A DNA stretch of 64,000 nt, taken from NCBI RefSeq assembly GCF_900215295.1, contig NZ_OCMF01000001.1, positions 1,426,001-1,490,000 of the forward strand, written 5' to 3'. The stretch's first letter is position 1; the number at the start of each line of letters is the position of its first letter. Made by a program: the position numbers and the translations under genes. A model generated the notes under the pieces. It made no database searches and was not told where the DNA came from. It saw nothing but the letters and a program-made list of their open reading frames with translations. Below, in pieces: positions 1 to 64,000 of this stretch. The stretch is from Salinimicrobium sediminis (GTDB lineage Bacteria > Bacteroidota > Bacteroidia > Flavobacteriales > Flavobacteriaceae).

Positions 1-1214
1 GCCTGTACAAATCCTGCAACATACATTGGCAGGGCATAAAGAATGATCCCTAAGGTGCCTGTCCAGAAATGTGCGTTTGCAAGTTTGATAGAATATAATT
101 TTGTCTTGAACATTCTGGGAACAAGCCAGTACACCATTCCAAAAGTTAAGAACCCGTTCCAGGCAAGAGCGCCCACGTGAACGTGTGCAATAACCCAGTC
201 GCTAAAATGTGCTATGGCATTCACATTTTTGAGGGACAGCATGGGGCCTTCAAAAGTTGCCATTCCGTATCCGGTAATAGCTACTACCATAAATTTAAGT
301 ACAGGATCTGCTTTTACTTTATCCCAGGCACCGCGTAGGGTTAGCAATCCGTTGATCATTCCACCCCATGATGGCATTAACAGCATTACAGAAAATGCTA
401 CCCCCAGGTTCTGTGCCCAGTCGGGCAAAGAAGAATATAAGAGGTGGTGTGGTCCTGCCCAGATGTATATAAATATTAAGGACCAGAAGTGGATGATGGA
501 TAATTTATAAGAATACACGGGTCTGTTCGCAGCCTTGGGAACAAAATAATACATAAGGCCAAGGAAAGGAGTAGTAAGGAAGAATGCCACGGCATTGTGA
601 CCATACCACCATTGAACAAGTGCATCCTGCACCCCTGCGTAAACCGAATAACTTTTAAACAAACCTACAGGAATTGCAAGGCTGTTAAAAATGTGAAGTA
701 CGGCAACGGTGACAAAAGTTGCAATGTAAAACCAGATGGCAACATACAGGTGTCGTTGTCTTCTTTTAAAAATTGTAGCGATTAGGTTCCAGCCAAAAAC
801 CACCCAAACAACAGCAATGGCAATGTCAAAAGGCCATTCCAGCTCTGCATATTCTTTTGAGCTGGTGAATCCCATGGGTAGGGTAATAGCGGCACCTACA
901 ATGATCGCCTGCCAACCCCAAAAGTTGATCTTGCTCAGGATGTTGCTGTACATTCTCGCTTTTAGCAATCGCTGGGTGGAGTAATAGACTCCTGCGAAGA
1001 TGGCGTTACCTACAAAGGCAAAAATTACTGCATTGGTATGCAGGGGACGAAGGCGTCCAAAACTCAGCCAGGAAATCCCGTCTGTAAGGTTTGGAAATAA
1101 AAATAAGAAAGCCAGTAGTAGCCCGACTGACATTCCAATGACGCCCCAGAACAGGGTGGCGTAGAGGAAGTTTTTTACGATTTTGTTGTCGTAGTAGAAC
1201 TGTTGCAATTCCAT
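1..1214 (-). CDS. ccoN: cbb3-type cytochrome c oxidase subunit I, partial at window edge
   Basis: Catalytic heme-copper subunit of the high-affinity cbb3 terminal oxidase in the inner membrane. I translated the minus strand from ATG at 1214; the frame stays open to base 1, so the C-terminus lies outside the window. The start reads MELQQFYYDNKIVKNFLYAT. Family signatures are visible: RLRPLHTNAV with the heme-ligand His near residue 59, WWYGHNAVAFF with a CuB-ligand His near 205, and the GPHHLLYSSLPDW His pair near 255. Many transmembrane segments are present. In Bacteroidota this gene is often fused to ccoO; that cannot be checked here. It begins 2 bp after the ccoS stop, so the two are co-transcribed. 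Confidence 0.95.
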   Translation of the reverse strand, partial: MELQQFYYDNKIVKNFLYATLFWGVIGMSVGLLLAFLFLFPNLTDGISWLSFGRLRPLHTNAVIFAFVGNAIFAGVYYSTQRLLKARMYSNILSKINFWGWQAIIVGAAITLPMGFTSSKEYAELEWPFDIAIAVVWVVFGWNLIATIFKRRQRHLYVAIWFYIATFVTVAVLHIFNSLAIPVGLFKSYSVYAGVQDALVQWWYGHNAVAFFLTTPFLGLMYYFVPKAANRPVYSYKLSIIHFWSLIFIYIWAGPHHLLYSSLPDWAQNLGVAFSVMLLMPSWGGMINGLLTLRGAWDKVKADPVLKFMVVAITGYGMATFEGPMLSLKNVNAIAHFSDWVIAHVHVGALAWNGFLTFGMVYWLVPRMFKTKLYSIKLANAHFWTGTLGIILYALPMYVAGFVQ

Positions 1215-1216
1215 AC

Positions 1217-1405
1217 TTAATTGTCTTGTTTAATTTTTACGGGTTTTGTTGATTTCTCTTTTACAAGCTCATCCTCAAAAAGAATACGCACAGACGGAGT
1301 GTAGTCATCATCAAACTGACCATTACGAACAGCTATGATGAAAACAATGAAAAAGACTACCGCTACAATAATGCTTATCGTAAGGAGTAAATAGATGACG
1401 CTCAT
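1217..1405 (-). CDS. ccoS: cbb3-type oxidase assembly protein CcoS
   Basis: A 62-residue protein with one N-terminal membrane segment (about residues 3-26) followed by the family signature RNGQFDDDYTPSVRILFED. CcoS is needed for cofactor insertion into cbb3 oxidase, working with the copper ATPase CcoI. It lies directly upstream of ccoN. In related genomes ccoI usually sits immediately upstream of ccoS; here ccoI is 4.4 kb away, with a nitrite-reductase unit between them. Confidence 0.93.
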   Translation of the reverse strand: MSVIYLLLTISIIVAVVFFIVFIIAVRNGQFDDDYTPSVRILFEDELVKEKSTKPVKIKQDN

Positions 1406-1422
1406 ACCTATTTAATTAGGTG

Positions 1423-1465
1423 CAAATCTAAAGGCATTCATTTTTTGGAAATATGATTTCGATCA
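1423..1465 (-). promoter_or_regulatory. ccoS-ccoN promoter with Crp/Fnr-type operator
   Basis: On the minus strand an exact Bacteroidota -7 box, TAGATTTG, lies at 1423-1430. Upstream is the perfect palindrome TGAT-TTCG-ATCA (1454-1465), the core of an Fnr-type site. Its centre (1459.5) lies 36.5 nt upstream of the last base of the -7 box, so about -42 from the inferred start site, the usual place for a class II activator. The same geometry recurs at nirK and ccoI. The regulator itself is not in the window. Confidence 0.55.
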
Positions 1466-1503
1466 GGTTTAGGGACAAAAACATCCTGAAAAAAATTCAG
1501 CAT

Positions 1504-1549
1504 ATATGATTACGCTCATATCTCGGGCTGAACTTAATTAGGACATTTG
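1504..1549 (+). promoter_or_regulatory. nirK promoter with Crp/Fnr-type palindrome
   Basis: Perfect inverted repeat ATATGA-N6-TCATAT at 1504-1521 (core TGATTACGCTCA). A weak -7 box, GACATTTG (one mismatch to TAnnTTTG), is at 1542-1549. The palindrome centre (1512.5) is 36.5 nt from the end of that box, exactly as upstream of ccoS and ccoI. I infer anaerobic or nitric-oxide-dependent activation of nirK by a Crp/Fnr-family protein. Confidence 0.5.
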
Positions 1550-1580
1550 TATCTGAAATTAAAATCAAATACATCTGATC

Positions 1581-3032
1581 ATGAAAAATTCTAAAAAAAC
1601 CAAAAAAGGATTAATAGTAGGTTTCTTTTTCGCGGCCCTCTTTGCCGGGCTGTTCAGCTCTTGTGAAAAAGCGGTAGCGGCAAAGGAAGATCCCGAATCA
1701 ATGAAAGTATATGGTGAAAGCGAGGCAGAGATGACCGCTCCTCCTTTCGTGCCCAGACCTGTTGGGAAAAGAGCTGCCACCAAGCTTATCGTTAACATGG
1801 AAGTTATCGAAAAAGAGATGGAAATGAGCGACGGCGTAACTTACGTGTATTGGACCTTTGACGGTACAGTTCCCGGAAGTTTCATTCGTACCAGAGTGGG
1901 AGATGAGATCGAATTCCACTTTAAAAACCACCCCGACTCAAAATTACCTCACAACATTGACCTTCACGCAGTGACCGGTCCCGGAGGTGGAGCCGAGTCT
2001 TCTTTTGTAGCTCCAGGTCATGAATCGGTCTTTACTTTTAAGACCATGAACCCCGGTCTATACGTATATCACTGTGCTACTGCACCTGTTGGAATGCACA
2101 TTGCAAACGGGATGTACGGTCTTATCCTTGTGGAGCCCGAAGGTGGCCTTCCTCCTGTTGACAAGGAATATTATGTAATGCAGGGAGATTTTTATACCGA
2201 AGGTGAAAATGGAGAAAGAGGTCTTCAGGCTTTCAGTATGGAAAAAGCAGTAAATGAAGATGCAGACTATGTAGTGTTCAACGGAAAGGTTGGCGGACTT
2301 ACAGGAGATAATGCACTTACTGCTAAAGTTGGTGAAACTGTAAGATTGTATGTGGGTAACGGTGGTCCCAACCTGGTATCTTCCTTCCACGTCATTGGAG
2401 AGATCTTTGATAAAGTTTATGTTGAAGGTGGTGCAATGATCAATGAGAACGTACAAACAACCCTTATTCCTGCCGGTGGTGCTGCCATAGTGGAATTTAA
2501 AGTTGAAGTTCCCGGAAACCTGGTATTGGTCGATCACTCAATCTTTAGAGCCTTTAATAAAGGAGCCCTTGGGATTCTTAAAGTTGAAGGAGAGGAAAAT
2601 CCTAAGGTCTTCGGCGGAAAGATCGAAGAGAAGGTTTATAATCCCGGAACTTCAGTAAGCGGTGTGACCGAAGAAGCTACTGAAGGTGGTCTTAGTGCTG
2701 AAATGTCAATGGCTGAAAAAATGGAAAGAGGTAAGCAGGTTTATACTCAAAACTGTTTAGCTTGTCACCAGGCAACCGGCGCCGGAATTCCCAATGCCTT
2801 CCCTCCGCTAGCATCTTCAGATTACCTGAATAAGGATGTGCACCGTGCAATCGAAGTAGTGAAGTTTGGTTTGACCGGAGAGATCCAGGTAAACGGTAAC
2901 GTCTATAACAGTGCTATGCCAAAACAAAACATTTCTGACGAGGATGTGGCTGCAGTACTTACCTATGTGTACAATAACTGGGGCAACAACAAGTCTGAAG
3001 TTACCCAGGAAATGGTGAAAAAAGTAAAATAA
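1581..3032 (+). CDS. nirK: Copper nitrite reductase with C-terminal cytochrome c domain, lipoprotein
   Basis: Reduces nitrite to nitric oxide in denitrification. The 483-residue protein has a lipoprotein signal (LFSSC, acylated Cys28), so it should be membrane-anchored outside the cytoplasm. Two cupredoxin domains follow: type 1 copper ligands His124, Cys165, His173 and Met178; type 2 ligands His129, His164 and His319; catalytic Asp127 and His270. Residues about 375-483 form a cytochrome c domain with heme motif CLACH (392-396) and a likely Met ligand in NSAMP (446). This cytochrome-tailed form is a known NirK class, presumably self-supplying electrons. Followed 13 bp later by nirV. Confidence 0.95.
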
Positions 3033-3045
3033 ATATCTTTATAGT

Positions 3046-3825
3046 ATGAAAACCTTAATCAGATTGGCAGTATGCATCGCGGTAATGATCCAGAGCCAGG
3101 CTTATAGCCAGTCTGGTTCAATGGTAGAGGTGAAGGGAGGGGAATTCATTCCCCTCTACGGAACCAAAACAGAAGTTCCGGTGGGTGATTTTTTAATGGA
3201 TGTCTATCCTGTTACCAATGCCGAATTTCAACAATTCGTGGAATCAAATCCCCGCTGGAGGAAATCTCAGGTGAAGAAACTCTTTGCCGATGACAATTAC
3301 CTTCGCAACTGGAAAGATGATCTTAGCCTGGGAGAAGGCATGTTGCCAAATTCTCCTGTAACCAATGTCTCCTGGTATGCTGCTAAAAATTACTGCGAAT
3401 GCCAGGGCAAAAGACTGCCTACGGTAGATGAGTGGGAGTACGTGGCCATGGCAAACGAGAAACAACCTGATGCCCGCACAGAGAAAACATACAACCAGTT
3501 TATTTTAAGCTGGTATGAAACTCCGGACACTTACAAAAAGACCATTGGAAACACCTTTAAGAATTATTGGGGCGTTTACGATCTTCACGGATTGGTGTGG
3601 GAATGGACTTCAGATTTTAACTCGGTGATGATAGGAGGAGAATCCAGGAAAGACAGCACCGGGGACAATAACCTGTTCTGTGGAGCTGCCGCGGTGGGAG
3701 CTACAGATCTTATGAACTATGCTGCTTTTATGCGCTATGCCTTCCGCGGAAGCATGAAAGCCCAATATTCTGTCAAAAACCTCGGATTCCGTTGTGTGCA
3801 GGATGTTGAAAAATCAGAATTATGA
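3046..3825 (+). CDS. nirV: NirV-like formylglycine-generating-enzyme (SUMF1) family protein
   Basis: 259 residues with a signal peptide (cleavage near AYSQS, residue about 22) and a SUMF1/FGE fold: GGEFIPLYG, then PVTNAEFQQFV, PVTNVSWYAAKNYCECQGKRLPTVDEWEYVA, GLVWEWTSDF and the terminal GFRCV. Members beside nirK are called NirV; their exact role in nitrite reductase maturation is not settled. It is between nirK and a Sco chaperone, and its TGA overlaps the next gene's ATG (ATGA), indicating one operon. Assigned from family signature and context. Confidence 0.82.
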   Translation: MKTLIRLAVCIAVMIQSQAYSQSGSMVEVKGGEFIPLYGTKTEVPVGDFLMDVYPVTNAEFQQFVESNPRWRKSQVKKLFADDNYLRNWKDDLSLGEGMLPNSPVTNVSWYAAKNYCECQGKRLPTVDEWEYVAMANEKQPDARTEKTYNQFILSWYETPDTYKKTIGNTFKNYWGVYDLHGLVWEWTSDFNSVMIGGESRKDSTGDNNLFCGAAAVGATDLMNYAAFMRYAFRGSMKAQYSVKNLGFRCVQDVEKSEL

Positions 3826-4451
3826 CCATGAAAAATTTAATTTACATATTACTCGCAGCTTTTCTTTTTACCGCCTGTAACAATGCTGAAAAGAAGGAAA
3901 CTGAAGTTGAAAATGATCTGGCTGAAACTAAGGTTTCTGCCGAAAATAAGGAACTCCCGGAGCTTTCTATTTACAACTTACCCTCTACCTGGACCACCCA
4001 GAATGGGGAGAACATTCAGCTGGAGGATCTAAGGGGAAACGTGCTGGTCATGGTGATGATCTACACCTCCTGTAAAGCCGCCTGCCCCCGCCTGGTAGCA
4101 GATATGCGGAATATCGAAAAACAGGTGCCCGAAGGTGATCTGGACAATGTAAAATTCATCATGGTTAGTATAGATCCTGAGACCGATACTCCAAAACGCT
4201 TAAAAGAATTTTCTATTGAGAATGACATGGAGGATGACCATTGGTTATTCCTTAGAGGAACACCCGAAGATACCCGGGAATTTGCCACCGTACTTGCAGT
4301 GAGCTATAAAAAGATTTCTCCCATTGATTTTTCACACTCCAATATTATTAGTGTGTTTGATGAAGAGGGTGTGCTGGTGCACCAGCAGGAAGGTTTGGGT
4401 GTTGATAATACCGAAACCATTCAGGCTATCACCACCGAAGTTTCGAATTAA
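3822..4451 (+). CDS. SCO1/SenC/PrrC-family copper chaperone lipoprotein
   Basis: Thioredoxin-fold copper-binding protein that delivers copper to oxidases or reductases. The N-terminus is a lipoprotein signal (FLFTAC, Cys19). The copper motif YTSCKAAC (Cys84, Cys88) and the distal ligand His172 (DFSHSN) are present, so the protein looks functional. It overlaps nirV by 4 bp, so it probably serves NirK copper loading or the cbb3 oxidase nearby. A second ATG six bases downstream (3828, MKNLIY) may be the true start. A strong terminator follows. Confidence 0.9.
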   Translation: MTMKNLIYILLAAFLFTACNNAEKKETEVENDLAETKVSAENKELPELSIYNLPSTWTTQNGENIQLEDLRGNVLVMVMIYTSCKAACPRLVADMRNIEKQVPEGDLDNVKFIMVSIDPETDTPKRLKEFSIENDMEDDHWLFLRGTPEDTREFATVLAVSYKKISPIDFSHSNIISVFDEEGVLVHQQEGLGVDNTETIQAITTEVSN

Positions 4452-4470
4452 TAGAATTTTTCGATCAGGA

Positions 4471-4498
4471 AAAAGGCTGCCTTCGGGCAGCCTTTTTT
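4471..4498 (+). terminator. Rho-independent terminator of nirK-nirV-sco
   Basis: Stem AAAAGGCTGCC with loop TTCG and GGCAGCCTTTTTT. The A-run on the left makes it usable in both directions, ending the convergent acetyltransferase remnant too. Confidence 0.9.
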
Positions 4499-5009
4499 AT
4501 TTCCTGGGTTTTTCAGTAGGGGGAAGAATTTCATATTCAGCTTCTTCTTTAGTGCCCTTAATGCTGCGGAAGTTTAATCTTTCCAGGAGCCTTATTGCTG
4601 CCGAATTATCTTTTGAGGTGACGGCAAAGATCCGTTTTAACCCTATCCTCCTGAAGCCGAAATCTATTGCGAGTCGCATAGCTTCTGTCATGTAGCCTTT
4701 GCCTCTGTATTCCGCCAAAAGCACACAACCCAGTTCTCCTGAAGCACTTTTAAAACCCCGGTAAAATCCACAGGTGCTGGTAAGTTTTTCCGGAACTCTT
4801 TTCTTCAATTCCCCAATGAATACTTTCCCCGCAGAGGTAATCCTGTTCAATCTGCTGCAGCATCTTTTCAGCTTCGGCTACTGTGGCAGCCCGTTTACCG
4901 TCATAGAAGGAGATGGGAAGGAGCTGCTGCAGGTCTTCAGGTTCGATTTTCCTGAGAAGGAGTGCTTCAGAAGCTATTTTGGATATCGGGTGTAAGGAGG
5001 TTTATTCAT
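4497..5009 (-). pseudogene. GNAT acetyltransferase with two compensating frameshifts
   Basis: Reading from ATG 5009 (MNKPPYTRYPK) hits a stop because the A-run at 4977-4980 lacks one base. The next frame then carries a good GNAT sequence (ALLLRKIEPEDLQQLLPIS, then ESIHWGIEEKSSG). At the A-run 4785-4789 one extra base moves the frame again, and LTSTCGFYRG, AEYRGKGYMTEAMR and FEL-like LLERLNF complete the domain. Restoring both runs gives a normal 170-residue RimJ/RimL-like protein. It is either a decayed gene or two homopolymer sequencing errors. Confidence 0.75.
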
Positions 5010-5026
5010 CTTTTCTTTCAAAAATA

Positions 5027-5548
5027 TTATTTTTTGAACCTCATTCTAAAGCCGAATACCGGGAGCCGGCCCTGCATGAAATCAAGATCCTTAGATCTCT
5101 CAAATCCCATTCGTTCATACATGTCCCAGGCCGTCTGCATGGCTTTTGTGCTGTGGATGATCAATTGCTCCCTCCCGTCCTCCAGGGCACGGTCAATACA
5201 TCTTTGGGTAAGCAGCCTGCCGATCTTCTTTCCGCGGTAATCCCGGTCTACAGCCAGCTACCTGAAACCTGCAGCATGAAGTTCTTTTGTAGCTGTGCCA
5301 CCTGACCCGTAATATTTCATATCGCTGAAATACACCACGCCACCCATAACTTTTCCCTTAGGATCTACCGCTACAAAGATTTCTGTATGGGGATTTTTAG
5401 TTAGCTCGCCAATATTTGCAAGCATTTTGTAATAATCGGGTTGATCTTCCTGTCTGGGAAATCCTTCCAGCGAAGAATAGACATTTACCATTATCTTTCC
5501 CAGAACAGCATGTTCTTGAGGCTTTGCATTTCTAATCTCAACTTCCAT
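5027..5548 (-). pseudogene. GNAT acetyltransferase with in-frame amber stop
   Basis: The frame starting at 5548 reads MEVEIRNAKPQEHAVLGKIM and continues through EIFVAVDP and HAAGFR to TAG (5258-5260). The same frame then continues without shift as LAVDRDYRGKKIGRLLTQRCIDRAL and ends with GFRMRFKK at 5027. The acetyl-CoA motif (RGKKIG) lies after the stop, so the 96-residue product would be inactive. One base change (for example TAG from TAC, giving GFRYLAV as in family members) explains it. It lies 17 bp upstream of the other damaged acetyltransferase. Confidence 0.75.
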
Positions 5549-5848
5549 AATATGCGATAAGAAAATAAAAGTACTTAGAAATGTTCTTTTAAAAAGGTTT
5601 TATTCTTAAAGGTCTTTCTGGATAAGAGTTCAAAAAGAGAAATTGGCGAGAGGATTTCGGGAAATACAAACAACAAGAAGCAAGTAGGGGATTGCTATCT
5701 CGTTGGCTTTTCCTGCCTTACGACAGGAAGTCAAATAATTTAATCACAATTCTAAGATAGTATTTCCGTCGGAATCTCCGACTTATTATAAAACTTAACT
5801 AAAAAATTCCGCTCCATGATGAAATCCAGATGCATTGGCCTGCAGCGA
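5549..5848. other. Intergenic, no gene seen
   Basis: About 300 bp between the acetyltransferase remnant and ccoI. I see only a short perfect hairpin, GTCGGA-ATC-TCCGAC (5768-5782), and a weak TTCCTG/CAGGAA repeat; neither has a clear U-run. No ORF with family resemblance. Confidence 0.5.
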
Positions 5849-8218
5849 TCAGATCTTTCTCCCTATTAGATTTGTGCAGACTGTAGTGAAAGCAATAATG
5901 CTTATGGAGCTCAAAGGCATCAAAATAGCAGCAATTATGGGAGATAATTGCCCTGTGACCGCAAAATAAAGCCCAACCACATTGTACAGGAATGAAAGCA
6001 GCATGCTTATTTTGATCACTGTCATTGCCTTTTTGGAAGCCTTAATGAATTTGTACAGGCTGCCAAATCTACTGGCATCAAGAATGGCGTCACAGGCCGG
6101 GGAGAAGACATTTACATTTTCGGAAATTGCAATTCCCACCTCGCTTTTCGCCAAAGCGCCGGCATCATTAAGACCGTCACCCACCATGATGGTCTTCCTT
6201 CCCTGTTGTTGAAGCTTACTGATGTAGTTCAGCTTATCTTCAGGTTTTTGGTTAAAGTGCATTTCTGTTTTTTCCGGTAGCAGGTTTTCCAGCCTCAGCT
6301 TTTCCCCTTCATTATCTCCGGAAAGTATGGAGAGATGATATTCCGGCGCAAATTCAGCAAAAAGATCGGCAGCGCCTTCACGATACTCATTATGGAAGAT
6401 GTACCTGCCCTTGTACTCGTTGTTTGAACTAATGTGCACAGAGGTATTTAGAGACGGAACCAAGGTTTTATTCCCCACAAATTCCGCCGACCCTACCTTC
6501 ATCAACTGCTTTTGGTGTACGGCCTCTATACCTTTGCCGGTCACCTCGCGGAATTCTTCAGGCGGAGTGATATCATACCCGGCAAGCATGTCATACAAAG
6601 TGCGGCTTAACGGATGGTTTGATGCTCTAAGGGTATTCTTCAGCAGAGCCTCTTCTTCCGCAGATAAATCAATTCCTTCGTAAATAATGCTGCTTTTCTT
6701 GTTGGAGGTGATGGTGCCGGTCTTATCGAAAATAACAGTATCGGCATTAGCCAGCTGTTCAATGACCCCGGCATTTTTGAGATAGAACTTTTTGTTCCCA
6801 AAGATGCGCAGCAAATTCCCCAGGGTAAAAGGTGTGGACATTGCCAAAGCGCATGGGCATGCAATGATGAGAACGGCGGTGAAAACATTAATGGCCGTCG
6901 CAACATCCAGGAACAGCCAGAAAGCAGTTGCCGAAAACGCGATAAGCAGCAGTACTATGGTGAAATATTTGCTGATACTATTGATGAAAGAGGTAAAAGA
7001 ATCCTCTTTTTTCACCTGGAAAACATCATTGCTCCACAGTTTTGTAAGATAACTTTGAGAAACGGATTTTAAAGCTTCCATTTCGATCATCCCCGAAACC
7101 TGTCGGCCGCCGGCAAAAAGTTTATCTCCCGATTCTTTTTGAACAGCTTCAGACTCGCCGGTGACAAAACTATAATCGATGCGGGCGTTGCCGTTGATAA
7201 GGATTCCATCTACAGGGATAAGCTCCTCATTCCTGATGAGGATGCGATCTCCTTTCTCAATGTCGTGTACATGTATGCTTTCTTCTTTCCCTTCAGGATT
7301 AATTCTTGTAATTCCAATGGGAAAATAGGACTTGTAATCCCGCTCAAAAGAGAGAAAATTGTAGGTCTTTTGCTGAAAGAATTTTCCAAGGGTAAGGAAA
7401 AAAACGAGGCCGGTGAGGCTATCGAAGAATCCGGTGCCCCAGTCAAAAGTGATCTCCAGGGTGCTGCGAACAAAGAGCACTACGACACCAAGCGCAAGGG
7501 GGACATCAATGTTGAGGATCCCTGCTCTTAGTCCTTTATAGGCTGAAATAAAGTAATCCCGGGCCACATAGAAGACTACCGGCAAAGAAAAACCGAACAT
7601 CAACCATCTAAAAAGGCCTTTGTATTGATCCAGCCAGAATTCATTCACTTCAAAGTATTCGGGGAAGGAGAGAAACATCACATTTCCAAATGCAAAGCCC
7701 GCTACTCCAAGCTTGTAAATGATGCTGCGGTTGATCTTTTTTGCTCCGGCTTCGCTGTCTTCAAGGCTAATATATGGTTCATAGCCAATGCTGCTAAGAA
7801 AGATCACCAGCTCCTTAAGGTTTATCTTTTCTGAATTATAAGTAACCCTGATGGTCTTCTTGGGAAAATCAACCTGCGAAGCAGAGATATCAGGTCTTAA
7901 TTTATTGAGATTCTCAAGGATCCAGATGCAGGAGCTGCAATGGATATGAGGAATATAAAGAGAAACGATCTGCAGGTGCTCATCGCTGAATTCCAACAGC
8001 TTTTCTACGATCTTTTCATTGCTTAAAAAGTCATACTTCCCTTCAAGTTTTGAGGGAGCTGCACCGGGAGCTGCTTCCATATCGTAATAGGAAGTTAAGC
8101 CACTTTCTGAAAATATTTCATAAACGGTTTTACAGCCATTACAGCAAAATGACTTGTCGTCAAAAATAATGCGTGACTTTATGGTATCACCGCAGTGATA
8201 ACAAGAAAGATCCTCCAT
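5849..8218 (-). CDS. ccoI: Copper-translocating P1B-type ATPase for cbb3 oxidase assembly
   Basis: Exports copper for insertion into cbb3 oxidase. About 789 residues from ATG 8218: an N-terminal Cys cluster (LSCYHCGD, FCCNGC) typical of CcoI-type pumps, an HMA domain with HCSSC (about 93-97), TGES, membrane copper motif CPC (about 454-456), phosphorylation motif DKTGT (about 498) and hinge GDGLNDA. The frame extends to a TTG at 8248, but a -7 box lies on that codon, so ATG 8218 is preferred. Normally next to ccoS; here separated by the nirK unit. Confidence 0.93.
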   Translation of the reverse strand: MEDLSCYHCGDTIKSRIIFDDKSFCCNGCKTVYEIFSESGLTSYYDMEAAPGAAPSKLEGKYDFLSNEKIVEKLLEFSDEHLQIVSLYIPHIHCSSCIWILENLNKLRPDISASQVDFPKKTIRVTYNSEKINLKELVIFLSSIGYEPYISLEDSEAGAKKINRSIIYKLGVAGFAFGNVMFLSFPEYFEVNEFWLDQYKGLFRWLMFGFSLPVVFYVARDYFISAYKGLRAGILNIDVPLALGVVVLFVRSTLEITFDWGTGFFDSLTGLVFFLTLGKFFQQKTYNFLSFERDYKSYFPIGITRINPEGKEESIHVHDIEKGDRILIRNEELIPVDGILINGNARIDYSFVTGESEAVQKESGDKLFAGGRQVSGMIEMEALKSVSQSYLTKLWSNDVFQVKKEDSFTSFINSISKYFTIVLLLIAFSATAFWLFLDVATAINVFTAVLIIACPCALAMSTPFTLGNLLRIFGNKKFYLKNAGVIEQLANADTVIFDKTGTITSNKKSSIIYEGIDLSAEEEALLKNTLRASNHPLSRTLYDMLAGYDITPPEEFREVTGKGIEAVHQKQLMKVGSAEFVGNKTLVPSLNTSVHISSNNEYKGRYIFHNEYREGAADLFAEFAPEYHLSILSGDNEGEKLRLENLLPEKTEMHFNQKPEDKLNYISKLQQQGRKTIMVGDGLNDAGALAKSEVGIAISENVNVFSPACDAILDASRFGSLYKFIKASKKAMTVIKISMLLSFLYNVVGLYFAVTGQLSPIIAAILMPLSSISIIAFTTVCTNLIGRKI

Positions 8219-8245
8219 AAAAAATTGCTCGTTTCGTACCGAATG

Positions 8246-8288
8246 CAAAGGTTGAAAATGAGCGGGTTAGAAAACATGATCGAGATCA
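8246..8288 (-). promoter_or_regulatory. ccoI promoter with Crp/Fnr-type operator
   Basis: Palindrome TGAT-CGAG-ATCA at 8277-8288 (TGATCTCGATCA on the minus strand, one base from the ccoS site). A weak -7 box AACCTTTG is at 8246-8253. Centre-to-box distance is 36.5 nt, identical to the ccoS and nirK sites. Confidence 0.55.
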
Positions 8289-8341
8289 GTTTTTAGAGGG
8301 TATTCAAAAATGGCCTTTTTGAAACCTTTTCTTAAATGGAC

Positions 8342-9226
8342 TTAAGATCTTAAACGGGCATATTTCTCGATCTCCGAATTAAGTTCGGCACCAATAAGGA
8401 TAATGAAACTGGTAAGGAATAACCACAACAAAAGGACTACTACTGCGGAAATTGATCCATAGACCTCTCCATAACTACCAAAGTTCTTTACATAAAAAGA
8501 AAACCCCCAGGAGGCGAGAAGCCATAGAAAAGTAGCCAGTAAGGCTCCCGGAAGTACCCATCGAAATTCCGGCGTCCTTTTAGCCGGAGCATACTTGTAA
8601 ACAGCACCCACAAAATAGATTACCAGCGCTGCCAAAATGATCCAGCGGCCGTAGCCAATGAGAGTTTCGATGTTCGAGGGCAGGCCTAAATAACCTACTA
8701 TTATGGGAAAAACCACGATTACAGCTATGCTTATGATGATTACCAACACTGCAAGCAAGGTGTAGAGCAGGGTAAGGGCATTTTGTTTTATGAATCCGCG
8801 GGTTTTATTAGTGTCATAGGCAATATCCAGGCCTGTAAATAAAGATTTCGTTCCCTTATTGGCACTCCACAGGCTCAGCAGGATTCCTATTACCAGACTC
8901 CAGCTTAAGGCACTTCCCGAGGTATTCACCAGTTGTTCCAATTGCGCCTGAATGATCTCAAAAGCCTGTTGAGGCATTACCTGTGCAATTCGCTCCAGTT
9001 GTCCCTGCAGACTTTGAGGATCCATAGCCAAACCATATATGGATACAAGGGCTCCTATTGCAGGAAATACCGCTAAAAAGGCGTAAAAAGCGACTCCGGC
9101 TGAAATGATCGATACATTGTTTTCTCCAATCTCATCCTTTACCTGAAGCCCTATCACTTTCCATCCTCTTAAAGGTATATCTGTGGGTTTTTTAATTAAG
9201 CCTGCACTCTCGTATTTTTTATTCAT
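8342..9226 (-). CDS. YihY/BrkB-family inner membrane protein
   Basis: About 294 residues with six hydrophobic segments and the family pattern ISAGVAFYAFLAVFPAIGALVS, SANKGTKSLFTGLDIAYD, and YKYAPAKRTPEFRWVLPGALLAT. Function is not established for the family, once misannotated as RNase BN. ATG 9226 (MNKKYES) is preferred to the upstream TTG at 9250. Single gene between ccoI and an antiporter. Confidence 0.9.
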   Translation of the reverse strand: MNKKYESAGLIKKPTDIPLRGWKVIGLQVKDEIGENNVSIISAGVAFYAFLAVFPAIGALVSIYGLAMDPQSLQGQLERIAQVMPQQAFEIIQAQLEQLVNTSGSALSWSLVIGILLSLWSANKGTKSLFTGLDIAYDTNKTRGFIKQNALTLLYTLLAVLVIIISIAVIVVFPIIVGYLGLPSNIETLIGYGRWIILAALVIYFVGAVYKYAPAKRTPEFRWVLPGALLATFLWLLASWGFSFYVKNFGSYGEVYGSISAVVVLLLWLFLTSFIILIGAELNSEIEKYARLRS

Positions 9227-9298
9227 GACACAAATTTCTCTTTTTCTCAAATTAATAATTTAATCAGAGAAACTTGTAAAAGCCATGATAAGCTATTG

Positions 9299-10558
9299 TT
9301 AATTAGAGGCTTCTTCCTGCGTTTTTTGACTTTTTTTTCTGAAATATTCAATGGCGGTAGGTGCCGTTAATCCGTGAAGGACAATGGAAATTAAAATGAT
9401 ATAGGCAGTAATGGCATATAATTCATTCTTGTACTCAAAGTAATCAAAGGTGACAAAAGCCCAGGAGAGGTAAAAAATAGAACCAATTCCCCTGATTCCG
9501 AAAAAGCTCACGGCAAGTTTGCTCTTAAAGCCTTCTTTTACCCCCGCAAGACCAATTAATCCTGCAACCGGCCGAATCACCAATACAAACAAAAATGCAA
9601 ATAGAATTCCTTTCCAGTCGGTGAGGGTGAGCATCCCGTTCATGATAGAACCTCCAAAGAGAATAATGTAAACGACCATGAGCAGGTGCTCCATTTCGGT
9701 AATGAATTCTCCCAGTTTCTTTTTATAGTTTTGGTCCACCTTCTCATAATAGCGAAGAGCAAAACCTGCAAAGAAAACAGCAAGGAACCCGTATCCATGA
9801 AGGGCTTCACTTACACCATAGGTCATAAAGGTGAGGGAAAGGGAAAGAAAACCAACAAAGGTCTTTACTCCCATATATTTGTGCAGCCGGTCCATAATGA
9901 GACCTATCATCCAGCCTATAAAAAGTCCTATCACCACACCTATTACAATTTTAAGCAGCAGTTTATCCCAAAACCATTCTGTAAAATTAAAAGCTGCCCA
10001 ACTTCCTGCCTGTGCTACCATTACCGCCAGGTAAGAGAAGGGAAAGGCAATTCCATCATTAAGACCTGCTTCGGCAGTTAATGTGAACCGCACGTTATCT
10101 TCATGTTCCTGTTCTTCCATGGGATCATCCAATTGTACTTCGGCCGCTAAAACAGGATCTGTAGGTGCAAGTACGGCGGCAAGTAACAGGCTGGAGGGAA
10201 CGCTTAAAAGAAGGAAGTACTGGCCCAAAAAGTATGCGGAAAGCATACATATTGGCATGGTTACGAATACCAGCAGGAGCGGTTTTCTCCAGGATTTTAA
10301 ATCATAATTAGCACCAATTTTTAAGCCTGCCCCCATAAGGGAAATGATCACAACTGCTTCGGAATAATACATGAGGCCCTCATCATTCCACAAAGGATCT
10401 GGCCAGCCTAACGGAAGACCTATTAGGAATAAACCGAACCCTATCAGTAGTAAAAGAATAGGGGAGCTAATTTTTAGCTTTTTTGAAAATGATGGAAGCC
10501 AGGCCATAATAATTGTCGCAAAACCGAGGCCGGCCATGATTAAATAATGTTCCTCCAT
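9299..10558 (-). CDS. CPA1-family Na+/H+ (or K+/H+) antiporter
   Basis: About 419 residues with 12 or so membrane segments. Visible signatures are VLAPTDPVLAAEV and EAGLNDGIAFPFSYLAV, the conserved core of NhaP-type cation:proton antiporters, and the late GIRGIGSIFYLSWAF. Acts in pH and sodium homeostasis, as expected for a marine bacterium. ATG 10558 (MEEHYLIM) follows an AGAAGG Shine-Dalgarno-like stretch and is preferred to a GTG at 10576. Diverges from the S24 repressor gene. Confidence 0.9.
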   Translation of the reverse strand: MEEHYLIMAGLGFATIIMAWLPSFSKKLKISSPILLLLIGFGLFLIGLPLGWPDPLWNDEGLMYYSEAVVIISLMGAGLKIGANYDLKSWRKPLLLVFVTMPICMLSAYFLGQYFLLLSVPSSLLLAAVLAPTDPVLAAEVQLDDPMEEQEHEDNVRFTLTAEAGLNDGIAFPFSYLAVMVAQAGSWAAFNFTEWFWDKLLLKIVIGVVIGLFIGWMIGLIMDRLHKYMGVKTFVGFLSLSLTFMTYGVSEALHGYGFLAVFFAGFALRYYEKVDQNYKKKLGEFITEMEHLLMVVYIILFGGSIMNGMLTLTDWKGILFAFLFVLVIRPVAGLIGLAGVKEGFKSKLAVSFFGIRGIGSIFYLSWAFVTFDYFEYKNELYAITAYIILISIVLHGLTAPTAIEYFRKKSQKTQEEASN

Positions 10559-10634
10559 ACCTTCTAAAAATAGCACTTAAATTTTCAGGTATTCATAAAA
10601 GAATGTTAGTTATTCCTGTTGTATAAATAATTTT

Positions 10635-10686
10635 CATGGATTATTTCCATGACATATAGGAAAATTTCCTTAAAAGTGTAAATTTG
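10635..10686 (+). promoter_or_regulatory. Promoter and operator candidates of the XRE-S24 gene
   Basis: Two palindromes precede the repressor gene: CATGGA-N5-TCCATG (10635-10651) and AGGAAA-A-TTTCCT (10658-10670). An exact -7 box TAAATTTG lies at 10679-10686, only 5 bp before the ATG at 10692, so the transcript would be nearly leaderless. Autoregulation is inferred; the site could also control the divergent antiporter. Confidence 0.45.
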
Positions 10687-10691
10687 CAAGT

Positions 10692-11459
10692 ATGGGAACA
10701 GATATCACACCAGAAATAAGGCGTTTTAAAGAGGTGAGGGATGAAAATAACTTCACCCAGGCCGAATTTGCCGAAGTATTAGGTATTAAAAATTCTACTG
10801 CCGATATAGAAAGGGGGCGTACCAAACTTTCAGGAAAAATTGTTGCAGAACTGTTGCGGCAATTTGGGATCAATCCTCTATGGTTGTTTGGGGAAAGCAA
10901 TCAAAAATACCTGCAGGTGACCAAGGGTGATGTGAGTCCCAAGGTGGTTAGCCTAAATAGTGCTGAAGAGGAAAATATTGTTCTGGTGAATGTCAAAGCA
11001 GCAGCAGGGTATCCCCACAACGTACAGGATGTAGAGTGGTACCAGCAACTGCCGGCATTTGATATTCCGCTGCCGGAATATCGCAATGCTACGCATCGAG
11101 GCTTTCAGGTAGAAGGAGATAGTATGCTTCCCAATTTCAGGCCGGGAGAATGGGTTTTGGGAAAAGCAGTTCCCACTATTGAAGAAGCCAGCAATAACCG
11201 TGTTTATGTGGTGGTGCTTTATGATTCAGTCCTGGTGAAGAAAATCCAGAAATTACCGGATCCTTCCAAATTACTACTCGTATCGCTGAATGAAGAATAT
11301 CTTCCGGTGGAGGTAAATATTAATGACATCCAGGAATTGTGGCAGGTAAATTCCAAGCTTACATTTAACCTTGATTCTCCTTCAGAAAGCGGTCTGTTAA
11401 AGCAGTTACAACAGTCCATGGAAGATCTTAAAAGCGAATTCAGGTCCATTAAGCACTAA
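10692..11459 (+). CDS. XRE-family regulator with S24 LexA-like peptidase domain
   Basis: 255 residues. The N-terminal helix-turn-helix (about 8-70: ENNFTQAEFAEVLGIKNSTADIERGRTKLS) is followed by an S24 domain with GFQVEGDSMLPNF (nucleophile Ser in GDSM) and YDSVLVKKIQK (catalytic Lys). Such proteins are self-cleaving or signal-sensing repressors. It is a lone gene with host-type neighbours and no phage genes nearby, so I take it as chromosomal rather than a phage repressor; its palindromes differ from the phage operators at 50.5 and 61.8 kb. Confidence 0.88.
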   Translation: MGTDITPEIRRFKEVRDENNFTQAEFAEVLGIKNSTADIERGRTKLSGKIVAELLRQFGINPLWLFGESNQKYLQVTKGDVSPKVVSLNSAEEENIVLVNVKAAAGYPHNVQDVEWYQQLPAFDIPLPEYRNATHRGFQVEGDSMLPNFRPGEWVLGKAVPTIEEASNNRVYVVVLYDSVLVKKIQKLPDPSKLLLVSLNEEYLPVEVNINDIQELWQVNSKLTFNLDSPSESGLLKQLQQSMEDLKSEFRSIKH

Positions 11460-11486
11460 AAAAACGGTCTGAAATATCAGACCGTT
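11456..11486 (-). terminator. Terminator, strong in minus direction
   Basis: Ten-bp stem AACGGTCTGA / TCAGACCGTT (11463-11486) with loop AATA. The T-run follows on the minus strand, so it mainly ends the small-lipoprotein transcript, and may also stop the convergent S24 gene. Confidence 0.8.
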
Positions 11487-11531
11487 CATCCGGATCATAA
11501 GATCCATGGTTAAAGTTGGTTAATTTAATCT

Positions 11532-11696
11532 TTAAAGATCGTCTTCTCCTCCAATACCGGTGTTTTCTCCGGCTTCATTTACTCCTTCTTCTACAGCATC
11601 ACCTGTAGCCTCGGCAGCATTTTGGGTTTCTCGGCACGATACCAGTGAGCTGGCAAGCGCGAAAGAGAATAACGTCAGGAATATATACTTTTTCAT
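11532..11696 (-). CDS. Small acidic lipoprotein (SCRET family, copy 1)
   Basis: 54 residues: signal MKKYIFLTLFSFALASSLVS, lipobox Cys21 in SCRET, then a short acidic tail rich in E, G and N ending in GGEDDL. Shares the lipobox context SCRET with the next two genes. No domain recognised; predicted to be exported and lipid-anchored. ATG at 11696, TAA at 11532, closely followed by a terminator. Confidence 0.7.
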   Translation of the reverse strand: MKKYIFLTLFSFALASSLVSCRETQNAAEATGDAVEEGVNEAGENTGIGGEDDL

Positions 11697-11724
11697 ACCT
11701 TTTGTTTTACGTGGTTAACAAAAT

Positions 11725-11895
11725 CTAGTCGATTTCATCTTCAATATCATCGGCTGCATCTTCCATTTCATCTCCTGCATCCTCCATGCCCTCCTCAAGT
11801 TCAACATCATCATTAGTGTTTTCAGTTTCGCGGCAGGAAATGAATGCCGAACTGAAAGTGAATAGGAATGCGAATAATAAGGCAATACGTTTCAT
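11725..11895 (-). CDS. Small acidic lipoprotein (SCRET family, copy 2)
   Basis: 56 residues: signal MKRIALLFAFLFTFSSAFIS, lipobox Cys21 in SCRET, then a tail that is mostly Asp and Glu (DDVELEEGMEDAGDEMEDAA). Same layout as its two neighbours and only 28 bp from copy 1. Function unknown; an acidic exported tail could bind cations. Confidence 0.7.
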   Translation of the reverse strand: MKRIALLFAFLFTFSSAFISCRETENTNDDVELEEGMEDAGDEMEDAADDIEDEID

Positions 11896-12004
11896 AATTT
11901 AAGGTTTAATAGTTAGTACAAACAAATTTTAGATTAAAAATCTAGTTTTTAACACGTTTACTGCTAAAATTTTCTAAACGAAATCCTAAACTTGAGAATA
12001 CCTT

Positions 12005-12235
12005 TTAATTATCATCCCCAATTTTCTCGATTTCCTCGTCGATCTCCTCATTAACTTCATTATCGATCTCCTTTCCGGTACGTTCTATAATGCCTTCCTC
12101 ATCTTCTTCTACTTCTACTTCCTCTCTTTCAACTTCTACTTCACGAACGACTTCCCGTTCGGTAACTGTTTCGCGGCAAGAAGTGAAAAGAATACTTCCA
12201 AAGGCAAGCATAATAAATAAGATTCTGGTGTTCAT
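12005..12235 (-). CDS. Small acidic lipoprotein (SCRET family, copy 3)
   Basis: 76 residues from ATG 12235 (MNTRILFIML); an upstream TTG frame start is less likely. Lipobox TSC followed by RET, then a low-complexity stretch of Val, Glu and Arg (EREVVREVEVEREEVEVEED) that would form a charged helix. Third member of the tandem family. No known domain. Confidence 0.7.
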   Translation of the reverse strand: MNTRILFIMLAFGSILFTSCRETVTEREVVREVEVEREEVEVEEDEEGIIERTGKEIDNEVNEEIDEEIEKIGDDN

Positions 12236-12351
12236 AAGTCGGTTTTTTCGTTTCAACAGACTAAAGTAGGAAAGAAGCCTGCTACAAAAATTATATTTGA
12301 CAGAAATTTATGACAGTTTCTAAATTAAAACCAAACATCAAAGGCAATTAT

Positions 12352-12383
12352 AAAAAAAGCCACTCATATTTAGGAATGGCTTT
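12352..12383 (-). terminator. Terminator of the EF-hand lipoprotein gene
   Basis: Stem AAAGCCA / TGGCTTT with a T-run on the minus strand (A-run 12352-12358), 19 bp after the stop codon at 12402. Confidence 0.75.
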
Positions 12384-12401
12384 GACTTTGAGGGTTTTTT
12401 A

Positions 12402-13001
12402 CTAGCTATTTATTTCCGAAGGATCATATTCATTCTCATCCAGGAAACCGTCATCGTTGTCATCCCAACCTGCGAATAAACCGGAATTCCATTCGTTGTT
12501 GTCAAGGCTTAGATCGTCATTCTCGTCGAATTCATTGAACCAGTCAGAATCGGCGAACCCTTCGTTCCATTCCTCACTGCTCAAAAATCCGTCTTCATCT
12601 TTATCGAAAAGATCCCAGTCCTCTTCCCCGGCATAATCTGCATAGTAGTCATTTCGACCTTCGTTCCATTCATTTTCATCGATCATATCGTCATCATTGG
12701 CATCTGCCATTCCAAAAGTGGATCCGTAAAATTCCTCATCGTTTAAAGTTGAATTCTGATCTTCATCCCATTCTGAAAAACTTGTAGTGTTGGCTTCTCC
12801 AAATTCAGTCTCATCGAGCATGCTGTCATTGTTCGCATCAAAGGAGCCAAAACCTTCGTCCATTTCTTCTTCGTATTCAGTGGACTCCATATCTTCCTCG
12901 ATTATATCAGTTTCTACTGACTCTTTTTCGGCATCTTTACAGGCTAAAAAAGAGCTGCTTACAGTAAATAAAAAGGTGAATAAATAAATAAATCGTTTCA
13001 T
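12402..13001 (-). CDS. EF-hand repeat lipoprotein
   Basis: 199 residues: lipoprotein signal ending SSSFLAC (Cys21), an acidic linker, then six EF-hand-like calcium loops at roughly 30-residue spacing or less: DANNDSMLDETEF, DEDQNSTLNDEEF, DANDDDMIDENEW, DKDEDGFLSSEEW, DENDDLSLDNNEW and DDNDDGFLDENEY. Loops 4 and 6 keep the central Gly; others are degenerate. Presumably an exported calcium-binding protein. It is next to the acidic lipoprotein cluster and resembles it in charge. Confidence 0.88.
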   Translation of the reverse strand: MKRFIYLFTFLFTVSSSFLACKDAEKESVETDIIEEDMESTEYEEEMDEGFGSFDANNDSMLDETEFGEANTTSFSEWDEDQNSTLNDEEFYGSTFGMADANDDDMIDENEWNEGRNDYYADYAGEEDWDLFDKDEDGFLSSEEWNEGFADSDWFNEFDENDDLSLDNNEWNSGLFAGWDDNDDGFLDENEYDPSEINS

Positions 13002-13062
13002 AATATTAAATTTTTAAATGTTTGTATCTCAATTTTTAAATTAGTTTCTCATTGAAGTTTAA

Positions 13063-14760
13063 TTAAAACAACCAACCTTCAAGAGCAAGCATTCCTCCAA
13101 CTGCCGAGGCTGCAGCTGAAACAATTCCGGTTGCCACTAACCACCACGCCGCAGTTGCAGCTGCTTTTCTGGATTCCTCGGCTGCGATAAGTGCCTTTTC
13201 TTTGGCTTGTTCCATTTTCTCGCGTACCTTGATCTCTAACTCATAAGCCTTTTCAACAACTGCATCCCTGGCAGTTACAATTTTGTCTGCAATAGGTTCT
13301 GCTTCAGTTCTTGTCATTGAGGTCCTTGTGGTGATAAGATTGATCATTTCCTCCTTGTTATAATGTTCCAGCTTATATTTTAGGTCGGGTCCTGCGCCAG
13401 ATTCATTGAAGATCGAAGTAAAGTCAGAGTAAATTCTGTTTAGATCGGCAGTTTTACTGGAGAACATATCTTTTACTTTGGCTTCAAGATCTTTTTCTTT
13501 ATGCTGTAAATCACCTTTTTTAGCATTGGCATTTTGTTGGCCGTTATTAAAGAAGGCCGTTACTTTATTAAGCACCTTTTCAACCTTGGCTATTTTTTGA
13601 TCTGCTTCCTGTTCGCTCATATCCTGAGAGGCCAGTAATTGGACGAGGGTCTTTCTGTCCATTGCACTTGCTTTAGCCTTCGCAATATTTGAAGCTTGTT
13701 TAGGTTCGTTCAGGATCCTTTTCAGGTCTTCCTCAAGTTTTTCGGGTTGCAATTCTTTATTATCGGTATTCTTAAGAGCTTTTCTTATCTCTACCTGATA
13801 CTTATCGATCTGTTCCCTGTCTGCCGGAGTGAGTTCTTCAATACCTGATTTTGCTTTCTCTTCATTAGAGGCATTGCTTTGGGCGATATCTTTAAGACTG
13901 TTCACATGATCCTTTACGGCTTGCTTATCTTCTTTTGAAAGCGTGCTATTGTCTGTTTCTTCAAGGATTAACCTTTTTACTGAATTGGGATAATCAAAAT
14001 CGGCTTTTTCTGTCACCTGGAAATCGGTAAGCAAATCCTTTATCTGCTTCTTAAGGTCTTTTATATCTATCTTTTGGGGTTTAAGAGTTTGCACATAATC
14101 CTCCACTTTTTTATCTACGTCATGAGTATTGAACAGTTTTTCCAGCTGTTTTCTCATTTCCTTAGCTTCAGTCTTTGCTTTTGTCTTAGCCACATCTTTG
14201 GCAACAGAAGCATCTGATTGTGAAAAAACCGAAGATGCAGAAGATAATCCCTGCTTAACAGTTGAAGTAAGGCCTCCTACCAGAGAAGTAACCATGTTTA
14301 CTTCGAGATAGGTGATCAACATAAAGAATGCTGCCCAAATTACAAGACCTAAAGTTGCACCTATAAAATTAGCTCCAATAAGTCCAAGTTTTACAGCTAA
14401 CATACTCGCAAAGAACAAAGCTACAGAGGTGGTGACAAGGGTCCAGACTCCCAGTCCTGTAGAAACCTTTTGTCCCACATTCATTCCATCATCATCATCA
14501 TGCATATCATTCTTGTGGATTTTTTGACGATCTGTATTATTGCTGTTGTGTACTTTTTCCCGCACGTTACCAACAGCAGTTATTCCTCCTGCAACTGAGA
14601 GCGCGGTTAGTAAAAGTTGGAATCCAACAGCCAACAAAACACCTGCGACAACACAAATAAAGAAATTTGTATCCTCTAATAGAAGACCTGCTCGGGTCTC
14701 CTCCTGCGCAAAAAGTTCCAAAGGAAGTAAAGTAGAAAATAATAATAAATACCTTTTCAT
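13063..14760 (-). CDS. Membrane protein with long helical domain, function unknown
   Basis: 565 residues, not recognised. N-terminal signal (MKRYLLLFSTLLPLELFAQ), three hydrophobic segments (about 31-57, 105-128, 130-155) separated by a His/Asp-rich loop (NDMHDDDDGMN), then about 330 charged residues rich in Lys, Glu and Asp predicted to be helical or coiled coil, and a final membrane segment (about 538-560, AAWWLVATGIVSAAASAVGG). The helical part could face the cytoplasm or periplasm. It lies between the EF-hand lipoprotein and a response regulator, with no overlaps. Confidence 0.8.
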   Translation of the reverse strand: MKRYLLLFSTLLPLELFAQEETRAGLLLEDTNFFICVVAGVLLAVGFQLLLTALSVAGGITAVGNVREKVHNSNNTDRQKIHKNDMHDDDDGMNVGQKVSTGLGVWTLVTTSVALFFASMLAVKLGLIGANFIGATLGLVIWAAFFMLITYLEVNMVTSLVGGLTSTVKQGLSSASSVFSQSDASVAKDVAKTKAKTEAKEMRKQLEKLFNTHDVDKKVEDYVQTLKPQKIDIKDLKKQIKDLLTDFQVTEKADFDYPNSVKRLILEETDNSTLSKEDKQAVKDHVNSLKDIAQSNASNEEKAKSGIEELTPADREQIDKYQVEIRKALKNTDNKELQPEKLEEDLKRILNEPKQASNIAKAKASAMDRKTLVQLLASQDMSEQEADQKIAKVEKVLNKVTAFFNNGQQNANAKKGDLQHKEKDLEAKVKDMFSSKTADLNRIYSDFTSIFNESGAGPDLKYKLEHYNKEEMINLITTRTSMTRTEAEPIADKIVTARDAVVEKAYELEIKVREKMEQAKEKALIAAEESRKAAATAAWWLVATGIVSAAASAVGGMLALEGWLF

Positions 14761-14900
14761 ATCTGATTTTTAATTGGTTACATCTTAATGTAAGGCTTTA
14801 AAAACCAGATTTTTTTAATTTATTCTTAAAACGGACGGGTTTTAAGGATACCTTATAAATTAATTGCGGCAGCGTTAAAGAATTATACTAAAGTTTAAGA

Positions 14901-15290
14901 TTATAGCAGGGGCAACAACTTCATATAGAGTTCTTCACATGCTTGTTTTGAAAGCGGCTTTTCCAGGTAATCCAGGATTAAGGGATATTGTTCTGCTCTA
15001 TTCCTGTCACTCCTGTTAATGGAGGAGGTGACCATGACCACGAAAATTTTTTTGGAAAAGCTGAGGCGGTTGAGGTAGTCCAGGAAATCCCAGCCGTTAA
15101 TGTCTGGCATGTTGATATCAAGGAAGATCAATAAATTTTTTCGCGTAGAACGCTGTCGCATAAATTCCAATGCCTGTCCTGCATTGGAAAAAGCATTGAC
15201 ATTTGACGGCAGCGAACTTTTTTGAATAAGTACCTTATGTAAAAACAATACGACTGCATCGTCATCGATAACAACAACGTCTAGATCCAT
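14901..15290 (-). CDS. Single-domain response regulator
   Basis: 129 residues from ATG 15290 (MDLDVVVIDDDAVV); an upstream TTG at 15308 is less likely. CheY-like receiver: acidic pair in IDDD, phosphoacceptor Asp in FLDINMPDINGWDFL, Thr in VMVTSS and Lys in LEKPLSK. No output domain. No histidine kinase nearby, so its partner must be elsewhere. Confidence 0.9.
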   Translation of the reverse strand: MDLDVVVIDDDAVVLFLHKVLIQKSSLPSNVNAFSNAGQALEFMRQRSTRKNLLIFLDINMPDINGWDFLDYLNRLSFSKKIFVVMVTSSINRSDRNRAEQYPLILDYLEKPLSKQACEELYMKLLPLL

Positions 15291-15389
15291 ATAAAAGAGT
15301 GAAAGCAATCTTGGGCGGGGGAAGCCGGAATTGCAGTGAAAATTCAGCTTTGATTTAAAGTATAAAGATACGAATTAAGGTGGTCAATT

Positions 15390-15893
15390 CTAAAAATTAA
15401 AAAGAACGAACCTGTACTCCCATACTTTCCAGATGAACAAAAGCAGGAATATGGCAGTCACCACAAATTCCATAAAGGTGGAGGCAAGCAAGCCTATAAA
15501 AGATCCTGAAGCGGCTTTTAATGCAGTTCGGGAATCAGCTTTATTCAGGACCTCTCCAATATAGGCCCCTACAAAAGGAGCAATAAGAATTGCGAAAGGT
15601 ATAGGAATGAAAATTCCGGCGAAGAGACCCAGGGTAGCTCCCCACATTCCCTGCTTACTTCCTCCCAGATATTTTGTTCCCAGGGCAGGAATGGCATACT
15701 GTAAGGCAAAGATCACTATTGTTATAAGTAAGGTGACTCCAAGGAAGGTATAATTTGTAGGTACTGCAGAGGTGAGATGCAATACCAATAGTCCGGCCCA
15801 GCTAAGCGGAATTCCGGGTAACATGGGTAAAAAACTTCCCAGTACGCCAACCAGCATTAAAACGGCTGCCAGTGCAACAATTATAAGATCCAT
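15390..15893 (-). CDS. DUF456 family membrane protein
   Basis: 167 residues, four to five hydrophobic segments, with the family pattern GVLGSFLPMLPGIPLSWAGLL and the glycine-rich GLFAGIFIPIPFAILIAPFVGAYIGE. Family function unknown. Diverges from the BlaI-like gene; the intervening DNA holds that gene's operators. Confidence 0.88.
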   Translation of the reverse strand: MDLIIVALAAVLMLVGVLGSFLPMLPGIPLSWAGLLVLHLTSAVPTNYTFLGVTLLITIVIFALQYAIPALGTKYLGGSKQGMWGATLGLFAGIFIPIPFAILIAPFVGAYIGEVLNKADSRTALKAASGSFIGLLASTFMEFVVTAIFLLLFIWKVWEYRFVLFNF

Positions 15894-15939
15894 GTTGATA
15901 ATTTTCGGCTAAGATATAGAAAGAGCCGAAATAAATTTT

Positions 15940-15976
15940 AACTAAAGTATTAGTTTAAACTAAATATTTAGTTTAA
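15940..15976 (+). promoter_or_regulatory. Tandem operators of the first BlaI/M56 module
   Basis: Two adjacent inverted repeats: AACTAA-AGTA-TTAGTT (15940-15955) and a perfect 22-bp palindrome with core ACTAAATATTTAGT (15955-15976), 25 bp before the blaI-like start. Sites of this form fit winged-helix BlaI/MecI dimers. They may also cover the divergent DUF456 promoter. Confidence 0.65.
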
Positions 15977-16000
15977 CTTAGCTCAAACAGAATAGGAGTT

Positions 16001-16357
16001 ATGAAGCAATTGACCAAAGCAGAAGAAGAGATCATGCAGATCCTCTGGGACTTAAAAGAAGCCAATGTGGCAACTGTCATTGAAAAAATGCCTGAGCCTA
16101 AACCTGCTTATAACACAGTTTCCACCATTGTTCGAATCCTGGAAAACAAAGAATTTGTGGATCACCGCAAAGAAGGGAAGGGGTATATCTATTTCCCAAA
16201 AGTTGAAAAGGAGACCTACACCAACCAAAGTATGAACAAATTGATCGACGGATACTTTAATGGGTCCTTCAAAAGCATGGTATCCTTTTTTATGAAGAAT
16301 AATAAAATGGATACTAAAGAATTGGAATCCATTTTAAAAGAGATGAACAAAAAATAA
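16001..16357 (+). CDS. BlaI/MecI/CopY-family transcriptional repressor
   Basis: 118 residues. Family signatures: LTKAEEEIMQILWDLKEANVATV, PKPAYNTVSTIVRILENKEFVDH and a C-terminal dimerisation region. Binds as a dimer and is normally removed by proteolysis triggered by the M56 partner. Shine-Dalgarno GGAG precedes ATG 16001. The partner metallopeptidase starts 4 bp after its stop. Tandem palindromes upstream are its likely operators. Confidence 0.93.
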   Translation: MKQLTKAEEEIMQILWDLKEANVATVIEKMPEPKPAYNTVSTIVRILENKEFVDHRKEGKGYIYFPKVEKETYTNQSMNKLIDGYFNGSFKSMVSFFMKNNKMDTKELESILKEMNKK

Positions 16358-16361
16358 TAAG

Positions 16362-17714
16362 ATGCAGCACTACCTCATACAGATCATTGTTTTTCAGCTC
16401 TTGTTTTTACTGGTATATGAGCTGTTCCTGAAGAAGGAGACCTTCTTTACCTATAACAGGGCGTACCTCCTAATCACTCCCGTTATAGCCATACTCCTCC
16501 CTTTGCTGAAGATCCCTTTTCTGCAAAGCGCCATCCCTGCGGAAACTTTTACAATACTTCCCGAAGTCCTTGTAGGAGGAAGCGGGGAGGTACAATCCAG
16601 CCTTACCTCAAGTCCAGTTGCTCCTGAAGCAGATCAAAACATCAACTGGTGGCTGCTGGCCTATAGCGCCGGATTCCTCTTTAACCTGGGAGTATTTTTC
16701 CACAAGTTCAGGATCCTGAAGCAGTTATTTTCACATGAACCCATCCTGAACACAGGAAAAATGAAGATCATTGAGGTGCCGGGCAGCACAATTGCCTGTA
16801 CTTTTTACAACACCGTTTTCCTGGGGACCGAGCTTTCTGAAAAGGAGCGGGAACAGATCCTCTCACATGAGCTGGTGCACGTGCGGCAGCGGCATACCCT
16901 GGATCTGTTATTCTTTGAATTCCTGAAACTTGTTTTCTGGTTTAATCCCCTCATCTATATCTACCAGGCCCGCATCTCTACACTTCACGAATTTCTTGCC
17001 GATGCAGGGGTAGTCAAAAATGTGGAAAAACAGGATTACTTCCAGCAGCTGCTCAATACTGCTTTTAATACCAGAGACATTTCATTTATAAACCAATTTT
17101 TTAATCATTCAATAATCAAAAAACGAATAGTTATGTTGCAAAAATCAAGATCAAAAACAGCTTCAAAATTCAAATTTTTAATCATTCTGCCGCTTATGCT
17201 GGCCATGTTGACCTATGTAGCCTGCAGCTCCGGTAAATCGGTTTCTTCTCACGAAGCTCCACCTGCCCCGCCGGAAACTCCGGTAAATGATGTTTCCGTT
17301 ACAGAGGATGAAAATCTTCCTATACCGTTCGCTGTGGTAGAACAGGTGCCTGTTTTTCCGGGTTGTGAAGACCTTGCCACCAACAAGGAACAAAAGGAAT
17401 GCATGTCACGAAAAATTACAGAATTTGTTAGTGTAAATTTTAATACCGGACTGGGGAAAGAATTAGGTCTTACAGGTATAAACAGGATCTATGTGCAATT
17501 TAAGGTCTCAAAAGATGGGGAGGTCTCAAGTATTAAATCGAGGGCGCCACATCCTGATCTGGGTGCAGAGGCAGAAAGAGTAGTCAATAGTATCCCGGAT
17601 ATGGAACCTGCAGTACACAATGGAGAAAATGTAGCCATTTTATATTCCTTACCCATTGTTTTGAATACTCCGGCACCAGAACCATCAGAGGATGGGGAAG
17701 GAAATCAGGATTAA
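16362..17714 (+). CDS. M56 (BlaR1-type) metallopeptidase with TonB-like C-terminus
   Basis: 450 residues: N-terminal membrane segments (about 5-20, 35-55, 95-115), zinc motif HELVH (169-173) in an M56 domain, another membrane segment (about 268-286, FLIILPLMLAMLTYVACS), then an exported region with a TonB-C-like domain (from about 325: VEQVPVFPGCEDLATNKEQKECM and VQFKVSKDGEVSSI). In place of a beta-lactam sensor it carries this TonB-type domain, so it probably links an envelope signal to release of the BlaI-like repressor. Confidence 0.9.
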   Translation: MQHYLIQIIVFQLLFLLVYELFLKKETFFTYNRAYLLITPVIAILLPLLKIPFLQSAIPAETFTILPEVLVGGSGEVQSSLTSSPVAPEADQNINWWLLAYSAGFLFNLGVFFHKFRILKQLFSHEPILNTGKMKIIEVPGSTIACTFYNTVFLGTELSEKEREQILSHELVHVRQRHTLDLLFFEFLKLVFWFNPLIYIYQARISTLHEFLADAGVVKNVEKQDYFQQLLNTAFNTRDISFINQFFNHSIIKKRIVMLQKSRSKTASKFKFLIILPLMLAMLTYVACSSGKSVSSHEAPPAPPETPVNDVSVTEDENLPIPFAVVEQVPVFPGCEDLATNKEQKECMSRKITEFVSVNFNTGLGKELGLTGINRIYVQFKVSKDGEVSSIKSRAPHPDLGAEAERVVNSIPDMEPAVHNGENVAILYSLPIVLNTPAPEPSEDGEGNQD

Positions 17715-17724
17715 AGGGAGTTTG

Positions 17725-18888
17725 ATGAAATTAAAATTCTTCATTATTTTATTATTATTATCAGCCACTAAAGCCGAAGCACAAACTTCGGCTTTAGCTA
17801 TAGCCGACAGCCTGTATGCAGTCGGCAACTATTCCGAAGCTATTGAGGAGCTGGAAAAGTTCGGTGATAAATCTGAAGTAATTTTGTTGAGGCTTGCGCA
17901 GGCGCAAAAAGCCAATGGGAATATGGCAGCAGCTTTGGCGAATTATAATTCCGTGTTAGAATCCAATCCGGAAAGGATATTGACTGCTGTGGAATATGCA
18001 AAACTACTTTCTTCCACCGGGAAATTAAAAGAAGCCGATAGCATTTTCAAGCAGCTCGTGAAGCAATATCCCATGAATGCAAATTTTCATTATCAGCTGG
18101 GACTGGTAAAAGAGAAGCAGAATGATTCCACTGCCATGAATCATTATAACATCACTGTTCTGCTACAAAAGAATCACCAGCAGGCTCTGGCAAAAGTGGC
18201 AAAACGAGCTTTGGTTTCAGGAAAGTTACTGGAGGCCGAGCGGCTCAGCAAGCAGGGCCTGGATACCAATCCCACTAACTTAACTTTACTTTCAATCCTT
18301 GCGCAGGCTTATTACTTTCAGAAAGAGTATAAATTGGCAACAGACCCATTTGAAAAGCTGGTGAGTTTAGGAGAAGGCAGTGAATTTATACATAGCAGGC
18401 TTGGCACTTCCTATTATCATCTGGAGCAAATCGAAAAGGCCATAGATAATTTTGAACTTGCGCTTTCTTTTGAAGATAAGAATCATGCTACTCATTATAG
18501 TCTCGGGAAACTCTATGCCATGACCGGGAACTACAAAAAATCTGAATTTCATTTGCTTGCAGCCATCCTTCTTAAGGATCAGATTCTGGATGAAGAATTC
18601 ACCAGCCTGGGGCTTACCTACAAATTTAAGGATGAGCCAAAGAAGGCGCTTGAGTATTTCAACAGGGCACTGGAAGAAAATCCTGATAACGAAAGGGCAA
18701 TGTTTGAACGCGCCATAGCAGGGGATTCCTTTTATAAGGACCTGGAAACGCGGTTAAAACTTTACGAAGCCTATCTGGAGAAATATGAACCTACAGGAGA
18801 TTCCTATCTCAGGAAGCTGGCCCGGCGAAGAGTAAAGGATCTCCGGGAAGAAATTCATATGGCCGCTTCGGCTAAAGAAGACAAATAG
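17725..18888 (+). CDS. Exported TPR-repeat protein
   Basis: 387 residues from ATG 17725, preceded by AAAGGGAG; the longer frame from 17692 would overlap the M56 gene and lacks a signal. Signal peptide MKLKFFIILLLLSATKAEAQ, then about nine tetratricopeptide repeats (for example ALANYNSVLESNPERI, ALEYFNRALEENPDNERA). Likely a periplasmic scaffold. It follows the M56 gene closely and so shares its operon. Confidence 0.88.
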   Translation: MKLKFFIILLLLSATKAEAQTSALAIADSLYAVGNYSEAIEELEKFGDKSEVILLRLAQAQKANGNMAAALANYNSVLESNPERILTAVEYAKLLSSTGKLKEADSIFKQLVKQYPMNANFHYQLGLVKEKQNDSTAMNHYNITVLLQKNHQQALAKVAKRALVSGKLLEAERLSKQGLDTNPTNLTLLSILAQAYYFQKEYKLATDPFEKLVSLGEGSEFIHSRLGTSYYHLEQIEKAIDNFELALSFEDKNHATHYSLGKLYAMTGNYKKSEFHLLAAILLKDQILDEEFTSLGLTYKFKDEPKKALEYFNRALEENPDNERAMFERAIAGDSFYKDLETRLKLYEAYLEKYEPTGDSYLRKLARRRVKDLREEIHMAASAKEDK

Positions 18889-18951
18889 AAAGGAGATTTT
18901 TTCTGCAAACAGCTTAATTTCATTATTTTTGAGTTAAGTTTCCGGTCCCGA

Positions 18952-19431
18952 ATGAAGAAAACTTTACTCTTAATTTTTTTGGCTTTCCTGTTTTCGTCCT
19001 GCGAGGAGTTTCAAACACGAAAAATTTCTTCGGAAGAAATTCTGGTAGAAGAAACTCGGGACTTTAACTGGCACGAGGTGGATCAATATCCTGCTTTTGC
19101 CGAATGTCGTAATATTTCTGAAGTTGAGGCCGCTAAAACCTGCTTCGGAAATAAGGTTTCTCAATACTTTTTTTCCCGGCTCGAAGCCAAACAGCCTGTT
19201 GTGACTTCAGAGATCGATGATACCTTATATCTCTATCTAAAAATCTCAGAAAAAGGCATTCCGGCCATTGATTCCATGGAAATAGATTCGCTTGTACTTG
19301 AACAGTTACCCGATATACGCACCTGGCTTGTTCAAAGCGTTGATTCCCTCCCAAAGATCTATCCCGCTACCAAACGTGGAATTCCGGTGAAAACCACCTT
19401 TAGAATGCCGGTGGTGATTAAAGCGGAGTAA
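18952..19431 (+). CDS. Lipoprotein with TonB-C-like domain
   Basis: 159 residues: lipoprotein signal MKKTLLLIFLAFLFSSC (Cys17), then a domain that resembles the tail of the M56 protein 1.2 kb upstream: WHEVDQYPAFAECRNISEVEAAKTCF against VEQVPVFPGCEDLATNKEQKECM, followed by LYLKISEKG. I infer a paralogue of that domain. Last gene of the BlaI-type cluster. Function unknown. Confidence 0.75.
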   Translation: MKKTLLLIFLAFLFSSCEEFQTRKISSEEILVEETRDFNWHEVDQYPAFAECRNISEVEAAKTCFGNKVSQYFFSRLEAKQPVVTSEIDDTLYLYLKISEKGIPAIDSMEIDSLVLEQLPDIRTWLVQSVDSLPKIYPATKRGIPVKTTFRMPVVIKAE

Positions 19432-19912
19432 AAAAGGAGAATCAAGAAACTAGAGTCAAGAGACAAGACTTTTTTAGTGATCAGTACCACCCCCGCTGAA
19501 TAGCAGGATTGCCGAGCAAAATGATTTTTCAGTAAAGTAGAAGTTAGATTTTAGAAGTACGAATTTCGATTTTCTGCTTATGCCAGCCCCAGCGGGGCGA
19601 AATATTGGTAGCCCGGGGTGAAACCCCGGGTTGTAGATATTCCGAATCACCCCGTCCGTAGGAGCGATTCCGAGGTAGTCATATGTAGTGTTCAGGAATC
19701 AGAAAAAGTTGGCAGTATGCAGTTCCCAGTGGGCAGTAAATTTGATAGAACATAGACTGCAATAAATGGAAGTGCAAATTCTTTATGTGCTTCTTTTATC
19801 ATTGCTTTTTGTACTTCCGTCTTTGCGGGCGACTGCAGGGAGCGCAGCAATCCTATAATGGTTAGTAAAATTATGTTCTACAGAAAGCATTTATCGGCAA
19901 CCGGAAATATAC
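19432..19912. repeat. Intergenic with a GC-rich palindromic repeat cluster
   Basis: 480 bp without a gene. At 19586-19676 three hairpins sit in a row: GCCCC-AGC-GGGGC, CCCGGGG-TGAA-ACCCCGGG (19612-19630) and an imperfect GAATC.../GATTC pair. This GC-rich block contrasts with the A/T-rich surroundings and looks like a REP-type element. Remaining sequence shows only low-complexity text such as repeated TTAGAAGT. Confidence 0.6.
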
Positions 19913-20785
19913 CTACAGGTTGTACTTATACCCAACTGTAAAATCCAGCGGAAAACTTCCGTTGCTGTCCCAAACAATGGCAAAAATGTCATTATAGCCA
20001 AGGGTGATAAAACTTTTGGGCGTGATCTGTATATCACTGCCCACTCCAAAACTAAAGGGTGCTGTAAAGGTAAATCCATTATCCTCTCTAATCGCGATCA
20101 CCTCGCCCTGATCATTGGTGACAGGGATCTTATCTTCCGAATAGAAAAAAGTGGCAAGTTTGGTATTGATATGGAGATCAAAGTTTGAAAAATAGAGTGC
20201 TTTAAATCTGTAGTTAAGTGAGAGCTGAGTCGATGTATAGCGATAATCGTCCTGCTTAAATGAATGTCTTAACTGCACAAAAGCCGAATGCCTTGGGGCC
20301 AGGTTAGGATCATAGAATTCGTACTCCAGTCCCACCACCGGGACCAGGACATTTTCGGGATTTTCAGTATAAATATTATTGGAGAGTCCGGTGAAGAGGC
20401 CAAGGCGGTGATGAATATCATCTGAGGCCTCATTGGCGACATAATCTTCCTGTACCCTGGCATTATATGTATTCGTGAAATGTTTGAGACTATACAGGAC
20501 AAAAAGTACATCCCGGGTTTTCATTTCTGCGTCTGTCGTAAGCTCCTGTAGTTGCTGCTTGTATTCTTCGTTTCCGTCAGTATTTTTTAGCTCGATGAGG
20601 CGGTCTTTCTTTTGAACAAAGTAGCGGTATTTATGGTCTTTTTCGGTCCAGTAGAGGCTTAGAGGCCCGTTAACTTCCCTTTTTAACTCGAGCGTATCCT
20701 TATTGATTATAAAGGTTTCCTGTGCAATAAGCGGAAATGCCATACACATAAAAGTCGCGAAAAAGATGATCCTTAAATACTGCAT
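19913..20785 (-). CDS. Predicted outer-membrane beta-barrel protein
   Basis: 290 residues: signal peptide MQYLRIIFFATFMCMAFPLIAQ, a charged N-terminal region (KKDRLIELKNTDGNEEYKQQLQEL, helical), then alternating amphipathic strands from about residue 125 (FTGLSNNIYTENPENVLVPVVGLEYEFYDP, SAFVQLRHSFKQ, LSLNYRFKALYF) ending in VGYKYNL with an aromatic-rich terminus. No named family recognised. Confidence 0.7.
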   Translation of the reverse strand: MQYLRIIFFATFMCMAFPLIAQETFIINKDTLELKREVNGPLSLYWTEKDHKYRYFVQKKDRLIELKNTDGNEEYKQQLQELTTDAEMKTRDVLFVLYSLKHFTNTYNARVQEDYVANEASDDIHHRLGLFTGLSNNIYTENPENVLVPVVGLEYEFYDPNLAPRHSAFVQLRHSFKQDDYRYTSTQLSLNYRFKALYFSNFDLHINTKLATFFYSEDKIPVTNDQGEVIAIREDNGFTFTAPFSFGVGSDIQITPKSFITLGYNDIFAIVWDSNGSFPLDFTVGYKYNL

Positions 20786-20833
20786 TTTTGGGACTCAGGT
20801 GAATTAAAGATAATAAAAATATCCGGCCACCTG

Positions 20834-21967
20834 CTATTTTTTGAACCTGCGGCCTTTCCATTCGTACCCCGAAAATATAGATAAAATGACCACTGAACTG
20901 CTAAAGAAAGGATAAATCATGCTGCTCCAAAAATAGCTTTTAAGGCTGCTTTCCCTGCCAAAGAAGCTTGCAGCTCTATGGATAAGCAGGAAGTCTACGT
21001 TGAATTTGAACAGGAACATACCCAGGAAAACAGTATGGGAAAAACTGCCAGAAATCATGGCAATAAATGCTGCGGAAAGCAAAAAGTTCATCAGGAAAAC
21101 TATCAAACCAACAGCTTTCCCAAAACTGTTCTTTGTTGCTGAAGTCTTTCCTGCCCACCTGATGCGCTGCGAAAGCATTTGACCTACTCCCGAAGCCGGG
21201 GAGGTAGCGACAACAGCTCCTGGGGATCTTAAAAAGGCAATTTTAAGCCCCATTTTCTGAAACTTCTCCAGTAAAAAGACATCATCTCCACTGGCAATTG
21301 CAGAATTGCCTTCAAAACCGTCGACATTTAAAAAAGCCTTTTTTGAGTAGCAAAAATTCGCGCCGTTACACATAAAAGGAATCCTCACTCCAAAGCCTCC
21401 CAGTGTTGCGGCCTGCAGACTGAAAAAATCCATCTCCTGAAATCTTCTCCAAAATCCCATTTTTGACACCCCGCTTTTCAGCATTACCGGCCCGGCTACT
21501 GCGTCGGCTTCTTTTTCTGTGATCAGGCCGTTGAATTCGTGTAACCAACCTTCCGGAACAATACAATCTGCATCGGTAGTGAGGATATAATCCATTTTAG
21601 CCACTTTGATCGCCGTCTTGATGGCATCCTTTTTCGGGCTTCCGGATTTTCGGATGTTCTGTAAAAGCTGCAGCTTTAGTTCAGGATGCTTCCGCCGGAA
21701 ATCTTCACAAATTGCTTCCGAAGCATCTTCCGAAGCATCATTGATGAGCAGGATCTCATATTTTTCAGTAGGATAATTCAGCTTCAGCAGGGAATCTAAC
21801 AGTGTCGGCAGATTTTCAGCTTCATTCCGCATCGGAATGACTATCGAAAAAGTGGTTTTTGGAACAGCATTTTTTCCGGAGAAAACAGGAAGCTGGTAAG
21901 TGCCGTACAGCAGGAAGAGCATGGCCAGCACGTAGAGCAGCGTGATGACTATAGCCGCCGGGATCAT
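20834..21967 (-). CDS. Family 2 glycosyltransferase, membrane-associated
   Basis: 377 residues: membrane segment at 5-25, GT-A catalytic domain with FSIVIPMRNEAENLPTLLDSLL, LLINDASEDAS, ILTTDADCIVPEGWL (DxD) and the late QRIRWAGKTS, then C-terminal membrane segments. Likely transfers sugar in envelope polysaccharide or glycolipid synthesis. Starts inside the stop of the upstream gene (4-bp ATGA overlap), so the two are co-translated. Confidence 0.9.
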   Translation of the reverse strand: MIPAAIVITLLYVLAMLFLLYGTYQLPVFSGKNAVPKTTFSIVIPMRNEAENLPTLLDSLLKLNYPTEKYEILLINDASEDASEAICEDFRRKHPELKLQLLQNIRKSGSPKKDAIKTAIKVAKMDYILTTDADCIVPEGWLHEFNGLITEKEADAVAGPVMLKSGVSKMGFWRRFQEMDFFSLQAATLGGFGVRIPFMCNGANFCYSKKAFLNVDGFEGNSAIASGDDVFLLEKFQKMGLKIAFLRSPGAVVATSPASGVGQMLSQRIRWAGKTSATKNSFGKAVGLIVFLMNFLLSAAFIAMISGSFSHTVFLGMFLFKFNVDFLLIHRAASFFGRESSLKSYFWSSMIYPFFSSSVVILSIFSGYEWKGRRFKK

Positions 21968-22929
21968 GCTACGGCGTGCTTTGCCTTTTTATAGCGAAGG
22001 ACGTAATAACTTCCGGCCAGCCCCGGCAAACCAAAATTGAGGATCCACACGGTCAATACAATGGTGAGGACAATAATCTGTGGTACCTGCAAAAATCCGA
22101 AGATCCAGACTCCAAAGCCACCTTTTATAAAAGCGTCAAAAATGATCATGGTGGGGATGATGGAGGCAAGGATGTAGGTGCTAAACACGGCCGAGATCAA
22201 CAGCGGATAAGAGACATCGATCTTGAACTGTACCAGTAAAAAATAGAATTGATGCGTAAAAATGAGAAATCGCAAACTTGCGAACAGAATAGTCTTCCAC
22301 CTTATCTCTTTGGAAACTTTATGGAAAGATTCTTCCAGCCGCCTGACAGAATATCCTTTGAGCCTTATCTTGAATTTCTTCATGATGATGTACAAAATGA
22401 AGGGCGCCAGTAAAAGACCTATCACGAGGATGGCATTAAAGACAGGCAAGGGCAGGTCTAATTTGGTAATGAGGAAAAGCAGACCCACAATTCCGAAGAA
22501 ATAGGTGGCAAATAACTGCGCCATGTTCCCTAGAAAATTCAAAAAGATGACCTTTCTCCACGCGGCGCGGGTGTAATAGAGGCATTTAGCTCCATATTCC
22601 CCTATGCGGCTGGGAGTGAAAATAGCAGCGGTAAAGGATGCCAGGCTTTCACGTGTCGCGGCTCTAAAGGTGTTCTCCCGCACATGACTGCTAAGGTTTT
22701 GCCATTTCAGGATCTCGAAATACCAGTTGAAAATGGTAAAAAGCACCAGGATCACGATATTGGTGAAGGAAAAGATCCTGTATTGATCAAGCATATTCAC
22801 AAATTGATCAAAATCCATTGTCTCGTCATTGGTCACCTTGTACCAAATAAATGATACTGCGGCCAATACCACCAGGATCTTAAGAGCTAGTGAGAAGAAT
22901 TGATTAGCTTTGTGCGAGGTAATTCGCAT
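21964..22929 (-). CDS. YbhN/LPG-synthase-like integral membrane protein (UPF0104)
   Basis: 321 residues with about eight membrane segments and the family pattern LASFTAAIFTPSRIGEYGAKCLYYTRA and GLPGLAGSYYVLRYK. These proteins resemble the flippase half of lysylphosphatidylglycerol synthase and often pair with glycosyltransferases, as here by a 4-bp overlap. Diverges from ruvC. Confidence 0.85.
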   Translation of the reverse strand: MRITSHKANQFFSLALKILVVLAAVSFIWYKVTNDETMDFDQFVNMLDQYRIFSFTNIVILVLFTIFNWYFEILKWQNLSSHVRENTFRAATRESLASFTAAIFTPSRIGEYGAKCLYYTRAAWRKVIFLNFLGNMAQLFATYFFGIVGLLFLITKLDLPLPVFNAILVIGLLLAPFILYIIMKKFKIRLKGYSVRRLEESFHKVSKEIRWKTILFASLRFLIFTHQFYFLLVQFKIDVSYPLLISAVFSTYILASIIPTMIIFDAFIKGGFGVWIFGFLQVPQIIVLTIVLTVWILNFGLPGLAGSYYVLRYKKAKHAVA

Positions 22930-22985
22930 GAATTAATTTAAGAACCGGGGATTAACCGGTATGAACCTGCAATATTACGAAGCTT

Positions 22986-23537
22986 TTGACTACCGAAAAA
23001 ATCATTTTAGGGATTGACCCGGGAACTACCATTATGGGCTTTGGCCTTATAAAGGTTGTGAACCGTAAAATGTCCTTTTTGCAACTCAATGAATTGCACC
23101 TCCAAAAATACGACGATCCTTACGTGAAACTGAAGCTTATCTTCGAACGTACTGTAGAGCTAATCGACACCTGGCATCCCGACGAGATCGCTATAGAAGC
23201 GCCTTTCTTCGGAAAGAACGTGCAATCCATGCTTAAGCTTGGTCGGGCACAGGGAGTGGCGATGGCCGCAGGCCTTAGCCGCGAAGTGCCGGTAACAGAG
23301 TATTCTCCTAAAAAGATAAAAATGGCGATCACCGGAAACGGAAACGCTAGCAAGGAACAGGTCGCCGGAATGTTGAAGAGCCTGCTCTCCCTGGAAACCC
23401 TCCCCAAAAATCTCGACGCCACCGACGGACTCGCAGCTGCTGTATGTCACTTCTATAACTCAGGAAAAGTGGAGATCGGGAAAAGCTACTCAGGCTGGGA
23501 GGCGTTCGTTAAACAAAACCCTGGGAAAATTAAATAA
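22986..23537 (+). CDS. ruvC: Holliday junction endonuclease RuvC
   Basis: 183 residues. Cleaves four-way junctions in recombination. RNase H-like fold with catalytic Asp in ILGIDPGTT, Glu in IAIEAPFFGKNVQSMLKLGRAQG and Asp in LDATDGLAAAVCH. The only sensible start is TTG at 22986; an in-frame TGA lies at 22962 and no ATG intervenes, so translation uses a rare start codon. Confidence 0.95.
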   Translation: MTTEKIILGIDPGTTIMGFGLIKVVNRKMSFLQLNELHLQKYDDPYVKLKLIFERTVELIDTWHPDEIAIEAPFFGKNVQSMLKLGRAQGVAMAAGLSREVPVTEYSPKKIKMAITGNGNASKEQVAGMLKSLLSLETLPKNLDATDGLAAAVCHFYNSGKVEIGKSYSGWEAFVKQNPGKIK

Positions 23538-23611
23538 TTTGAAGATGTGGAAATTTGAAGATTTGAAAATGATCTTCAAATTCTCAAATCGCCGAATTTT
23601 CAAATCGAACT

Positions 23612-24742
23612 ATGGCCGGAATTTATATTCACATACCATTTTGCAAACAAGCCTGTCACTATTGTGACTTTCATTTCTCGACTTCGGTAAAGAAGAAACC
23701 GGAGATGGTGGAGGCGATCTGCAAAGAACTTGAGCTGCGGAAGGAGGAAATTGGAGATGAGGTCGAGACTATTTACTTTGGTGGGGGAACTCCGTCTTTA
23801 CTTTCTGCGGAAGAATTGCAGCAGATATTTAAAACGATCTTCAGCAATTACAAAGTTTCCGAAGATCCTGAAATTACCCTTGAGGCCAATCCCGATGATC
23901 TTACTGAAGAAAAGATAAAGATGCTGGCAGCTTCGGGGATAAACAGACTGAGCATAGGCGTACAATCATTCTTTGAAGAGGATCTTAAGCTGATGAACAG
24001 GGCGCATAATGCTGAAGAGGCTTTGGAATCCATAAAACTGGCGAAGCAGTATTTTAAGAATATTTCCATTGACCTTATCTACGGCATCCCTGGCATGAGC
24101 AATGAGCAATGGAAGGAAAATCTCCAAATCGCTTTGGATCTCGGAGTACCGCATATTTCCAGTTATGCATTGACAGTAGAGCCAAAGACAGCTTTGAAGA
24201 GCATGATCGAAAAGGGAAAGATCGCCCCTGCAGAGGAGGAGTTGGCTAAGGAGCAGTATGAGATGATGATCGAAGTATTGTCTGTTGCCGGTTTTGACAA
24301 CTATGAATTCTCCAACTTCGGCAAACCCGGATTCTTTTCCCGCAACAATACCGCCTACTGGTTTGGAAAGCCTTATCTCGGAATTGGACCATCAGCACAT
24401 TCCTTTAATGGCTTTCACCGCAAGTGGAACATCAGCAATAACACCATTTACATCAAGGCACTTCAAAAAGGGGAAATTCCGGCGGAGGTTGAGAAGCTTT
24501 CTATTGCCGACCGCTACAATGAGCTCGTAATGACCCGCCTCCGCACCAAATGGGGCATTGCCGTAGATGAGGTGGAACGAAGCTTTGGAAAAAAGTATAA
24601 AGATTACCTGCTTCGGGAAGCAGCAAAACTCTTAGAAGACGGACTACTGGAATGGAACGACAGCCGGCTGCAGGTTTCCAAAAAAGGGAAATTCTTAAGC
24701 GATGGTATTGCCGCGGAGTTGTTTTGGGTGGAGGAGTATTAA
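23612..24742 (+). CDS. hemW: Radical SAM heme chaperone HemW
   Basis: 376 residues. Radical SAM cluster motif CKQACHYC (Cys11, 15, 18) in IYIHIPFCKQACHYCDFHF, then YFGGGTPSLLS, ITLEANPDDLT, RLSIGVQSFFEEDLKLMNR and GIGPSAHSF, plus the HemW C-terminal domain (YNELVMTRLRTKWGI). Family members are often misnamed coproporphyrinogen III oxidase. The 74-bp gap from ruvC holds short AAATTTGAAGATTTGAAAAT-type text. Confidence 0.93.
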   Translation: MAGIYIHIPFCKQACHYCDFHFSTSVKKKPEMVEAICKELELRKEEIGDEVETIYFGGGTPSLLSAEELQQIFKTIFSNYKVSEDPEITLEANPDDLTEEKIKMLAASGINRLSIGVQSFFEEDLKLMNRAHNAEEALESIKLAKQYFKNISIDLIYGIPGMSNEQWKENLQIALDLGVPHISSYALTVEPKTALKSMIEKGKIAPAEEELAKEQYEMMIEVLSVAGFDNYEFSNFGKPGFFSRNNTAYWFGKPYLGIGPSAHSFNGFHRKWNISNNTIYIKALQKGEIPAEVEKLSIADRYNELVMTRLRTKWGIAVDEVERSFGKKYKDYLLREAAKLLEDGLLEWNDSRLQVSKKGKFLSDGIAAELFWVEEY

Positions 24743-24747
24743 AACAG

Positions 24748-25140
24748 AGATGCTGAAACGAATTCACTTTGAACTGATTTCAGAGTCTACAATTCAGCTC
24801 TAAATAGAGATGCTGAAACGAGTTTAGAATGACGATAGGATTTTTTGTCCTCCGTCACCCTGAATTTATTTCAGGGTCTACAATTGAGCTTCAAATAGAG
24901 ATGCTGAAACAAGTTCAGCATGACGTGGTGTTTTCGCCGTCCCCTTGAATTTATTTCAGGGTCTACAATTGAGCTCTAAATAGAGATGCTGAAACAAGTT
25001 CAGCATGACGATAGGTAAAACTGTGCACTCGTCACTCTGAACTGGTTTCAGGGTCTACAATTGAGCTCTAAATAGAGATGCTGAAATAAGTTCAGCATGA
25101 CGTGGTGTTTTTGCCGTCACCCTGAATTTATTTCAGGGTC
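24748..25140. repeat. Double-palindrome repeat array, left part (5 units)
   Basis: Units begin with AGATGCTGAA at 24748, 24808, 24899, 24984 and 25076, spaced 60-92 bp. Each has two palindromes: GCTGAA..GTTCAGC and CCCTGAATTTATTTCAGGG, joined by TCTACAATTGAGCTCTAAAT-like sequence. The first two units are the most degraded. Continues on the far side of the GIY-YIG gene. Confidence 0.9.
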
Positions 25141-25158
25141 TTTTTTACCTTTATTCAA

Positions 25159-25452
25159 ATGAAACGTAGCTACATCTATATTCTATCCAATGAGCGGAGA
25201 GCAGTTTTATATATTGGTGTCACAGCAGATCTCTATAAAAGGGTGGCCGAACATAAATCGGGAAGAGGTGCAAATTTTACTCAGAAATATAATTTAAAGG
25301 TGCTGCTGTATTTTGAAGAATTCTCATCCATAGATCAGGCAATAGCAAGGGAAAAGCAATTAAAGAACTGGCATAGAGAGTGGAAATGGAATTTAATAAA
25401 GAAATTGAATTCGGAGTTGAAGGATCTTTTCGAAGATATTACTCCACACTAG
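25159..25452 (+). CDS. GIY-YIG nuclease (UPF0213-like) inside a repeat array
   Basis: 97 residues, essentially one GIY-YIG catalytic domain: YIYILSNERRAVLYIGVTADLYKRVAEHK with the two tyrosines and catalytic Arg, then AIAREKQLKNWHREWKWNLI with the catalytic Glu. It is the only gene within nine palindromic repeat units, five upstream and four downstream. Its TAG stop overlaps the first bases of repeat unit 6 (TAGATGCTGAA). The arrangement resembles RAYT/REP systems, in which a nuclease is tied to repeat spread; for this family that is inference. Confidence 0.9.
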   Translation: MKRSYIYILSNERRAVLYIGVTADLYKRVAEHKSGRGANFTQKYNLKVLLYFEEFSSIDQAIAREKQLKNWHREWKWNLIKKLNSELKDLFEDITPH

Positions 25453-25792
25453 ATGCTGAACCAAGTTCAGCATGACGTGGTGTTTCGCCGTCCCCCTGAA
25501 TTTATTTCAGGGTCTACAATTGAGCTCTAAATAGAGATGCTGAAACAAGTCCAGCATGACGTTAGGATTTTTTGTCCTCCGTCCCCCTGAATTTATTTCA
25601 GGGTGTACAATTGAGCTTCAATTAGAGATGCTGAAACGAGTTCAGCATGACGTTAGGAATTTTTTTGTCCTCCGTCACCCTGAATTTATTTCAGGGTCTA
25701 CAATTGAGCTTCAAATAGAGATGCTGAAACGAGTTCAGCATAACGTTAGGAATTTTTTTGTCCTCCGTTACCCTGAATTAATTTCAGGGTCT
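25451..25792. repeat. Double-palindrome repeat array, right part (4 units)
   Basis: Units begin at 25451, 25535, 25626 and 25719 (84-93 bp apart) with the same palindromes as the left part: GCTGAAAC.AGTTCAGC and CCCTGAATT.ATTTCAGGG. Linkers (GTTAGGA, T-run, GTCCTCCGT) are very alike among the last three units, suggesting recent duplication. Confidence 0.9.
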
Positions 25793-25794
25793 CC

Positions 25795-25821
25795 TTGCAT
25801 AAAAATATCCTGCTATCTTTG
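25795..25821 (+). promoter_or_regulatory. Promoter candidate of the cyclase operon
   Basis: Exact -7 box TATCTTTG at 25814-25821 with a TTG at 25795 as a weak -33 element. It begins 3 bp after the last repeat unit and 21 bp before the GTG start at 25842. Confidence 0.5.
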
Positions 25822-25841
25822 GTTCAATTTAGAATTAAGCA

Positions 25842-26594
25842 GTGCAGGCAGTAATAAAACATCATCAGCAACAGTACTTAATCGATTTCTCCAAGCCCCT
25901 GGACATTTCCCTTAGTTTAAGAGGGGATGACAAGAATCCGGTGGCCTGGTATCTCAAGGCGCCAAAAATCACTCCGGTGCAGGATGGGACCTGGATTGGA
26001 AAGGTGAGCAAAGGCGGATCTGTGAATTTCAACAACATTTATTTTAATCCGCATGGCCATACTACGCATACTGAGTGTGTAGGGCATATTACTTCTGAAT
26101 ATCACGGCATTAATGAAAGCTTAAAAACCTTCTTCTTTGCGGCTAAATTAATTTCTGTAGAGCCTGTGAAATTTGGCGAAGATGAGGTGATCACAAAAGA
26201 TCAGATAAGAAAGCTTTTTAAAGAGGGAGAGGCCCAGGCGATTATAATCCGTACGCTCCCAAACAGCATTGCCAAGCGCAGCAAACACTATTCTCACACC
26301 AACTGGCCCTACCTAATGGAAGATGCCGCGGTCTATCTGCGGGAGTGCGGAGTCCAGCATCTGTTGATCGATCTGCCTTCTGTAGACCGGGAAGAGGATG
26401 GTGGAAAATTATTGGCTCATAAAGCCTTTTGGAACTATCCGAAGAACACGCGTCACGAAGCAACTATTACCGAACTGGTTTATGTACCGTCACGAATTGA
26501 AGACGGCTTTTATTTTTTAAATCTGCAGCCGGCCTCATTTGAAAATGACGCTGCACCATCAAAACCGGTGCTTTACAAACCTCAAAACATATGA
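25842..26594 (+). CDS. Cyclase/kynurenine-formamidase-family metal hydrolase
   Basis: 250 residues. Carries the metal-site signature NPHGHTTHTECVGHI (HxxxHTE type) and the late LLIDLPSVDREEDGGKLLAHKAFW, as in the PF04199 cyclase family that hydrolyses N-formylkynurenine or related amides; the true substrate is not evident. GTG at 25842 is the probable start (QAVIKHHQQ follows). Overlaps the DUF4260 gene by 4 bp. Confidence 0.82.
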   Translation: MQAVIKHHQQQYLIDFSKPLDISLSLRGDDKNPVAWYLKAPKITPVQDGTWIGKVSKGGSVNFNNIYFNPHGHTTHTECVGHITSEYHGINESLKTFFFAAKLISVEPVKFGEDEVITKDQIRKLFKEGEAQAIIIRTLPNSIAKRSKHYSHTNWPYLMEDAAVYLRECGVQHLLIDLPSVDREEDGGKLLAHKAFWNYPKNTRHEATITELVYVPSRIEDGFYFLNLQPASFENDAAPSKPVLYKPQNI

Positions 26595-26968
26595 AAACAA
26601 CTCTAAAACTTGAAGAGCTGGCGATGCTGCTGCTCGGTATCTACGTCTTTGGCTTTTTATATTACGAATGGTGGTGGTTCCTGGTCCTTTTTCTGGCACC
26701 CGACCTCGGAATGATAGGTTATGTTTTTAACAATAGAGCGGGCGCTTTTCTGTACAACCTCTTTCATCATAAAGGAGTCGCGATCATGATCTATCTTGCC
26801 GGATTCTTCTTTTTTGTTCCCGTGTTGCAGCTTATTGGAGTGATCATGTTCTCTCACGCCGCTTTTGACCGGCTGTTGGGCTACGGTCTCAAATATGAGA
26901 AGGGTTTCCATTACACACATCTCGGCACCATAGGAAAGGCTAAGAAAGAAGACGCTCAGCTATCCTGA
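26591..26968 (+). CDS. DUF4260 family membrane protein
   Basis: 125 residues with three to four hydrophobic segments and the family pattern YYEWWWFLVLFLAPDLGMIGYVFNNRAGAFLYNLFHHK and HAAFDRLLGYGLKY. Function unknown. ATG overlaps the cyclase stop, so the two form an operon. Confidence 0.87.
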   Translation: MKTTLKLEELAMLLLGIYVFGFLYYEWWWFLVLFLAPDLGMIGYVFNNRAGAFLYNLFHHKGVAIMIYLAGFFFFVPVLQLIGVIMFSHAAFDRLLGYGLKYEKGFHYTHLGTIGKAKKEDAQLS

Positions 26969-26985
26969 TTTCTTATCTTTGAGCT

Positions 26986-27342
26986 ATGGATATAGATAGC
27001 TTCAGGAATTATTGTCTGGCAAAGAAAGGAGTGACCGAGGAATTGCCTTTTGGCCCTGATGCTCTTGTCTTTAAAGTGATGGGTAAAATGTTTGCGCTTG
27101 CAGCTTTGGAAAGCATTCCTTTCCAGGTGAGCCTAAAGTGTGATCCCGAAAAAGCTCTTACTTTGAGAGATGAATATCCAGATCAAATTGAGGGCGCTTA
27201 TCACATGAACAAAAAGCACTGGAACAGCCTTCAGGTAGAAAGTCTTCCGCCACAGCTGGTCAGGGAGTTAACAGATCACTCTTACCTGCTGGTGGTCTCT
27301 GGTCTCACCAAGAAACTTCAGCAGGAATTACAAAACCTATAG
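26986..27342 (+). CDS. MmcQ/YjbR family protein
   Basis: 118 residues with the CyaY-like fold signature of the family: CLAKKGVTEELPFGPDALVFKVMGKMFAL, LKCDPEKALTLRDEYP, GAYHMNKKHWNSLQV. Described as a DNA-binding-like fold; role unknown. Lies 17 bp after the DUF4260 stop and 5 bp before the MutS-like gene. Confidence 0.9.
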   Translation: MDIDSFRNYCLAKKGVTEELPFGPDALVFKVMGKMFALAALESIPFQVSLKCDPEKALTLRDEYPDQIEGAYHMNKKHWNSLQVESLPPQLVRELTDHSYLLVVSGLTKKLQQELQNL

Positions 27343-27347
27343 ATTTA

Positions 27348-29123
27348 ATGACACAGGATCCCGCGACTTTTTATAATGCTCAAATAGAAAAATATCGTAC
27401 TCACCTCCATGCTGCTTCCCGAAAGCTTGGGTTTTCCAGCCTTTTGCGGGTGCTGGTTTTCCTGGCGATTGCTTTTGCAGTCTATGTTTTTTGGGGCAAT
27501 GCGACAGCTATTTTGGCTGTAGTACTGGTTGGAAGCGCAATTTTTATCTTCCTGGTTTCAAGACATTCAGATCTAAGGTACGAGCGGGATAAGTTCCGGG
27601 AATTGATCAATATCAATGAGACCGAACTTAAGGTTCTTAAGCGGAATTTCCACAACCTGCCCAACGGATCTGAATTTGCAGATCCCCTGCACCCGTATAG
27701 TCAGGATATCGATCTCTTCGGAAAAGGCTCTTTTTTTCAGTACCTCAATCGTTCTACTCTGGTAGAAGGAAAGGAGAAGCTGGCGCAGCTGCTGCTTTCC
27801 AATGATATCGAGCATATCGACCTGAAGCAGGAGGCGATTAAAGAACTTGCGGGAATGGCCGACTGGCGACAGAATTTCTCTGCTATTGCAACTCTGGTAA
27901 AAACAGAGAACCGTACCCTTACAATCACGAAATGGCTGGACCAATATAAAAATTTTGTTCCCCGTATAATGAAGTGGTTACCTGTGCTATTTTCAGTACT
28001 CTCTGCAATTATAATCACGGGTTTTATTCTGGATTATATCAGCGGCGTCTCCCTGGGGATCTGGTTTTTTATAGGGCTTCTAATTACGGGAGTTTATACG
28101 AAGCGCATCAATGTGCTTTCTGAAAGTGTGAGTAAGGTGCAGGACACTTTTCACCAGTATTATCAGCTTTTGGCAATAATCGAAAATACCTCGTTTACTT
28201 CAGAGCTGTTAAGGAAGAACAAGGAGCTAATAGTCACCGAAAAACAAAAAGCCTCTGTCATTCTTAAGAAATTTTCAAGAGCGATCGATTCCCTTGAACA
28301 GCGGAACAATATGATCTTCGGAATTTTGGGAAAGGGTTTTATGCTATGGGATCTCCGATATTCCTGGAAGCTGGAGCAGTGGATAGGCGAGCACGGGCAG
28401 GAGGTTCAAAAATGGTTTCGCGCTATAGAATACCTGGATGCCTATAACTCCCTCGGAAATTTTGCTTTCAATCATCCTTCATACATTTTCCCCGACCTGC
28501 ATCACGATTCCCATATTTCTGAAGCCACTCAGCTGGCACATCCTTTATTGGATCCCGAGAAGCGAATAGCCAATGATTTTTCCATCGAGAAAGAACAGTT
28601 CTTCATCATTACCGGTGCAAATATGGCCGGGAAAAGCACCTTTTTGCGAACTGTAAGTCTGCAGATCCTTATGGGAAATGTAGGCCTTCCGGTTTGTGCT
28701 ACCTACTGTCATTACACCCCGATCAAGCTCATCACCAGTATGCGGACCACAGATTCGCTTACAGATGATGAATCTTATTTTTTCTCAGAATTAAAACGCC
28801 TGAAGTTTGTCGTAGATGAGATCAAGACAGACCAGTATTTTATCATCCTCGACGAGATCCTAAAAGGGACGAACAGCACAGATAAAGCCATTGGCTCCCG
28901 TAAGTTCATTGAGAAGCTGGTCGGCTCGAATTCCACCGGGATCATCGCCACCCATGATCTTAGTCTATGTGAAGTAGCCGAAGAACTGCCACAGGTAAAG
29001 AACTACTATTTTGACGCTGAGATCATCAATGACGAACTCAATTTTGACTACCGTTTCAAAAAAGGCATTTGCCAGAATATGAACGCCTCATTCCTGCTGA
29101 AAAAAATGGAAATAGTCGATTGA
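27348..29123 (+). CDS. MutS-family ATPase with membrane segments
   Basis: 591 residues. The C-terminal MutS ATPase domain is complete: Walker A TGANMAGKSTFLRT (about 420), DDESYFFSEL, Walker B YFIILDEILKGTNS and ATHDLSL. The N-terminus has two pairs of hydrophobic segments (about 32-70 and 210-250) and no mismatch-recognition domain. This membrane MutS-related type is found in Bacteroidota; its role in repair is unproven. Confidence 0.88.
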   Translation: MTQDPATFYNAQIEKYRTHLHAASRKLGFSSLLRVLVFLAIAFAVYVFWGNATAILAVVLVGSAIFIFLVSRHSDLRYERDKFRELININETELKVLKRNFHNLPNGSEFADPLHPYSQDIDLFGKGSFFQYLNRSTLVEGKEKLAQLLLSNDIEHIDLKQEAIKELAGMADWRQNFSAIATLVKTENRTLTITKWLDQYKNFVPRIMKWLPVLFSVLSAIIITGFILDYISGVSLGIWFFIGLLITGVYTKRINVLSESVSKVQDTFHQYYQLLAIIENTSFTSELLRKNKELIVTEKQKASVILKKFSRAIDSLEQRNNMIFGILGKGFMLWDLRYSWKLEQWIGEHGQEVQKWFRAIEYLDAYNSLGNFAFNHPSYIFPDLHHDSHISEATQLAHPLLDPEKRIANDFSIEKEQFFIITGANMAGKSTFLRTVSLQILMGNVGLPVCATYCHYTPIKLITSMRTTDSLTDDESYFFSELKRLKFVVDEIKTDQYFIILDEILKGTNSTDKAIGSRKFIEKLVGSNSTGIIATHDLSLCEVAEELPQVKNYYFDAEIINDELNFDYRFKKGICQNMNASFLLKKMEIVD

Positions 29124-29166
29124 AGTTAGATGTTAGAAGTACAAAGTTAGAAGTGGAACTTGTTTA

Positions 29167-29239
29167 GACCTCAGAGGTTTCAAAAACCTGTGAGGTCTTA
29201 ATTGGAACAACATGATGGCGCGGATTTGTAATTCGGGCC
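29167..29239. repeat. Intergenic palindromes (ACCTCA/AGGT hairpin and GCGCGGATTTG element)
   Basis: Hairpin GACCTCAGAGGTTT / AAACCTGTGAGGTC at 29167-29197, then an element starting GATGGCGCGGATTTGTAAT (29214-29239). Relatives of both recur at 32.1, 32.9 and 34.9-35.06 kb. Further right (29285-29318) is a short direct repeat of CCTTGAA text. Confidence 0.75.
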
Positions 29240-29320
29240 TACTGATTTAGTCTGGTCGAGCGGAGTCGTGATCTTTAAAAAAGAACCTTGAACCTTGAAT
29301 TTTGAACCTTGAATTTTTAA

Positions 29321-30322
29321 ATGGATAGTTTAACCCAAATAGTCTTTGGCGCCGCGGTAGGCGAAGCAGTTCTTGGCAGGAAAGTGGGGAACAAAGCGAT
29401 GCTGTACGGTGCTATTGCCGGTACTATTCCCGATCTGGATGCCCTTGCCGGAAATTTTACCGACACTATTACTGCGATCGAGGTCCATAGAGGATTTTCT
29501 CATTCCATAGTCTTTGCAGTACTGGCAGCCCCTGTATTTGGCTGGCTTATTTCAAAAATTGAACGAAAAAGCGGCGTAGGCTGGAAAGGTTGGACCTGGC
29601 TTATGTTTTGGGGTTTATTTACGCATCCTATTCTTGATTCTTTTACAACCTGGGGTACTCAGCTGTTCTGGCCACTGGACATAAGGCTGGCATTTAAAAA
29701 CATCTTTGTAATTGACCCTTTATACACCCTTCCTTTCCTCACTTTTATCATTTTGGCCATGCGCCGGAAAAAAGAGGATCCAAAAAGGACAAAATTTAAT
29801 CGCCTTGGTTTGATTGTTAGTTCAAGCTACCTGATGCTCACTTTACTCCTGAAGTTTATTGCGCACCAGCAGTTCGTCGAAGACCTGGAGCAGCAGGGAA
29901 TTTTTTACTCCCGAATTGACACGCGTCCCACGCCGCTCAACACCATTCTTTGGTCAGCTAATGTTGAAGCGGAAAAAGATTTTCTCATCGGGTATTATTC
30001 CTTTTTTGATGAGGAGATGATAAGGTTTGAACCGGTGCCCAAGAACCATCATTACCTCGGGGGTCTCAAAAATGATAAAAATGTGCAGCGTTTAATTAAG
30101 ATTACAAAGGGTTGGTATGCAGTTACCGAAAAAGATGGCTTCCTCTATTTTAATGACCTGCGCTTCGGAAAGCTGAATCCTTCAGATGAAGATTCTAACT
30201 TCGCATTCAGCTATAAACTCATCCCTGAGGATGGCACAGTGAGAGCTGAAGAAGAACCCAAACGGCCAGAAGATGGAAAGCAGATCCTCGCCGATCTTTG
30301 GGAGCGGATCAAAGGGAATTAA
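29321..30322 (+). CDS. YdjM-like membrane-bound metal-dependent hydrolase
   Basis: 333 residues. Family signatures: MDSLTQIVFGAAVGEAVLGRKVGNKA, IPDLDAL, HRGFSHSI and HPILDSFTTWGTQLF (His and Asp metal ligands), with four membrane segments in the first 180 residues and a soluble C-terminus. Substrate unknown. Confidence 0.88.
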   Translation: MDSLTQIVFGAAVGEAVLGRKVGNKAMLYGAIAGTIPDLDALAGNFTDTITAIEVHRGFSHSIVFAVLAAPVFGWLISKIERKSGVGWKGWTWLMFWGLFTHPILDSFTTWGTQLFWPLDIRLAFKNIFVIDPLYTLPFLTFIILAMRRKKEDPKRTKFNRLGLIVSSSYLMLTLLLKFIAHQQFVEDLEQQGIFYSRIDTRPTPLNTILWSANVEAEKDFLIGYYSFFDEEMIRFEPVPKNHHYLGGLKNDKNVQRLIKITKGWYAVTEKDGFLYFNDLRFGKLNPSDEDSNFAFSYKLIPEDGTVRAEEEPKRPEDGKQILADLWERIKGN

Positions 30323-30380
30323 TTTGAATAAAAAATTATCGCGGGAAATTCTATATTAACATCATTCAAAAAATCTTATC

Positions 30381-32096
30381 ATGAAATACCCTTTTTGGAT
30401 CCTGTCATTTCTGCTTTTTTTTAACCTTCAAGTACAGAGTCAGAATCCTTCCGAAGCATTAGAGGAGGTAATAGGCGCAGTGGATGAGCACAAGGGATAT
30501 GATCGCACGGCCAATCCTCTGGGCTTGTATACCGAAGAACTGTACAAAAAAGAAGCAAAATTTGCACGGGAGGCCTTAAAGGAGCTGAAAAAGATCAATA
30601 AAGAAAGACTTTCTGAAACCGAAAAGATCTCTTCGGAATTGCTGCGATATGATCTGCAGGAAACAGTCGATTTTTATGAGTATGAAGCCTATTTGAATCC
30701 GTTGCTTTCTGATGCCGGTTTTCACGTAAGTCTGCCTTACCACGTGCGGGATTTCAGTAATTATAAGCAGGTAAAGGAGTACCTGAACAAGCTCAATGCG
30801 ATTCCGGCTTATGTAGACCAACACCTGGTGCTGCTGCGGAAAGGGATCCAAAAAGGCATTTTACAGCCTGCGGTTATTTTTGAAGGATATGAGGCCACTT
30901 ACAACGACCAGATCGTAGATGATCCAAAAAAGAGTTACTATTATTCACCTTTTTTGAAGCTTCCGCCGGTAATGAATCAGCAGCAGAAGGATTCGGTTCT
31001 GGCAGCGGCTGAAAAAGCTGTGGCAACGAATGTGATTCCGCAATTCAGGCGTGTAAAAGACTTTTTTGAGACCGAATATCTTCCGGCAGCGAGGAAGAGC
31101 ATCGGAGTTTCAGAAATTCCGGGGGGCAGGAAATACTACCAAAACCGGTTGAACTATTATACTACGCTGGATCTTTCCGCAGAAGAGATCCACCAGAAAG
31201 GATTGGAAGAAGTTGCAAGAATAAATTCTGAAATGAAAAAGATCATTGCAGAAGTTGGGTTTGAAGGCAGTTTTGAAGACTTTATCCATTTCCTGCGGAC
31301 AGATGAGCAATTCTATGCTGAAACAGGTGAGGAGCTGCTTAAGGAGGCGAGGGATATCTCAAAGCGAATCGATGCCCAACTCCCGAAATATTTCAAGACC
31401 CTTCCGCGAAAACCCTATGGTGTGGCACCTGTGCCCGATGCTATTGCGCCAAAATATACTACAGGACGCTACGTTGGTGCCAACGATGATACTCAACCGG
31501 GTTATTACTGGGTGAATACTTATAACCTTTCTAACCGCCCGCTGTACGTGCTTCCGGCATTGACCGCCCATGAAGCAGTTCCGGGACATCACCTGCAAAT
31601 CTCCCTGAATGGGGAGCTCGGGGACAGCATTCCGAAATTCAGAAGGAATTTCTATTTGTCGGCTTTTGGAGAAGGCTGGGGCTTGTATTCTGAAACCTTA
31701 GCCGAAGAAATGGGTATCTACCGTACTCCCTATGAGCGTTTCGGGAAACTGACCTATGAACAATGGCGCGCCGGCCGACTCGTCGTCGATACCGGAATAC
31801 ATGCCATGGGCTGGACCAGAGAACAGGCAGTAGAATTTTTGCGCTCCAATACAGCGCTTTCCATGCATAACATCAACACTGAAGTTGATCGCTATATCTC
31901 CTGGCCGGGTCAGGCGGTGTCGTATAAAATAGGAGAAGTGAAGATCCGCGAACTCCGCAAAAAAGCCGAAGCAGCTTTAGGAACAGATTTCGATATTCGA
32001 AGGTTTCATGAGGTGATCCTCGAGCAGGGAACGGTTACGCTGCCGATACTAGAGGGGAGGGTTGAGGCTTATATTAAGAGGAGCATGAAAAAGTAA
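30381..32096 (+). CDS. DUF885 family exported metallopeptidase-like protein
   Basis: 571 residues: signal peptide (MKYPFWILSFLLFFNLQVQSQ), then the DUF885 domain with zinc-type motif HEAVPGHHLQ (near residue 400) and GEGWGLYSETLAEEMG. By family likely a periplasmic or surface carboxypeptidase. Stand-alone gene; palindromic repeats follow its stop. Confidence 0.88.
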   Translation: MKYPFWILSFLLFFNLQVQSQNPSEALEEVIGAVDEHKGYDRTANPLGLYTEELYKKEAKFAREALKELKKINKERLSETEKISSELLRYDLQETVDFYEYEAYLNPLLSDAGFHVSLPYHVRDFSNYKQVKEYLNKLNAIPAYVDQHLVLLRKGIQKGILQPAVIFEGYEATYNDQIVDDPKKSYYYSPFLKLPPVMNQQQKDSVLAAAEKAVATNVIPQFRRVKDFFETEYLPAARKSIGVSEIPGGRKYYQNRLNYYTTLDLSAEEIHQKGLEEVARINSEMKKIIAEVGFEGSFEDFIHFLRTDEQFYAETGEELLKEARDISKRIDAQLPKYFKTLPRKPYGVAPVPDAIAPKYTTGRYVGANDDTQPGYYWVNTYNLSNRPLYVLPALTAHEAVPGHHLQISLNGELGDSIPKFRRNFYLSAFGEGWGLYSETLAEEMGIYRTPYERFGKLTYEQWRAGRLVVDTGIHAMGWTREQAVEFLRSNTALSMHNINTEVDRYISWPGQAVSYKIGEVKIRELRKKAEAALGTDFDIRRFHEVILEQGTVTLPILEGRVEAYIKRSMKK

Positions 32097-32109
32097 TATA
32101 AACCTGACC

Positions 32110-32191
32110 GACCTGCAAGGTTTCCAAAACCTTGTAGGTCTTCAATACAAATAATAAACCTACAAGGTCAAAAAAAAAGCCTTGCAGGTTT
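32110..32191. repeat. Pair of palindromic repeats after the DUF885 gene
   Basis: GACCTGCAAGGTTT / AAAACCTTGTAGGTC (32110-32140) and AACCTACAAGGTC / GCCTTGCAGGTTT (32157-32191). Same family as the hairpins at 29.2, 32.9 and 34.95 kb. Confidence 0.8.
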
Positions 32192-32259
32192 GTAAGTGGT
32201 TCAGGTCTGCGGATAAATACGATTTTAAAGATTAAATTCGCCCCAAACAAAACCTCCCC

Positions 32260-32835
32260 ATGAGCCTGGAACAAGAGTTATTTCAAAGAAGTGGATCCCA
32301 ATGTGAATTGTGCGGTTCCAAAGATGATCTGCAGGTATTTGCTGTACCCGATTCCCCTGCAGGTGTAGAAAACCATATCCTCATTTGCGGCACCTGTAAG
32401 GAGCAGATCGAGGATTCCGAAAAAACAGATCCCAATCACTGGAGATGTCTTAATGATAGCATGTGGAGCCCGGTGCCGGCAGTACAGGTGATGGCGTGGC
32501 GAATTTTGAACAGGCTGCGCGGAGAAGGCTGGCCACAGGACCTGCTGGATATGATGTATATGGAGGAGGAGCAGCTGGAATGGGCTAAAGCCGGACAAGC
32601 TACAGGTGAAAGTAGCGGCGGAGTAGTACATAAAGACAGCAACGGAGTAACTATTGAGGCGGGAGACACCGTTGTTTTGATCAAAGATCTCCCGGTACGT
32701 GGATCCAGTCTGGTGGCAAAAAGAGGAACTGCAGTAAGGAGAGTGTCTTTAGTTCACGATAATCCGGAGCAGATCGAAGGAAAGGTGGAAGGTCAACAGA
32801 TCGTGATCCTTACGAAATTTGTAAAAAAGGTATAA
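32260..32835 (+). CDS. PhnA-domain protein with N-terminal zinc ribbon
   Basis: 191 residues. Zinc-ribbon cysteines CELC and CGTC in the first 50 residues, and a C-terminal PhnA (YjdM-like) SH3 fold: GDTVVLIKDLPVRGSSLVAKRGTAVRRV and KVEGQQIVILTKFVKK. The old phosphonate label is not supported by function studies; role uncertain. Confidence 0.9.
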   Translation: MSLEQELFQRSGSQCELCGSKDDLQVFAVPDSPAGVENHILICGTCKEQIEDSEKTDPNHWRCLNDSMWSPVPAVQVMAWRILNRLRGEGWPQDLLDMMYMEEEQLEWAKAGQATGESSGGVVHKDSNGVTIEAGDTVVLIKDLPVRGSSLVAKRGTAVRRVSLVHDNPEQIEGKVEGQQIVILTKFVKKV

Positions 32836-32879
32836 AGATAAAGGCACATAAATTTTGCGCCTTTGTTAATATCGGATTA

Positions 32880-32910
32880 GCCCTCACAGGTTTTCAAAAC
32901 CTGTGAGGGC
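32880..32910. repeat. Palindromic repeat, possible bidirectional terminator
   Basis: GCCCTCACAGG / CCTGTGAGGGC stem around TTTTCAAAA, between two convergent genes. Same repeat family as at 32.1 kb. Confidence 0.75.
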
Positions 32911-32917
32911 TGTTATA

Positions 32918-34456
32918 TTATCTTTTGTTATCAGATATTCTTACCGTTTTTCCGGAACCTTCATCTCTTACCTGTACACTCAGGTTTTTTCCGTTGTTTT
33001 CCCGGACTGCCTTAAGTGCTTCCTGGCCGGTGACCTTTTTTCCATTATAGAAGAATTCTGCGCCTTCTTCAATCCAGCCTTTAATAGCTTCTTCGGGCGA
33101 TGGTGGGGGTGGAGGTGGGGTTGGCACTCCGTTAATCTGCGGAACAGGGGGAGGGGAAGGAACATTTGCATGTTCCGGGGCTGGTGGCGTTGGTGGTGGT
33201 GGAGGCGGTGCTGGAATTTGTCCTCTTCTTTCCGCTGCCCGGGCATGTTCTTTAGATATGATTATTTCCCTTTCTTCCCTAACAGCTCTGCGCTCTTCTC
33301 TTAGAGCCTGTCTTTCCTGCCTAATAGCTTCGGGTTCTTCCTGTCTTTCGCGGACAGCGGCTGCATTTCGTCTTTCCCGGTCCTGACGGACCACTACAAT
33401 ATCGCCAAGGTCCGGAAAGGCTTCAGAAGATTTCTTCTGTTCAGGCGTCATTAAGCTGAAGATGTGCCGCATTCTATCCAGCGTAGTCCTTGTGATTGCC
33501 TTTTCTCCTGTTTCAGCTTTCATTGCCTTAGCCCAGGCGTTGTATTCCGCAACCATTTCAGGAGTGGCTTTTTCCTGAATCATATCATTGGCTTCAGTTG
33601 GAATTGGATCTGCCGAAACGGTCTCCCGCGCGCTAAAGCTGTAGAGCAGGATGGCCAGGAGCGGAAGGAAAATAAATGTCCTTACCAAAACGGCTTTTTG
33701 AGAGGGTTGTTTTTTCATAACTGTAAATCGTTTTTTGATTGATTGATAATTGATTGAATTGACCAGGTCGGGCTGCTCTTCCGATGAAAAAGAGAGGAGG
33801 ATTTGTTGATACAGACCTATATTACCTGCTTTTTGTAATGCTGCACTGTCGGCCAGGAATTCATGATTAAGTTTAACTGCCTTTTTTAGGAGGTATATAA
33901 GAGGAAGAAACCATAAGAAAACCTGCAGTATTTCCATAAAAAGAATGTCGGCGGTGTGTTTTTGCCTTACATGGGCCATTTCATGATCCATTACTTCCTG
34001 CGGAATTTCTTTTCGCACAAATTTTTCCCTGTTTAGGTAGATGTAGCTCCAAAAGGTGTGAGGAATGATCTGTTCCCTAAGAAGTACCTGGGTCGCCCCT
34101 GTGGTTTCTACTTTGGGATTATTCTTGGCTCTTTTTAAAAGAGTCCTTAAATTGATGACAAACCTGCTTCCGAAGAAAATTATTCCTAGAATGTAGGCGC
34201 TTATTAATACCACTTCAAAAAGGGGAAATTCAGCTGCTGTTTCAGAAATCGAAATTGTACTGAAGGAGGTTGAGCCTTCAGAAGAGATAGTGGTATACTC
34301 AGGAAAGGTGATGAGTGGAATTCCAAAAGAAATGATAGGCGCGACAAGTAGAAAAATCCTTTTAAACACATGCATGTGCTCCTTCTCCAGCAATATTTTG
34401 TAAAAAAGCATGAGGATGGCAAGGCAGGCAGCAGATTTGATAAAGTACATTTCCAT
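32918..34456 (-). CDS. M56 (BlaR1-type) metallopeptidase, second module
   Basis: 512 residues: membrane segments in the first 120 residues, zinc motif HEMAH in MDHEMAHVRQKHT (about 183-187), a membrane segment (FIFLPLLAILLYSFSA, about 275-290), then an exported region with an Arg/Glu-rich helix (RQERQALREERRAVREERE) and a proline-rich stretch (APPPPPPTPPAPEH) before a short C-terminal domain. Differs from the 16.4-kb paralogue in its proline-rich tail. Starts 2 bp after its BlaI-like partner. Confidence 0.88.
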   Translation of the reverse strand: MEMYFIKSAACLAILMLFYKILLEKEHMHVFKRIFLLVAPIISFGIPLITFPEYTTISSEGSTSFSTISISETAAEFPLFEVVLISAYILGIIFFGSRFVINLRTLLKRAKNNPKVETTGATQVLLREQIIPHTFWSYIYLNREKFVRKEIPQEVMDHEMAHVRQKHTADILFMEILQVFLWFLPLIYLLKKAVKLNHEFLADSAALQKAGNIGLYQQILLSFSSEEQPDLVNSINYQSIKKRFTVMKKQPSQKAVLVRTFIFLPLLAILLYSFSARETVSADPIPTEANDMIQEKATPEMVAEYNAWAKAMKAETGEKAITRTTLDRMRHIFSLMTPEQKKSSEAFPDLGDIVVVRQDRERRNAAAVRERQEEPEAIRQERQALREERRAVREEREIIISKEHARAAERRGQIPAPPPPPPTPPAPEHANVPSPPPVPQINGVPTPPPPPPSPEEAIKGWIEEGAEFFYNGKKVTGQEALKAVRENNGKNLSVQVRDEGSGKTVRISDNKR

Positions 34457-34458
34457 AA

Positions 34459-34824
34459 CTACTTATTTTTAATTTCCCTGTCTATAAGGCTTCGTAATTC
34501 TTCGAGTTCTTTTTTGCTCAGGTTGGTTTCCCTTGTAAAGAAAGAGGCGAATTGTGAGGCAGAATCGTTGAAGAAATTTTTGATCATGCCATTCACCTGC
34601 TTTGAGAAGTAATCTTTCTTTTTTACAAGAGGAAAGTATTCCCTGGACCTGCCGTATTGTTTATAATCGACAAAGTTTTTATCCTGCATCCGCTTCAGCA
34701 GAGTTGCAATCGTGGTTTGGGCAGGCTTTGGATCGGGATAGGCATCGATAAGGTCTTTCATAAAAGCTTTATCCTTTTTCCAGAGGATCTGCATGAGTTG
34801 TTCTTCGGCTTTGGATAACTGCAT
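34459..34824 (-). CDS. BlaI/MecI/CopY-family repressor, second module
   Basis: 121 residues: LSKAEEQLMQILWKKDKAFMKDL, PKPAQTTIATLLKRMQDKNFVDYKQYGRSREYFPL. A paralogue of the 16.0-kb repressor, but with different upstream palindromes (TCTACA-type rather than ACTAAAT-type), so the two modules are probably not cross-regulated. The operator overlaps its own promoter. Confidence 0.92.
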   Translation of the reverse strand: MQLSKAEEQLMQILWKKDKAFMKDLIDAYPDPKPAQTTIATLLKRMQDKNFVDYKQYGRSREYFPLVKKKDYFSKQVNGMIKNFFNDSASQFASFFTRETNLSKKELEELRSLIDREIKNK

Positions 34825-34829
34825 TTTGT

Positions 34830-34891
34830 TCTACAAGATTAGATGTATATCTACAAATGTAGAATAAATATTTAATTCTACAAACATAGAA
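34830..34891 (-). promoter_or_regulatory. Promoter and three operator sites of the second BlaI module
   Basis: On the minus strand: TTTG (34881-34884), a 19-bp spacer and TACATTTG (34854-34861), a full Bacteroidota promoter. The perfect palindrome TCTACA-AA-TGTAGA (34850-34863) covers the -7 box; TTCTA-N6-TAGAA (34876-34891) covers -33; TCTA-N6-TAGA (34830-34843) lies just downstream. This layout fits BlaI autorepression. Confidence 0.8.
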
Positions 34892-34948
34892 GAAGAAAAT
34901 TTCGAATGACCTGAGGTTTTAAATACCTGGAGGGGATAACAAAAACAT

Positions 34949-35059
34949 ACCTACAAGGTCAGGAAAAAGACCTTGCAGGTTTTCACAAAAAAAACCTCAC
35001 AGGTCTCAAAAATCTGTGAGGTTTGACTATAAAGATGGCGCGGATTTGCAATCCGTGCC
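34949..35059. repeat. Cluster of three palindromic repeats
   Basis: ACCTACAAGGTC / GACCTTGCAGGT (34949-34980), AACCTCACAG / CTGTGAGGTT (34993-35023) and GGCGCGGATT-TGC-AATCCGTGCC (35037-35059, in the element starting GATGGCGCGGATTTG). They sit between the BlaI promoter and the convergent end of the peptidase gene. Confidence 0.8.
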
Positions 35060-35068
35060 TATCTGATC

Positions 35069-36466
35069 CTACTTTTCCGCCTGCTTGAGCCTGGTAAAAT
35101 GCTTGTAGAAATAAGGAATGGTCTCAATTCCCTTCAGGTAATTCCAGATCCCGAAGTGTTCGTTTGGGGAATGGATGGCATCTGTATCCAGTCCGAAGCC
35201 CATCAGGATCGTCTTGCTCCTAAGTTCCTTTTCAAAAAGAGATACAATAGGAATGCTTCCGCCGCTGTGCTGTGGGATTGGATCTTTTCCGAAGACTTCA
35301 GCATAAGCGTCATTGGCAGCCTGATATTCCAGGGTGTCTATAGGAGTGACATAAGCTTGCCCTCCGTGATGGGTGGTTATTTTTACCTTCACCGATTTTG
35401 GTGCCAGACTTTCAAAATGTTTGGTGAACAACTCGCTGATCCTTTTCCAATCCTGATCTGAGACCAGGCGCATGGAGATCTTTGCATACGCTTTGGAGGG
35501 AAGGACGGTCTTGGCACCTTCACCGGTATATCCGCCCCAAATCCCATTCACATCAAGGGTGGGTCTTATAGATGCACGTTCGAGGGTTGAATATCCCTCT
35601 TCTCCCTGTACATCTGCAATATTTAGTTTCTTCTTATATTCTTCAAGATCAAAGGGAGCTTCGGCCATTTTTGCTCTTTCGGCTTCGCTGTATTCCTTTA
35701 CGTTGTCGTAAAAACCGGGGATAGTAATACGGTTGTTTTCATCCTGCAGGGAGCCGATCATTTTTGAAAGCACATTAATAGGATTTGCTACCGCCCCACC
35801 ATACAGCCCGCTGTGAAGGTCACGGTTTGGACCCGTAACTTCAACTTCCATATAGCTTAGACCGCGGAGTCCTGTAGTAATGGAAGGAGTCTCTTTTGCG
35901 ATCATTCCGGTATCGCTGATGAGGATCACGTCGTTCTGTAGCTTTTCCTTGTTCTTCTCTATGAACCAGCCCAGGTGCTCACTTCCAACTTCTTCCTCCC
36001 CTTCGATCATGAACTTGACATTGCAGGGAAGTTCATCATTTTTGGTCATATACTCCATGGCCTTGACATGCATGTACATTTGTCCTTTATCATCACAAGC
36101 TCCCCTTGCAAAAATGGCACCTTCGGGATGAATTTCTGTCTTTTTGATCACAGGTTCGAATGGTGGAGATTCCCAAAGATCAAGAGGATCTGGCGGTTGG
36201 ACGTCGTAGTGGCCATAGACCAGCACGGTTGGAAGATTTTTATCAATGATCTTTTCCCCGTAAACCACCGGATGTCCTGGAGTCTCATGGATCTCAGCTA
36301 CGTCACAACCGGCCTTTAAGAGGCTTTCTTTAACGGCTTCAGCGGTTTTTAAAAGGTCTTTTTTGTATTTGGAATCGGCACTAATGGAAGGGATCTTCAA
36401 CAATTCAATAAGTTCATCAATGAATCGCTGTTTATTTTCCTCCACGTATTTTTGTATGTCTTGCAT
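35069..36466 (-). CDS. M20-family dipeptidase
   Basis: 465 residues. Zinc-peptidase signatures: VLVYGHYDVQPPDP (first metal His/Asp), FARGACDDKGQMYMH, MIEGEEEVGSEHL (catalytic Glu pair), GLYGGAVANP and the late HSGGSIPIVSLFEKEL. Belongs to the dipeptidase branch of M20 (CNDP-like). Cytosolic; no signal peptide. Last host gene before the prophage attachment site. Confidence 0.92.
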   Translation of the reverse strand: MQDIQKYVEENKQRFIDELIELLKIPSISADSKYKKDLLKTAEAVKESLLKAGCDVAEIHETPGHPVVYGEKIIDKNLPTVLVYGHYDVQPPDPLDLWESPPFEPVIKKTEIHPEGAIFARGACDDKGQMYMHVKAMEYMTKNDELPCNVKFMIEGEEEVGSEHLGWFIEKNKEKLQNDVILISDTGMIAKETPSITTGLRGLSYMEVEVTGPNRDLHSGLYGGAVANPINVLSKMIGSLQDENNRITIPGFYDNVKEYSEAERAKMAEAPFDLEEYKKKLNIADVQGEEGYSTLERASIRPTLDVNGIWGGYTGEGAKTVLPSKAYAKISMRLVSDQDWKRISELFTKHFESLAPKSVKVKITTHHGGQAYVTPIDTLEYQAANDAYAEVFGKDPIPQHSGGSIPIVSLFEKELRSKTILMGFGLDTDAIHSPNEHFGIWNYLKGIETIPYFYKHFTRLKQAEK

Positions 36467-36585
36467 AAGGTGTTTTTTGTAGAAAAGTAAAGGTAAAAAA
36501 TAGATTTTAGATATGAGATTTTAGACGGGAGACTTGAGATAAAACCCTACAGAGTCTCAGTCCTCATATCCAATATCTCACATCT

Positions 36586-36629
36586 GAAAAGAAAAATTTT
36601 TGCTCTTAACAGCAAAAATTTTTCTTTTC
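36586..36629. other. Perfect 19-bp A/T-rich inverted repeat
   Basis: Arm 36586-36604 (GAAAAGAAAAATTTTTGCT) is exactly complementary to arm 36611-36629, loop CTTAAC. It lies between the peptidase promoter region and the tRNA-Leu promoter. It could be a bidirectional terminator-like hairpin. Confidence 0.7.
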
Positions 36630-36632
36630 TTA

Positions 36633-36662
36633 TTTGCAGATTCAAACTTATACTTATATTTG
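36633..36662 (+). promoter_or_regulatory. Promoter of tRNA-Leu
   Basis: TTTG (36633-36636), 18-bp spacer and exact -7 box TATATTTG (36655-36662). It gives a leader of about 88 nt before the tRNA. Confidence 0.7.
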
Positions 36663-36756
36663 CATCCGCTTACAACAAGCAAACATATTGAAATTACCAA
36701 CGCGGGTCTGCCCGCCGGGAAAAATCCCAAAAGGCATGAGCAGCGTTACTACCAGG

Positions 36757-36837
36757 CGGGCGTGGTGGAATTGGTAGACACGCCAGACTTAGGATCTGGT
36801 GCCGCAAGGTGTGGAGGTTCGAGTCCTCTCGCCCGCA
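36757..36837 (+). tRNA. tRNA-Leu (anticodon UAG), prophage attachment site
   Basis: Acceptor GCGGGCG pairs with CGCCCGC; D-arm GTGGAATTGGTAGAC; anticodon stem CCAGA / TCTGG around CTTAGGA (anticodon TAG); a variable arm; T-arm GAGGTTCGAGTCCTC. CCA is not encoded. The integrase gene begins about 40 bp downstream on the same strand, the usual layout for integration into a tRNA 3' end, which then forms attL. Confidence 0.93.
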
Positions 36838-36849
36838 CAACGTCAGAGA

Positions 36850-36875
36850 AGACGCCCCTTGAGGGCGTCTTTTTG
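36850..36875 (+). terminator. Terminator after tRNA-Leu
   Basis: Stem AGACGCCC / GGGCGTCT, loop CTTGA, then TTTTT, 13 bp after the tRNA. It ends 1 bp before the first possible integrase ATG. Confidence 0.88.
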
Positions 36876-36876
36876 T

Positions 36877-38136
36877 ATGACGAAATTCTCAGAAGAACTC
36901 AAACGCGGATACCGGAACGGATACCAGATGAAATTATGGAAAGGACTTGCTATTTATCCAAAAATTCTTGAGGAGAAGCGAGTCAATGAATTCACTTCTG
37001 AAGAAAAAAAAGACCTTACCAGGAAAGGATTCCGCTGGAGGGTGTATTTCTCTTTTTATAATCCCGATGCCGGTAAAGATGGTGCTTTTGAAAAGCATGT
37101 AGTTCCAACTTATGGAATAAATAAGGAGTTCGACAAGTTCGAAGACAGGTACCGAGAGATCCACCGCCTCCTTAAAGCTACTGAGCAGATGCTGAAGGAT
37201 GGACACAATCCCAATGATGTGACCATAATTGATGATGAAGTGGTGACCATTGGAAAAGCTATTGATTTTGCCCTGGACAACAAGAAACTCAAAGTCGGCG
37301 CTGACACCTATAAGGATTATTCCATGCGAGCCCGACAATTAAAAGCTTTCCTCAAGAAAAAGGGAGTGCTGAATAGGGACACTCACACCTTCAACTATAA
37401 AGTTGTCCGGGAATTCCTGAAAGAAGTAGCAAGAACCTCCTCAATGGCTAACAGGAATAATGTACTTCGTGTGGTCAAAGCTCTATTTTCCGAGATGTAC
37501 AAGAATGACCTGATTCCTCAGAACCATGTGGCCAAGATTGATATTGAGAAGGTGAAATCGGAGCGGTTCAAAAGCTATTCCCATAAGGAAGCCATGGATA
37601 TCGTGGAACATTTTGAGAAGAATGATCCTTACCTGGCGCTCTTCTTAAAATTTGTTGGTTACAATTTCCTGAGACTTGTCGAAGTTGCAAGATTAAAGAA
37701 CCGGGACATCAACCTGGAGGAGAAAACCCTTTCTGTATTTGTGAAGCAGGGGACATATAAGACTAAGCGGATCCCGGATGATATTGTTGAGGAATTGTCA
37801 AAATATGACTTGTCAAAAAAAGACAACTTACTTTTTGGTCAGGACCAGATCAGTGGGAAATGGGACATTCCTGCCAGCTCAAGAAGAGCAGCAATTTCAA
37901 AAAGGATCACCCGGGTACTCCGGAAGCTAGGATTTGATAAAGGATATGTTCCTTACAGCTTCAGGCATACTTTTGCCACTATTGGTTACAGGAACTTAAG
38001 AAAACGAATGAGTAAGGACAATGCCCTTGATACTTTGATGGGATATACTGGCCATAGCACAAGGCAGGCGCTTCTAAAATACATTCACTACATTGATGCT
38101 GAGATTGTGGAGGAATATAAAAGTGTTGTAGAGTAG
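36877..38136 (+). CDS. int: Phage tyrosine integrase
   Basis: 419 residues from ATG 36877, or 402 from ATG 36928 (MKLWKGLAIYP), which may be better because the tRNA terminator runs up to 36875. Arm-binding N-terminus, core-binding domain (about 150-235: IGKAIDFALDNKKLKVGADTYKDYSMRARQLKAFL), catalytic domain with FLRLVEVARL (Arg), YSFRHTFATIG (His, Arg) and MGYTGHSTRQALLKYIHY (His and nucleophilic Tyr). Integrates the element at tRNA-Leu. Confidence 0.9.
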   Translation: MTKFSEELKRGYRNGYQMKLWKGLAIYPKILEEKRVNEFTSEEKKDLTRKGFRWRVYFSFYNPDAGKDGAFEKHVVPTYGINKEFDKFEDRYREIHRLLKATEQMLKDGHNPNDVTIIDDEVVTIGKAIDFALDNKKLKVGADTYKDYSMRARQLKAFLKKKGVLNRDTHTFNYKVVREFLKEVARTSSMANRNNVLRVVKALFSEMYKNDLIPQNHVAKIDIEKVKSERFKSYSHKEAMDIVEHFEKNDPYLALFLKFVGYNFLRLVEVARLKNRDINLEEKTLSVFVKQGTYKTKRIPDDIVEELSKYDLSKKDNLLFGQDQISGKWDIPASSRRAAISKRITRVLRKLGFDKGYVPYSFRHTFATIGYRNLRKRMSKDNALDTLMGYTGHSTRQALLKYIHYIDAEIVEEYKSVVE

Positions 38137-38164
38137 CTCGTTACCTTTTAATTAAATTGATCTT

Positions 38165-38731
38165 ATGGATTCATCACGGAAAGAAAAATTGAGATTAGAG
38201 ACAGCAGAAGCTTATAAGGCGGTTGGTGAATTTGTAGTTCAATTTGAGCATCTTTCCTATGCCATGAAAAATAAAATAAGACACATCATTGGCATGAGTA
38301 AGGCTATTGATGTTCTTTTAGAGCCATACACCTTTAGGCAAACAATTGACGTATTGAAGAAGTTGATTTCATTAAGGACTGAGACTTGGAAAAAAGATCA
38401 TCCGGATATTGAGTTATACAAGCTTCTTATGAAAGATCTCAATAAACTAAATAATGACCGAAATACTACGATCCATTCCATGTGGTACATTGGATGGTCT
38501 GGAGATAAAACTGAAACCACTTCAGAATTTTATGGTCATAAATTTAATGGATCAATTAAAAATTCATCTACTAAAGAAATCCGATACCTAACTGAAAAAT
38601 GTAAAAATCTTCACAGTGTTTTTTGGACTTTATGGTCTGTTGATGATCCCAGAATAAAAAGAGATTTCATGTTTGCCGATATCTACAGTCGTTCGGAGAA
38701 TGGTTTCTGGTCTAGAAAAAACATAAAATGA
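38165..38731 (+). CDS. HEPN-like protein, possible phage cargo
   Basis: 188 residues, mostly helical. Not assigned to a named family, but LNKLNNDRNTTIHSMWYIG contains an RN-x3-H motif (R-x4-H) in the context typical of HEPN RNase or HEPN-like proteins. Sits between the integrase and the lysis region on the opposite strand to phage structural genes, a common place for accessory cargo such as anti-phage genes. Its TGA overlaps the ATG of the next small ORF. Confidence 0.5.
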   Translation: MDSSRKEKLRLETAEAYKAVGEFVVQFEHLSYAMKNKIRHIIGMSKAIDVLLEPYTFRQTIDVLKKLISLRTETWKKDHPDIELYKLLMKDLNKLNNDRNTTIHSMWYIGWSGDKTETTSEFYGHKFNGSIKNSSTKEIRYLTEKCKNLHSVFWTLWSVDDPRIKRDFMFADIYSRSENGFWSRKNIK

Positions 38732-38874
38732 GCGATCATGGAATTTATAAAGATGGTCACTTCATGATCGTCTGTGGCAGCAAAGAGAAAGCTATAGAGA
38801 TGCTGGAGAATTATCCAGGAGGAGAAGTATATCCAGTTGAACAAGTGAATGGGAAGTGGGTTAAAAAGGAATAG
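38728..38874 (+). CDS. Small hypothetical protein, 48 residues
   Basis: Starts MSDHGIYKDGHFMIVCGSKE and ends with GEVYPVEQVNGKWVKKE. Overlaps the HEPN-like gene by 4 bp (ATGA), so it is translationally coupled. The short beta-rich sequence matches no family I know. Confidence 0.6.
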   Translation: MSDHGIYKDGHFMIVCGSKEKAIEMLENYPGGEVYPVEQVNGKWVKKE

Positions 38875-38983
38875 CACCGGCTTTCACATCTTCTTTCTTC
38901 CTGGCTTCACTTTTTAGGGATTATCCCAAAACTATTTTCTTTATCAAAGCAAAAGGAACTGCCGAAGGTAAAGCGGGTGCTAT
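38871..38983. terminator. Long inverted repeat between convergent genes
   Basis: ATAGCACCGGCTTT (38871-38884) and AAAGCGGGTGCTAT (38970-38983) pair with 13 of 14 matches, with an 85-bp loop. Each arm contains the TAG stop codon of one of the two convergent genes. Possibly a bidirectional terminator or RNA-stability element. Confidence 0.45.
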
Positions 38984-39345
38984 TTAACTGAAGCGAAAAA
39001 GAACCCTATCAAAAAGGCTCCGGCTCCAATTCCTATTTTCTCCCAAACGGTATTTTTTGGCTTCTTTGCTTTCTCAGCTTCAAATTGAGTATGAAGTAAA
39101 TTGTAGTTTTTCTCCCAAAGATCATTTTGTTGCTCGGATGCTTTAACTTGGTCCTCGAGATCTGCCACCTGAAGCTGAAATTCAGCAATAGCAATTCCTT
39201 GCTGCCTAACAGCTACCTCCAAGACCTGAACCCGTTGGGCGTTCTTAATTGCTTCCTTGGCCTGCTCCGGAGTGATCAGGATAGTACCTTGAGAATAACT
39301 GATTGATGCTATCAGCATCACGCATATTATCAACAGCTTTTTCAT
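38980..39345 (-). CDS. Coiled-coil phage protein with signal peptide and C-terminal anchor (spanin-like)
   Basis: 121 residues from ATG 39345 (MKKLLIICVMLIASISYSQG), the position that gives a signal peptide; the longer frame from 39414 does not. Central coiled coil (VRQQGIAIAEFQLQVADLEDQVKASEQQNDLWEKN) and a C-terminal membrane segment (GIGAGAFLIGFFFASVK). Overlaps the upstream gene by about 100 bp in another frame, as spanin pairs often do. Role in lysis is inferred from position. Confidence 0.55.
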   Translation of the reverse strand: MKKLLIICVMLIASISYSQGTILITPEQAKEAIKNAQRVQVLEVAVRQQGIAIAEFQLQVADLEDQVKASEQQNDLWEKNYNLLHTQFEAEKAKKPKNTVWEKIGIGAGAFLIGFFFASVK

Positions 39346-39631
39346 TTGGAGTTTTTTTAAGTATCTGGTCAACATAAGTGAGAATGTCTTCGATCTTTTG
39401 ATCCCGCTTTTCAATAGCCTTGACTCTTTCTTTTTTCTGTACTTTCAAACTATCTATGAGATCAAAATTCTTTTGAAGAAAATCCTCATTGTTTTTCTCA
39501 AGAATTTCCACGGAAGCTTCCAAAGCAGTATTCCTTTCTTGTTCCTGGATCAACCTGTAGGTTGATAATCCGGTTGAAGTCAAAAGAATTAGCACTGCTA
39601 CAATTAAATAATGTTGAAAAGTAAGTTTCAT
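39245..39631 (-). CDS. Rz-like membrane-anchored coiled-coil protein
   Basis: 128 residues: N-terminal membrane anchor (YLIVAVLILLTSTGLSTYRLI), then a long coiled coil (ALEASVEILEKNNEDFLQKNFDLIDSLKVQKKERVKAIEKRDQKI). Matches the layout of inner-membrane spanin (Rz) proteins. Lies downstream of holin-like genes and overlaps the next gene out of frame. No sequence family identified. Confidence 0.6.
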   Translation of the reverse strand: MKLTFQHYLIVAVLILLTSTGLSTYRLIQEQERNTALEASVEILEKNNEDFLQKNFDLIDSLKVQKKERVKAIEKRDQKIEDILTYVDQILKKTPNEKAVDNMRDADSINQLFSRYYPDHSGAGQGSN

Positions 39632-39671
39632 ATTTCACTTTTATTATCTGCTGCTGCACCGATATTCTTCA

Positions 39672-39773
39672 TTATCGGCTTTTTTTGTAGGAAAACTTAA
39701 GGATTAAAAAAAGTACTCCTACTGCAATAGCTGAGATTCCTATCCCTACTATTATTCCTGCTTCGAATTCCAT
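39672..39773 (-). CDS. Small single-pass membrane protein, 33 residues
   Basis: MEFEAGIIVGIGISAIAVGVLFLILKFSYKKSR: one membrane segment and a basic tail. Starts inside the end of the DUF5675 gene (22-bp overlap). Likely part of the lysis cassette. Confidence 0.55.
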   Translation of the reverse strand: MEFEAGIIVGIGISAIAVGVLFLILKFSYKKSR

Positions 39774-40192
39774 TGTATGGCATATCCATTAATAATCTCC
39801 AGTTCAAATTTCTTTGGAAGGAGATCCAGCAGTTTCTTCATCTGGTCACCGCTGGCCGTTACATCGACATACCCATCCTGATTAATATCAGAAAGATCTA
39901 TACCTGGAAGAATACAACCAAGCGTGTTGCTGTGGTAGTTTCCTTTATGGATCAGGATCTCACTTCTCCCGGGCACATCAAGAACCCAGAAGCAGTTTCC
40001 AAAGGTTCGGGATCTGTGTTTGATCACTTGGTATTTACCGACAGGAATGCAGCTCACCCTTCTTTTATTTTCCTTCCAGGGTAGTTCCAGTACTGGACAA
40101 TCATGAGTGGAGAAATCTTCTTCATCCAAAACAAACATCCTTCCGATTGTCTGCTTTGTATCATCTGTCATGCGTTCGATCAGGAGTCTCAT
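39752..40192 (-). CDS. DUF5675 family phage protein
   Basis: 146 residues with the family pattern TIGRMFVLDE, LELPWKENKRRVSCIPVGKYQVIKH, FWVLDVPGRSEILIHKGNYHSNTLGCILPG. Common in Bacteroidota phages near holins; the LIHKGN / TLGCI motifs recall cell-wall-acting L,D-transpeptidase folds, so a lysis role is plausible. Starts in the stop of the holin-like gene (4-bp overlap). Confidence 0.85.
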   Translation of the reverse strand: MRLLIERMTDDTKQTIGRMFVLDEEDFSTHDCPVLELPWKENKRRVSCIPVGKYQVIKHRSRTFGNCFWVLDVPGRSEILIHKGNYHSNTLGCILPGIDLSDINQDGYVDVTASGDQMKKLLDLLPKKFELEIINGYAIQWNSKQE

Positions 40193-40758
40193 AGGCTGGT
40201 AATCTTTTGCATGATCTTCTCATCTATCTTCTTGATCACCCGGTCCAGGAACTCATAATGCGGAGGCTTGGTACCATACCTTCTCTTGTGGTTTTCTCCA
40301 ATTGAATGCAGGTCGAACAAACAAACCATGATCATCAATCCCACAATGCCATACAAAAAAGCGCTGTAGAAGAAATCATTATCTATAAAAGCAAAGAGGA
40401 GACAGAACATGATGAGGAACATCAGCACCAGGAGAACTCCGAATAATTTCCAGAAGCTGGACCATAATTTATCCGATTTGATATATCCCGGAGCTCCTTT
40501 GGCTTCAAATTTTGAAGCTCTAAGACCCGTTATAAAATCAGTTCCGAAGATCACCAGGTAACACAAAAGACCTACACCTGCAGAAAGAACCGGAATAGCA
40601 AGATCCTTGTGAGTTGTATTTGCCATGATCTTGTCAATGAGTTCAGGGAAAACAGGACTAACAGTCACAGCCGGAACAATGAGAGCTCCATTATGAAAGG
40701 TGAAGGTTTTTTTGATAAAGCCAAGAGCTATGGCTGCGACTTGGGAAGTAGGTATCAT
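40189..40758 (-). CDS. Phage holin-family membrane protein
   Basis: 189 residues with four hydrophobic segments (AIPVLSAGVGLLCYLVIFGTDFITGLRASK, LFGVLLVLMFLIMFCLLFAFI, AFLYGIVGLMIMVCLFDLHSI) and a basic C-terminus. The GTDFITGLRASKFE pattern is that of Bacteroidota phage holins. Overlaps the DUF5675 gene by ATGA. Confidence 0.75.
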   Translation of the reverse strand: MIPTSQVAAIALGFIKKTFTFHNGALIVPAVTVSPVFPELIDKIMANTTHKDLAIPVLSAGVGLLCYLVIFGTDFITGLRASKFEAKGAPGYIKSDKLWSSFWKLFGVLLVLMFLIMFCLLFAFIDNDFFYSAFLYGIVGLMIMVCLFDLHSIGENHKRRYGTKPPHYEFLDRVIKKIDEKIMQKITSL

Positions 40759-40781
40759 TTAAGAGGGGCTTTACGAAATTA

Positions 40782-40904
40782 TCAATAAAGAAAAGCGAAC
40801 AGGAGTCCAATGATCGTAAACATGATCACAGTAAACGCTACTGCTAATTCAGAAAAGGTGAATACCTTTTTCCAGTTGTAAAAATTTGGAAAATGCTTTT
40901 TCAT
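40782..40904 (-). CDS. Small membrane protein, 40 residues
   Basis: MKKHFPNFYNWKKVFTFSEL followed by a membrane segment (AVAFTVIMFTIIGLLFAFLY). In the lysis cassette between two holin-like genes; candidate antiholin or pinholin, by position only. Confidence 0.55.
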   Translation of the reverse strand: MKKHFPNFYNWKKVFTFSELAVAFTVIMFTIIGLLFAFLY

Positions 40905-40922
40905 TAGAATTGTTTTTAATGA

Positions 40923-41105
40923 TTATTGTTTCGTTTTACTATCCTTGGAAAGCTTAAAACCCATAGTGATCAATCCCACGGCTACCATTCCAGCAAAATG
41001 GCTGACCTGGTCTAAGGTTGCTTTGTCAAAATATACCAGGACAAGTGCGATCAAGATGAAAGCAAACCCGGCATAGGCTACTAAATCAGTTCTCCAGTTT
41101 TTCAT
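40923..41105 (-). CDS. Small holin-like protein
   Basis: 60 residues with two hydrophobic segments (LVAYAGFAFILIALVLVYF and VSHFAGMVAVGLITMGFKL) and charged ends, the layout of class II holins. Its start abuts the upstream gene's stop. Confidence 0.65.
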   Translation of the reverse strand: MKNWRTDLVAYAGFAFILIALVLVYFDKATLDQVSHFAGMVAVGLITMGFKLSKDSKTKQ

Positions 41106-42550
41106 TAATATTCTTTTATTATCTGTTCAGGGGTGTTCCCCTCATTTATTATTTCTGTGGTGTTTCCTAATTTTAAAATGTATTGACCTCCTGAGAAATT
41201 ATTGTTTCTTACTATTATTTCCCCGGTGCAGTCTTCAAGGTGAACGCTCCTCAAACTTTGTTTGCTGCTCACATTGTCCTCGTTATGCTCAATGGTGATA
41301 TTCTCGATCCCGATAAACTTAATAGCAGCCTGTGGGCTTCCAAACCAATCCGTTCTTTTATTATAGCCTATGTAGTAATTTTTCCTATTGGAAGGGTTTA
41401 CTTTATTGGAATCGTAGGCTATCAAAGCTCCTCCTGAATATTCGTTGTGATGGAAACTGATATTTGAAACATTTCCTTTCCCTCCCATAGCCAAAGGCAC
41501 TTGTACGGCATGGAGTTTATTATCGTATATCTCCACGTTATCTACAAAGCCATTATTAAAAGGCTCTAAATCTATTGAAGCTCTCCTGCCTTTGTGAATT
41601 ACATTCCCGTAAATTTTAAGGTTTCGTGCTTGTGCTGCTCCTATTCCCTGCCTCCCTACATATTCGATATAGTTGTTTCTGACTATGATATTCTCTGAAG
41701 GGTCAAGGGCAGAATTTCCAATATAGATCCCATCACCCCAAACTCCTGAAACCTCGATATTTTCAATGATCCCGTTTTTAGAAGCTCTAACATCAATAGC
41801 GTGTTCTGCTTCCCAGGGGGCGTGATATGCGTTTGCACCGTTAATACTTCCTTTGTCCTTACCACCTTTCCAAAAGTCAGGAGTAAATTCAGGAGTAGTT
41901 CCTATTAAAGTGCCCTCAATAGTATCTGATCCTTCAATCCGTATATCCTTAACCACAAAATCAGAACAGCCTATAATCCAGATATGCCGCCTGTTGGATT
42001 GCTCGTTGCGGTCTATTTTAGACTCAAAGGGTACTGCGGGGGCTTTAGTGTAAAGGGTGGTTTTGTCATCTCCAGAAGGACCTCGGATAATGATATAGTG
42101 TTTATTTTCTATCCTTATAATCCCCTTGTTCCCTCTTGGGTTGTTTTCCAGATCTCCTTCAGTCCAGAATCTACCTGAAGGTAGTTGAATCACATTCCAA
42201 GCATCGGTAGTTCCACTTGGGATTTTATCTATTTGCTGTTGAAGGGAAACAGTTTGATCTCCTACCTCTGAAAGTTTGATTTTATAAACCTTGCCAATGG
42301 TGTCCTTTGGTTTAGTGGGAATAGTGTCTATAGGTTTTTCAGGAATAACCAAAGTATCTGAAGCATCTGCAGTATCTACAGGTATTTCAATTACAGGGTC
42401 GGTAGGTTGTGGTAAGTCTACATCTGTATTTTGTAAGCCAATCCATCCACCTACAAATAAGGCAATAGCTAAACCAATCTTCTTTAAGTGCTTTTTGAAC
42501 ATATATCCTAATGCTATAATTGTGAGTATTCCTAAAATCCAGTATATCAT
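41105..42550 (-). CDS. Membrane-anchored right-handed beta-helix protein
   Basis: 481 residues: two hydrophobic segments (3-18 and about 25-43), a Pro/Thr/Asp-rich linker (about 45-85), then a pectate-lyase-like beta-helix with repeated NIxIxxN and IExxxVSG strands (IIRIENKHYIIIRGP, IIVRNNYIEYVGRQGIGAAQARNLKIYGNVIHKG). Beta-helices are usual in phage depolymerases, but the N-terminal membrane anchor is unusual for a tail spike. Located between tail fibres and holins. Confidence 0.75.
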   Translation of the reverse strand: MIYWILGILTIIALGYMFKKHLKKIGLAIALFVGGWIGLQNTDVDLPQPTDPVIEIPVDTADASDTLVIPEKPIDTIPTKPKDTIGKVYKIKLSEVGDQTVSLQQQIDKIPSGTTDAWNVIQLPSGRFWTEGDLENNPRGNKGIIRIENKHYIIIRGPSGDDKTTLYTKAPAVPFESKIDRNEQSNRRHIWIIGCSDFVVKDIRIEGSDTIEGTLIGTTPEFTPDFWKGGKDKGSINGANAYHAPWEAEHAIDVRASKNGIIENIEVSGVWGDGIYIGNSALDPSENIIVRNNYIEYVGRQGIGAAQARNLKIYGNVIHKGRRASIDLEPFNNGFVDNVEIYDNKLHAVQVPLAMGGKGNVSNISFHHNEYSGGALIAYDSNKVNPSNRKNYYIGYNKRTDWFGSPQAAIKFIGIENITIEHNEDNVSSKQSLRSVHLEDCTGEIIVRNNNFSGGQYILKLGNTTEIINEGNTPEQIIKEY

Positions 42551-42623
42551 TTCTTTACTTTAAATCTTCTCAGCCAAGAGAAAGTTAATACTATTACTAA
42601 ACCGATTATGTAAATGGATGGTG

Positions 42624-43595
42624 TCATATATATTGCTGCAGGTTTCTTAGATCGTATTTCGCGTGATACAGGCTCGTTTTTGGATTAGTAACATAAATTT
42701 GCGCTATATTGGAATCATCCCAAACCCTTACGCTGTGCCTTAGATTTTCAGCACCACCGTTTAGAATAGCCTGTTGGGTTAAAGTGCCTCCAAGTTTAGA
42801 TGCTTTTGCCAATATCAATTTTTTATCCGCATCAAAAATGGCGCTATCTGCTTCCGGGTGAATTGTCCCTATCCACCACCATTGATTGTATTTTTCAAAG
42901 TATTGCCCGTCTGAAAGTTGAGCAAAGTAACCCGTTTCCGTTCCTGTGATTACATCAATAACCTCGTGCCTTGTATAAGTATAACCCCCGTCTGTAGAAA
43001 TAGAAGTTTCCCAGGGTTGCGGTAATCCTCCTTTGGTGATGTGCGTCCCTATAATATCATTGGTTCTTTGATAAGGATGGAAATAACCTGTATGGTCATT
43101 AGTTCCCACAATCCCTAAAGGTCTCCCTTCATCCGTCCATGTGTTTAAATGGAGTAGGTTCCCTCCCGGTGAAGTGACAAGCCTGGTTTGTTGTTTTCCG
43201 TTGTTTCCTGTTTCTGAAGTATCGGTGTGATAATAGAGAAATAAGGTGTTTCCTAACTGTAAAAGAATAGGAGTTTCAGCCTGGTTACCGTCTAAAATCA
43301 AACCACCTTCCTCAAAATCGCTCAGGTCTAAATTGTTTCCTTTACCCCAATACAATCCCCCCGGCGGTGGGTTTCCGCTGTCGTGATCTCTTGAATATAG
43401 AAAGAAAAAATCTTTATCATTTACAACTGCTGAATAATTTGCGGTTCTGTAAGGTCTGAAGAAATAAAAACTATTGGTAGCAAGGTTTGAAGCGTTCAGC
43501 CTTAAAGAATAATCGTATATATCTGGAGAAACAGGGTCAGGAGTGGAATTAACCACACCTGAAGCTCCCATCAAGGCTGAAAAAAAATGATTCAT
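42624..43595 (-). CDS. Beta-propeller (glycosidase-like) phage protein
   Basis: 323 residues. Repeated motifs of a five-bladed propeller like those in GH43/sialidase families: DKDFFFLYSRDHDSG, ETPILLQLGNTLFLYYHTD, TSISTDGGYTYTRHEV (Asp-box-like), WWWIGTIHPEADSAIFD. Probably binds or cuts host surface glycans. Starts 1 bp after the stop of the preceding fibre gene. Confidence 0.65.
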   Translation of the reverse strand: MNHFFSALMGASGVVNSTPDPVSPDIYDYSLRLNASNLATNSFYFFRPYRTANYSAVVNDKDFFFLYSRDHDSGNPPPGGLYWGKGNNLDLSDFEEGGLILDGNQAETPILLQLGNTLFLYYHTDTSETGNNGKQQTRLVTSPGGNLLHLNTWTDEGRPLGIVGTNDHTGYFHPYQRTNDIIGTHITKGGLPQPWETSISTDGGYTYTRHEVIDVITGTETGYFAQLSDGQYFEKYNQWWWIGTIHPEADSAIFDADKKLILAKASKLGGTLTQQAILNGGAENLRHSVRVWDDSNIAQIYVTNPKTSLYHAKYDLRNLQQYI

Positions 43596-45260
43596 TTAAG
43601 AATGGTTTGCGGTTATAGCTGATTCAATACCTGCTTTATCTGTAGTTTTGTTTTCAGCATAGTGGATCACCTCACTTATGTAAGCGTTGGTATCTGTAGG
43701 GGTGATCCCATTTCCTCTGCCTCCAATCTCCCATCTGTCTGAAGCAACTTTAGAGCCTGAAATCGACACACTTCCATTGCCATTTCCGTTCATAAATGAT
43801 TCTACTGAAGTACCTGTATTAATAGCTGTTATTTGTACAGGGCTTCCTATGTAAGAAGCTGAAACAGGAGAGGTGTCAGTTATAACTGTACCATCTGTCT
43901 GAAAAGCTATTGTTTCTCCTGAATTGGCACCTACTGAAACTTTAAGGTTTTGTGAAACTCTTTGCGAAGCATCCTGGGAGAACATATAGTTATTACCTTG
44001 TGCGTTGAATTGCCCAAAACCAAATGAACTCCATGAGCCGTCAACGTTATTCACCAACTGTCCTATTTCTGATCTGAGGTATTTTTGATTAAAGTAAACT
44101 GTAGGCTTTCCGTTTAGGACGTAAATTGTTCCTGCGTTTACAATTTTAGGCTGACTTGCTTCAGGATTACTTACATTTCTTGCGGAGGTGCTTTGGTCAT
44201 ACCATACAGATATAAAACCATCCCCTGCACCTACAAAGTTTAAAAGGGCTGTTTGGTCTAACCTATTATCTGCATTAAACCCAATATCCTGCTCTGTATT
44301 ATCGCTTGATCTTCTAACTCTAATAGCACTACCTGTATAAGCCGATCTTAGTTTATTAAGTGAATACCCTAAAACTGCACCCGTAAAATCATCGAGTGTG
44401 AAGGTTGCTTGGGCTGAGGCAGCCGCATTAGTAGATACACTTAAAGCGGTACTTTGAGCAGATTCATTCCCTGCTGCATCAATTGCAGCCACCGTAAAAG
44501 AATAAGCCGTTGAAGCAGTAAGTCCGGTAATTTGGGCTGTCGTTCCACCCACTTCTTTCTCATAAACCCCGTTCTTATAAACTGCATAGCCTGTCACACC
44601 AACAGCATCAGTTGAAGCATTCCAAGAAAGATTCACGGAAGTGTCTGTCTTTGAAGTAGAAGTTAATCCTGTAGGAACCGATGGCGCTGTAGTGTCTCCC
44701 GTTGGTGCTCCTGAAATAGAATATACTCTGTTTACTCCACGGATATCATCATCTGCCAAGTATGCTATTGATAATTCATTGAAGATGTCAGCTGATGAGC
44801 TTTTGGCATCACCGGAAACTTTCCAGGTTGATGGCCATGATCCGGTAAGAGATCCTTTTATTCTTACAGTAGCATAACTTCCAGCAACTTTAGAAGCTGA
44901 CAAAGCAAGACTTACTGCAGATCCTGTAAGGTAATCGTTGTACTTTGTAGTGGATCCTGTTCCAACATTCAGAGTGCCGGTGAAATCTCCACCCGGTTCT
45001 AATCCTCCTCCTGAAGATTCAGCTTTGGAAAAAAGAACATCAGTGAGTGCATTGATCAGGTTGTTTGCGCTGGTGTGAACTGTTCCACCAACTTGAACCT
45101 GATTAAAGTGAGTTGTGGCTACAAGTTCCAGACGAGTATCGTAAACACTTACGATTCGAATATAATTGTCCCCAACCTTTAGAGCGATGAAAGATTTATT
45201 GTACTCCAGTCCATTTAGGGAGAATTTGCTGGAGCTGATATTTTGAATGGTCGCGATCAT
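43596..45260 (-). CDS. Phage receptor-binding/tail fibre protein with Fn3 domain
   Basis: 554 residues: N-terminal phage domain (about 1-180), fibronectin type III domain (about 195-285: SVPTGLTSTSKTDTSVNLSWNAS, GYAVYKNG, YSFTVAAIDAAGNES), then a jelly-roll domain like arabinofuranosidase B (GYSLNKLRSAYTGSAIRVRRSSDNTEQDIGF, WYDQSTSARN). Such modules are exported with virions and bind glycans. One base of overlap with the DUF6712 gene upstream. Confidence 0.8.
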   Translation of the reverse strand: MIATIQNISSSKFSLNGLEYNKSFIALKVGDNYIRIVSVYDTRLELVATTHFNQVQVGGTVHTSANNLINALTDVLFSKAESSGGGLEPGGDFTGTLNVGTGSTTKYNDYLTGSAVSLALSASKVAGSYATVRIKGSLTGSWPSTWKVSGDAKSSSADIFNELSIAYLADDDIRGVNRVYSISGAPTGDTTAPSVPTGLTSTSKTDTSVNLSWNASTDAVGVTGYAVYKNGVYEKEVGGTTAQITGLTASTAYSFTVAAIDAAGNESAQSTALSVSTNAAASAQATFTLDDFTGAVLGYSLNKLRSAYTGSAIRVRRSSDNTEQDIGFNADNRLDQTALLNFVGAGDGFISVWYDQSTSARNVSNPEASQPKIVNAGTIYVLNGKPTVYFNQKYLRSEIGQLVNNVDGSWSSFGFGQFNAQGNNYMFSQDASQRVSQNLKVSVGANSGETIAFQTDGTVITDTSPVSASYIGSPVQITAINTGTSVESFMNGNGNGSVSISGSKVASDRWEIGGRGNGITPTDTNAYISEVIHYAENKTTDKAGIESAITANHS

Positions 45261-45754
45261 TAGTTAATCTTTGAAATATTAAAACCGGACCTCCTTGGAG
45301 TGCATCCGGAACTTCTCCACAGTGCATATTCTTTCCTGTTCATGAAAAGAACTACCTCCTCGAAATATGCCGTGGCGGTGTTTTGATTTTGAGTGTAAAG
45401 GGTTCGTTTGTGAGCGTCACCAACCGGCTTGGAATCCTGATTGGATTTCTCAACGAAGCCGAAAGCAGTATCTGTGTAGCTGCCAAACATCACATACCTG
45501 GCATAAGCGAAAATAGATAGTACTTTCTTCAGCCCGGGATGATCATAAGTTTCTCCATTGTACGTGTACTCACCACCATCTAAGAGCAGTGCGTGATCTA
45601 ATGGAGCTTTACTGATGGCATTGTATAGCCTTTCTCCTAGAAGTGGCTTCAGGTCCAATCGTTGAGCATCTTCAATGTAAGGTCCGATCTTGTCTTCCCT
45701 TACAGATTTAGAGATCTCCCTATGCTTGGCTATTTCAGTCCTGTCGATCAACAT
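45260..45754 (-). CDS. DUF6712-like head-tail connector candidate
   Basis: 164 residues with IGPYIEDAQRLDLKPLLGERLYNAI, the pattern of small Bacteroidota phage connector proteins, and a conserved YARYVMFGSYTDTAFGFV helix. Directly follows the portal gene (20-bp overlap), which supports a connector role. Confidence 0.65.
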   Translation of the reverse strand: MLIDRTEIAKHREISKSVREDKIGPYIEDAQRLDLKPLLGERLYNAISKAPLDHALLLDGGEYTYNGETYDHPGLKKVLSIFAYARYVMFGSYTDTAFGFVEKSNQDSKPVGDAHKRTLYTQNQNTATAYFEEVVLFMNRKEYALWRSSGCTPRRSGFNISKIN

Positions 45755-47129
45755 CGTTGTTTTCTTCTTTAGGTGTTCCCAACATTTCAGCAGCTTTTTC
45801 CGCCGTGATGCCGTAAATTTCTTCGATGATTGCTATTGCAGCACTCCTTTCGGTAGTTCCTGCAGCAACACTTTGTTGGATTTGAAGTAAGGCAGTAACA
45901 CCACCAACAGATCCTTTAAGAATGGCCTGAGCTTCTTTCTTGGCTGCATCCGGATCTTTCTCCAATTCCTCAGCTTTCGTTTCAACTTCGATGAGCGGAA
46001 CTATCTTCAGGTTCTCAACCGGCTCCTGGAACTTCTTCATGAGCTTATTTACGATCTCCTCAACCTTGCTTCTTTCGTCAAAGGTTTGATCCTGATAAAA
46101 GATTTTCATTTGCTGGATAGCTTCACCACTTTGTCCGAATAGAGCTCCATCTTTGGAACGAATAAGAGCGGCCGGTACATTGTTGAAGCACATCCTGATG
46201 TTATCACTCACACTGGTTTCAGTATGTGCGAAAATCTTATCATCGATGTTGCTTTCGATATTCTTGAAAAGGATTTCCTTCTCAATCTTATCACCTTCAA
46301 ATTCCATCTCCAGGTGAAGTACACCGTCAGCATTTTCAGCACCGATGAACTTCTGAATGGTCTCACGGAATTTGTCCCGGGCATCCTCTTGTTCTTTGAA
46401 TTCGTCTGGATCTACATCCTTCAGTGAACCATCCACTAGCGGCTTGGTAACAACCAATGTTTTCCCGAAGAATCCTTTTCTTAAAGAGGTGTTTTTATAT
46501 TTGGAAACTTGCTTTTCAGAATCTGCATCTTCCAAACATGGATGAATAGGAGAAAGAGGGTAAGTCTTTTTACCATACTTGAAATAGAAGATCTGGCCAT
46601 TGTACCTTTCCAGGCTTTTGGCTCTCCTGATCTGAGTCTTGAGAACCTTTTTATCTGGATTGTAAACATCAACCACCTTGGCGGCCTTTGCTTTTTTGAT
46701 ATCCGTCCAGTTTTCAGAGACCAGGATCTTTCCGTTGTACTTATTATCATCCTGCTTTCCTAATCTACAGTCAGAGAATGGTAGTACATCGAAATCTTTA
46801 TGGTCAAGGTTCCCGTCGTAGTTCACGTGAATGAATACGCCCCGGTGATTAGCAATGGAATCTGCTATTTCCTGAGCAAATTGAAGAAGAGTAGTGCCTT
46901 TTTCTTTGTGAACGATGAGCTTGTTAGGATCATCACCAAAGCCTTTCCCGGAAATGTAAGAGGCCATCAGGTTTGCTGAAAGCGTTGCAGTCACAGAATT
47001 CTCGATAAGGGCTTCTACAAGATCGGGGTAGTTATTGTCTACCCCGTTCCTGTGAATTTTTAGTGTCTTATCGTATTTGGCTTCCTTTGATTTGAAGATC
47101 TCAAGAAAAGCGGCACCTAAATTCTTCAT
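45735..47129 (-). CDS. Phage portal protein
   Basis: 464 residues. Portal-like features: NNYPDLVEALIENSVTATLSANLMASYISGKGF at the start, the clip/stem region FNNVPAALIRSKDGALFGQSGEAIQQMKIFYQDQTFDERSKVEEIVNKLMKKF and a Glu/Lys-rich C-terminus. Forms the dodecameric DNA gate. Unusually it lies after the capsid gene and 13 kb from the terminase. Confidence 0.85.
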   Translation of the reverse strand: MKNLGAAFLEIFKSKEAKYDKTLKIHRNGVDNNYPDLVEALIENSVTATLSANLMASYISGKGFGDDPNKLIVHKEKGTTLLQFAQEIADSIANHRGVFIHVNYDGNLDHKDFDVLPFSDCRLGKQDDNKYNGKILVSENWTDIKKAKAAKVVDVYNPDKKVLKTQIRRAKSLERYNGQIFYFKYGKKTYPLSPIHPCLEDADSEKQVSKYKNTSLRKGFFGKTLVVTKPLVDGSLKDVDPDEFKEQEDARDKFRETIQKFIGAENADGVLHLEMEFEGDKIEKEILFKNIESNIDDKIFAHTETSVSDNIRMCFNNVPAALIRSKDGALFGQSGEAIQQMKIFYQDQTFDERSKVEEIVNKLMKKFQEPVENLKIVPLIEVETKAEELEKDPDAAKKEAQAILKGSVGGVTALLQIQQSVAAGTTERSAAIAIIEEIYGITAEKAAEMLGTPKEENNDVDRQD

Positions 47130-47133
47130 TCAG

Positions 47134-47661
47134 TTACTCTTTCACTTCAAGATTTGCAATTTCCTTTTGCTCGATAGCCTCAGAGATCAGATCCTTGTTG
47201 GAATAATCCTTTGGATTAAGCTCAAGAGTCTCAGCTAACTTGTCAAGCTCTGGGCGCTTCATATCTTTCAGCTCCTCAAGGCGAGTTTTCTCTGCAGGCT
47301 CATTCCCTTCAGGAATAGTTTCGAAAAGATCTTCCCCTGCAGGGTGATTCTTCAAAAGCTTTTGAGCAAGCTCGTCTGTAAGATTAGCATTGGAAACTTG
47401 AACGGGACTTCCAAATTCTAATGGAATACCGTTGTACTTCGCTCTTAGCTTATAACCGGAATTAGTGTCTTTTTTGGACATAGTTGATAAATGTTTGATG
47501 AATTTTTGGTAGTAGTCTTCCAGGCATTTGGAACACCCGGCATTGATCATGTCAGGATGGAAAGTGTCCTTGTAATCTTTCAGGAACTGACTCAGATATC
47601 GGTTGCCATTCTCATCCTTTCCGGTGAAAATGGCAGCCTTATCTATTTCTCTCCAGTCCAT
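47134..47661 (-). CDS. Phage head-region protein with HeH/SAP-like C-terminus
   Basis: 175 residues. N-terminus has a CxxC (INAGCSKCLEDYYQKF); the C-terminus (RLEELKDMKRPELDKLAETLELNPKDYSNKDLISEAIEQ) looks like a HeH/LEM or SAP helix-extended-helix motif that may bind DNA. Between the portal and a structural gene; function otherwise unknown. Confidence 0.65.
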   Translation of the reverse strand: MDWREIDKAAIFTGKDENGNRYLSQFLKDYKDTFHPDMINAGCSKCLEDYYQKFIKHLSTMSKKDTNSGYKLRAKYNGIPLEFGSPVQVSNANLTDELAQKLLKNHPAGEDLFETIPEGNEPAEKTRLEELKDMKRPELDKLAETLELNPKDYSNKDLISEAIEQKEIANLEVKE

Positions 47662-47665
47662 CTAA

Positions 47666-48268
47666 CTAAACTGGTGGCTCAGTCGCGAACTTGTTATTGA
47701 ACGCGGTCAGAGTAGTGTCGTAGGTAGTCTCAAGAAGAACCTTTGGATCATCTTTCTCAAGCATGTTGTCTTTAGAAGACAGCTCAAGAAGAATAGCACC
47801 ATCATTCTCTATGGAGTTCTCAGTTTTAGAAGAGAGGTACATTCCTGCATCCCATCCAAGAACCAAGAAAGCGTCCTTAGATTCCGCACCTTTGTACTTC
47901 TTGTTCACTACTGCCATGTAGCTTTCACCTTTTCCAAGCTTGTTAGCCTGAAGACGGTTAGCAGCTGAAGGAGTAAGGATCCTTCCCCTGATCACGTGAC
48001 GTGATTTGTCAGGAGTCTGATCATCACCAGGAACAAACTCGGTATTGTAACCGTTGGTTTGCTTTACACCTTCTAAAAGGAATCCTGTCTTACCTGCTTT
48101 CAATACCAGGTCAGTGATCAACAAAGGATTTGTTGGATCAAAGGTGGTGGCAGTCTTATCTACATCCCCATGCGGGATCAGAAGGATATCTGATTCAATC
48201 CCTGCAATGGTTAAGTTTTCGCAATCATTGGCTATATCTGCAGCCAGTCTATCTGTATAACATCCCAT
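47666..48268 (-). CDS. Phage structural protein, function unknown
   Basis: 200 residues, beta-rich (IESDILLIPHGDVDK, LITDLVLKAGKTGFLLEGVKQTNGYN, AFLVLGWDAGMYL). Directly after the capsid gene; could be a decoration or tube protein. No motif fixes the role. Confidence 0.65.
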   Translation of the reverse strand: MGCYTDRLAADIANDCENLTIAGIESDILLIPHGDVDKTATTFDPTNPLLITDLVLKAGKTGFLLEGVKQTNGYNTEFVPGDDQTPDKSRHVIRGRILTPSAANRLQANKLGKGESYMAVVNKKYKGAESKDAFLVLGWDAGMYLSSKTENSIENDGAILLELSSKDNMLEKDDPKVLLETTYDTTLTAFNNKFATEPPV

Positions 48269-48305
48269 TTCTGTTTGGTTTTAGGTTAACGGCCGAAGCC
48301 GCTAA

Positions 48306-49379
48306 TTAATAAGCGGCAACGGTCATGTAGTCCAACAAGTGCTTCGCATCCAACTTCAAATCGAAGTCGATGTAATTCTTCTTGTCCTTTTTCTCATACC
48401 AAGATTCGATGTTGTTCAAATCGGCTTCAGAAAGAGTTCCAACAGGAATGTTCTCTTTTACAGTCAACAGGGCACGGTGAGGAAGGTTCCATTTTGTACC
48501 GTTGTCCTGGTAAGATCTGATGTTGTTATCCCAATCGTGACGAACTTTGATAGTGATTCCACGGTAAGAAAGACCGTTTACACCATCTTTGGTTTCAGCT
48601 AAAGTGAAAGCAAGAGACTTGTCTTCAAGTTGAGCCTGGAACCTTTGGAAGATCTCACGAGTAACCAAATACTGTGGTTCTGCACCTTCATCCATTGCCT
48701 CGAAGAAACGAGCGTCAATAGCATCGTGCATCTTACGGAACAATCCAAGAGCATCATAGTCTGCTGGCAAAGCCTGAGCAGCATATCCGGCACCTGCGTT
48801 TTGTGAAATGGCTACATAGTTCTTAGCTGTAGTAGGAACTTCAGCAAGGATTTGCTTCCAAAGACCATCGATCACGTTGAAGTATTTCACATCAACACCA
48901 TCTTTGATCACACCTCCACCGGTTACATTAAGAGCGGCAGTATCACCAAACCATACAAGACGGTTGTTCATTTTCTTCATTGCCTGCTCCACTTTGGAGA
49001 TGATCACTCCGAACTCCTCACCACCGATGCGGTCGTAGAAATCAGGATTTACCTTCTGAGCTTTTTTGAAAAGCTTGAAGAGGGCGTTCACGTCAGTAGC
49101 ACAATGTGCAAGACGGTCACCAATAAGAGCCGGATCCCAGAACTTTTCAGTTAGGGAAATCTGAGCGGGGTTTTCGTTACGGTCACACCCGGTAACTTTT
49201 GTACCTACAAGTCCAAGGTTCCCGATGAAAGGAATCTGAGTCTTGTGTTCGATACCTGTCACCACTTCGTGGAATTCCGACAGGTCACCACCGGTGATGG
49301 TTCTTTCAAAGATTGCCTGAGAAACGTCTTTGGCTTCTTCGGCATTCATGGTCAAGGCTGCTAAATCTAATATTGCCAT
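48306..49379 (-). CDS. Major capsid protein
   Basis: 357 residues. Placed right after the prohead protease/scaffold gene, with AKDVSQAIFERTITGGDLSEFHEVVTGIEHKTQIPFIG at the start and regular alpha/beta content (FNVIDGLWKQILA, DALGLFRKMHDAIDARFFEA, FDLKLDAKHLLDYMTVAAY). Similar proteins are annotated as major capsid proteins in Bacteroidota phages. Position and size support HK97-type. Confidence 0.78.
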   Translation of the reverse strand: MAILDLAALTMNAEEAKDVSQAIFERTITGGDLSEFHEVVTGIEHKTQIPFIGNLGLVGTKVTGCDRNENPAQISLTEKFWDPALIGDRLAHCATDVNALFKLFKKAQKVNPDFYDRIGGEEFGVIISKVEQAMKKMNNRLVWFGDTAALNVTGGGVIKDGVDVKYFNVIDGLWKQILAEVPTTAKNYVAISQNAGAGYAAQALPADYDALGLFRKMHDAIDARFFEAMDEGAEPQYLVTREIFQRFQAQLEDKSLAFTLAETKDGVNGLSYRGITIKVRHDWDNNIRSYQDNGTKWNLPHRALLTVKENIPVGTLSEADLNNIESWYEKKDKKNYIDFDLKLDAKHLLDYMTVAAY

Positions 49380-49406
49380 TATTCAGTTTTTTGATTGATT
49401 GATGAA

Positions 49407-50528
49407 TTATTCTTTTTCCTTCCAGACAGATCGCGACTTGCTACCTTCTTTGAAGTTTTTCTTTTTTGGATCGTGATTAAAGGATGATCCGAAGTCCTTT
49501 TTGAAAGCCTTGAATTCCTTCTGGAGATCCTGAATAGCTTTCTCATTTGTCTGAAGTTTCTCCTCAGCTGTTTTCTTTTCAGCTTTGGTAGTCTTAAGTT
49601 CTTTCTTAAGGTTTTCAACTTCAGTCTTAAGGTTCTCAACCTCTTCTTCATTGCTGTCTTCGGCTTCTTCCTCTTTCGGCTGGATCTCAGTAAGCTCACC
49701 GGCTGTGAAAACATAAGTTTCACCGGAAGGCATTACGTGCTCACCTTCGGCGGCAGCACCGTCGATTGTGGCTTTATCACCAACAGAGGGTGTATCATCT
49801 TCGGCGAGATCTGGAAAATCGATCTCATTTCCGTTGGCATCTTGTACCAACTTTGCTTCAGGCTTTTTCCCGCCGCCAAAGAGATTCTTCATCTTCTCTT
49901 CAAACTTTGCGAACATACCCTGGGCTTCTTCTTTTGTTAGGCTGTCTTTTGCCATTTGTTTAGAATTAGGATTAGTCTTGGTTTTAAGTAGGGCAACCGC
50001 CTTCATGACGGTGGCTATTTCTGTGATGAAACCGTGAGTAAGCGCTTCTTCAGCACTCATGAAGGTTTCTTTTTTCATCATGTCCAGGACAGTCTCTTTA
50101 TTGAGATTGGTTTTGCTGACGTAGAAATCAGCAATCTTGTCCTCGTTTCGCTTCAGTTCATCGGCATACTTCTGAATTTCCTCACTTTCCCCTGCGGCCA
50201 TTCCCCAGGGCATGTGGATCATAAAGTCTGCATTGGATGTCATTTTGCGGGTATCACCGGCAAGAGCGATCACTGTTGCAATGGAAGCACATTCTCCTTC
50301 AATGATGGTGGTGACTGGCTTACCTTGAGATCTTAGGAAGTCGTGAATGGCAAAACCTTCGGAAACTACTCCACCAGGAGAATGAATATGAACGGTTAAA
50401 GACTTGGCATCTTTCTGAGCATCGACTTGTTGTTTTATGGACTTCAAATTGACAAGGCCCCATTCACTGGCATAGTCATCTTGTGACCAGTCAATAATCC
50501 CATAGATGTAGATGTGAGCTTCTTCCAT
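49407..50528 (-). CDS. ClpP-type prohead protease fused to scaffold-like coiled coil
   Basis: About 373 residues from ATG 50528 (MEEAHIYIYG). Residues 1-180 are a ClpP-like protease: HIHSPGGVVSEGFAIHDFL, GECASIATVIALAG (nucleophile Ser) and FMIHMPWG (His). Residues about 270-350 form a Lys/Glu-rich coiled coil (EVENLKTEVENLKKELKTTKAEKKTAEEKL), as in a built-in scaffold. An upstream ATG at 50540 is covered by a -7 box (50534-50541), so it is probably untranslated. Confidence 0.85.
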   Translation of the reverse strand: MEEAHIYIYGIIDWSQDDYASEWGLVNLKSIKQQVDAQKDAKSLTVHIHSPGGVVSEGFAIHDFLRSQGKPVTTIIEGECASIATVIALAGDTRKMTSNADFMIHMPWGMAAGESEEIQKYADELKRNEDKIADFYVSKTNLNKETVLDMMKKETFMSAEEALTHGFITEIATVMKAVALLKTKTNPNSKQMAKDSLTKEEAQGMFAKFEEKMKNLFGGGKKPEAKLVQDANGNEIDFPDLAEDDTPSVGDKATIDGAAAEGEHVMPSGETYVFTAGELTEIQPKEEEAEDSNEEEVENLKTEVENLKKELKTTKAEKKTAEEKLQTNEKAIQDLQKEFKAFKKDFGSSFNHDPKKKNFKEGSKSRSVWKEKE

Positions 50529-50533
50529 GGGAT

Positions 50534-50559
50534 CAAACATAGTAATACATTATATTACT
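50534..50559. promoter_or_regulatory. Phage operator copy 1 and head-gene promoter
   Basis: 19-bp palindrome AGTAATA-CATTA-TATTACT at 50541-50559, abutting a minus-strand -7 box TATGTTTG (50534-50541) for the head genes. It lies between divergent transcripts: head genes leftward, the two-gene plus-strand cassette rightward. An almost identical copy is at 61842. Confidence 0.7.
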
Positions 50560-50592
50560 TCGTGTGCAGTCATTTTTGCATATATTTAAGAA

Positions 50593-50823
50593 ATGATAGT
50601 TTTTGCAGTTTTAGCGGTCTTGGCATTCGGAATAGCAGCTTACTATTTCCTGAAGGGATTATGGCTATTGATGAAAGCGGTGTATTATCGTTGGTTTGCT
50701 CCGGAGCGGAAACTGGATGAAGCTTTTAAAAAAGAAGTTTTGGCCAAGGAGCCGGAATACAAGAAGTTCGAATCGGATTTTGATAAACGAATGGATTCTA
50801 TTTTAAATAAAAGAACCTTATGA
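50593..50823 (+). CDS. Small membrane protein, moron candidate
   Basis: 76 residues: N-terminal membrane segment (VFAVLAVLAFGIAAYYFLKGLWLLMKAVYY) and a charged tail. Transcribed opposite to all surrounding phage genes, behind a shared operator. A possible -7 box CATTTTTG is at 50571. Its stop overlaps the next ATG. Looks like a gene expressed in the lysogen; function unknown. Confidence 0.65.
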   Translation: MIVFAVLAVLAFGIAAYYFLKGLWLLMKAVYYRWFAPERKLDEAFKKEVLAKEPEYKKFESDFDKRMDSILNKRTL

Positions 50824-51068
50824 TTGTAAGGGTAGCTGTAAGGGATGAAATGGATCCCTTTAATGTACCTACTTTCGAAATAGATTTTCCTGAAGCTCCT
50901 ATTGTTGGAGATTTTATTGATATTCATCACTTAATTGATGAAAATCAAGTTACGGATGAAACCAGAAGGTTTGCTATAGATCAAGTAAAGGTAATCAGCA
51001 GGCAATGGCAAAAAAGCTCAGAGGGTAATTCTATCTTGAGAATACTTTGTTTTCAAATTCATTCTTAA
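50820..51068 (+). CDS. Small hypothetical protein, moron candidate
   Basis: 82 residues (MIVRVAVRDEMDPFNVPTFE...), acidic, no membrane segment, no family recognised. Four-bp overlap with the preceding gene (ATGA), so the pair is co-translated. Convergent with the HTH gene at 51065. Confidence 0.6.
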   Translation: MIVRVAVRDEMDPFNVPTFEIDFPEAPIVGDFIDIHHLIDENQVTDETRRFAIDQVKVISRQWQKSSEGNSILRILCFQIHS

Positions 51069-51295
51069 CCTTTCATCTTCTGAATAATAATATACACGGT
51101 CCTCTCACTTACATTGAATTCATCGGCAGTATTTGTAAGGGCCTGTTTTCTTAGCTTCTCCTTTTTCAACTGTTCCTGGTAATACTCATAGATCACTTTG
51201 TAATCCAGCCAGTGAGGAGGAAGAATGCCACTCCTGAAGAGGTCGCTGAAATAATCTAGTTTTTCAAGTTTTTCAATCAGTTCATAAGTACTCAT
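51065..51295 (-). CDS. Small helix-turn-helix phage protein
   Basis: 76 residues from ATG 51295 (MSTYELIEKLEKLDYFSDLF). The C-terminus NTADEFNVSERTVYIIIQKMKG is a helix-turn-helix of the resolvase/Mor type. Possible late-gene regulator. Overlaps the convergent moron gene's end by 4 bp. Confidence 0.65.
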   Translation of the reverse strand: MSTYELIEKLEKLDYFSDLFRSGILPPHWLDYKVIYEYYQEQLKKEKLRKQALTNTADEFNVSERTVYIIIQKMKG

Positions 51296-51362
51296 TAGCG
51301 GGGGGCGCTTTTGGATTGGAATAAGCATTTCTATATTCCATTTGATTGGAATATGATTTATT

Positions 51363-51608
51363 TTACCACTTACCCAAAGGGCAAGATTCGTTTTTACTTC
51401 TCAGTTTGGTGGACAAAGGACAGCCGCACTGGTTGCACTTCAATCCCTTTATTTTCTTCAGTTCAAAGTCCGGCATTAGTTTTTCATACGTCCCCACAAC
51501 AGCTTCAGGGCAAGTCTCACAAATAGCAGCTCGTTCTTTTTCAAGTTCGGATGCCGATCCTTTGAAGTACCGGCCCCATCCTTCGATGATGTTAGATATT
51601 TGCTTCAT
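51363..51608 (-). CDS. Small zinc-binding phage protein
   Basis: 81 residues with CETC and CNQCGC cysteine pairs and a final SCPLGKW. Typical of short Bacteroidota phage proteins found beside the tape-measure gene, whose end it overlaps by 17 bp. Function unknown. Confidence 0.7.
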   Translation of the reverse strand: MKQISNIIEGWGRYFKGSASELEKERAAICETCPEAVVGTYEKLMPDFELKKIKGLKCNQCGCPLSTKLRSKNESCPLGKW

Positions 51609-54204
51609 TGACTATAGTTGCATATTTACCCTGGCCATCGTTGATCTCAGTAACGGCTGTATAGATCCTCACATTCTTCACTGCTTCGGCAGTTGCCTGG
51701 GCCATAGCACTGTAATCGATAGGCTGAGAATTTACTTTAACCGGTCCGGTGCTTCCAGATCTCTTAATCATTCCACCTGCAGCGGCATAGTTTGCCGTTT
51801 GGCTTAAAGGAATTCCACCGGTGGCTTCATTGACAGCGCTCAGTCCATTGATAAGCTGAGAGGCGCGGCGGTTGATCACATAGATGTTCTCACCTCCTTC
51901 GGCCTCAACTATAGGATTTCCGCTTTCATCGTATAATCTTTCTCCTCCTTCGGAATGTCTCTTTCCTCTCAAGGTGATACCTCTTGCTGCTTTGGGAACA
52001 TTGGCGTTGATGCTGGTGATCTTTTGAACTGCACCAAGTCCAGATGCCAAAACTGTTCCCGTGCTCACCACTTTTTGAATGGTACCAAAAGGCTCCGGTA
52101 ATACTGAAGGTGCTCTCCATACTTCAGTCACACCTTGATAAGTATTGATAGCAGCCTGAGCCAGTGCAGCGGCTTTCCCCGCAACAGTCTGTTCTCCTAA
52201 AAGTTTGGCTACTTGTCCGAATGTTTCAGAGCTTTGCTTCCTCTTTGTAGATTCCTTTTCATAGTTGATCTGCTTCTCGATCTCAGCATACTTTTGATTT
52301 ATGAGAGCTTTACTTGCACCGGTCTTTTCGGCTTCAGCAAGTTCCTGCTGTCTCATCATATCCAGACGCTGCTTCTCAAGCTCCATGCGAGCGTCGAAGT
52401 TCTCCTGGTCAACAGCCATTTGATTCTCTAGATCTGCAAGCTTCCTTTCCTTCTCAACAGCTTCAAGTTCCTGCATGGCTGCAAGACGTTCCTTTTCGGC
52501 TTCGATCTCCTTCTGAGCATATTCTTTAGTCAGCTCGGCCTCCTGATCCAGGAACTCATTCTTAGTCTGTAGAACTGCCAGCTCATACTCGGACTGAGTG
52601 AGCTTCTTGGCCGCCAGTTCATCCTTCAGGATCTCAAGTCTCTTTTCTCGGACCTGTTCCTGCAGTGCTACTTTTTCAGCAAGGGATTCGGCTTCACGTT
52701 TATTCTCTTCTATGAACAGCTCCAGCCTTGTCTTGGATTCTGCAATTGCAGCATCAGTAGCTTTTTGGGCTTCAGCAATTCTTTCCTCCTGAGCTCTTTT
52801 GGCAGCTTCGGCCGCGGCTTTTTCTTTGGCCCTTTGCTGATCTACAAGGGAATTAAGTTTGTTCTGTTGTTCCGTTTGGCGCTCGAAAGATTGTGATTGA
52901 AGATCATAAAGCTTTGTGGCTTCATCCCGGAAGGACTTCATGTCTTCGACTGTGGATTCAGATAACCCGAGTTGATCCAGAGATACACCTTCTTCGCCGA
53001 TCTTCCTGATAGTTTCTCTCACTTCATCAGTGACTTCAGCATATCCTAAAAGGGCCGCTACTTTCTTCTCCTGATTCTTAACCTCCTCAGCTGCTAAGTC
53101 ACGCTCTATCTTCATGTATTCCTTAGCGGAAGAAATCCGATCTTCAGTAGATCTTGTGGTGTCATCAGTGAGAAGCTTTAATTCCTTCAATCGGGAATTT
53201 GCTGCGGACCTCCTGATGTCAAGATTAATCTCAGCTCGTTCCACGTTCTGCAGTACTCTCTCCAGTTCCATGGCAAGATTGATCTCTCTCTGGATCTCGT
53301 CACCCATTCCGGAGAAAGTTTCAGTGAGATCTTTGAAGCCTCCCTTGATATCACCTGAAATGATTTTGATGAAAGCTCCACCTAACTTGGATAATCGATC
53401 AATGACTACATCGGCACCTGCACTAAGAGCAGCAAGAACAGTATTCACCATGTCAATACCTTTCTGAGTTCTGGTGAACATGGCAACCAGAGAGCCAAGC
53501 AGCACTACAATGGCACCAATACCGGTGGCAATAAGAGCAACTTTGAAAAGCTTCAGAGCAGTGGAGGAAAGATTGGTAGCAATTGCCACCGCTTTTTGAG
53601 TTCCTGAAAATGCTTGAGCTTGAGCACGACCTTCTTTGTAGCTTTTCCCGATATCCAGAACATCTGATTTCACGGCCTTAAAGACAGGACCTACGATATT
53701 CATGACATCAGTGAGTAGAGATTGAGCACGACCAAACAATGTGGTTTCTCCAAGAGCTTCCTTCATTCCTTCGGCATAATTTCCAACGTTCCTGCGGTTG
53801 TCACCTGTTTGGCTCTCCAGGTCTTTTAATGTTGCAGTGAGTTCAGTCTTCTTCTTGGCCAGCTTATCAGCTTCTGCTGAATTTACACCATAGAGGTTTG
53901 CTTGCTTTGCCCATTCCTTGGAAACGACTGATAAAGCAGCACGGCCCTGGTCAATGGTCTTGATCTCTTTACCTTGCAGGTTGATAAGCTTCCCAAGTTC
54001 GTTCTGTGAAGAGTTGTATTCTTTCCTCACGGATTTATACCTGGCTTCCAGTTCTACATATTCCCGGCTGGTGGTATCTCCTGAATCCTTTAGCTCCTTC
54101 AGTTTGTTCTTGAGGACATCAGCTTCCTTGGCAAATTCTTTTGATGCAGTGATGGCTCCATCAACATCAATATCCAGTTCAAATATTTTAATCTTCTCAG
54201 CCAT
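51592..54204 (-). CDS. Tail tape-measure protein
   Basis: 870 residues: coiled-coil start (ASKEFAKEADVLKNKLKELK), hydrophobic centre (about 215-265: ALIATGIGAIVVLLGSLVAMF), a very long Glu/Lys/Ala coiled coil (about 470-650), then a Gly/Ala-rich part (AQAAINTYQGVTEVWRAP, AARGITLRGKRHSEGGERLYDESGNPIVEAEGGE). Sets tail length, so this is a tailed phage with a long tail. Confidence 0.88.
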   Translation of the reverse strand: MAEKIKIFELDIDVDGAITASKEFAKEADVLKNKLKELKDSGDTTSREYVELEARYKSVRKEYNSSQNELGKLINLQGKEIKTIDQGRAALSVVSKEWAKQANLYGVNSAEADKLAKKKTELTATLKDLESQTGDNRRNVGNYAEGMKEALGETTLFGRAQSLLTDVMNIVGPVFKAVKSDVLDIGKSYKEGRAQAQAFSGTQKAVAIATNLSSTALKLFKVALIATGIGAIVVLLGSLVAMFTRTQKGIDMVNTVLAALSAGADVVIDRLSKLGGAFIKIISGDIKGGFKDLTETFSGMGDEIQREINLAMELERVLQNVERAEINLDIRRSAANSRLKELKLLTDDTTRSTEDRISSAKEYMKIERDLAAEEVKNQEKKVAALLGYAEVTDEVRETIRKIGEEGVSLDQLGLSESTVEDMKSFRDEATKLYDLQSQSFERQTEQQNKLNSLVDQQRAKEKAAAEAAKRAQEERIAEAQKATDAAIAESKTRLELFIEENKREAESLAEKVALQEQVREKRLEILKDELAAKKLTQSEYELAVLQTKNEFLDQEAELTKEYAQKEIEAEKERLAAMQELEAVEKERKLADLENQMAVDQENFDARMELEKQRLDMMRQQELAEAEKTGASKALINQKYAEIEKQINYEKESTKRKQSSETFGQVAKLLGEQTVAGKAAALAQAAINTYQGVTEVWRAPSVLPEPFGTIQKVVSTGTVLASGLGAVQKITSINANVPKAARGITLRGKRHSEGGERLYDESGNPIVEAEGGENIYVINRRASQLINGLSAVNEATGGIPLSQTANYAAAGGMIKRSGSTGPVKVNSQPIDYSAMAQATAEAVKNVRIYTAVTEINDGQGKYATIVNEANI

Positions 54205-54206
54205 TA

Positions 54207-56798
54207 TTAAGGTTGTATTTGTTGAAAGGTTACTGTTATTGACACCGTGTCTTCACCAGTAGCTCCGAATTCATCTGTCACGATTAATTTGATAGTGTAG
54301 GTCCCGTAACTGTCTTCTGTATTTGGAACATTCAACCCTCCATTTACTCCTGAGTTTCCACTCAAGAAAGCTGAAGAGGTGGAAGGCATGGAAACAATTG
54401 ACCAGGCATAAGATGTAATAGATCCCGTGGTGTCTGTACTTCCGCTTCCGTTCAGAGAAACAAGAGTGCTGGATTGATCGATAGGAATTTCAACAGTTTG
54501 ATCTGGTCCCGCATTGGCCACTGGAGGATTGTTCACATACTCTCTCACTGTGACATCAATAGTTCCTTCAACTTCACTCCACTGTTCACTTCCTGCATCC
54601 TTGATCTTAAAAGTAAAAGCAGCGGAATGTTCTGCAGTTAGATTTCCTGCATCCTGAATGGTGACATTCCAATCTGCTACATTGATCACTGTCTGAGTAG
54701 TAATCACATCAGCTCCATTCTTCAGGAGGATGTTTGAATTAAAACCGCCGGTGAACATGATAGCCATCGGCTGGTCGAACTCAGGATCAAAGTAAGCAGG
54801 GTTTGACTGGACCGTGATGTTGTCCACGGTTATGGTCGTGGTGTTTTTATAGCTAATGGTTCTGGAATATACTCCAAGGATAGTAGGAGGTAAGTTCACA
54901 CTGAAGCCATTCAATTGGATTAGTTCAGCTTTAATGATTCGCTCAGGCCGGTGCTTCAAATTGTTCAGGTAGTAATATTTCCCTGTCTGCTTCAGGTACT
55001 TCAGCCTGAAGAAATCAAGGTTATAAATGTCGATCTCGTTCAACTTGAAATCAGCATCAACTTGCTTGGCCCTATCGATAAGTAATTTGAAAGCCTTGTA
55101 ATACTTATTCAGGAAATACTGCATCTGCATATTTTCCAGAGACAGGAAAGGGATCATTCCGGTGACGGTGATCACATTGGCACCATCAAAAAAGGTTGTT
55201 TGAATGCTGGTGTCAACCTTTGAGATCCTGAAGATCTTAACCGGTGATTCTTTATTTTCAATAATTGTTTCTCCATCCTCTTCCTTTTCCTCCCAGATAG
55301 GAATCTGGTAAACCGTTTTGTTTTTAAAGGTTCTGGATCTGCTGGTCGGAATCTGGTAAGGAGAAGAAAAAAGATTCTTGGCAGGAGTTGCGTTCTCATT
55401 ATCGATTGTCAGCACTCCATCATAAACCCGATCAATGATTGATTCGGGATAAGCATAGGTAGCTTCATTCCTCCTGGCATATTGGATGTCATATTTTTCG
55501 CCAAGAATCTCATTGAGCTTTTCACTCCAATCTTCAGTGTTTGCTTTATCATTCAGCATCTCCTCGAACTGGATGAAGTCATAGGAGTTGGTGTTCTTCA
55601 CTGGTTTGATCAGGAGTCCGTATCGCTGCATCACATCCTTCACGAATGCCAGCTGGTCCATTTCCGCAACGAAAGTGGAGAAGTCAATGAATTGCCCGCC
55701 GGTGAGCTTTGTGATTTGAATAGTTGAGTAAGCGTTATAATTTATGCTGTACTTCCCGTGAATTGTATCCTGCTGTTCGGGTTCCTGTTCTGCCTGTGAT
55801 ATTTCATAGGTACCCGCTAAAACAAAAGTGAGGATATCACCTGCTTTTACATTCAGGTTGATGGTAACCGTTTTAGATGTCAGATTCTCTGGAAGGTCGA
55901 TCCATGTCTTTGTTGCACCATTGAGATTAACCAGGAGCCGAACATAACTGTCGTTATTGCTGTATGAGGTTTCAATGGAAAGGCTCAGCTGACCATCTTC
56001 AGAAGTGACAAGAGAACCATCAGGATTCATTGTGATGCCACTGAAGCTTCCACTCTGGAAAGTGTGTTGATCTTCGAACCGAATCAAAGGATCATTGCTG
56101 AAAGTATTCCGGGAAATGATGTTGGTCTGGCCAGAACCTAAAAGCAAAGAAGTGAGCTCCACATTCTTCACCTCGTAACCTTTAGCCGGTGAAATCACTT
56201 CGGTTAAGAAGTCTGTATTCTCAGAAAAGAAAGATCCTGAATATCTCAATCCTGCTTCCTCCCAGATCTTATCCCAAACTGTCTTCACAAAAAGAGAAGG
56301 TGCCTGTTCCTCGATCTTTATGGTGCTGAAGCCTGACCTTGGCAGGAATTCACCTAAAGCATAAATAAAGCCTTCAGTATTTAAAAGGCTACTTTCATAG
56401 GTGGACTGAGTGAGGTAGTGGTTAAGATCTGAGAAATTCAGTTCGTTCAGTTTTTTCCCCTTGATCCTTTCGGAAAGATCAATTAAGCCGTCATAGATCA
56501 CCACCTCATAATGAGAATTTGCAGCCTTAACAACTGCATAGCCATTCCGTACCATAGGGATGCCATTCAGGATATAATCACACCTGAGCTTCCGGTAAGG
56601 CTTCAGGCTGCTATTTCCGCTCACTCCAAGAAAGTCAAAAGCCTTGACGTTATTCGGAGTCATTGGAAGTTTTGTAGTGTTGGAAAAGTTTGCCTGCCTA
56701 TCCTTCACTTCTCCGATGTTATTGATCTGGAGGGTGCGGGTGATAGGATCAGGACTCAGGTCCATCTTCCAGCCTTCTATGTACAGGATCTCGCTCAT
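54207..56798 (-). CDS. Large tail protein with PKD-like C-terminus
   Basis: 863 residues. The start (LYIEGWKMDLSPDPITRTLQINNIGEVKDRQANFSNTTKLPMTP) matches a family of Bacteroidota phage tail-tip proteins. Residues about 770-855 form a PKD-like domain (NNPPVANAGPDQTVEIP, LNGSGSTDTTGSITSYAWSI, TYTIKLIVTDEFGATGEDTV). Sits between tape measure and another tail gene. Likely a baseplate or adhesin component. Confidence 0.7.
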   Translation of the reverse strand: MSEILYIEGWKMDLSPDPITRTLQINNIGEVKDRQANFSNTTKLPMTPNNVKAFDFLGVSGNSSLKPYRKLRCDYILNGIPMVRNGYAVVKAANSHYEVVIYDGLIDLSERIKGKKLNELNFSDLNHYLTQSTYESSLLNTEGFIYALGEFLPRSGFSTIKIEEQAPSLFVKTVWDKIWEEAGLRYSGSFFSENTDFLTEVISPAKGYEVKNVELTSLLLGSGQTNIISRNTFSNDPLIRFEDQHTFQSGSFSGITMNPDGSLVTSEDGQLSLSIETSYSNNDSYVRLLVNLNGATKTWIDLPENLTSKTVTINLNVKAGDILTFVLAGTYEISQAEQEPEQQDTIHGKYSINYNAYSTIQITKLTGGQFIDFSTFVAEMDQLAFVKDVMQRYGLLIKPVKNTNSYDFIQFEEMLNDKANTEDWSEKLNEILGEKYDIQYARRNEATYAYPESIIDRVYDGVLTIDNENATPAKNLFSSPYQIPTSRSRTFKNKTVYQIPIWEEKEEDGETIIENKESPVKIFRISKVDTSIQTTFFDGANVITVTGMIPFLSLENMQMQYFLNKYYKAFKLLIDRAKQVDADFKLNEIDIYNLDFFRLKYLKQTGKYYYLNNLKHRPERIIKAELIQLNGFSVNLPPTILGVYSRTISYKNTTTITVDNITVQSNPAYFDPEFDQPMAIMFTGGFNSNILLKNGADVITTQTVINVADWNVTIQDAGNLTAEHSAAFTFKIKDAGSEQWSEVEGTIDVTVREYVNNPPVANAGPDQTVEIPIDQSSTLVSLNGSGSTDTTGSITSYAWSIVSMPSTSSAFLSGNSGVNGGLNVPNTEDSYGTYTIKLIVTDEFGATGEDTVSITVTFQQIQP

Positions 56799-57895
56799 TA
56801 AAGGGTTTGAGTATTGAGGGTTGGAAGGATCACGCTCACCTGCAGGCTCGTGAGTTTGTTCTTAGATGACTTGGAGAATGTTCCACTGCCAAGCTCCACC
56901 TCGATAAAGTCAAGAGTTTCAAAAGGCTGGTAAAGATCATTTGTGTACAGGTAAACCTTTGGTGAATAAAGCAGCGTATCAAGCAGCTCCCTTTCTTCAT
57001 TGTTGACAAGCCCGGACATCAGCTCCAGTTCCTTCTCAGCTTGCTTGCCGGTGATGGAGATATTTCCTGTTGACTGGCTGATGTTCTTATAATTCCCTGT
57101 CAACCTCTCAAGAGTATCGGTTTTGATATTGTCCAGGTGCAGCTCCATAAAATTCCAATAGGACCATCCACCGGAAGGATTGAGCCACTTGAGCAGCTTG
57201 CCACATTCGGCTTCTCTTTTGTCCAGGAACAGGGTGAACTTTATTTGAGTGCCAATCCTGAACTCAAGCTCGTTGACTCCAAGATGTAGCGGGATATCGT
57301 TCTCAAAGCCTCCGTTGTCATTTTCTCCATTGGAAACAAACAACCTGTTCACACCTTTGGAAAAGTTGTAAGAAGATGAGATTCCCGTTCTTACGTTCGA
57401 AATGGTGACAGCTCTTGAAATATCGGAATAGATTGCAATGTCAAAAGGATATCCCTCGAAGTAGGTAAGATGTGCCACCTCAGTTGCACCGGATGTAAGG
57501 AGCTTTAGATCTGAAGGGTTGAATTTCTGTTTTCCTACTTGAGCAGCTGATTTGAGGAAAGGATAAACAACCTGAGTCGTTTGGCTGGTGCCATCTTCCA
57601 AAGTCACTTCAATGTCTGCTGTGAGTTCATAGAACAATTTGGAGTCATTGAAAAAGAAAGCAGCTGAAGTGGCCACAAGACTGTCGTTGAAAAGATCACC
57701 ATTGATCAAGGCTTTAATGATGCTCTTGAAGTCAAAGAAGAAAACTCCGGAGGTATTCGGAAATATCTCAAAGGTATGACCGCCGGTTGAGATGGTTGCC
57801 ACAGTTGGAACACCTGCATCAACTCCAAATTCAATGATGGAATTGTTATAGGCGTTGAAAGGTGGATTCTGCGGTTGGTTGGTTATTGTGATCAT
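56798..57895 (-). CDS. Phage tail protein, function unknown
   Basis: 365 residues, beta-rich (FEIFPNTSGVFFFDFKSIIKALI, LGVNELEFRIGTQIKFTLFLDKREAECGKLLKWLNPSGGWSYWNF). Shares a 1-bp junction with each neighbour, so it belongs to the tail operon. Possibly a distal-tail subunit; no motif proves it. Confidence 0.65.
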   Translation of the reverse strand: MITITNQPQNPPFNAYNNSIIEFGVDAGVPTVATISTGGHTFEIFPNTSGVFFFDFKSIIKALINGDLFNDSLVATSAAFFFNDSKLFYELTADIEVTLEDGTSQTTQVVYPFLKSAAQVGKQKFNPSDLKLLTSGATEVAHLTYFEGYPFDIAIYSDISRAVTISNVRTGISSSYNFSKGVNRLFVSNGENDNGGFENDIPLHLGVNELEFRIGTQIKFTLFLDKREAECGKLLKWLNPSGGWSYWNFMELHLDNIKTDTLERLTGNYKNISQSTGNISITGKQAEKELELMSGLVNNEERELLDTLLYSPKVYLYTNDLYQPFETLDFIEVELGSGTFSKSSKNKLTSLQVSVILPTLNTQTL

Positions 57896-58035
57896 TATTC
57901 GTTCTTTTCTTTTTCTGGTGACTCATCTTCTCCCAGGAGCTTATCAACTATTTTCCCGTTCAAATAGCCTATGCCATATCCAATGCAGTATATGCTGGTG
58001 ATTAGCGCAATAAGTTCAAGAGGGTTCAGTTCCAT
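57895..58035 (-). CDS. Small single-pass membrane protein, 46 residues
   Basis: Starts MELNPLELIALITSIYCIGY and ends with an acidic tail (EDESPEKEKNE). It fills exactly the gap between two tail genes, sharing single bases at both ends (TAATG junctions), which strongly supports that it is translated. Confidence 0.65.
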   Translation of the reverse strand: MELNPLELIALITSIYCIGYGIGYLNGKIVDKLLGEDESPEKEKNE

Positions 58036-58496
58036 TAAGCTGCCATTTTTTTGAATACTCCAGTGACTTCACTCACGAAGTTGTTAATATGAAATTCAGT
58101 AACCTTATCGATGATCTCCTGAATACGCCTTGGAGTGATCACCGCATCAACCAGATCTGTACCTCCTTGCTTGAAGTAGTTAGTTCCTTCCCTGGCAATC
58201 TTCCGGGCAATCAAAAAAGCAAGACTGCTAATCTTTATTCCATCGGGTGTGATGCCCTTATCATAAATCCACTGCTCGATCATCTTCACCGGTGGAAACT
58301 TACCCGGCCTTCTACCGTTGACAAGCTGCTCGGTGTAATGCGCTCCCCACAATTGACCAGAGAGCCGCTGTGAACGGTTCTCTGTTTCCCTGATCCAATT
58401 CTCCGAAGCTGGCATTCCAAGAGTGACATGCTTCTGGATAAGCTCATCCTTCAGCTTATCGAATTCAGCTTTTAAAATGGCAGCATCGTTGATCAT
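58035..58496 (-). CDS. Neck/tail-completion protein candidate
   Basis: 153 residues. Features such as SGQLWGAHYTEQLVNGRRPGKFPPVKMIEQWIYDKGI and LAFLIARKIAREGTNYFKQGG are typical of HK97-gp10-like neck proteins in Bacteroidota phages. Position between terminase and tail genes agrees. Confidence 0.65.
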   Translation of the reverse strand: MINDAAILKAEFDKLKDELIQKHVTLGMPASENWIRETENRSQRLSGQLWGAHYTEQLVNGRRPGKFPPVKMIEQWIYDKGITPDGIKISSLAFLIARKIAREGTNYFKQGGTDLVDAVITPRRIQEIIDKVTEFHINNFVSEVTGVFKKMAA

Positions 58497-58795
58497 TTCA
58501 CAAACAGTTCTTTTACGATGTTCCGGAACTTCCGGTGCGCGTTTTTTTCGTTAAGGGCCCAGACGTATAAATGCGAAGGATGAATGGAAGCTTTACGCTC
58601 GCTCTTGCCTTCATCACCTATTACGAAAGTTTTCTTCTCTTCCACCGGTACCTGGTAAACATTCAATGTGTCAGGATCTAATCCGAACAGGAACATCCCT
58701 TTCTTGTACCGAGCAGTAAGCGCCTTCTTTTGGTGCTGCTCTTTCTTTTTTTGCTGTTCAACTATAACCGCGATCTGTTCACCGAATACTCCCAT
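58493..58795 (-). CDS. Phage hypothetical protein
   Basis: 100 residues, basic and mixed alpha/beta (GLDPDTLNVYQVPVEEKKTFVIGDEGKSERKA). In the neck/tail block with 4-bp overlap to the next gene. No family recognised. Confidence 0.6.
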   Translation of the reverse strand: MGVFGEQIAVIVEQQKKKEQHQKKALTARYKKGMFLFGLDPDTLNVYQVPVEEKKTFVIGDEGKSERKASIHPSHLYVWALNEKNAHRKFRNIVKELFVK

Positions 58796-58797
58796 TC

Positions 58798-59214
58798 CTA
58801 TTTCGCATAAAGGTTAAAACTCACACTCAAGCCATCAGCATTAAAGTCAAATACATTCACCACCTCGATACTTTGCCAGAACTCCACATCATAATCACAG
58901 CGAAGCTTTTGCTTCATCTCTACCATCACCTTCTGAATCAGTGGCTGGATAAACTTCTCATACTTCTCCTCGTAATCTCCATCAAAGTCTGAAGCTGTCA
59001 GCACCATGAAGTTTCCGGTGTATCTTATCCCGAGATCTTCCGACTTCCTCACCACAGGATCCAAGAACAAAACAGTCTCACCATTTCCAGCATCAACAAG
59101 AGCATCGGATATAAAAGTTGTAGCATCGATGAGATTCTGGTAATCCCTTCGAGCTGCTTTGAACCTCCAGCCGTAGCCGGTGGCGATATCTTTAAGTTTT
59201 TGATTTACTTCCAT
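58798..59214 (-). CDS. Phage hypothetical protein, tail-terminator candidate
   Basis: 138 residues, alpha/beta (YEEKYEKFIQPLIQKVMVEMKQKLRC, then VVNVFDFNADGLSVSFNLYAK). Order and size resemble small tail-terminator proteins; unproven. Overlaps the previous gene by 23 bp in another frame. Confidence 0.55.
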   Translation of the reverse strand: MEVNQKLKDIATGYGWRFKAARRDYQNLIDATTFISDALVDAGNGETVLFLDPVVRKSEDLGIRYTGNFMVLTASDFDGDYEEKYEKFIQPLIQKVMVEMKQKLRCDYDVEFWQSIEVVNVFDFNADGLSVSFNLYAK

Positions 59215-59773
59215 ACTTCAGTTGGTTATATGCTGTCTGTACTTCGCCGCTTACTTTGTCATGCAGCATCAGTGAAAAGACAAGATTGTATTTCCAGTTC
59301 TCCACCTCCTCTGGTGATTTTCCGAACTGTTGAGCGATTGATTTAAGAGTATTGAGTTCTCCGAAAGCAGCCAGTCTTTTTACACCGGCCATATCCAGAA
59401 GGTCATCAGGATCTCCTCCAAGTGATTTGCTTTCCCGCTCTACCAATTGCTTTAGGTTTGAAGTGATCCAGTTGAGTGCATAGAAGTAGCTGATCACATC
59501 CTGTCTCAAATATGTCTCAAGTTTGACGTTGAATACAAATTCAAAACACTCGAAAATGTTCTCAAAAGAGGGTTTTGAAAGGTTGTGCTTGATGTTGGCC
59601 ACTTGTCCAAATGTTAGCTGACCTAAAGGCGTTGCTTCCTTCTTGGCAAACACTCCTCTCGGCTTCAGGTAAAAAGGATTGCCCGGCAAAGTGAATTGCA
59701 GGTATTGCTGTGCAAGGTTCTCATCCTTCAGGTGAAAGAACTGCTTTACTGTTATGTTGTCCAGGTTAAACAC
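59192..59773 (-). CDS. Phage hypothetical protein downstream of terminase
   Basis: 193 residues, mostly helical (FENIFECFEFVFNVKLETYLRQDVISYFYAL, SIAQQFGKSPEEVENWKYNLVFSLML). Overlaps the terminase gene by 8 bp and the next gene by 23 bp. I considered a tail-assembly chaperone frameshift but saw no standard slippery heptamer in the overlap. Confidence 0.6.
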   Translation of the reverse strand: MFNLDNITVKQFFHLKDENLAQQYLQFTLPGNPFYLKPRGVFAKKEATPLGQLTFGQVANIKHNLSKPSFENIFECFEFVFNVKLETYLRQDVISYFYALNWITSNLKQLVERESKSLGGDPDDLLDMAGVKRLAAFGELNTLKSIAQQFGKSPEEVENWKYNLVFSLMLHDKVSGEVQTAYNQLKYGSKSKT

Positions 59774-60989
59774 GTATTCTGGTGGTTCGTTTTGGTTTTA
59801 ATCTTAATTTCATTTCGATGTATCGCATCGGGTCAATTGTATGGTTCCAGCCGTCAATTGGCTTTCCGGTCTTTTGCCCGTTCTTGTCTTTGTCCCAGAG
59901 ATATTTTCTCAGCTCCTTGATCATGTTCAGGCTTCTTGCCGTTACATAAAACTCATCTTCCTGCAGCAGTTGAATTCCGAAGTTGATGGAATCCTTTCCC
60001 TTTTCCGTGGGATAGATCTTTACTCCGTGCTTCTTTATTTCAGCAATAGACTTAGGCTCCGCGCTATCTGCATAAATCAGCCTGCTTTGCCCGGTCCTGT
60101 CTGGAATAGGTTGCTTAGCAGCCTTGGCAAGGTCTGAGTTCAGAAGGCCTTTTTGATACAGCACTTCATCATACACTCGCTTTCCGTTCCATTCGTATCT
60201 GTCAATGAGCGTGGAAGGATCCTGGGTATAACCGAAGTCCATACCTGAAGCGGTATATCTTGCCTCCGGTGGAAGGTTGTCAAGGATCTTCCAATTCTGC
60301 AAAACCTGTCCTTCCAGGTTCCCAATTTGCCCTTTGATGTAAACCCGGCACCAGTTAGCCCAATATTCGCTTTTGATGTTCTTTGAATCATCCCAATCAC
60401 CCTGGGGATCATAAAAGGCTTTATCCATCTTGAAGTATAGATCCTCAAGAGTTTCAGCAGGAAGCGCTTCATTGTCTTCGTAGGTCAAAATCAAAAGCTC
60501 ACTACTCGGCTCGATGAGCACTTCAGTGTGCGCCCAGAATTCTGCATCCGGGTTGAAGTCGATCCAGATCTCTTTCGAGCGGACCATGAGAGCATCGGCA
60601 ATTTTAAAAGGAATATGATTTCCCTCGTTGATGAAAAGGATATCCCGCTTCCCTGCTGCTTTTGCTTTTCCCTCTGTGTCAAAGGCTTTGAATTGGATCT
60701 TACTGCCATTAGCAAAAGTGTATTCCATTGGGGAACCAATCCAGCCTTCCTCTCTCCACCTTCCGGTGTCTTGCATCACTCCCTTGAAAATATCCACAGG
60801 TCCATCCTTGGCCGCGGGTATGGTTTCACATACCACCGTGATCTTAAGCTTTGGAATTTTAGCTGCTTTATCGATGAGAATAGGAATGATCCCATAGGTT
60901 TTTCCGGAGCTGGTTCCGCCCTGGATCACCTTCTTTCTCTTTTTCAAAGAACGTAGCTTGTTAATAGCCGTAGTTCGCTTGAACATCAC
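59766..60989 (-). CDS. Terminase large subunit
   Basis: 407 residues. ATPase: Walker A GGTSSGKT (24-31), Walker B-like ILFINEGNH. Nuclease: GMDFGYTQDPSTLI and LIYADSAEPKSI with acidic metal ligands. Packages DNA into the prohead. Four-bp overlap with the small subunit gene. Slightly short for the family but all motifs are present. Confidence 0.93.
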   Translation of the reverse strand: MMFKRTTAINKLRSLKKRKKVIQGGTSSGKTYGIIPILIDKAAKIPKLKITVVCETIPAAKDGPVDIFKGVMQDTGRWREEGWIGSPMEYTFANGSKIQFKAFDTEGKAKAAGKRDILFINEGNHIPFKIADALMVRSKEIWIDFNPDAEFWAHTEVLIEPSSELLILTYEDNEALPAETLEDLYFKMDKAFYDPQGDWDDSKNIKSEYWANWCRVYIKGQIGNLEGQVLQNWKILDNLPPEARYTASGMDFGYTQDPSTLIDRYEWNGKRVYDEVLYQKGLLNSDLAKAAKQPIPDRTGQSRLIYADSAEPKSIAEIKKHGVKIYPTEKGKDSINFGIQLLQEDEFYVTARSLNMIKELRKYLWDKDKNGQKTGKPIDGWNHTIDPMRYIEMKLRLKPKRTTRIRV

Positions 60990-61438
60990 TCATCTGGAAA
61001 TAAGGGTTGTTCAACTGTATGGGTAAGGCTCTGCTTGTCTGCAAGGCCTAAATCCCTGGCTATGATATTTGCATTGAGGAAACCGGAAGCGGCTCCCTCA
61101 AATTTCTGTTTGTAGATAATCTCTCGCGCACGTGTAGTGACCCCGATATAATCTTTGCGTTCCTCGTATAACTTGAACCCGTCGACACTTATGTCAATGA
61201 AGTTGCAAAGGCCTTGAAGAGTGAAGGGTCTCATCTTCGGTACCTCTTGAAGTACGATCTTTTCTTTGTCACGGGAAACCTTAATCTTCATCGGCACGGT
61301 TTCCATGAGAGGATTGTCCTGGCACCACTCGAAGTATTCGTTGCAAGCTTTGAGAAGAGAGGCGGGAGTTTTGAAGATCTTATCCCGACCGTTCTTGTTG
61401 CGCATTTTGTAGTAGTAGTTTCCTTTGGGGGCTGCCAT
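60986..61438 (-). CDS. Terminase small subunit
   Basis: 150 residues with the pattern TPASLLKACNEYFEWCQDNPL, RPFTLQGLCNFIDISVDGFKLYEERKDYIGVTTRAREIIYKQKFEGAASGFLNANIIARDLGL, as in DNA-packaging gp3-like small subunits of Bacteroidota phages. Recognises packaging sites. Confidence 0.87.
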   Translation of the reverse strand: MAAPKGNYYYKMRNKNGRDKIFKTPASLLKACNEYFEWCQDNPLMETVPMKIKVSRDKEKIVLQEVPKMRPFTLQGLCNFIDISVDGFKLYEERKDYIGVTTRAREIIYKQKFEGAASGFLNANIIARDLGLADKQSLTHTVEQPLFPDE

Positions 61439-61513
61439 TGATGTTGGTTAAATTTTTACCGGCCTTAGAGCCCTACCTCCTCAGCCGGTTGTTGACCTCT
61501 CTTGGGTCTTCTG

Positions 61514-61711
61514 CTATGTAGCAGGAACAGGATTCGAACCTGTGATCTCCGAGTAATGAGCCCGGCGGGATGGACCAACTTCCCTATCCTGCGATATGTC
61601 TTCCCACAGGATCTGGTCCTGTGAAGCGGCTAAGAATTCATTCCTACTTTTCATAAGCGTAGGACAAACCTGAAAATCTCCGTTTGGCAAATGTTTAACA
61701 GTGCAATTCAT
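61514..61711 (-). CDS. Short phage ORF overlapping a tRNA
   Basis: 65 codons. The first part (MNCTVKHLPNGDFQVCPTLM...) looks protein-like; the last 27 or so codons are the sense strand of the tRNA at 61520-61592. Either a small gene read through a tRNA, or the true coding part ends by annotation error. Low confidence. Confidence 0.35.
   Translation of the reverse strand: MNCTVKHLPNGDFQVCPTLMKSRNEFLAASQDQILWEDISQDREVGPSRRAHYSEITGSNPVPAT
61520..61592 (-). tRNA. Phage tRNA-like gene, anticodon CAU
   Basis: On the minus strand: acceptor GCAGGAT with TTCCTGC (one T-T mismatch), D-arm GGGA-AGTTGGTCCA-TCCC, anticodon stem CCGGG / CTCGG around CTCATTA (anticodon CAT), T-arm ACAGG-TTCGAAT-CCTGT. CCA not encoded; the discriminator would be T, which is odd for Met or Ile2. 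Probably phage-encoded tRNA-Met or tRNA-Ile2. Confidence 0.8.
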
Positions 61712-61727
61712 AGCCTAATGTTTTAAA

Positions 61728-61815
61728 ACTCCTGAAGATCTCCCGGCTGTACCGTTGCGCGCTTCAAGGGGAAAGTACTACCCGACTATGAGACAATAGT
61801 CTTCGTTTCAGGAGT
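61728..61815 (-). ncRNA. Structured RNA candidate in the phage leader
   Basis: The 88-nt segment closes with a perfect 9-bp stem ACTCCTGAA / TTCAGGAGT. Inside are hairpins GACTAT-N6-ATAGTC (perfect), GGG/CCC around TAGTACTTT, and CGG-TACAG-CCG, so a multi-branched fold is likely. No T-loop motif, so not an ordinary tRNA. It lies directly downstream of a -7 box and operator on the minus strand. Confidence 0.45.
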
Positions 61816-61825
61816 TTATTCTTAA

Positions 61826-61860
61826 CAAACTTAATAAGAAAAGTAATACAATATATTACT
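61826..61860. promoter_or_regulatory. Phage operator copy 2 and leftward promoter
   Basis: 19-bp palindrome AGTAATA-CAATA-TATTACT (61842-61860), one base different from the copy at 50541. A minus-strand -7 box TAAGTTTG is at 61826-61833, just downstream. Diverging from here are the packaging operon (leftward) and the 131-residue gene (rightward). Confidence 0.7.
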
Positions 61861-61930
61861 TTTTAAAGATTTTTTGAGATTTTATTAAGATGTTAGAGGT
61901 TAATACTATTTTAGATGTAAACGTTTTAAT

Positions 61931-62326
61931 ATGACTAAGACTCAGGAAAGCTTTGCTGAAGATCTAATTTCTTTTCTTCGCAAATGGGGAGGAATGGCCC
62001 TATACCACGAAACCCGAGAGCTACGCGTTGATGTTCAGAGGCACGACAGATCTTTAGCTGTTGAACTGCTAAAAGATTATGGGCTAATAGAAGTTTATCA
62101 GAACCAAGGCTTAAGACTAACAAAAGAAGGTTGGGAATTCCCGGGGTTTAAAGAATACAGAAATGATTTAGAAAAAAGGAGAAGTAGAGAAGACCTCATT
62201 CAGGATTTAACCATGACTCAATTGAGGAAAGAAATATTCCATTTGAAAAACTGGTGGTGGATAGGATTAATAAATTTACTAGTTTCCGGGTTTATTGCTT
62301 TTCTAGTTGCTAAATACACTACATAG
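61931..62326 (+). CDS. Winged-helix-like membrane protein, function unknown
   Basis: 131 residues: N-terminal region (SLAVELLKDYGLIEVYQNQGLRLTKEGWEF) resembling a winged-helix DNA-binding fold; C-terminal membrane segment (WWWIGLINLLVSGFIAFLVAKY). Starts 71 bp from a phage operator. Might be expressed in the lysogen. Not assigned to a family. Confidence 0.6.
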   Translation: MTKTQESFAEDLISFLRKWGGMALYHETRELRVDVQRHDRSLAVELLKDYGLIEVYQNQGLRLTKEGWEFPGFKEYRNDLEKRRSREDLIQDLTMTQLRKEIFHLKNWWWIGLINLLVSGFIAFLVAKYTT

Positions 62327-62593
62327 TCGCGACATTTTCTAAAGTATAAAATTGTTAAAGTTTTTTCTCCCTATGAGAACAACATATCAATGTTAACATA
62401 ATCGCCTGACTATCAACATGATTCTTGTGCATAACTCCGCACTTCTGGTTGAAAATTCTTAACCTTTGGTTAAGGGCTATTATATCTAAAGGTAGTATTT
62501 TTGAGACTGTACTTTGAGGTACTAAAAAAGCCGGTAAGTTTGGACACCCCGGCTTTTGATAACTGATTAGCGAATCAATTAAACCATATTTCT

Positions 62594-62683
62594 ATGGATT
62601 ATTTTTTTGGACTGCTTGGACTAGCAGTATTAATTTTTGCTGTTGCAAAATTGATTAAAGAAGTCCGAAAAACAATTTTCTAA
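62594..62683 (+). CDS. Tiny membrane protein, 29 residues
   Basis: MDYFFGLLGLAVLIFAVAKLIKEVRKTIF: one membrane segment and a basic tail. It is bracketed by terminator-like hairpins (62526-62557 before, 62693-62722 after), i.e. a self-contained unit. Possible toxin-like or regulatory small protein; function unknown. Confidence 0.45.
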   Translation: MDYFFGLLGLAVLIFAVAKLIKEVRKTIF

Positions 62684-62692
62684 CCTTTTAAT

Positions 62693-62722
62693 CAGGACCC
62701 ATCTGCTAGATCAGGTGGGTTC
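62693..62722 (+). terminator. Terminator after the 29-residue ORF
   Basis: Stem GGACCCATCTG / CAGGTGGGTTC (two wobble pairs) followed by TTTATTTG. Confidence 0.65.
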
Positions 62723-62802
62723 TTTATTTGTTTATCTGTTGTACAAATATACATACCTACAACCAAATAACAACAACAACAACAACATTTGTTGCAACTT
62801 TT

Positions 62803-63183
62803 TTACACCAGGTATAAATCTATTACCTTCTTGGTCATCTCAAAAGACCAGCAAAAACAAGTCTTATATCCTTTCACTTCTAGCTCTTTGAGGGTTTTTG
62901 CCTGCTGCTCTACATGATCATTTTTCAGGAGTTCACCGTTCTTTTTGTAAGGGGACTTTGTTTTTAATTCAATTAACAATCCGGCATATCCTTTTCGCGG
63001 TTCCAGGATCAGAAGATCCGGACACTTAAAGCCTGCCTTCTGGATGGATTTATTGCGGACCTGCTGAGGAATTGTGAGCTTCACTGAAGCAATGGTATCG
63101 GATAAGTACAAAGTTTTCGGGTATTGAATATCCAGGTAGTGGCAGATGCTTTTTTGAAGTTTAAATTCTGGTTGGCTCTTCAT
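62803..63183 (-). CDS. VRR-NUC-type phage nuclease
   Basis: 126 residues. PD-(D/E)xK core: KCPDLLILEPRKGYAGLLIELKTKSPY and QAKTLKELEVKGYKTCFCWSFEMTKKVI. Small stand-alone VRR-NUC proteins are frequent in phages near replication genes and may resolve branched DNA. 10 bp downstream of the DnaB-like gene. Confidence 0.8.
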   Translation of the reverse strand: MKSQPEFKLQKSICHYLDIQYPKTLYLSDTIASVKLTIPQQVRNKSIQKAGFKCPDLLILEPRKGYAGLLIELKTKSPYKKNGELLKNDHVEQQAKTLKELEVKGYKTCFCWSFEMTKKVIDLYLV

Positions 63184-63193
63184 CGGTTAAGTT

Positions 63194-64000
63194 TTAAAAT
63201 GGCATATCATCATCGTCATCCTGTTGGGTGTCCCAGGCTTCAGCAAGATTTGAGTTTGGTTCTGGTACCGGTGGAATGAATTCTTCTTCATTTTCTTCAA
63301 TCTCTTCCCAGCCGTTCAGATCATGGAACTGCATGAATTCAAGTTTACAACCAACTACACAAGCACCAACTTTTCCGTTTCTGAATTTTGCAATATTAAT
63401 CTCGGCCTGACCTGCAGTTGGTGATCTTTGATCATCATCCCATTCATCAACCTTGTAGTATTCCGGTCGGAGTAGGAACATGATGAGATCCGCATCTTGT
63501 TCGATGGATCCCGACTCCCGAAGATCTGAAAGGATCGGCCGCTTCATTCCTCCACGTATTTCGACTGCTCTGGAGAGTTGAGCCAAGGCCATAACAGGAA
63601 CATCGAGTTCTTTTGCAATTCCTTTGAGCGCTGCAGAACAGTCACTGACTTCCTGCTCCCGGTTCCCTTTGTGAGATTTAATTCTCATGAGTTGGAGGTA
63701 ATCCACGAATAACATTTCAACTCCCTTTTCCCGTTTCCACTTGGAAGCCTGGATCTTTAACTCGAGAGGAGAGATTGCAGGCTTGTCATGGATGTAGATA
63801 GGCAGCTTGGAAAAAGCTTCCCGCTTTTCATTCATCAGCCTGAGTTCAAACTTGTCAACCTTGTTCAAGCTGATCTTCTCCACATTGATCTGGCAGAAGT
63901 TGGCAAACATCCGAGCAGCAAGTTCTTTGTCGGACATTTCAAGAGAAAAGATTCCCACGGGAATTCCTCGCTTTGCTGCCGCCAAAGCCTCGTTGATCAT
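63194..64000 (-). CDS. DnaB-like replicative helicase, partial
   Basis: 268 visible residues of the RecA-like C-terminal domain; the N-terminus, including Walker A, is beyond the window. Seen: IPVGIFSLEMSDKELAARM, Walker B EMLFVDYLQLM, DVPVMALAQLSRAVE, LSDLRESGSIEQDADLIMFLLRP, and an acidic tail DDDDDMPF that may bind SSB or primase. Phage-type helicase for DNA replication. Confidence 0.92.
   Translation of the reverse strand: MINEALAAAKRGIPVGIFSLEMSDKELAARMFANFCQINVEKISLNKVDKFELRLMNEKREAFSKLPIYIHDKPAISPLELKIQASKWKREKGVEMLFVDYLQLMRIKSHKGNREQEVSDCSAALKGIAKELDVPVMALAQLSRAVEIRGGMKRPILSDLRESGSIEQDADLIMFLLRPEYYKVDEWDDDQRSPTAGQAEINIAKFRNGKVGACVVGCKLEFMQFHDLNGWEEIEENEEEFIPPVPEPNSNLAEAWDTQQDDDDDMPF

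Follow-up and report, generated by a model that had tools for sequence, protein, structure and literature searches.

A CGTC-tagged inverted repeat array enclosing a GIY-YIG nuclease gene points to a REPIN-like repeat system in Salinimicrobium sediminis

Repetitive extragenic palindromic (REP) sequences that end in a CGTC tag were surveyed by Di Nocera, De Gregorio and Rocco (2013, PMC3733652), who described elements with stems of 8–9 bp and loops of 4–5 nt, mainly arranged as doublets with the tags outside (HH), in five phyla: Proteobacteria, Chlorobi, Bacteroidetes, Spirochaetes and Thermotogae. According to the survey, these REPs come without associated transposase genes, a dedicated enzyme is named as future work, and the term GIY-YIG has 0 occurrences in that text. 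The same source lists dRS3 as a CGTC-1 REP, and nearly 700 dRS3 copies are given for the meningococcus in a later paper (PMC10745880). In the REPs of RAYT systems a GTAG tetranucleotide and a stem-loop are read in single strands and cleavage takes place beside the hairpin (PMC8266576). Bertels and Rainey (2011, PMC3116915) describe each RAYT as accompanied by its own distinct REPIN cluster, and they also report REPINs clustered in tandem and a clover fold.

In a full-text search of a PMC library no paper contained both GIY-YIG and "repetitive extragenic palindromic", and none of the titles and abstract openings listed by related searches links GIY-YIG with REPs. Both kinds of terms do occur in some listed papers, for instance PMC9465073 and papers on fungal mitogenomes. 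A paper on the Ssn nucleases lies outside the scope of that search, so the outcome is no proof of novelty. That paper, by Chenal et al. in Nat Commun in 2025, is said to present Ssn as a GIY-YIG family cutting ssDNA at specific sequences. The Neisseria Ssn reportedly acts on a repeat (NTS) with hundreds of copies and Ssn homologues reportedly cut their corresponding sequences, the stress of the work lying, as we understand it, on natural transformation and tools rather than on REPIN anatomy.

The window, i.e. the whole stretch of DNA analysed here (64,000 nt), corresponds to positions 1426001–1490000 of a contig in the 3.48-Mb genome of S. sediminis (G000). The original prediction had placed a 97-aa GIY-YIG gene within an array of nine repeat units, five of them 5′ and four 3′ of the gene, each unit being made of two different palindromes (here A and B). 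The gene, its flanking palindromes and the numbers of repeats on both sides were all found as claimed, with the open reading frame at 25159–25452 and 18 palindromes (9 A and 9 B) surrounding it. The A palindromes start at 24749, 24809, 24900, 24985, 25077, 25452, 25536, 25627 and 25720, and the resulting spacings (60, 91, 85, 92, 375 across the gene, 84, 91 and 93) agree with the proposed period of about 84–93 bp except for the first. The features of the locus are as follows, with the strand given where one is assigned.

23612–24742, + strand: upstream neighbour, a radical SAM / HemN_C protein, HemW-like (name inferred)
24749–24774, − strand: A1, a lone degenerate A palindrome overlapping the degenerate B1 (the first unit spans 24749–24787)
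24762–24834: dimer 1, degenerate B1, 21 nt and A2
24853–24925: dimer 2, B2, 21 nt and A3
24938–25010: dimer 3, B3, 21 nt and A4
25030–25102: dimer 4, B4, 21 nt and A5
25115–25477: gene-bearing dimer, B5 (25115–25140), the gene and A6 (25452–25477), with CGTC tags at both outer ends
25159–25452, + strand: nuclease gene, 97 aa, GIY-YIG (open reading frame, Pfam match and alignment of 25 homologues)
25489–25561: dimer 6, B6, 21 nt and A7
25580–25652: dimer 7, B7, 21 nt and A8 (three ssDNA hairpins predicted, z −6.0)
25673–25745: dimer 8, B8, 21 nt and A9
25766–25791, + strand: B9, a lone B palindrome closing the array
25842–26594, + strand: downstream neighbour, a cyclase-family protein (PF04199), used as the marker for the same site in congeners

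The array starts 6 bp past the end of the HemW-like gene. When the window was searched for CTGAAN5TTCAG with at most one mismatch, 30 sites were obtained, 18 of them inside the array, whereas 100 shuffles of the entire window averaged 4.0 sites and never exceeded 10; a chance origin of this palindrome cluster is excluded. Palindrome B has the sequence CGTCACCCTGAA-N5-TTCAGGGTCT, laid out as CGTCA, stem, 5-nt loop, stem and TC, and the opposite strand of palindrome A has CGTCATGCTGAA-N5-TTCAGCATCT. Both palindromes of each predicted unit are present, but they do not differ in kind: A and B are opposite orientations of the same kind of REP, and each A/B pair is an inverted REP doublet. Since all seven gene-free pairs have exactly 21 nt between B and the following A, while A and the next B are 11–20 nt apart, the regular unit is B, 21 nt and A, with CGTC at both outer ends. 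In the fifth dimer the nuclease gene replaces the 21-nt spacer, and 311 nt separate B5 from A6. The gene does lie within the array as had been proposed, but inside a dimer rather than between two units, and the predicted overlap of its TAG stop (25450–25452) with the sixth unit amounts to the first base of palindrome A6.

Folding was predicted for single-stranded DNA. A single REP is predicted to form an 8-bp hairpin with a 5-nt loop and an unpaired CGTC (z −4.9), and an isolated doublet found elsewhere in the genome (L025) to form three hairpins in a cloverleaf closed by CGTC:GACG (z −6.6). Dimer 7 gave its three hairpins without closing pairs, the stretch folded in this case missing two bases of one outer tag.

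Copies in the whole genome were counted by pattern searches together with short stretches of sequence. The core palindrome pattern has 54 sites in the window genome against 1 for the reversed control, and the full tagged pattern has 17 matches, nine in the array and eight outside it at six places (two doublets and four singletons), so the tagged repeat population of this genome is small. Both isolated doublets, L025 and L031, have their tags outward, and each is nested in an outer inverted repeat GGCTGTC...GACAGCC. With an interior of 95–125 nt this outer repeat occurs in the window genome only at the two isolated doublets and therefore seems to form an additional, outer layer of the element itself; the idea that it represents a common target hairpin was rejected, because copies with an interior of 10–40 nt are absent genome-wide. 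Neither doublet is present in G150, which is the closest of the genomes checked (its neighbour proteins are 94% and 93% identical), and that genome gave no exact empty site, the junctions being too diverged. A second nuclease of the group in the window genome (L004) sits amid another repeat with CGTC ends, CGTCTTTGCGAAGGAGC; the pattern of this repeat matches the genome 13 times, six of them at that locus. As the probable, though by no means certain, explanation of the locus we propose a REPIN-like system in which the repeats have a GIY-YIG nuclease of their own, an enzyme that would cut its REP.

The association of gene and repeat was examined at homologous loci from many phyla, namely the best 80 of 570 matches in a genome collection, found by a search with a four-sequence alignment and biased toward members with the motifs REKQLK[KN]W and R[EQD]WKI[ND]LI. 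At these 80 loci there are 1.75 CGTC hairpins per kb up to 250 bp from the gene, the gene itself being counted in, and 0.62 per kb between 250 and 500 bp, while each 250-bp bin beyond 500 bp has 0–0.16 per kb; a CGTC hairpin lies at most 250 bp from the gene in 51 of them and on both sides in 24. When hairpins were collected with no selection for the tag, CGTC was the commonest tetramer within 250 bp (107 of 189), but it was again the commonest tag farther off, though at 63 of 478, which counts against the proposed system. A further, independent comparison ignores hairpins and tags altogether and asks how well one flank matches the other in inverted orientation. At 44 of 71 loci (9 of the 80 having been dropped for short flanks) the best such match lies above the 99th percentile of the values from shifted control windows. 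Of the 30 best homologues taken from the same family, the window gene among them, 19 lie in a stretch of 2.1–3.3 kb that contains one or more exact 8-bp CGTC hairpins.

CGTC or TGTC hairpins are also present at 10 of the 13 plasmid-collection loci examined (13 of 35 matches), and the nearest tagged hairpin lies within about 90 bp of the gene in 9 of these 10, the nine hosts being Sinorhizobium, Azospirillum, Novosphingobium, Neisseria, Aeromonas, Sphingobium, Rhizobium, Neorhizobium and Shinella; at the Photobacterium locus (L074) tagged hairpins occur only downstream, from about 180 bp on. The Neisseria homologue is embedded in CGTC-tagged repeats with ATTCCC...GGGAAT stems, which we take to be dRS3. 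As a side observation, the Azospirillum homologue sits between sufB and sufC.

Pooling gave 184 catalogued loci, of which 183 were kept after removal of L055 (no ORF hit) and 176 after removal of seven without 200 bp on both sides. A CGTC/TGTC hairpin is found on at least one side in 116 of the 176 and on both sides in 80, while 60 have none within about 290 bp; 29 of these 60 have inverted flanks (score at least 12). Considering the nearest tagged hairpin at no more than 150 bp, an outward pair encloses the gene in 59 loci and an inward pair in 4, with none on either side in 63 (n = 176), and the outward element around the gene has a median length of 383 bp. The pairing of gene and repeat is well supported.

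The window protein matches GIY-YIG (PF01541) in Pfam with an E value of 1.6e-17; in NCBIfam there is no match for it, and the defence (PADLOC) and phage (PHROGs) libraries gave weak matches only. Its solved relatives by sequence are 1zg2 and 1ywl (UPF0213) and 1yd6 (UvrC), I-TevI (1mk0) being matched weakly (E 0.07), and the fold class is clear from the sequence. The Tyr residues of the two signature motifs, together with Arg, His, Glu and Asn, are invariant across 25 aligned homologues, and we take these residues to be the GIY-YIG active site. Of the 66 pairs formed by 12 clade members, 27 gave measurable dN/dS values (the window gene being in none of these), and their range of 0.07–0.26 indicates that the protein is under purifying selection. 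The Neisseria homologue, 42.7% identical over 92% of the query, is presumably the Ssn protein, and given its place amid dRS3-like repeats the window protein is expected to be an Ssn relative. The window nuclease probably belongs to this single-strand-specific Ssn family.

This relationship raises the most serious alternative, that of a host-serving enzyme of the Ssn type which cuts incoming or exposed ssDNA at the repeats, for instance tuning DNA uptake, so that the repeats are marker sites and are not spread by the enzyme. The repeats around the Neisseria homologue and the purifying selection on related genes both speak in its favour, and the Neisseria enzyme is reported to have such a role in the 2025 paper. 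Two observations weigh against it. The first is that internal stops are present in 18 of the 150 homologue matches listed, which fits a dispensable element better than a host function that is kept. The second is that the position of the gene is not conserved within the genus, where the downstream PF04199 gene was found in 11 of 12 genomes and the site was compared in 1.5 kb on each side of it. The nuclease gene and repeats occur together at 2 of these 11 loci, the window's own (G000) and that of G154. Two congeners, G156 and G149 (L165 and L167), have repeats without the nuclease gene, and seven (G150, G151, G152, G155, G157, G158 and G007) have neither, although in G151 the stretch is partly N and in G150 and G152 the upstream gene is out of view. 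The end of a HemW-like gene lies nearby in G157, G007, G155 and G158, which shows the site to be empty in these four, and the closest homologue in G007 (70% identity) lies away from this site. The loci compared yielded no excision, no target duplication and no precise empty site; the pattern among congeners, together with the doublets missing in G150, fits gain and loss and stops short of showing transposition. On balance we consider a purely host-serving role a genuine possibility, though one that is rather to be doubted.

For the comparison of repeat types with nuclease clades, homologues were taken by score (the 30 best, followed by 60 from among the remaining 120 listed matches, in roughly score order), and the repeat-type motifs were picked after viewing the flanks and before the tree was built. 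The 90 proteins were reduced to 87 by leaving out three under 75 aa, and to 75 by leaving out 12 untyped rows, some of which have GTCATTCTGAG-like or similar ends when judged by eye. With eight types among the 75 typed of 87 nucleases, all of them from one family, the tree requires 13 type changes, compared with a possible minimum of 7 and a shuffled mean of 42.1, and 0 of 200 shuffles was as low as 13; the tree is built on few columns and leaves many forks open, its deep order is unsure, and near relatives add to the clustering. This check had been suggested in the original prediction, and repeat types do follow nuclease clades, except that the GCstem5 type (3 rows) shows no clustering at all. 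A single genome, G044, has five differently typed loci, CTGAA5 (L059), GCstem5 (L170), CCTGC4 (L183), TCCGC4 (L185) and TTGCGA (L214), as well as an untyped nuclease locus (L187). Such matching of clade and repeat within genomes is the strongest argument for a cognate relation.

A second suggested check, that genomes free of the gene should be without the repeats, turned out largely as expected. With a cut-off of E 1e-8 or better for a homologue, the tagged CTGAA repeat is present in 38 of the 87 homologue-bearing genomes, as opposed to 3 of the other 62 (Fisher p 6e-8), the three having two matches each; the expectation holds well for gene-free genomes, but 49 of the 87 with a homologue do not have the repeat. 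The repeat occurs in 20 of 25 matching-clade genomes and 21 of 124 others, and four or more matches in 15 of 25 and 7 of 124, respectively. These 25 include G088 and G100 by similarity only and G109 (L049) by the tree; the 23 tree members alone give 18 of 23 versus 23 of 126. Seven genomes (G006, G031, G047, G084, G125, G133 and G138) have four or more repeats and no matching-clade nuclease among the matches listed, with counts as high as 76 in G084, 36 in G031 and 33 in G138; either the gene was lost after the spread of the repeats, or they came by another route, or the assembly or the list missed it.

These repeat-rich genomes are what would be expected if the REPs were the preferred landing or homing site of a mobile GIY-YIG gene, the repeats having come first and spread otherwise and the gene entering the spacer of a dimer. 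The two congeners with repeats and no gene at this very site agree with that order of events, as does the replacement of the 21-nt dimer spacer by the gene, just as a homing insertion would do. What makes such an origin unlikely in our judgement is that the repeat type passes down together with its nuclease clade across genera, that one genome can hold several differently typed pairs, and that the outward pair bounds the gene itself, at a median of 383 bp, in 59 of 176 loci.

The window genome itself offers further controls. Of its 14 PF01541 matches, 12 lie outside the group, and no CGTC/TGTC hairpin was found at eight other GIY-YIG loci (six places) that account for 10 of these 12. The genome also has two Y1_Tnp genes, and a Y1 tyrosine transposase (RAYT) acting from elsewhere might move the repeats with the GIY-YIG gene as a passenger. 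However, 3.3 kb at each of the two Y1 loci contained no CGTC/TGTC-tagged hairpin and no CTGAA palindrome, one of them being flanked by several copies of a different palindrome of its own, and the survey of Di Nocera et al. (2013, PMC3733652) reports no tyrosine transposase gene flanked by CGTC sequences. A RAYT was rejected as the mover of these repeats, both Y1 loci being without them, and we regard this route as highly improbable. Passive gathering of gene and repeats in permissive intergenic spacers, with arrays growing by slippage, would suit the mostly intergenic position of the elements and the tandem array units, but is contradicted by the steep distance profile, the tag specificity, the 59:4 orientation bias, the clade matching and the bare GIY-YIG loci of the window genome, and deserves hardly any credence.

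The reading we prefer is that of a REPIN-like repeat system with its own nuclease. Several observations count against it: 60 of the 176 loci have no tagged hairpin and the exact outward pair is confined to 59 of them, seven repeat-rich genomes have no matching-clade nuclease among the matches listed, four of the six dispersed places in the window genome are singletons, and two congeners have repeats and no gene at this site. The unit consists of two inverted CGTC-tagged REP hairpins with the tags outside; one unit carries the nuclease gene instead of the spacer, and the remaining units would be derived from it without the gene. The most likely substrate of the nuclease, for recognition as well as cutting, is its own REP in the form of a single-stranded hairpin, with a clade-specific stem being read beside the shared CGTC/TGTC tag; we infer both this recognition and the single-strand cleavage. 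Repeats and arrays would multiply as host repair copies or recombines the cut ends: recombination between repeats could lengthen the arrays, and a doublet could be copied elsewhere when a cut template is repaired. In this way the nuclease may spread the repeats. GIY-YIG enzymes hydrolyse DNA, and we know of none that rejoins strands as a Y1 transposase does, so the joining would fall to host repair.

We put forward a broader proposal more tentatively, and would at present not quite bet on it: the GIY-YIG nuclease may be the missing mobiliser of the CGTC REP superfamily, with the nuclease-bearing REPIN of about 380 bp as the autonomous form and gene-free REPINs as its non-autonomous offspring, spread by single-strand hairpin cleavage and host repair. 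If true, mobile DNA would have a way to spread that involves neither a transposase nor an integrase nor a reverse transcriptase, and if the enzyme spreads the repeats, REPIN-like systems arose with two unrelated enzymes. Through the pairing, every repeat type also acquires a specific candidate enzyme, in some cases with several pairs per genome, and cleavage of cognate and non-cognate repeats, as well as repeat gain, thereby becomes directly testable.

Compared with the systems described so far, the window repeats fit the CGTC REP superfamily as defined in the 2013 survey (PMC3733652). Their terminal unpaired motif is CGTC, where the superfamily has CGTC (or TGTC/CCTC), their stem of 8 bp and loop of 5 nt are within its range, and the array dimers, L025 and L031 are all doublets with the tags outside. 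The superfamily tail is given as 3 nt, mostly CCA; the window copies mostly go on with TCT and the dispersed copies with TCC or TCT, and many loci of other phyla read TCCA. Unlike the published CGTC REPs, as far as that text describes them, the window array has a nuclease gene inside a dimer, and homologues of this gene adjoin such repeats in many phyla. Within the superfamily, dRS3 (NIME) differs by a 4-nt loop, another stem and nearly 700 copies (PMC10745880), as against eight tagged copies outside the array here.

The likeness to REPIN-RAYT systems, as these are described in PMC3116915 and PMC8266576, extends to the inverted REP doublet as the unit, a cluster at the cognate enzyme gene, tandem clusters, a counterpart of the clover fold, a conserved tetranucleotide at the foot of the hairpin and co-evolution of enzyme and repeat; the combination of a constant tag and a stem that differs between clades likewise has its parallel in the RAYT REPs. 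The differences are that the enzyme is a PF01541 GIY-YIG protein here and a Y1 HUH transposase there, that the tag is CGTC/TGTC here and GTAG there, and that a hydrolytic nuclease would need host repair for joining. As enzyme and tag depart from two defining features, the window system would work like REPIN-RAYT and is not a member of it. The original prediction had drawn this parallel and had suggested self-propagation; the parallel has strong support as an association, with tagged inverted REPs in many phyla, types that track clades and bare control loci, but self-propagation does not follow from eight tagged copies outside the array and loci at which no excision or insertion was observed.

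The GIY-YIG homing endonucleases, UvrC and UPF0213 belong by sequence to the same PF01541 domain family. As for the homing endonucleases of introns and inteins, the window gene is a free-standing intergenic open reading frame between REPs, which speaks against a self-splicing host element; neither an intron nor an intein was noticed around it. With Ssn the window nuclease shares its small size, the GIY-YIG domain, the conserved catalytic residues and a Neisseria homologue. Cognate repeats reach eight tagged copies outside the array in the window genome and up to 76 in one relative, the latter without a matching-clade nuclease among the matches listed. If the Ssn paper already links the homologues to their flanking repeats, the pairing as such is known; what would still be new in that case is the REPIN anatomy, in which one doublet encloses the gene, the assignment of the repeats to the CGTC REP superfamily, and the matching of clade and repeat within one family. 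The enzyme family described here is a good candidate handler, and perhaps spreader, of a class of repeats that stood without an enzyme in the 2013 survey.

The S. sediminis genome (G000; C5, C7 and C8 are its contigs) carries a second nuclease of the window-gene group, and also the following GIY-YIG and Y1 transposase loci.

G000:C8:1509055-1512276, second nuclease of the group (L004), with a CGTC-ended repeat on either side
G000:C8:1248568-1249084, tandem pair of GIY-YIG frames that closely resemble each other (L003 and L007)
G000:C7:188993-189561, two nearly identical 84-aa GIY-YIG genes in tandem (L005 and L006)
around G000:C5:79513-79857, Y1 transposase gene (L252), with palindrome copies on its flanks

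The CGTC-ended repeat on both flanks of the second nuclease, CGTCTTTGCGAAGGAGC...CTCGCAAAGACG, is unlike that of the window, and a pattern search of the genome returned 13 matches to it. Within the compared family, a pattern search for the tagged CTGAA repeat, the type found in the window array, gave 76, 36 and 33 matches in G084, G031 and G138, respectively, and no nuclease of the matching clade was present in these three genomes among the matches listed.

The L003/L007 frames are adjoined by CCTGCCTGCCGGCAGGCAGG palindromes and lie directly downstream of a putative tRNA gene, recognized by reading of the sequence. A repeated terminator-like hairpin accompanies L005/L006.

The Y1 transposase gene is flanked by the palindrome CCCCGGGTTGAAACCCGGGG and one variant, distinct from the CGTC repeat of the window, and gene and palindrome likely constitute a RAYT/REP pair.

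Each of the isolated REP doublets L025 and L031 is enclosed by an outer inverted repeat, GGCTGTC...GACAGCC, which was found nowhere else in G000 when the genome was searched with interiors of 10-40 and 95-125 nt. Longer inverted repeats enclose the rhizobial nuclease elements L073 and L077, much as the outer repeat encloses the two doublets.
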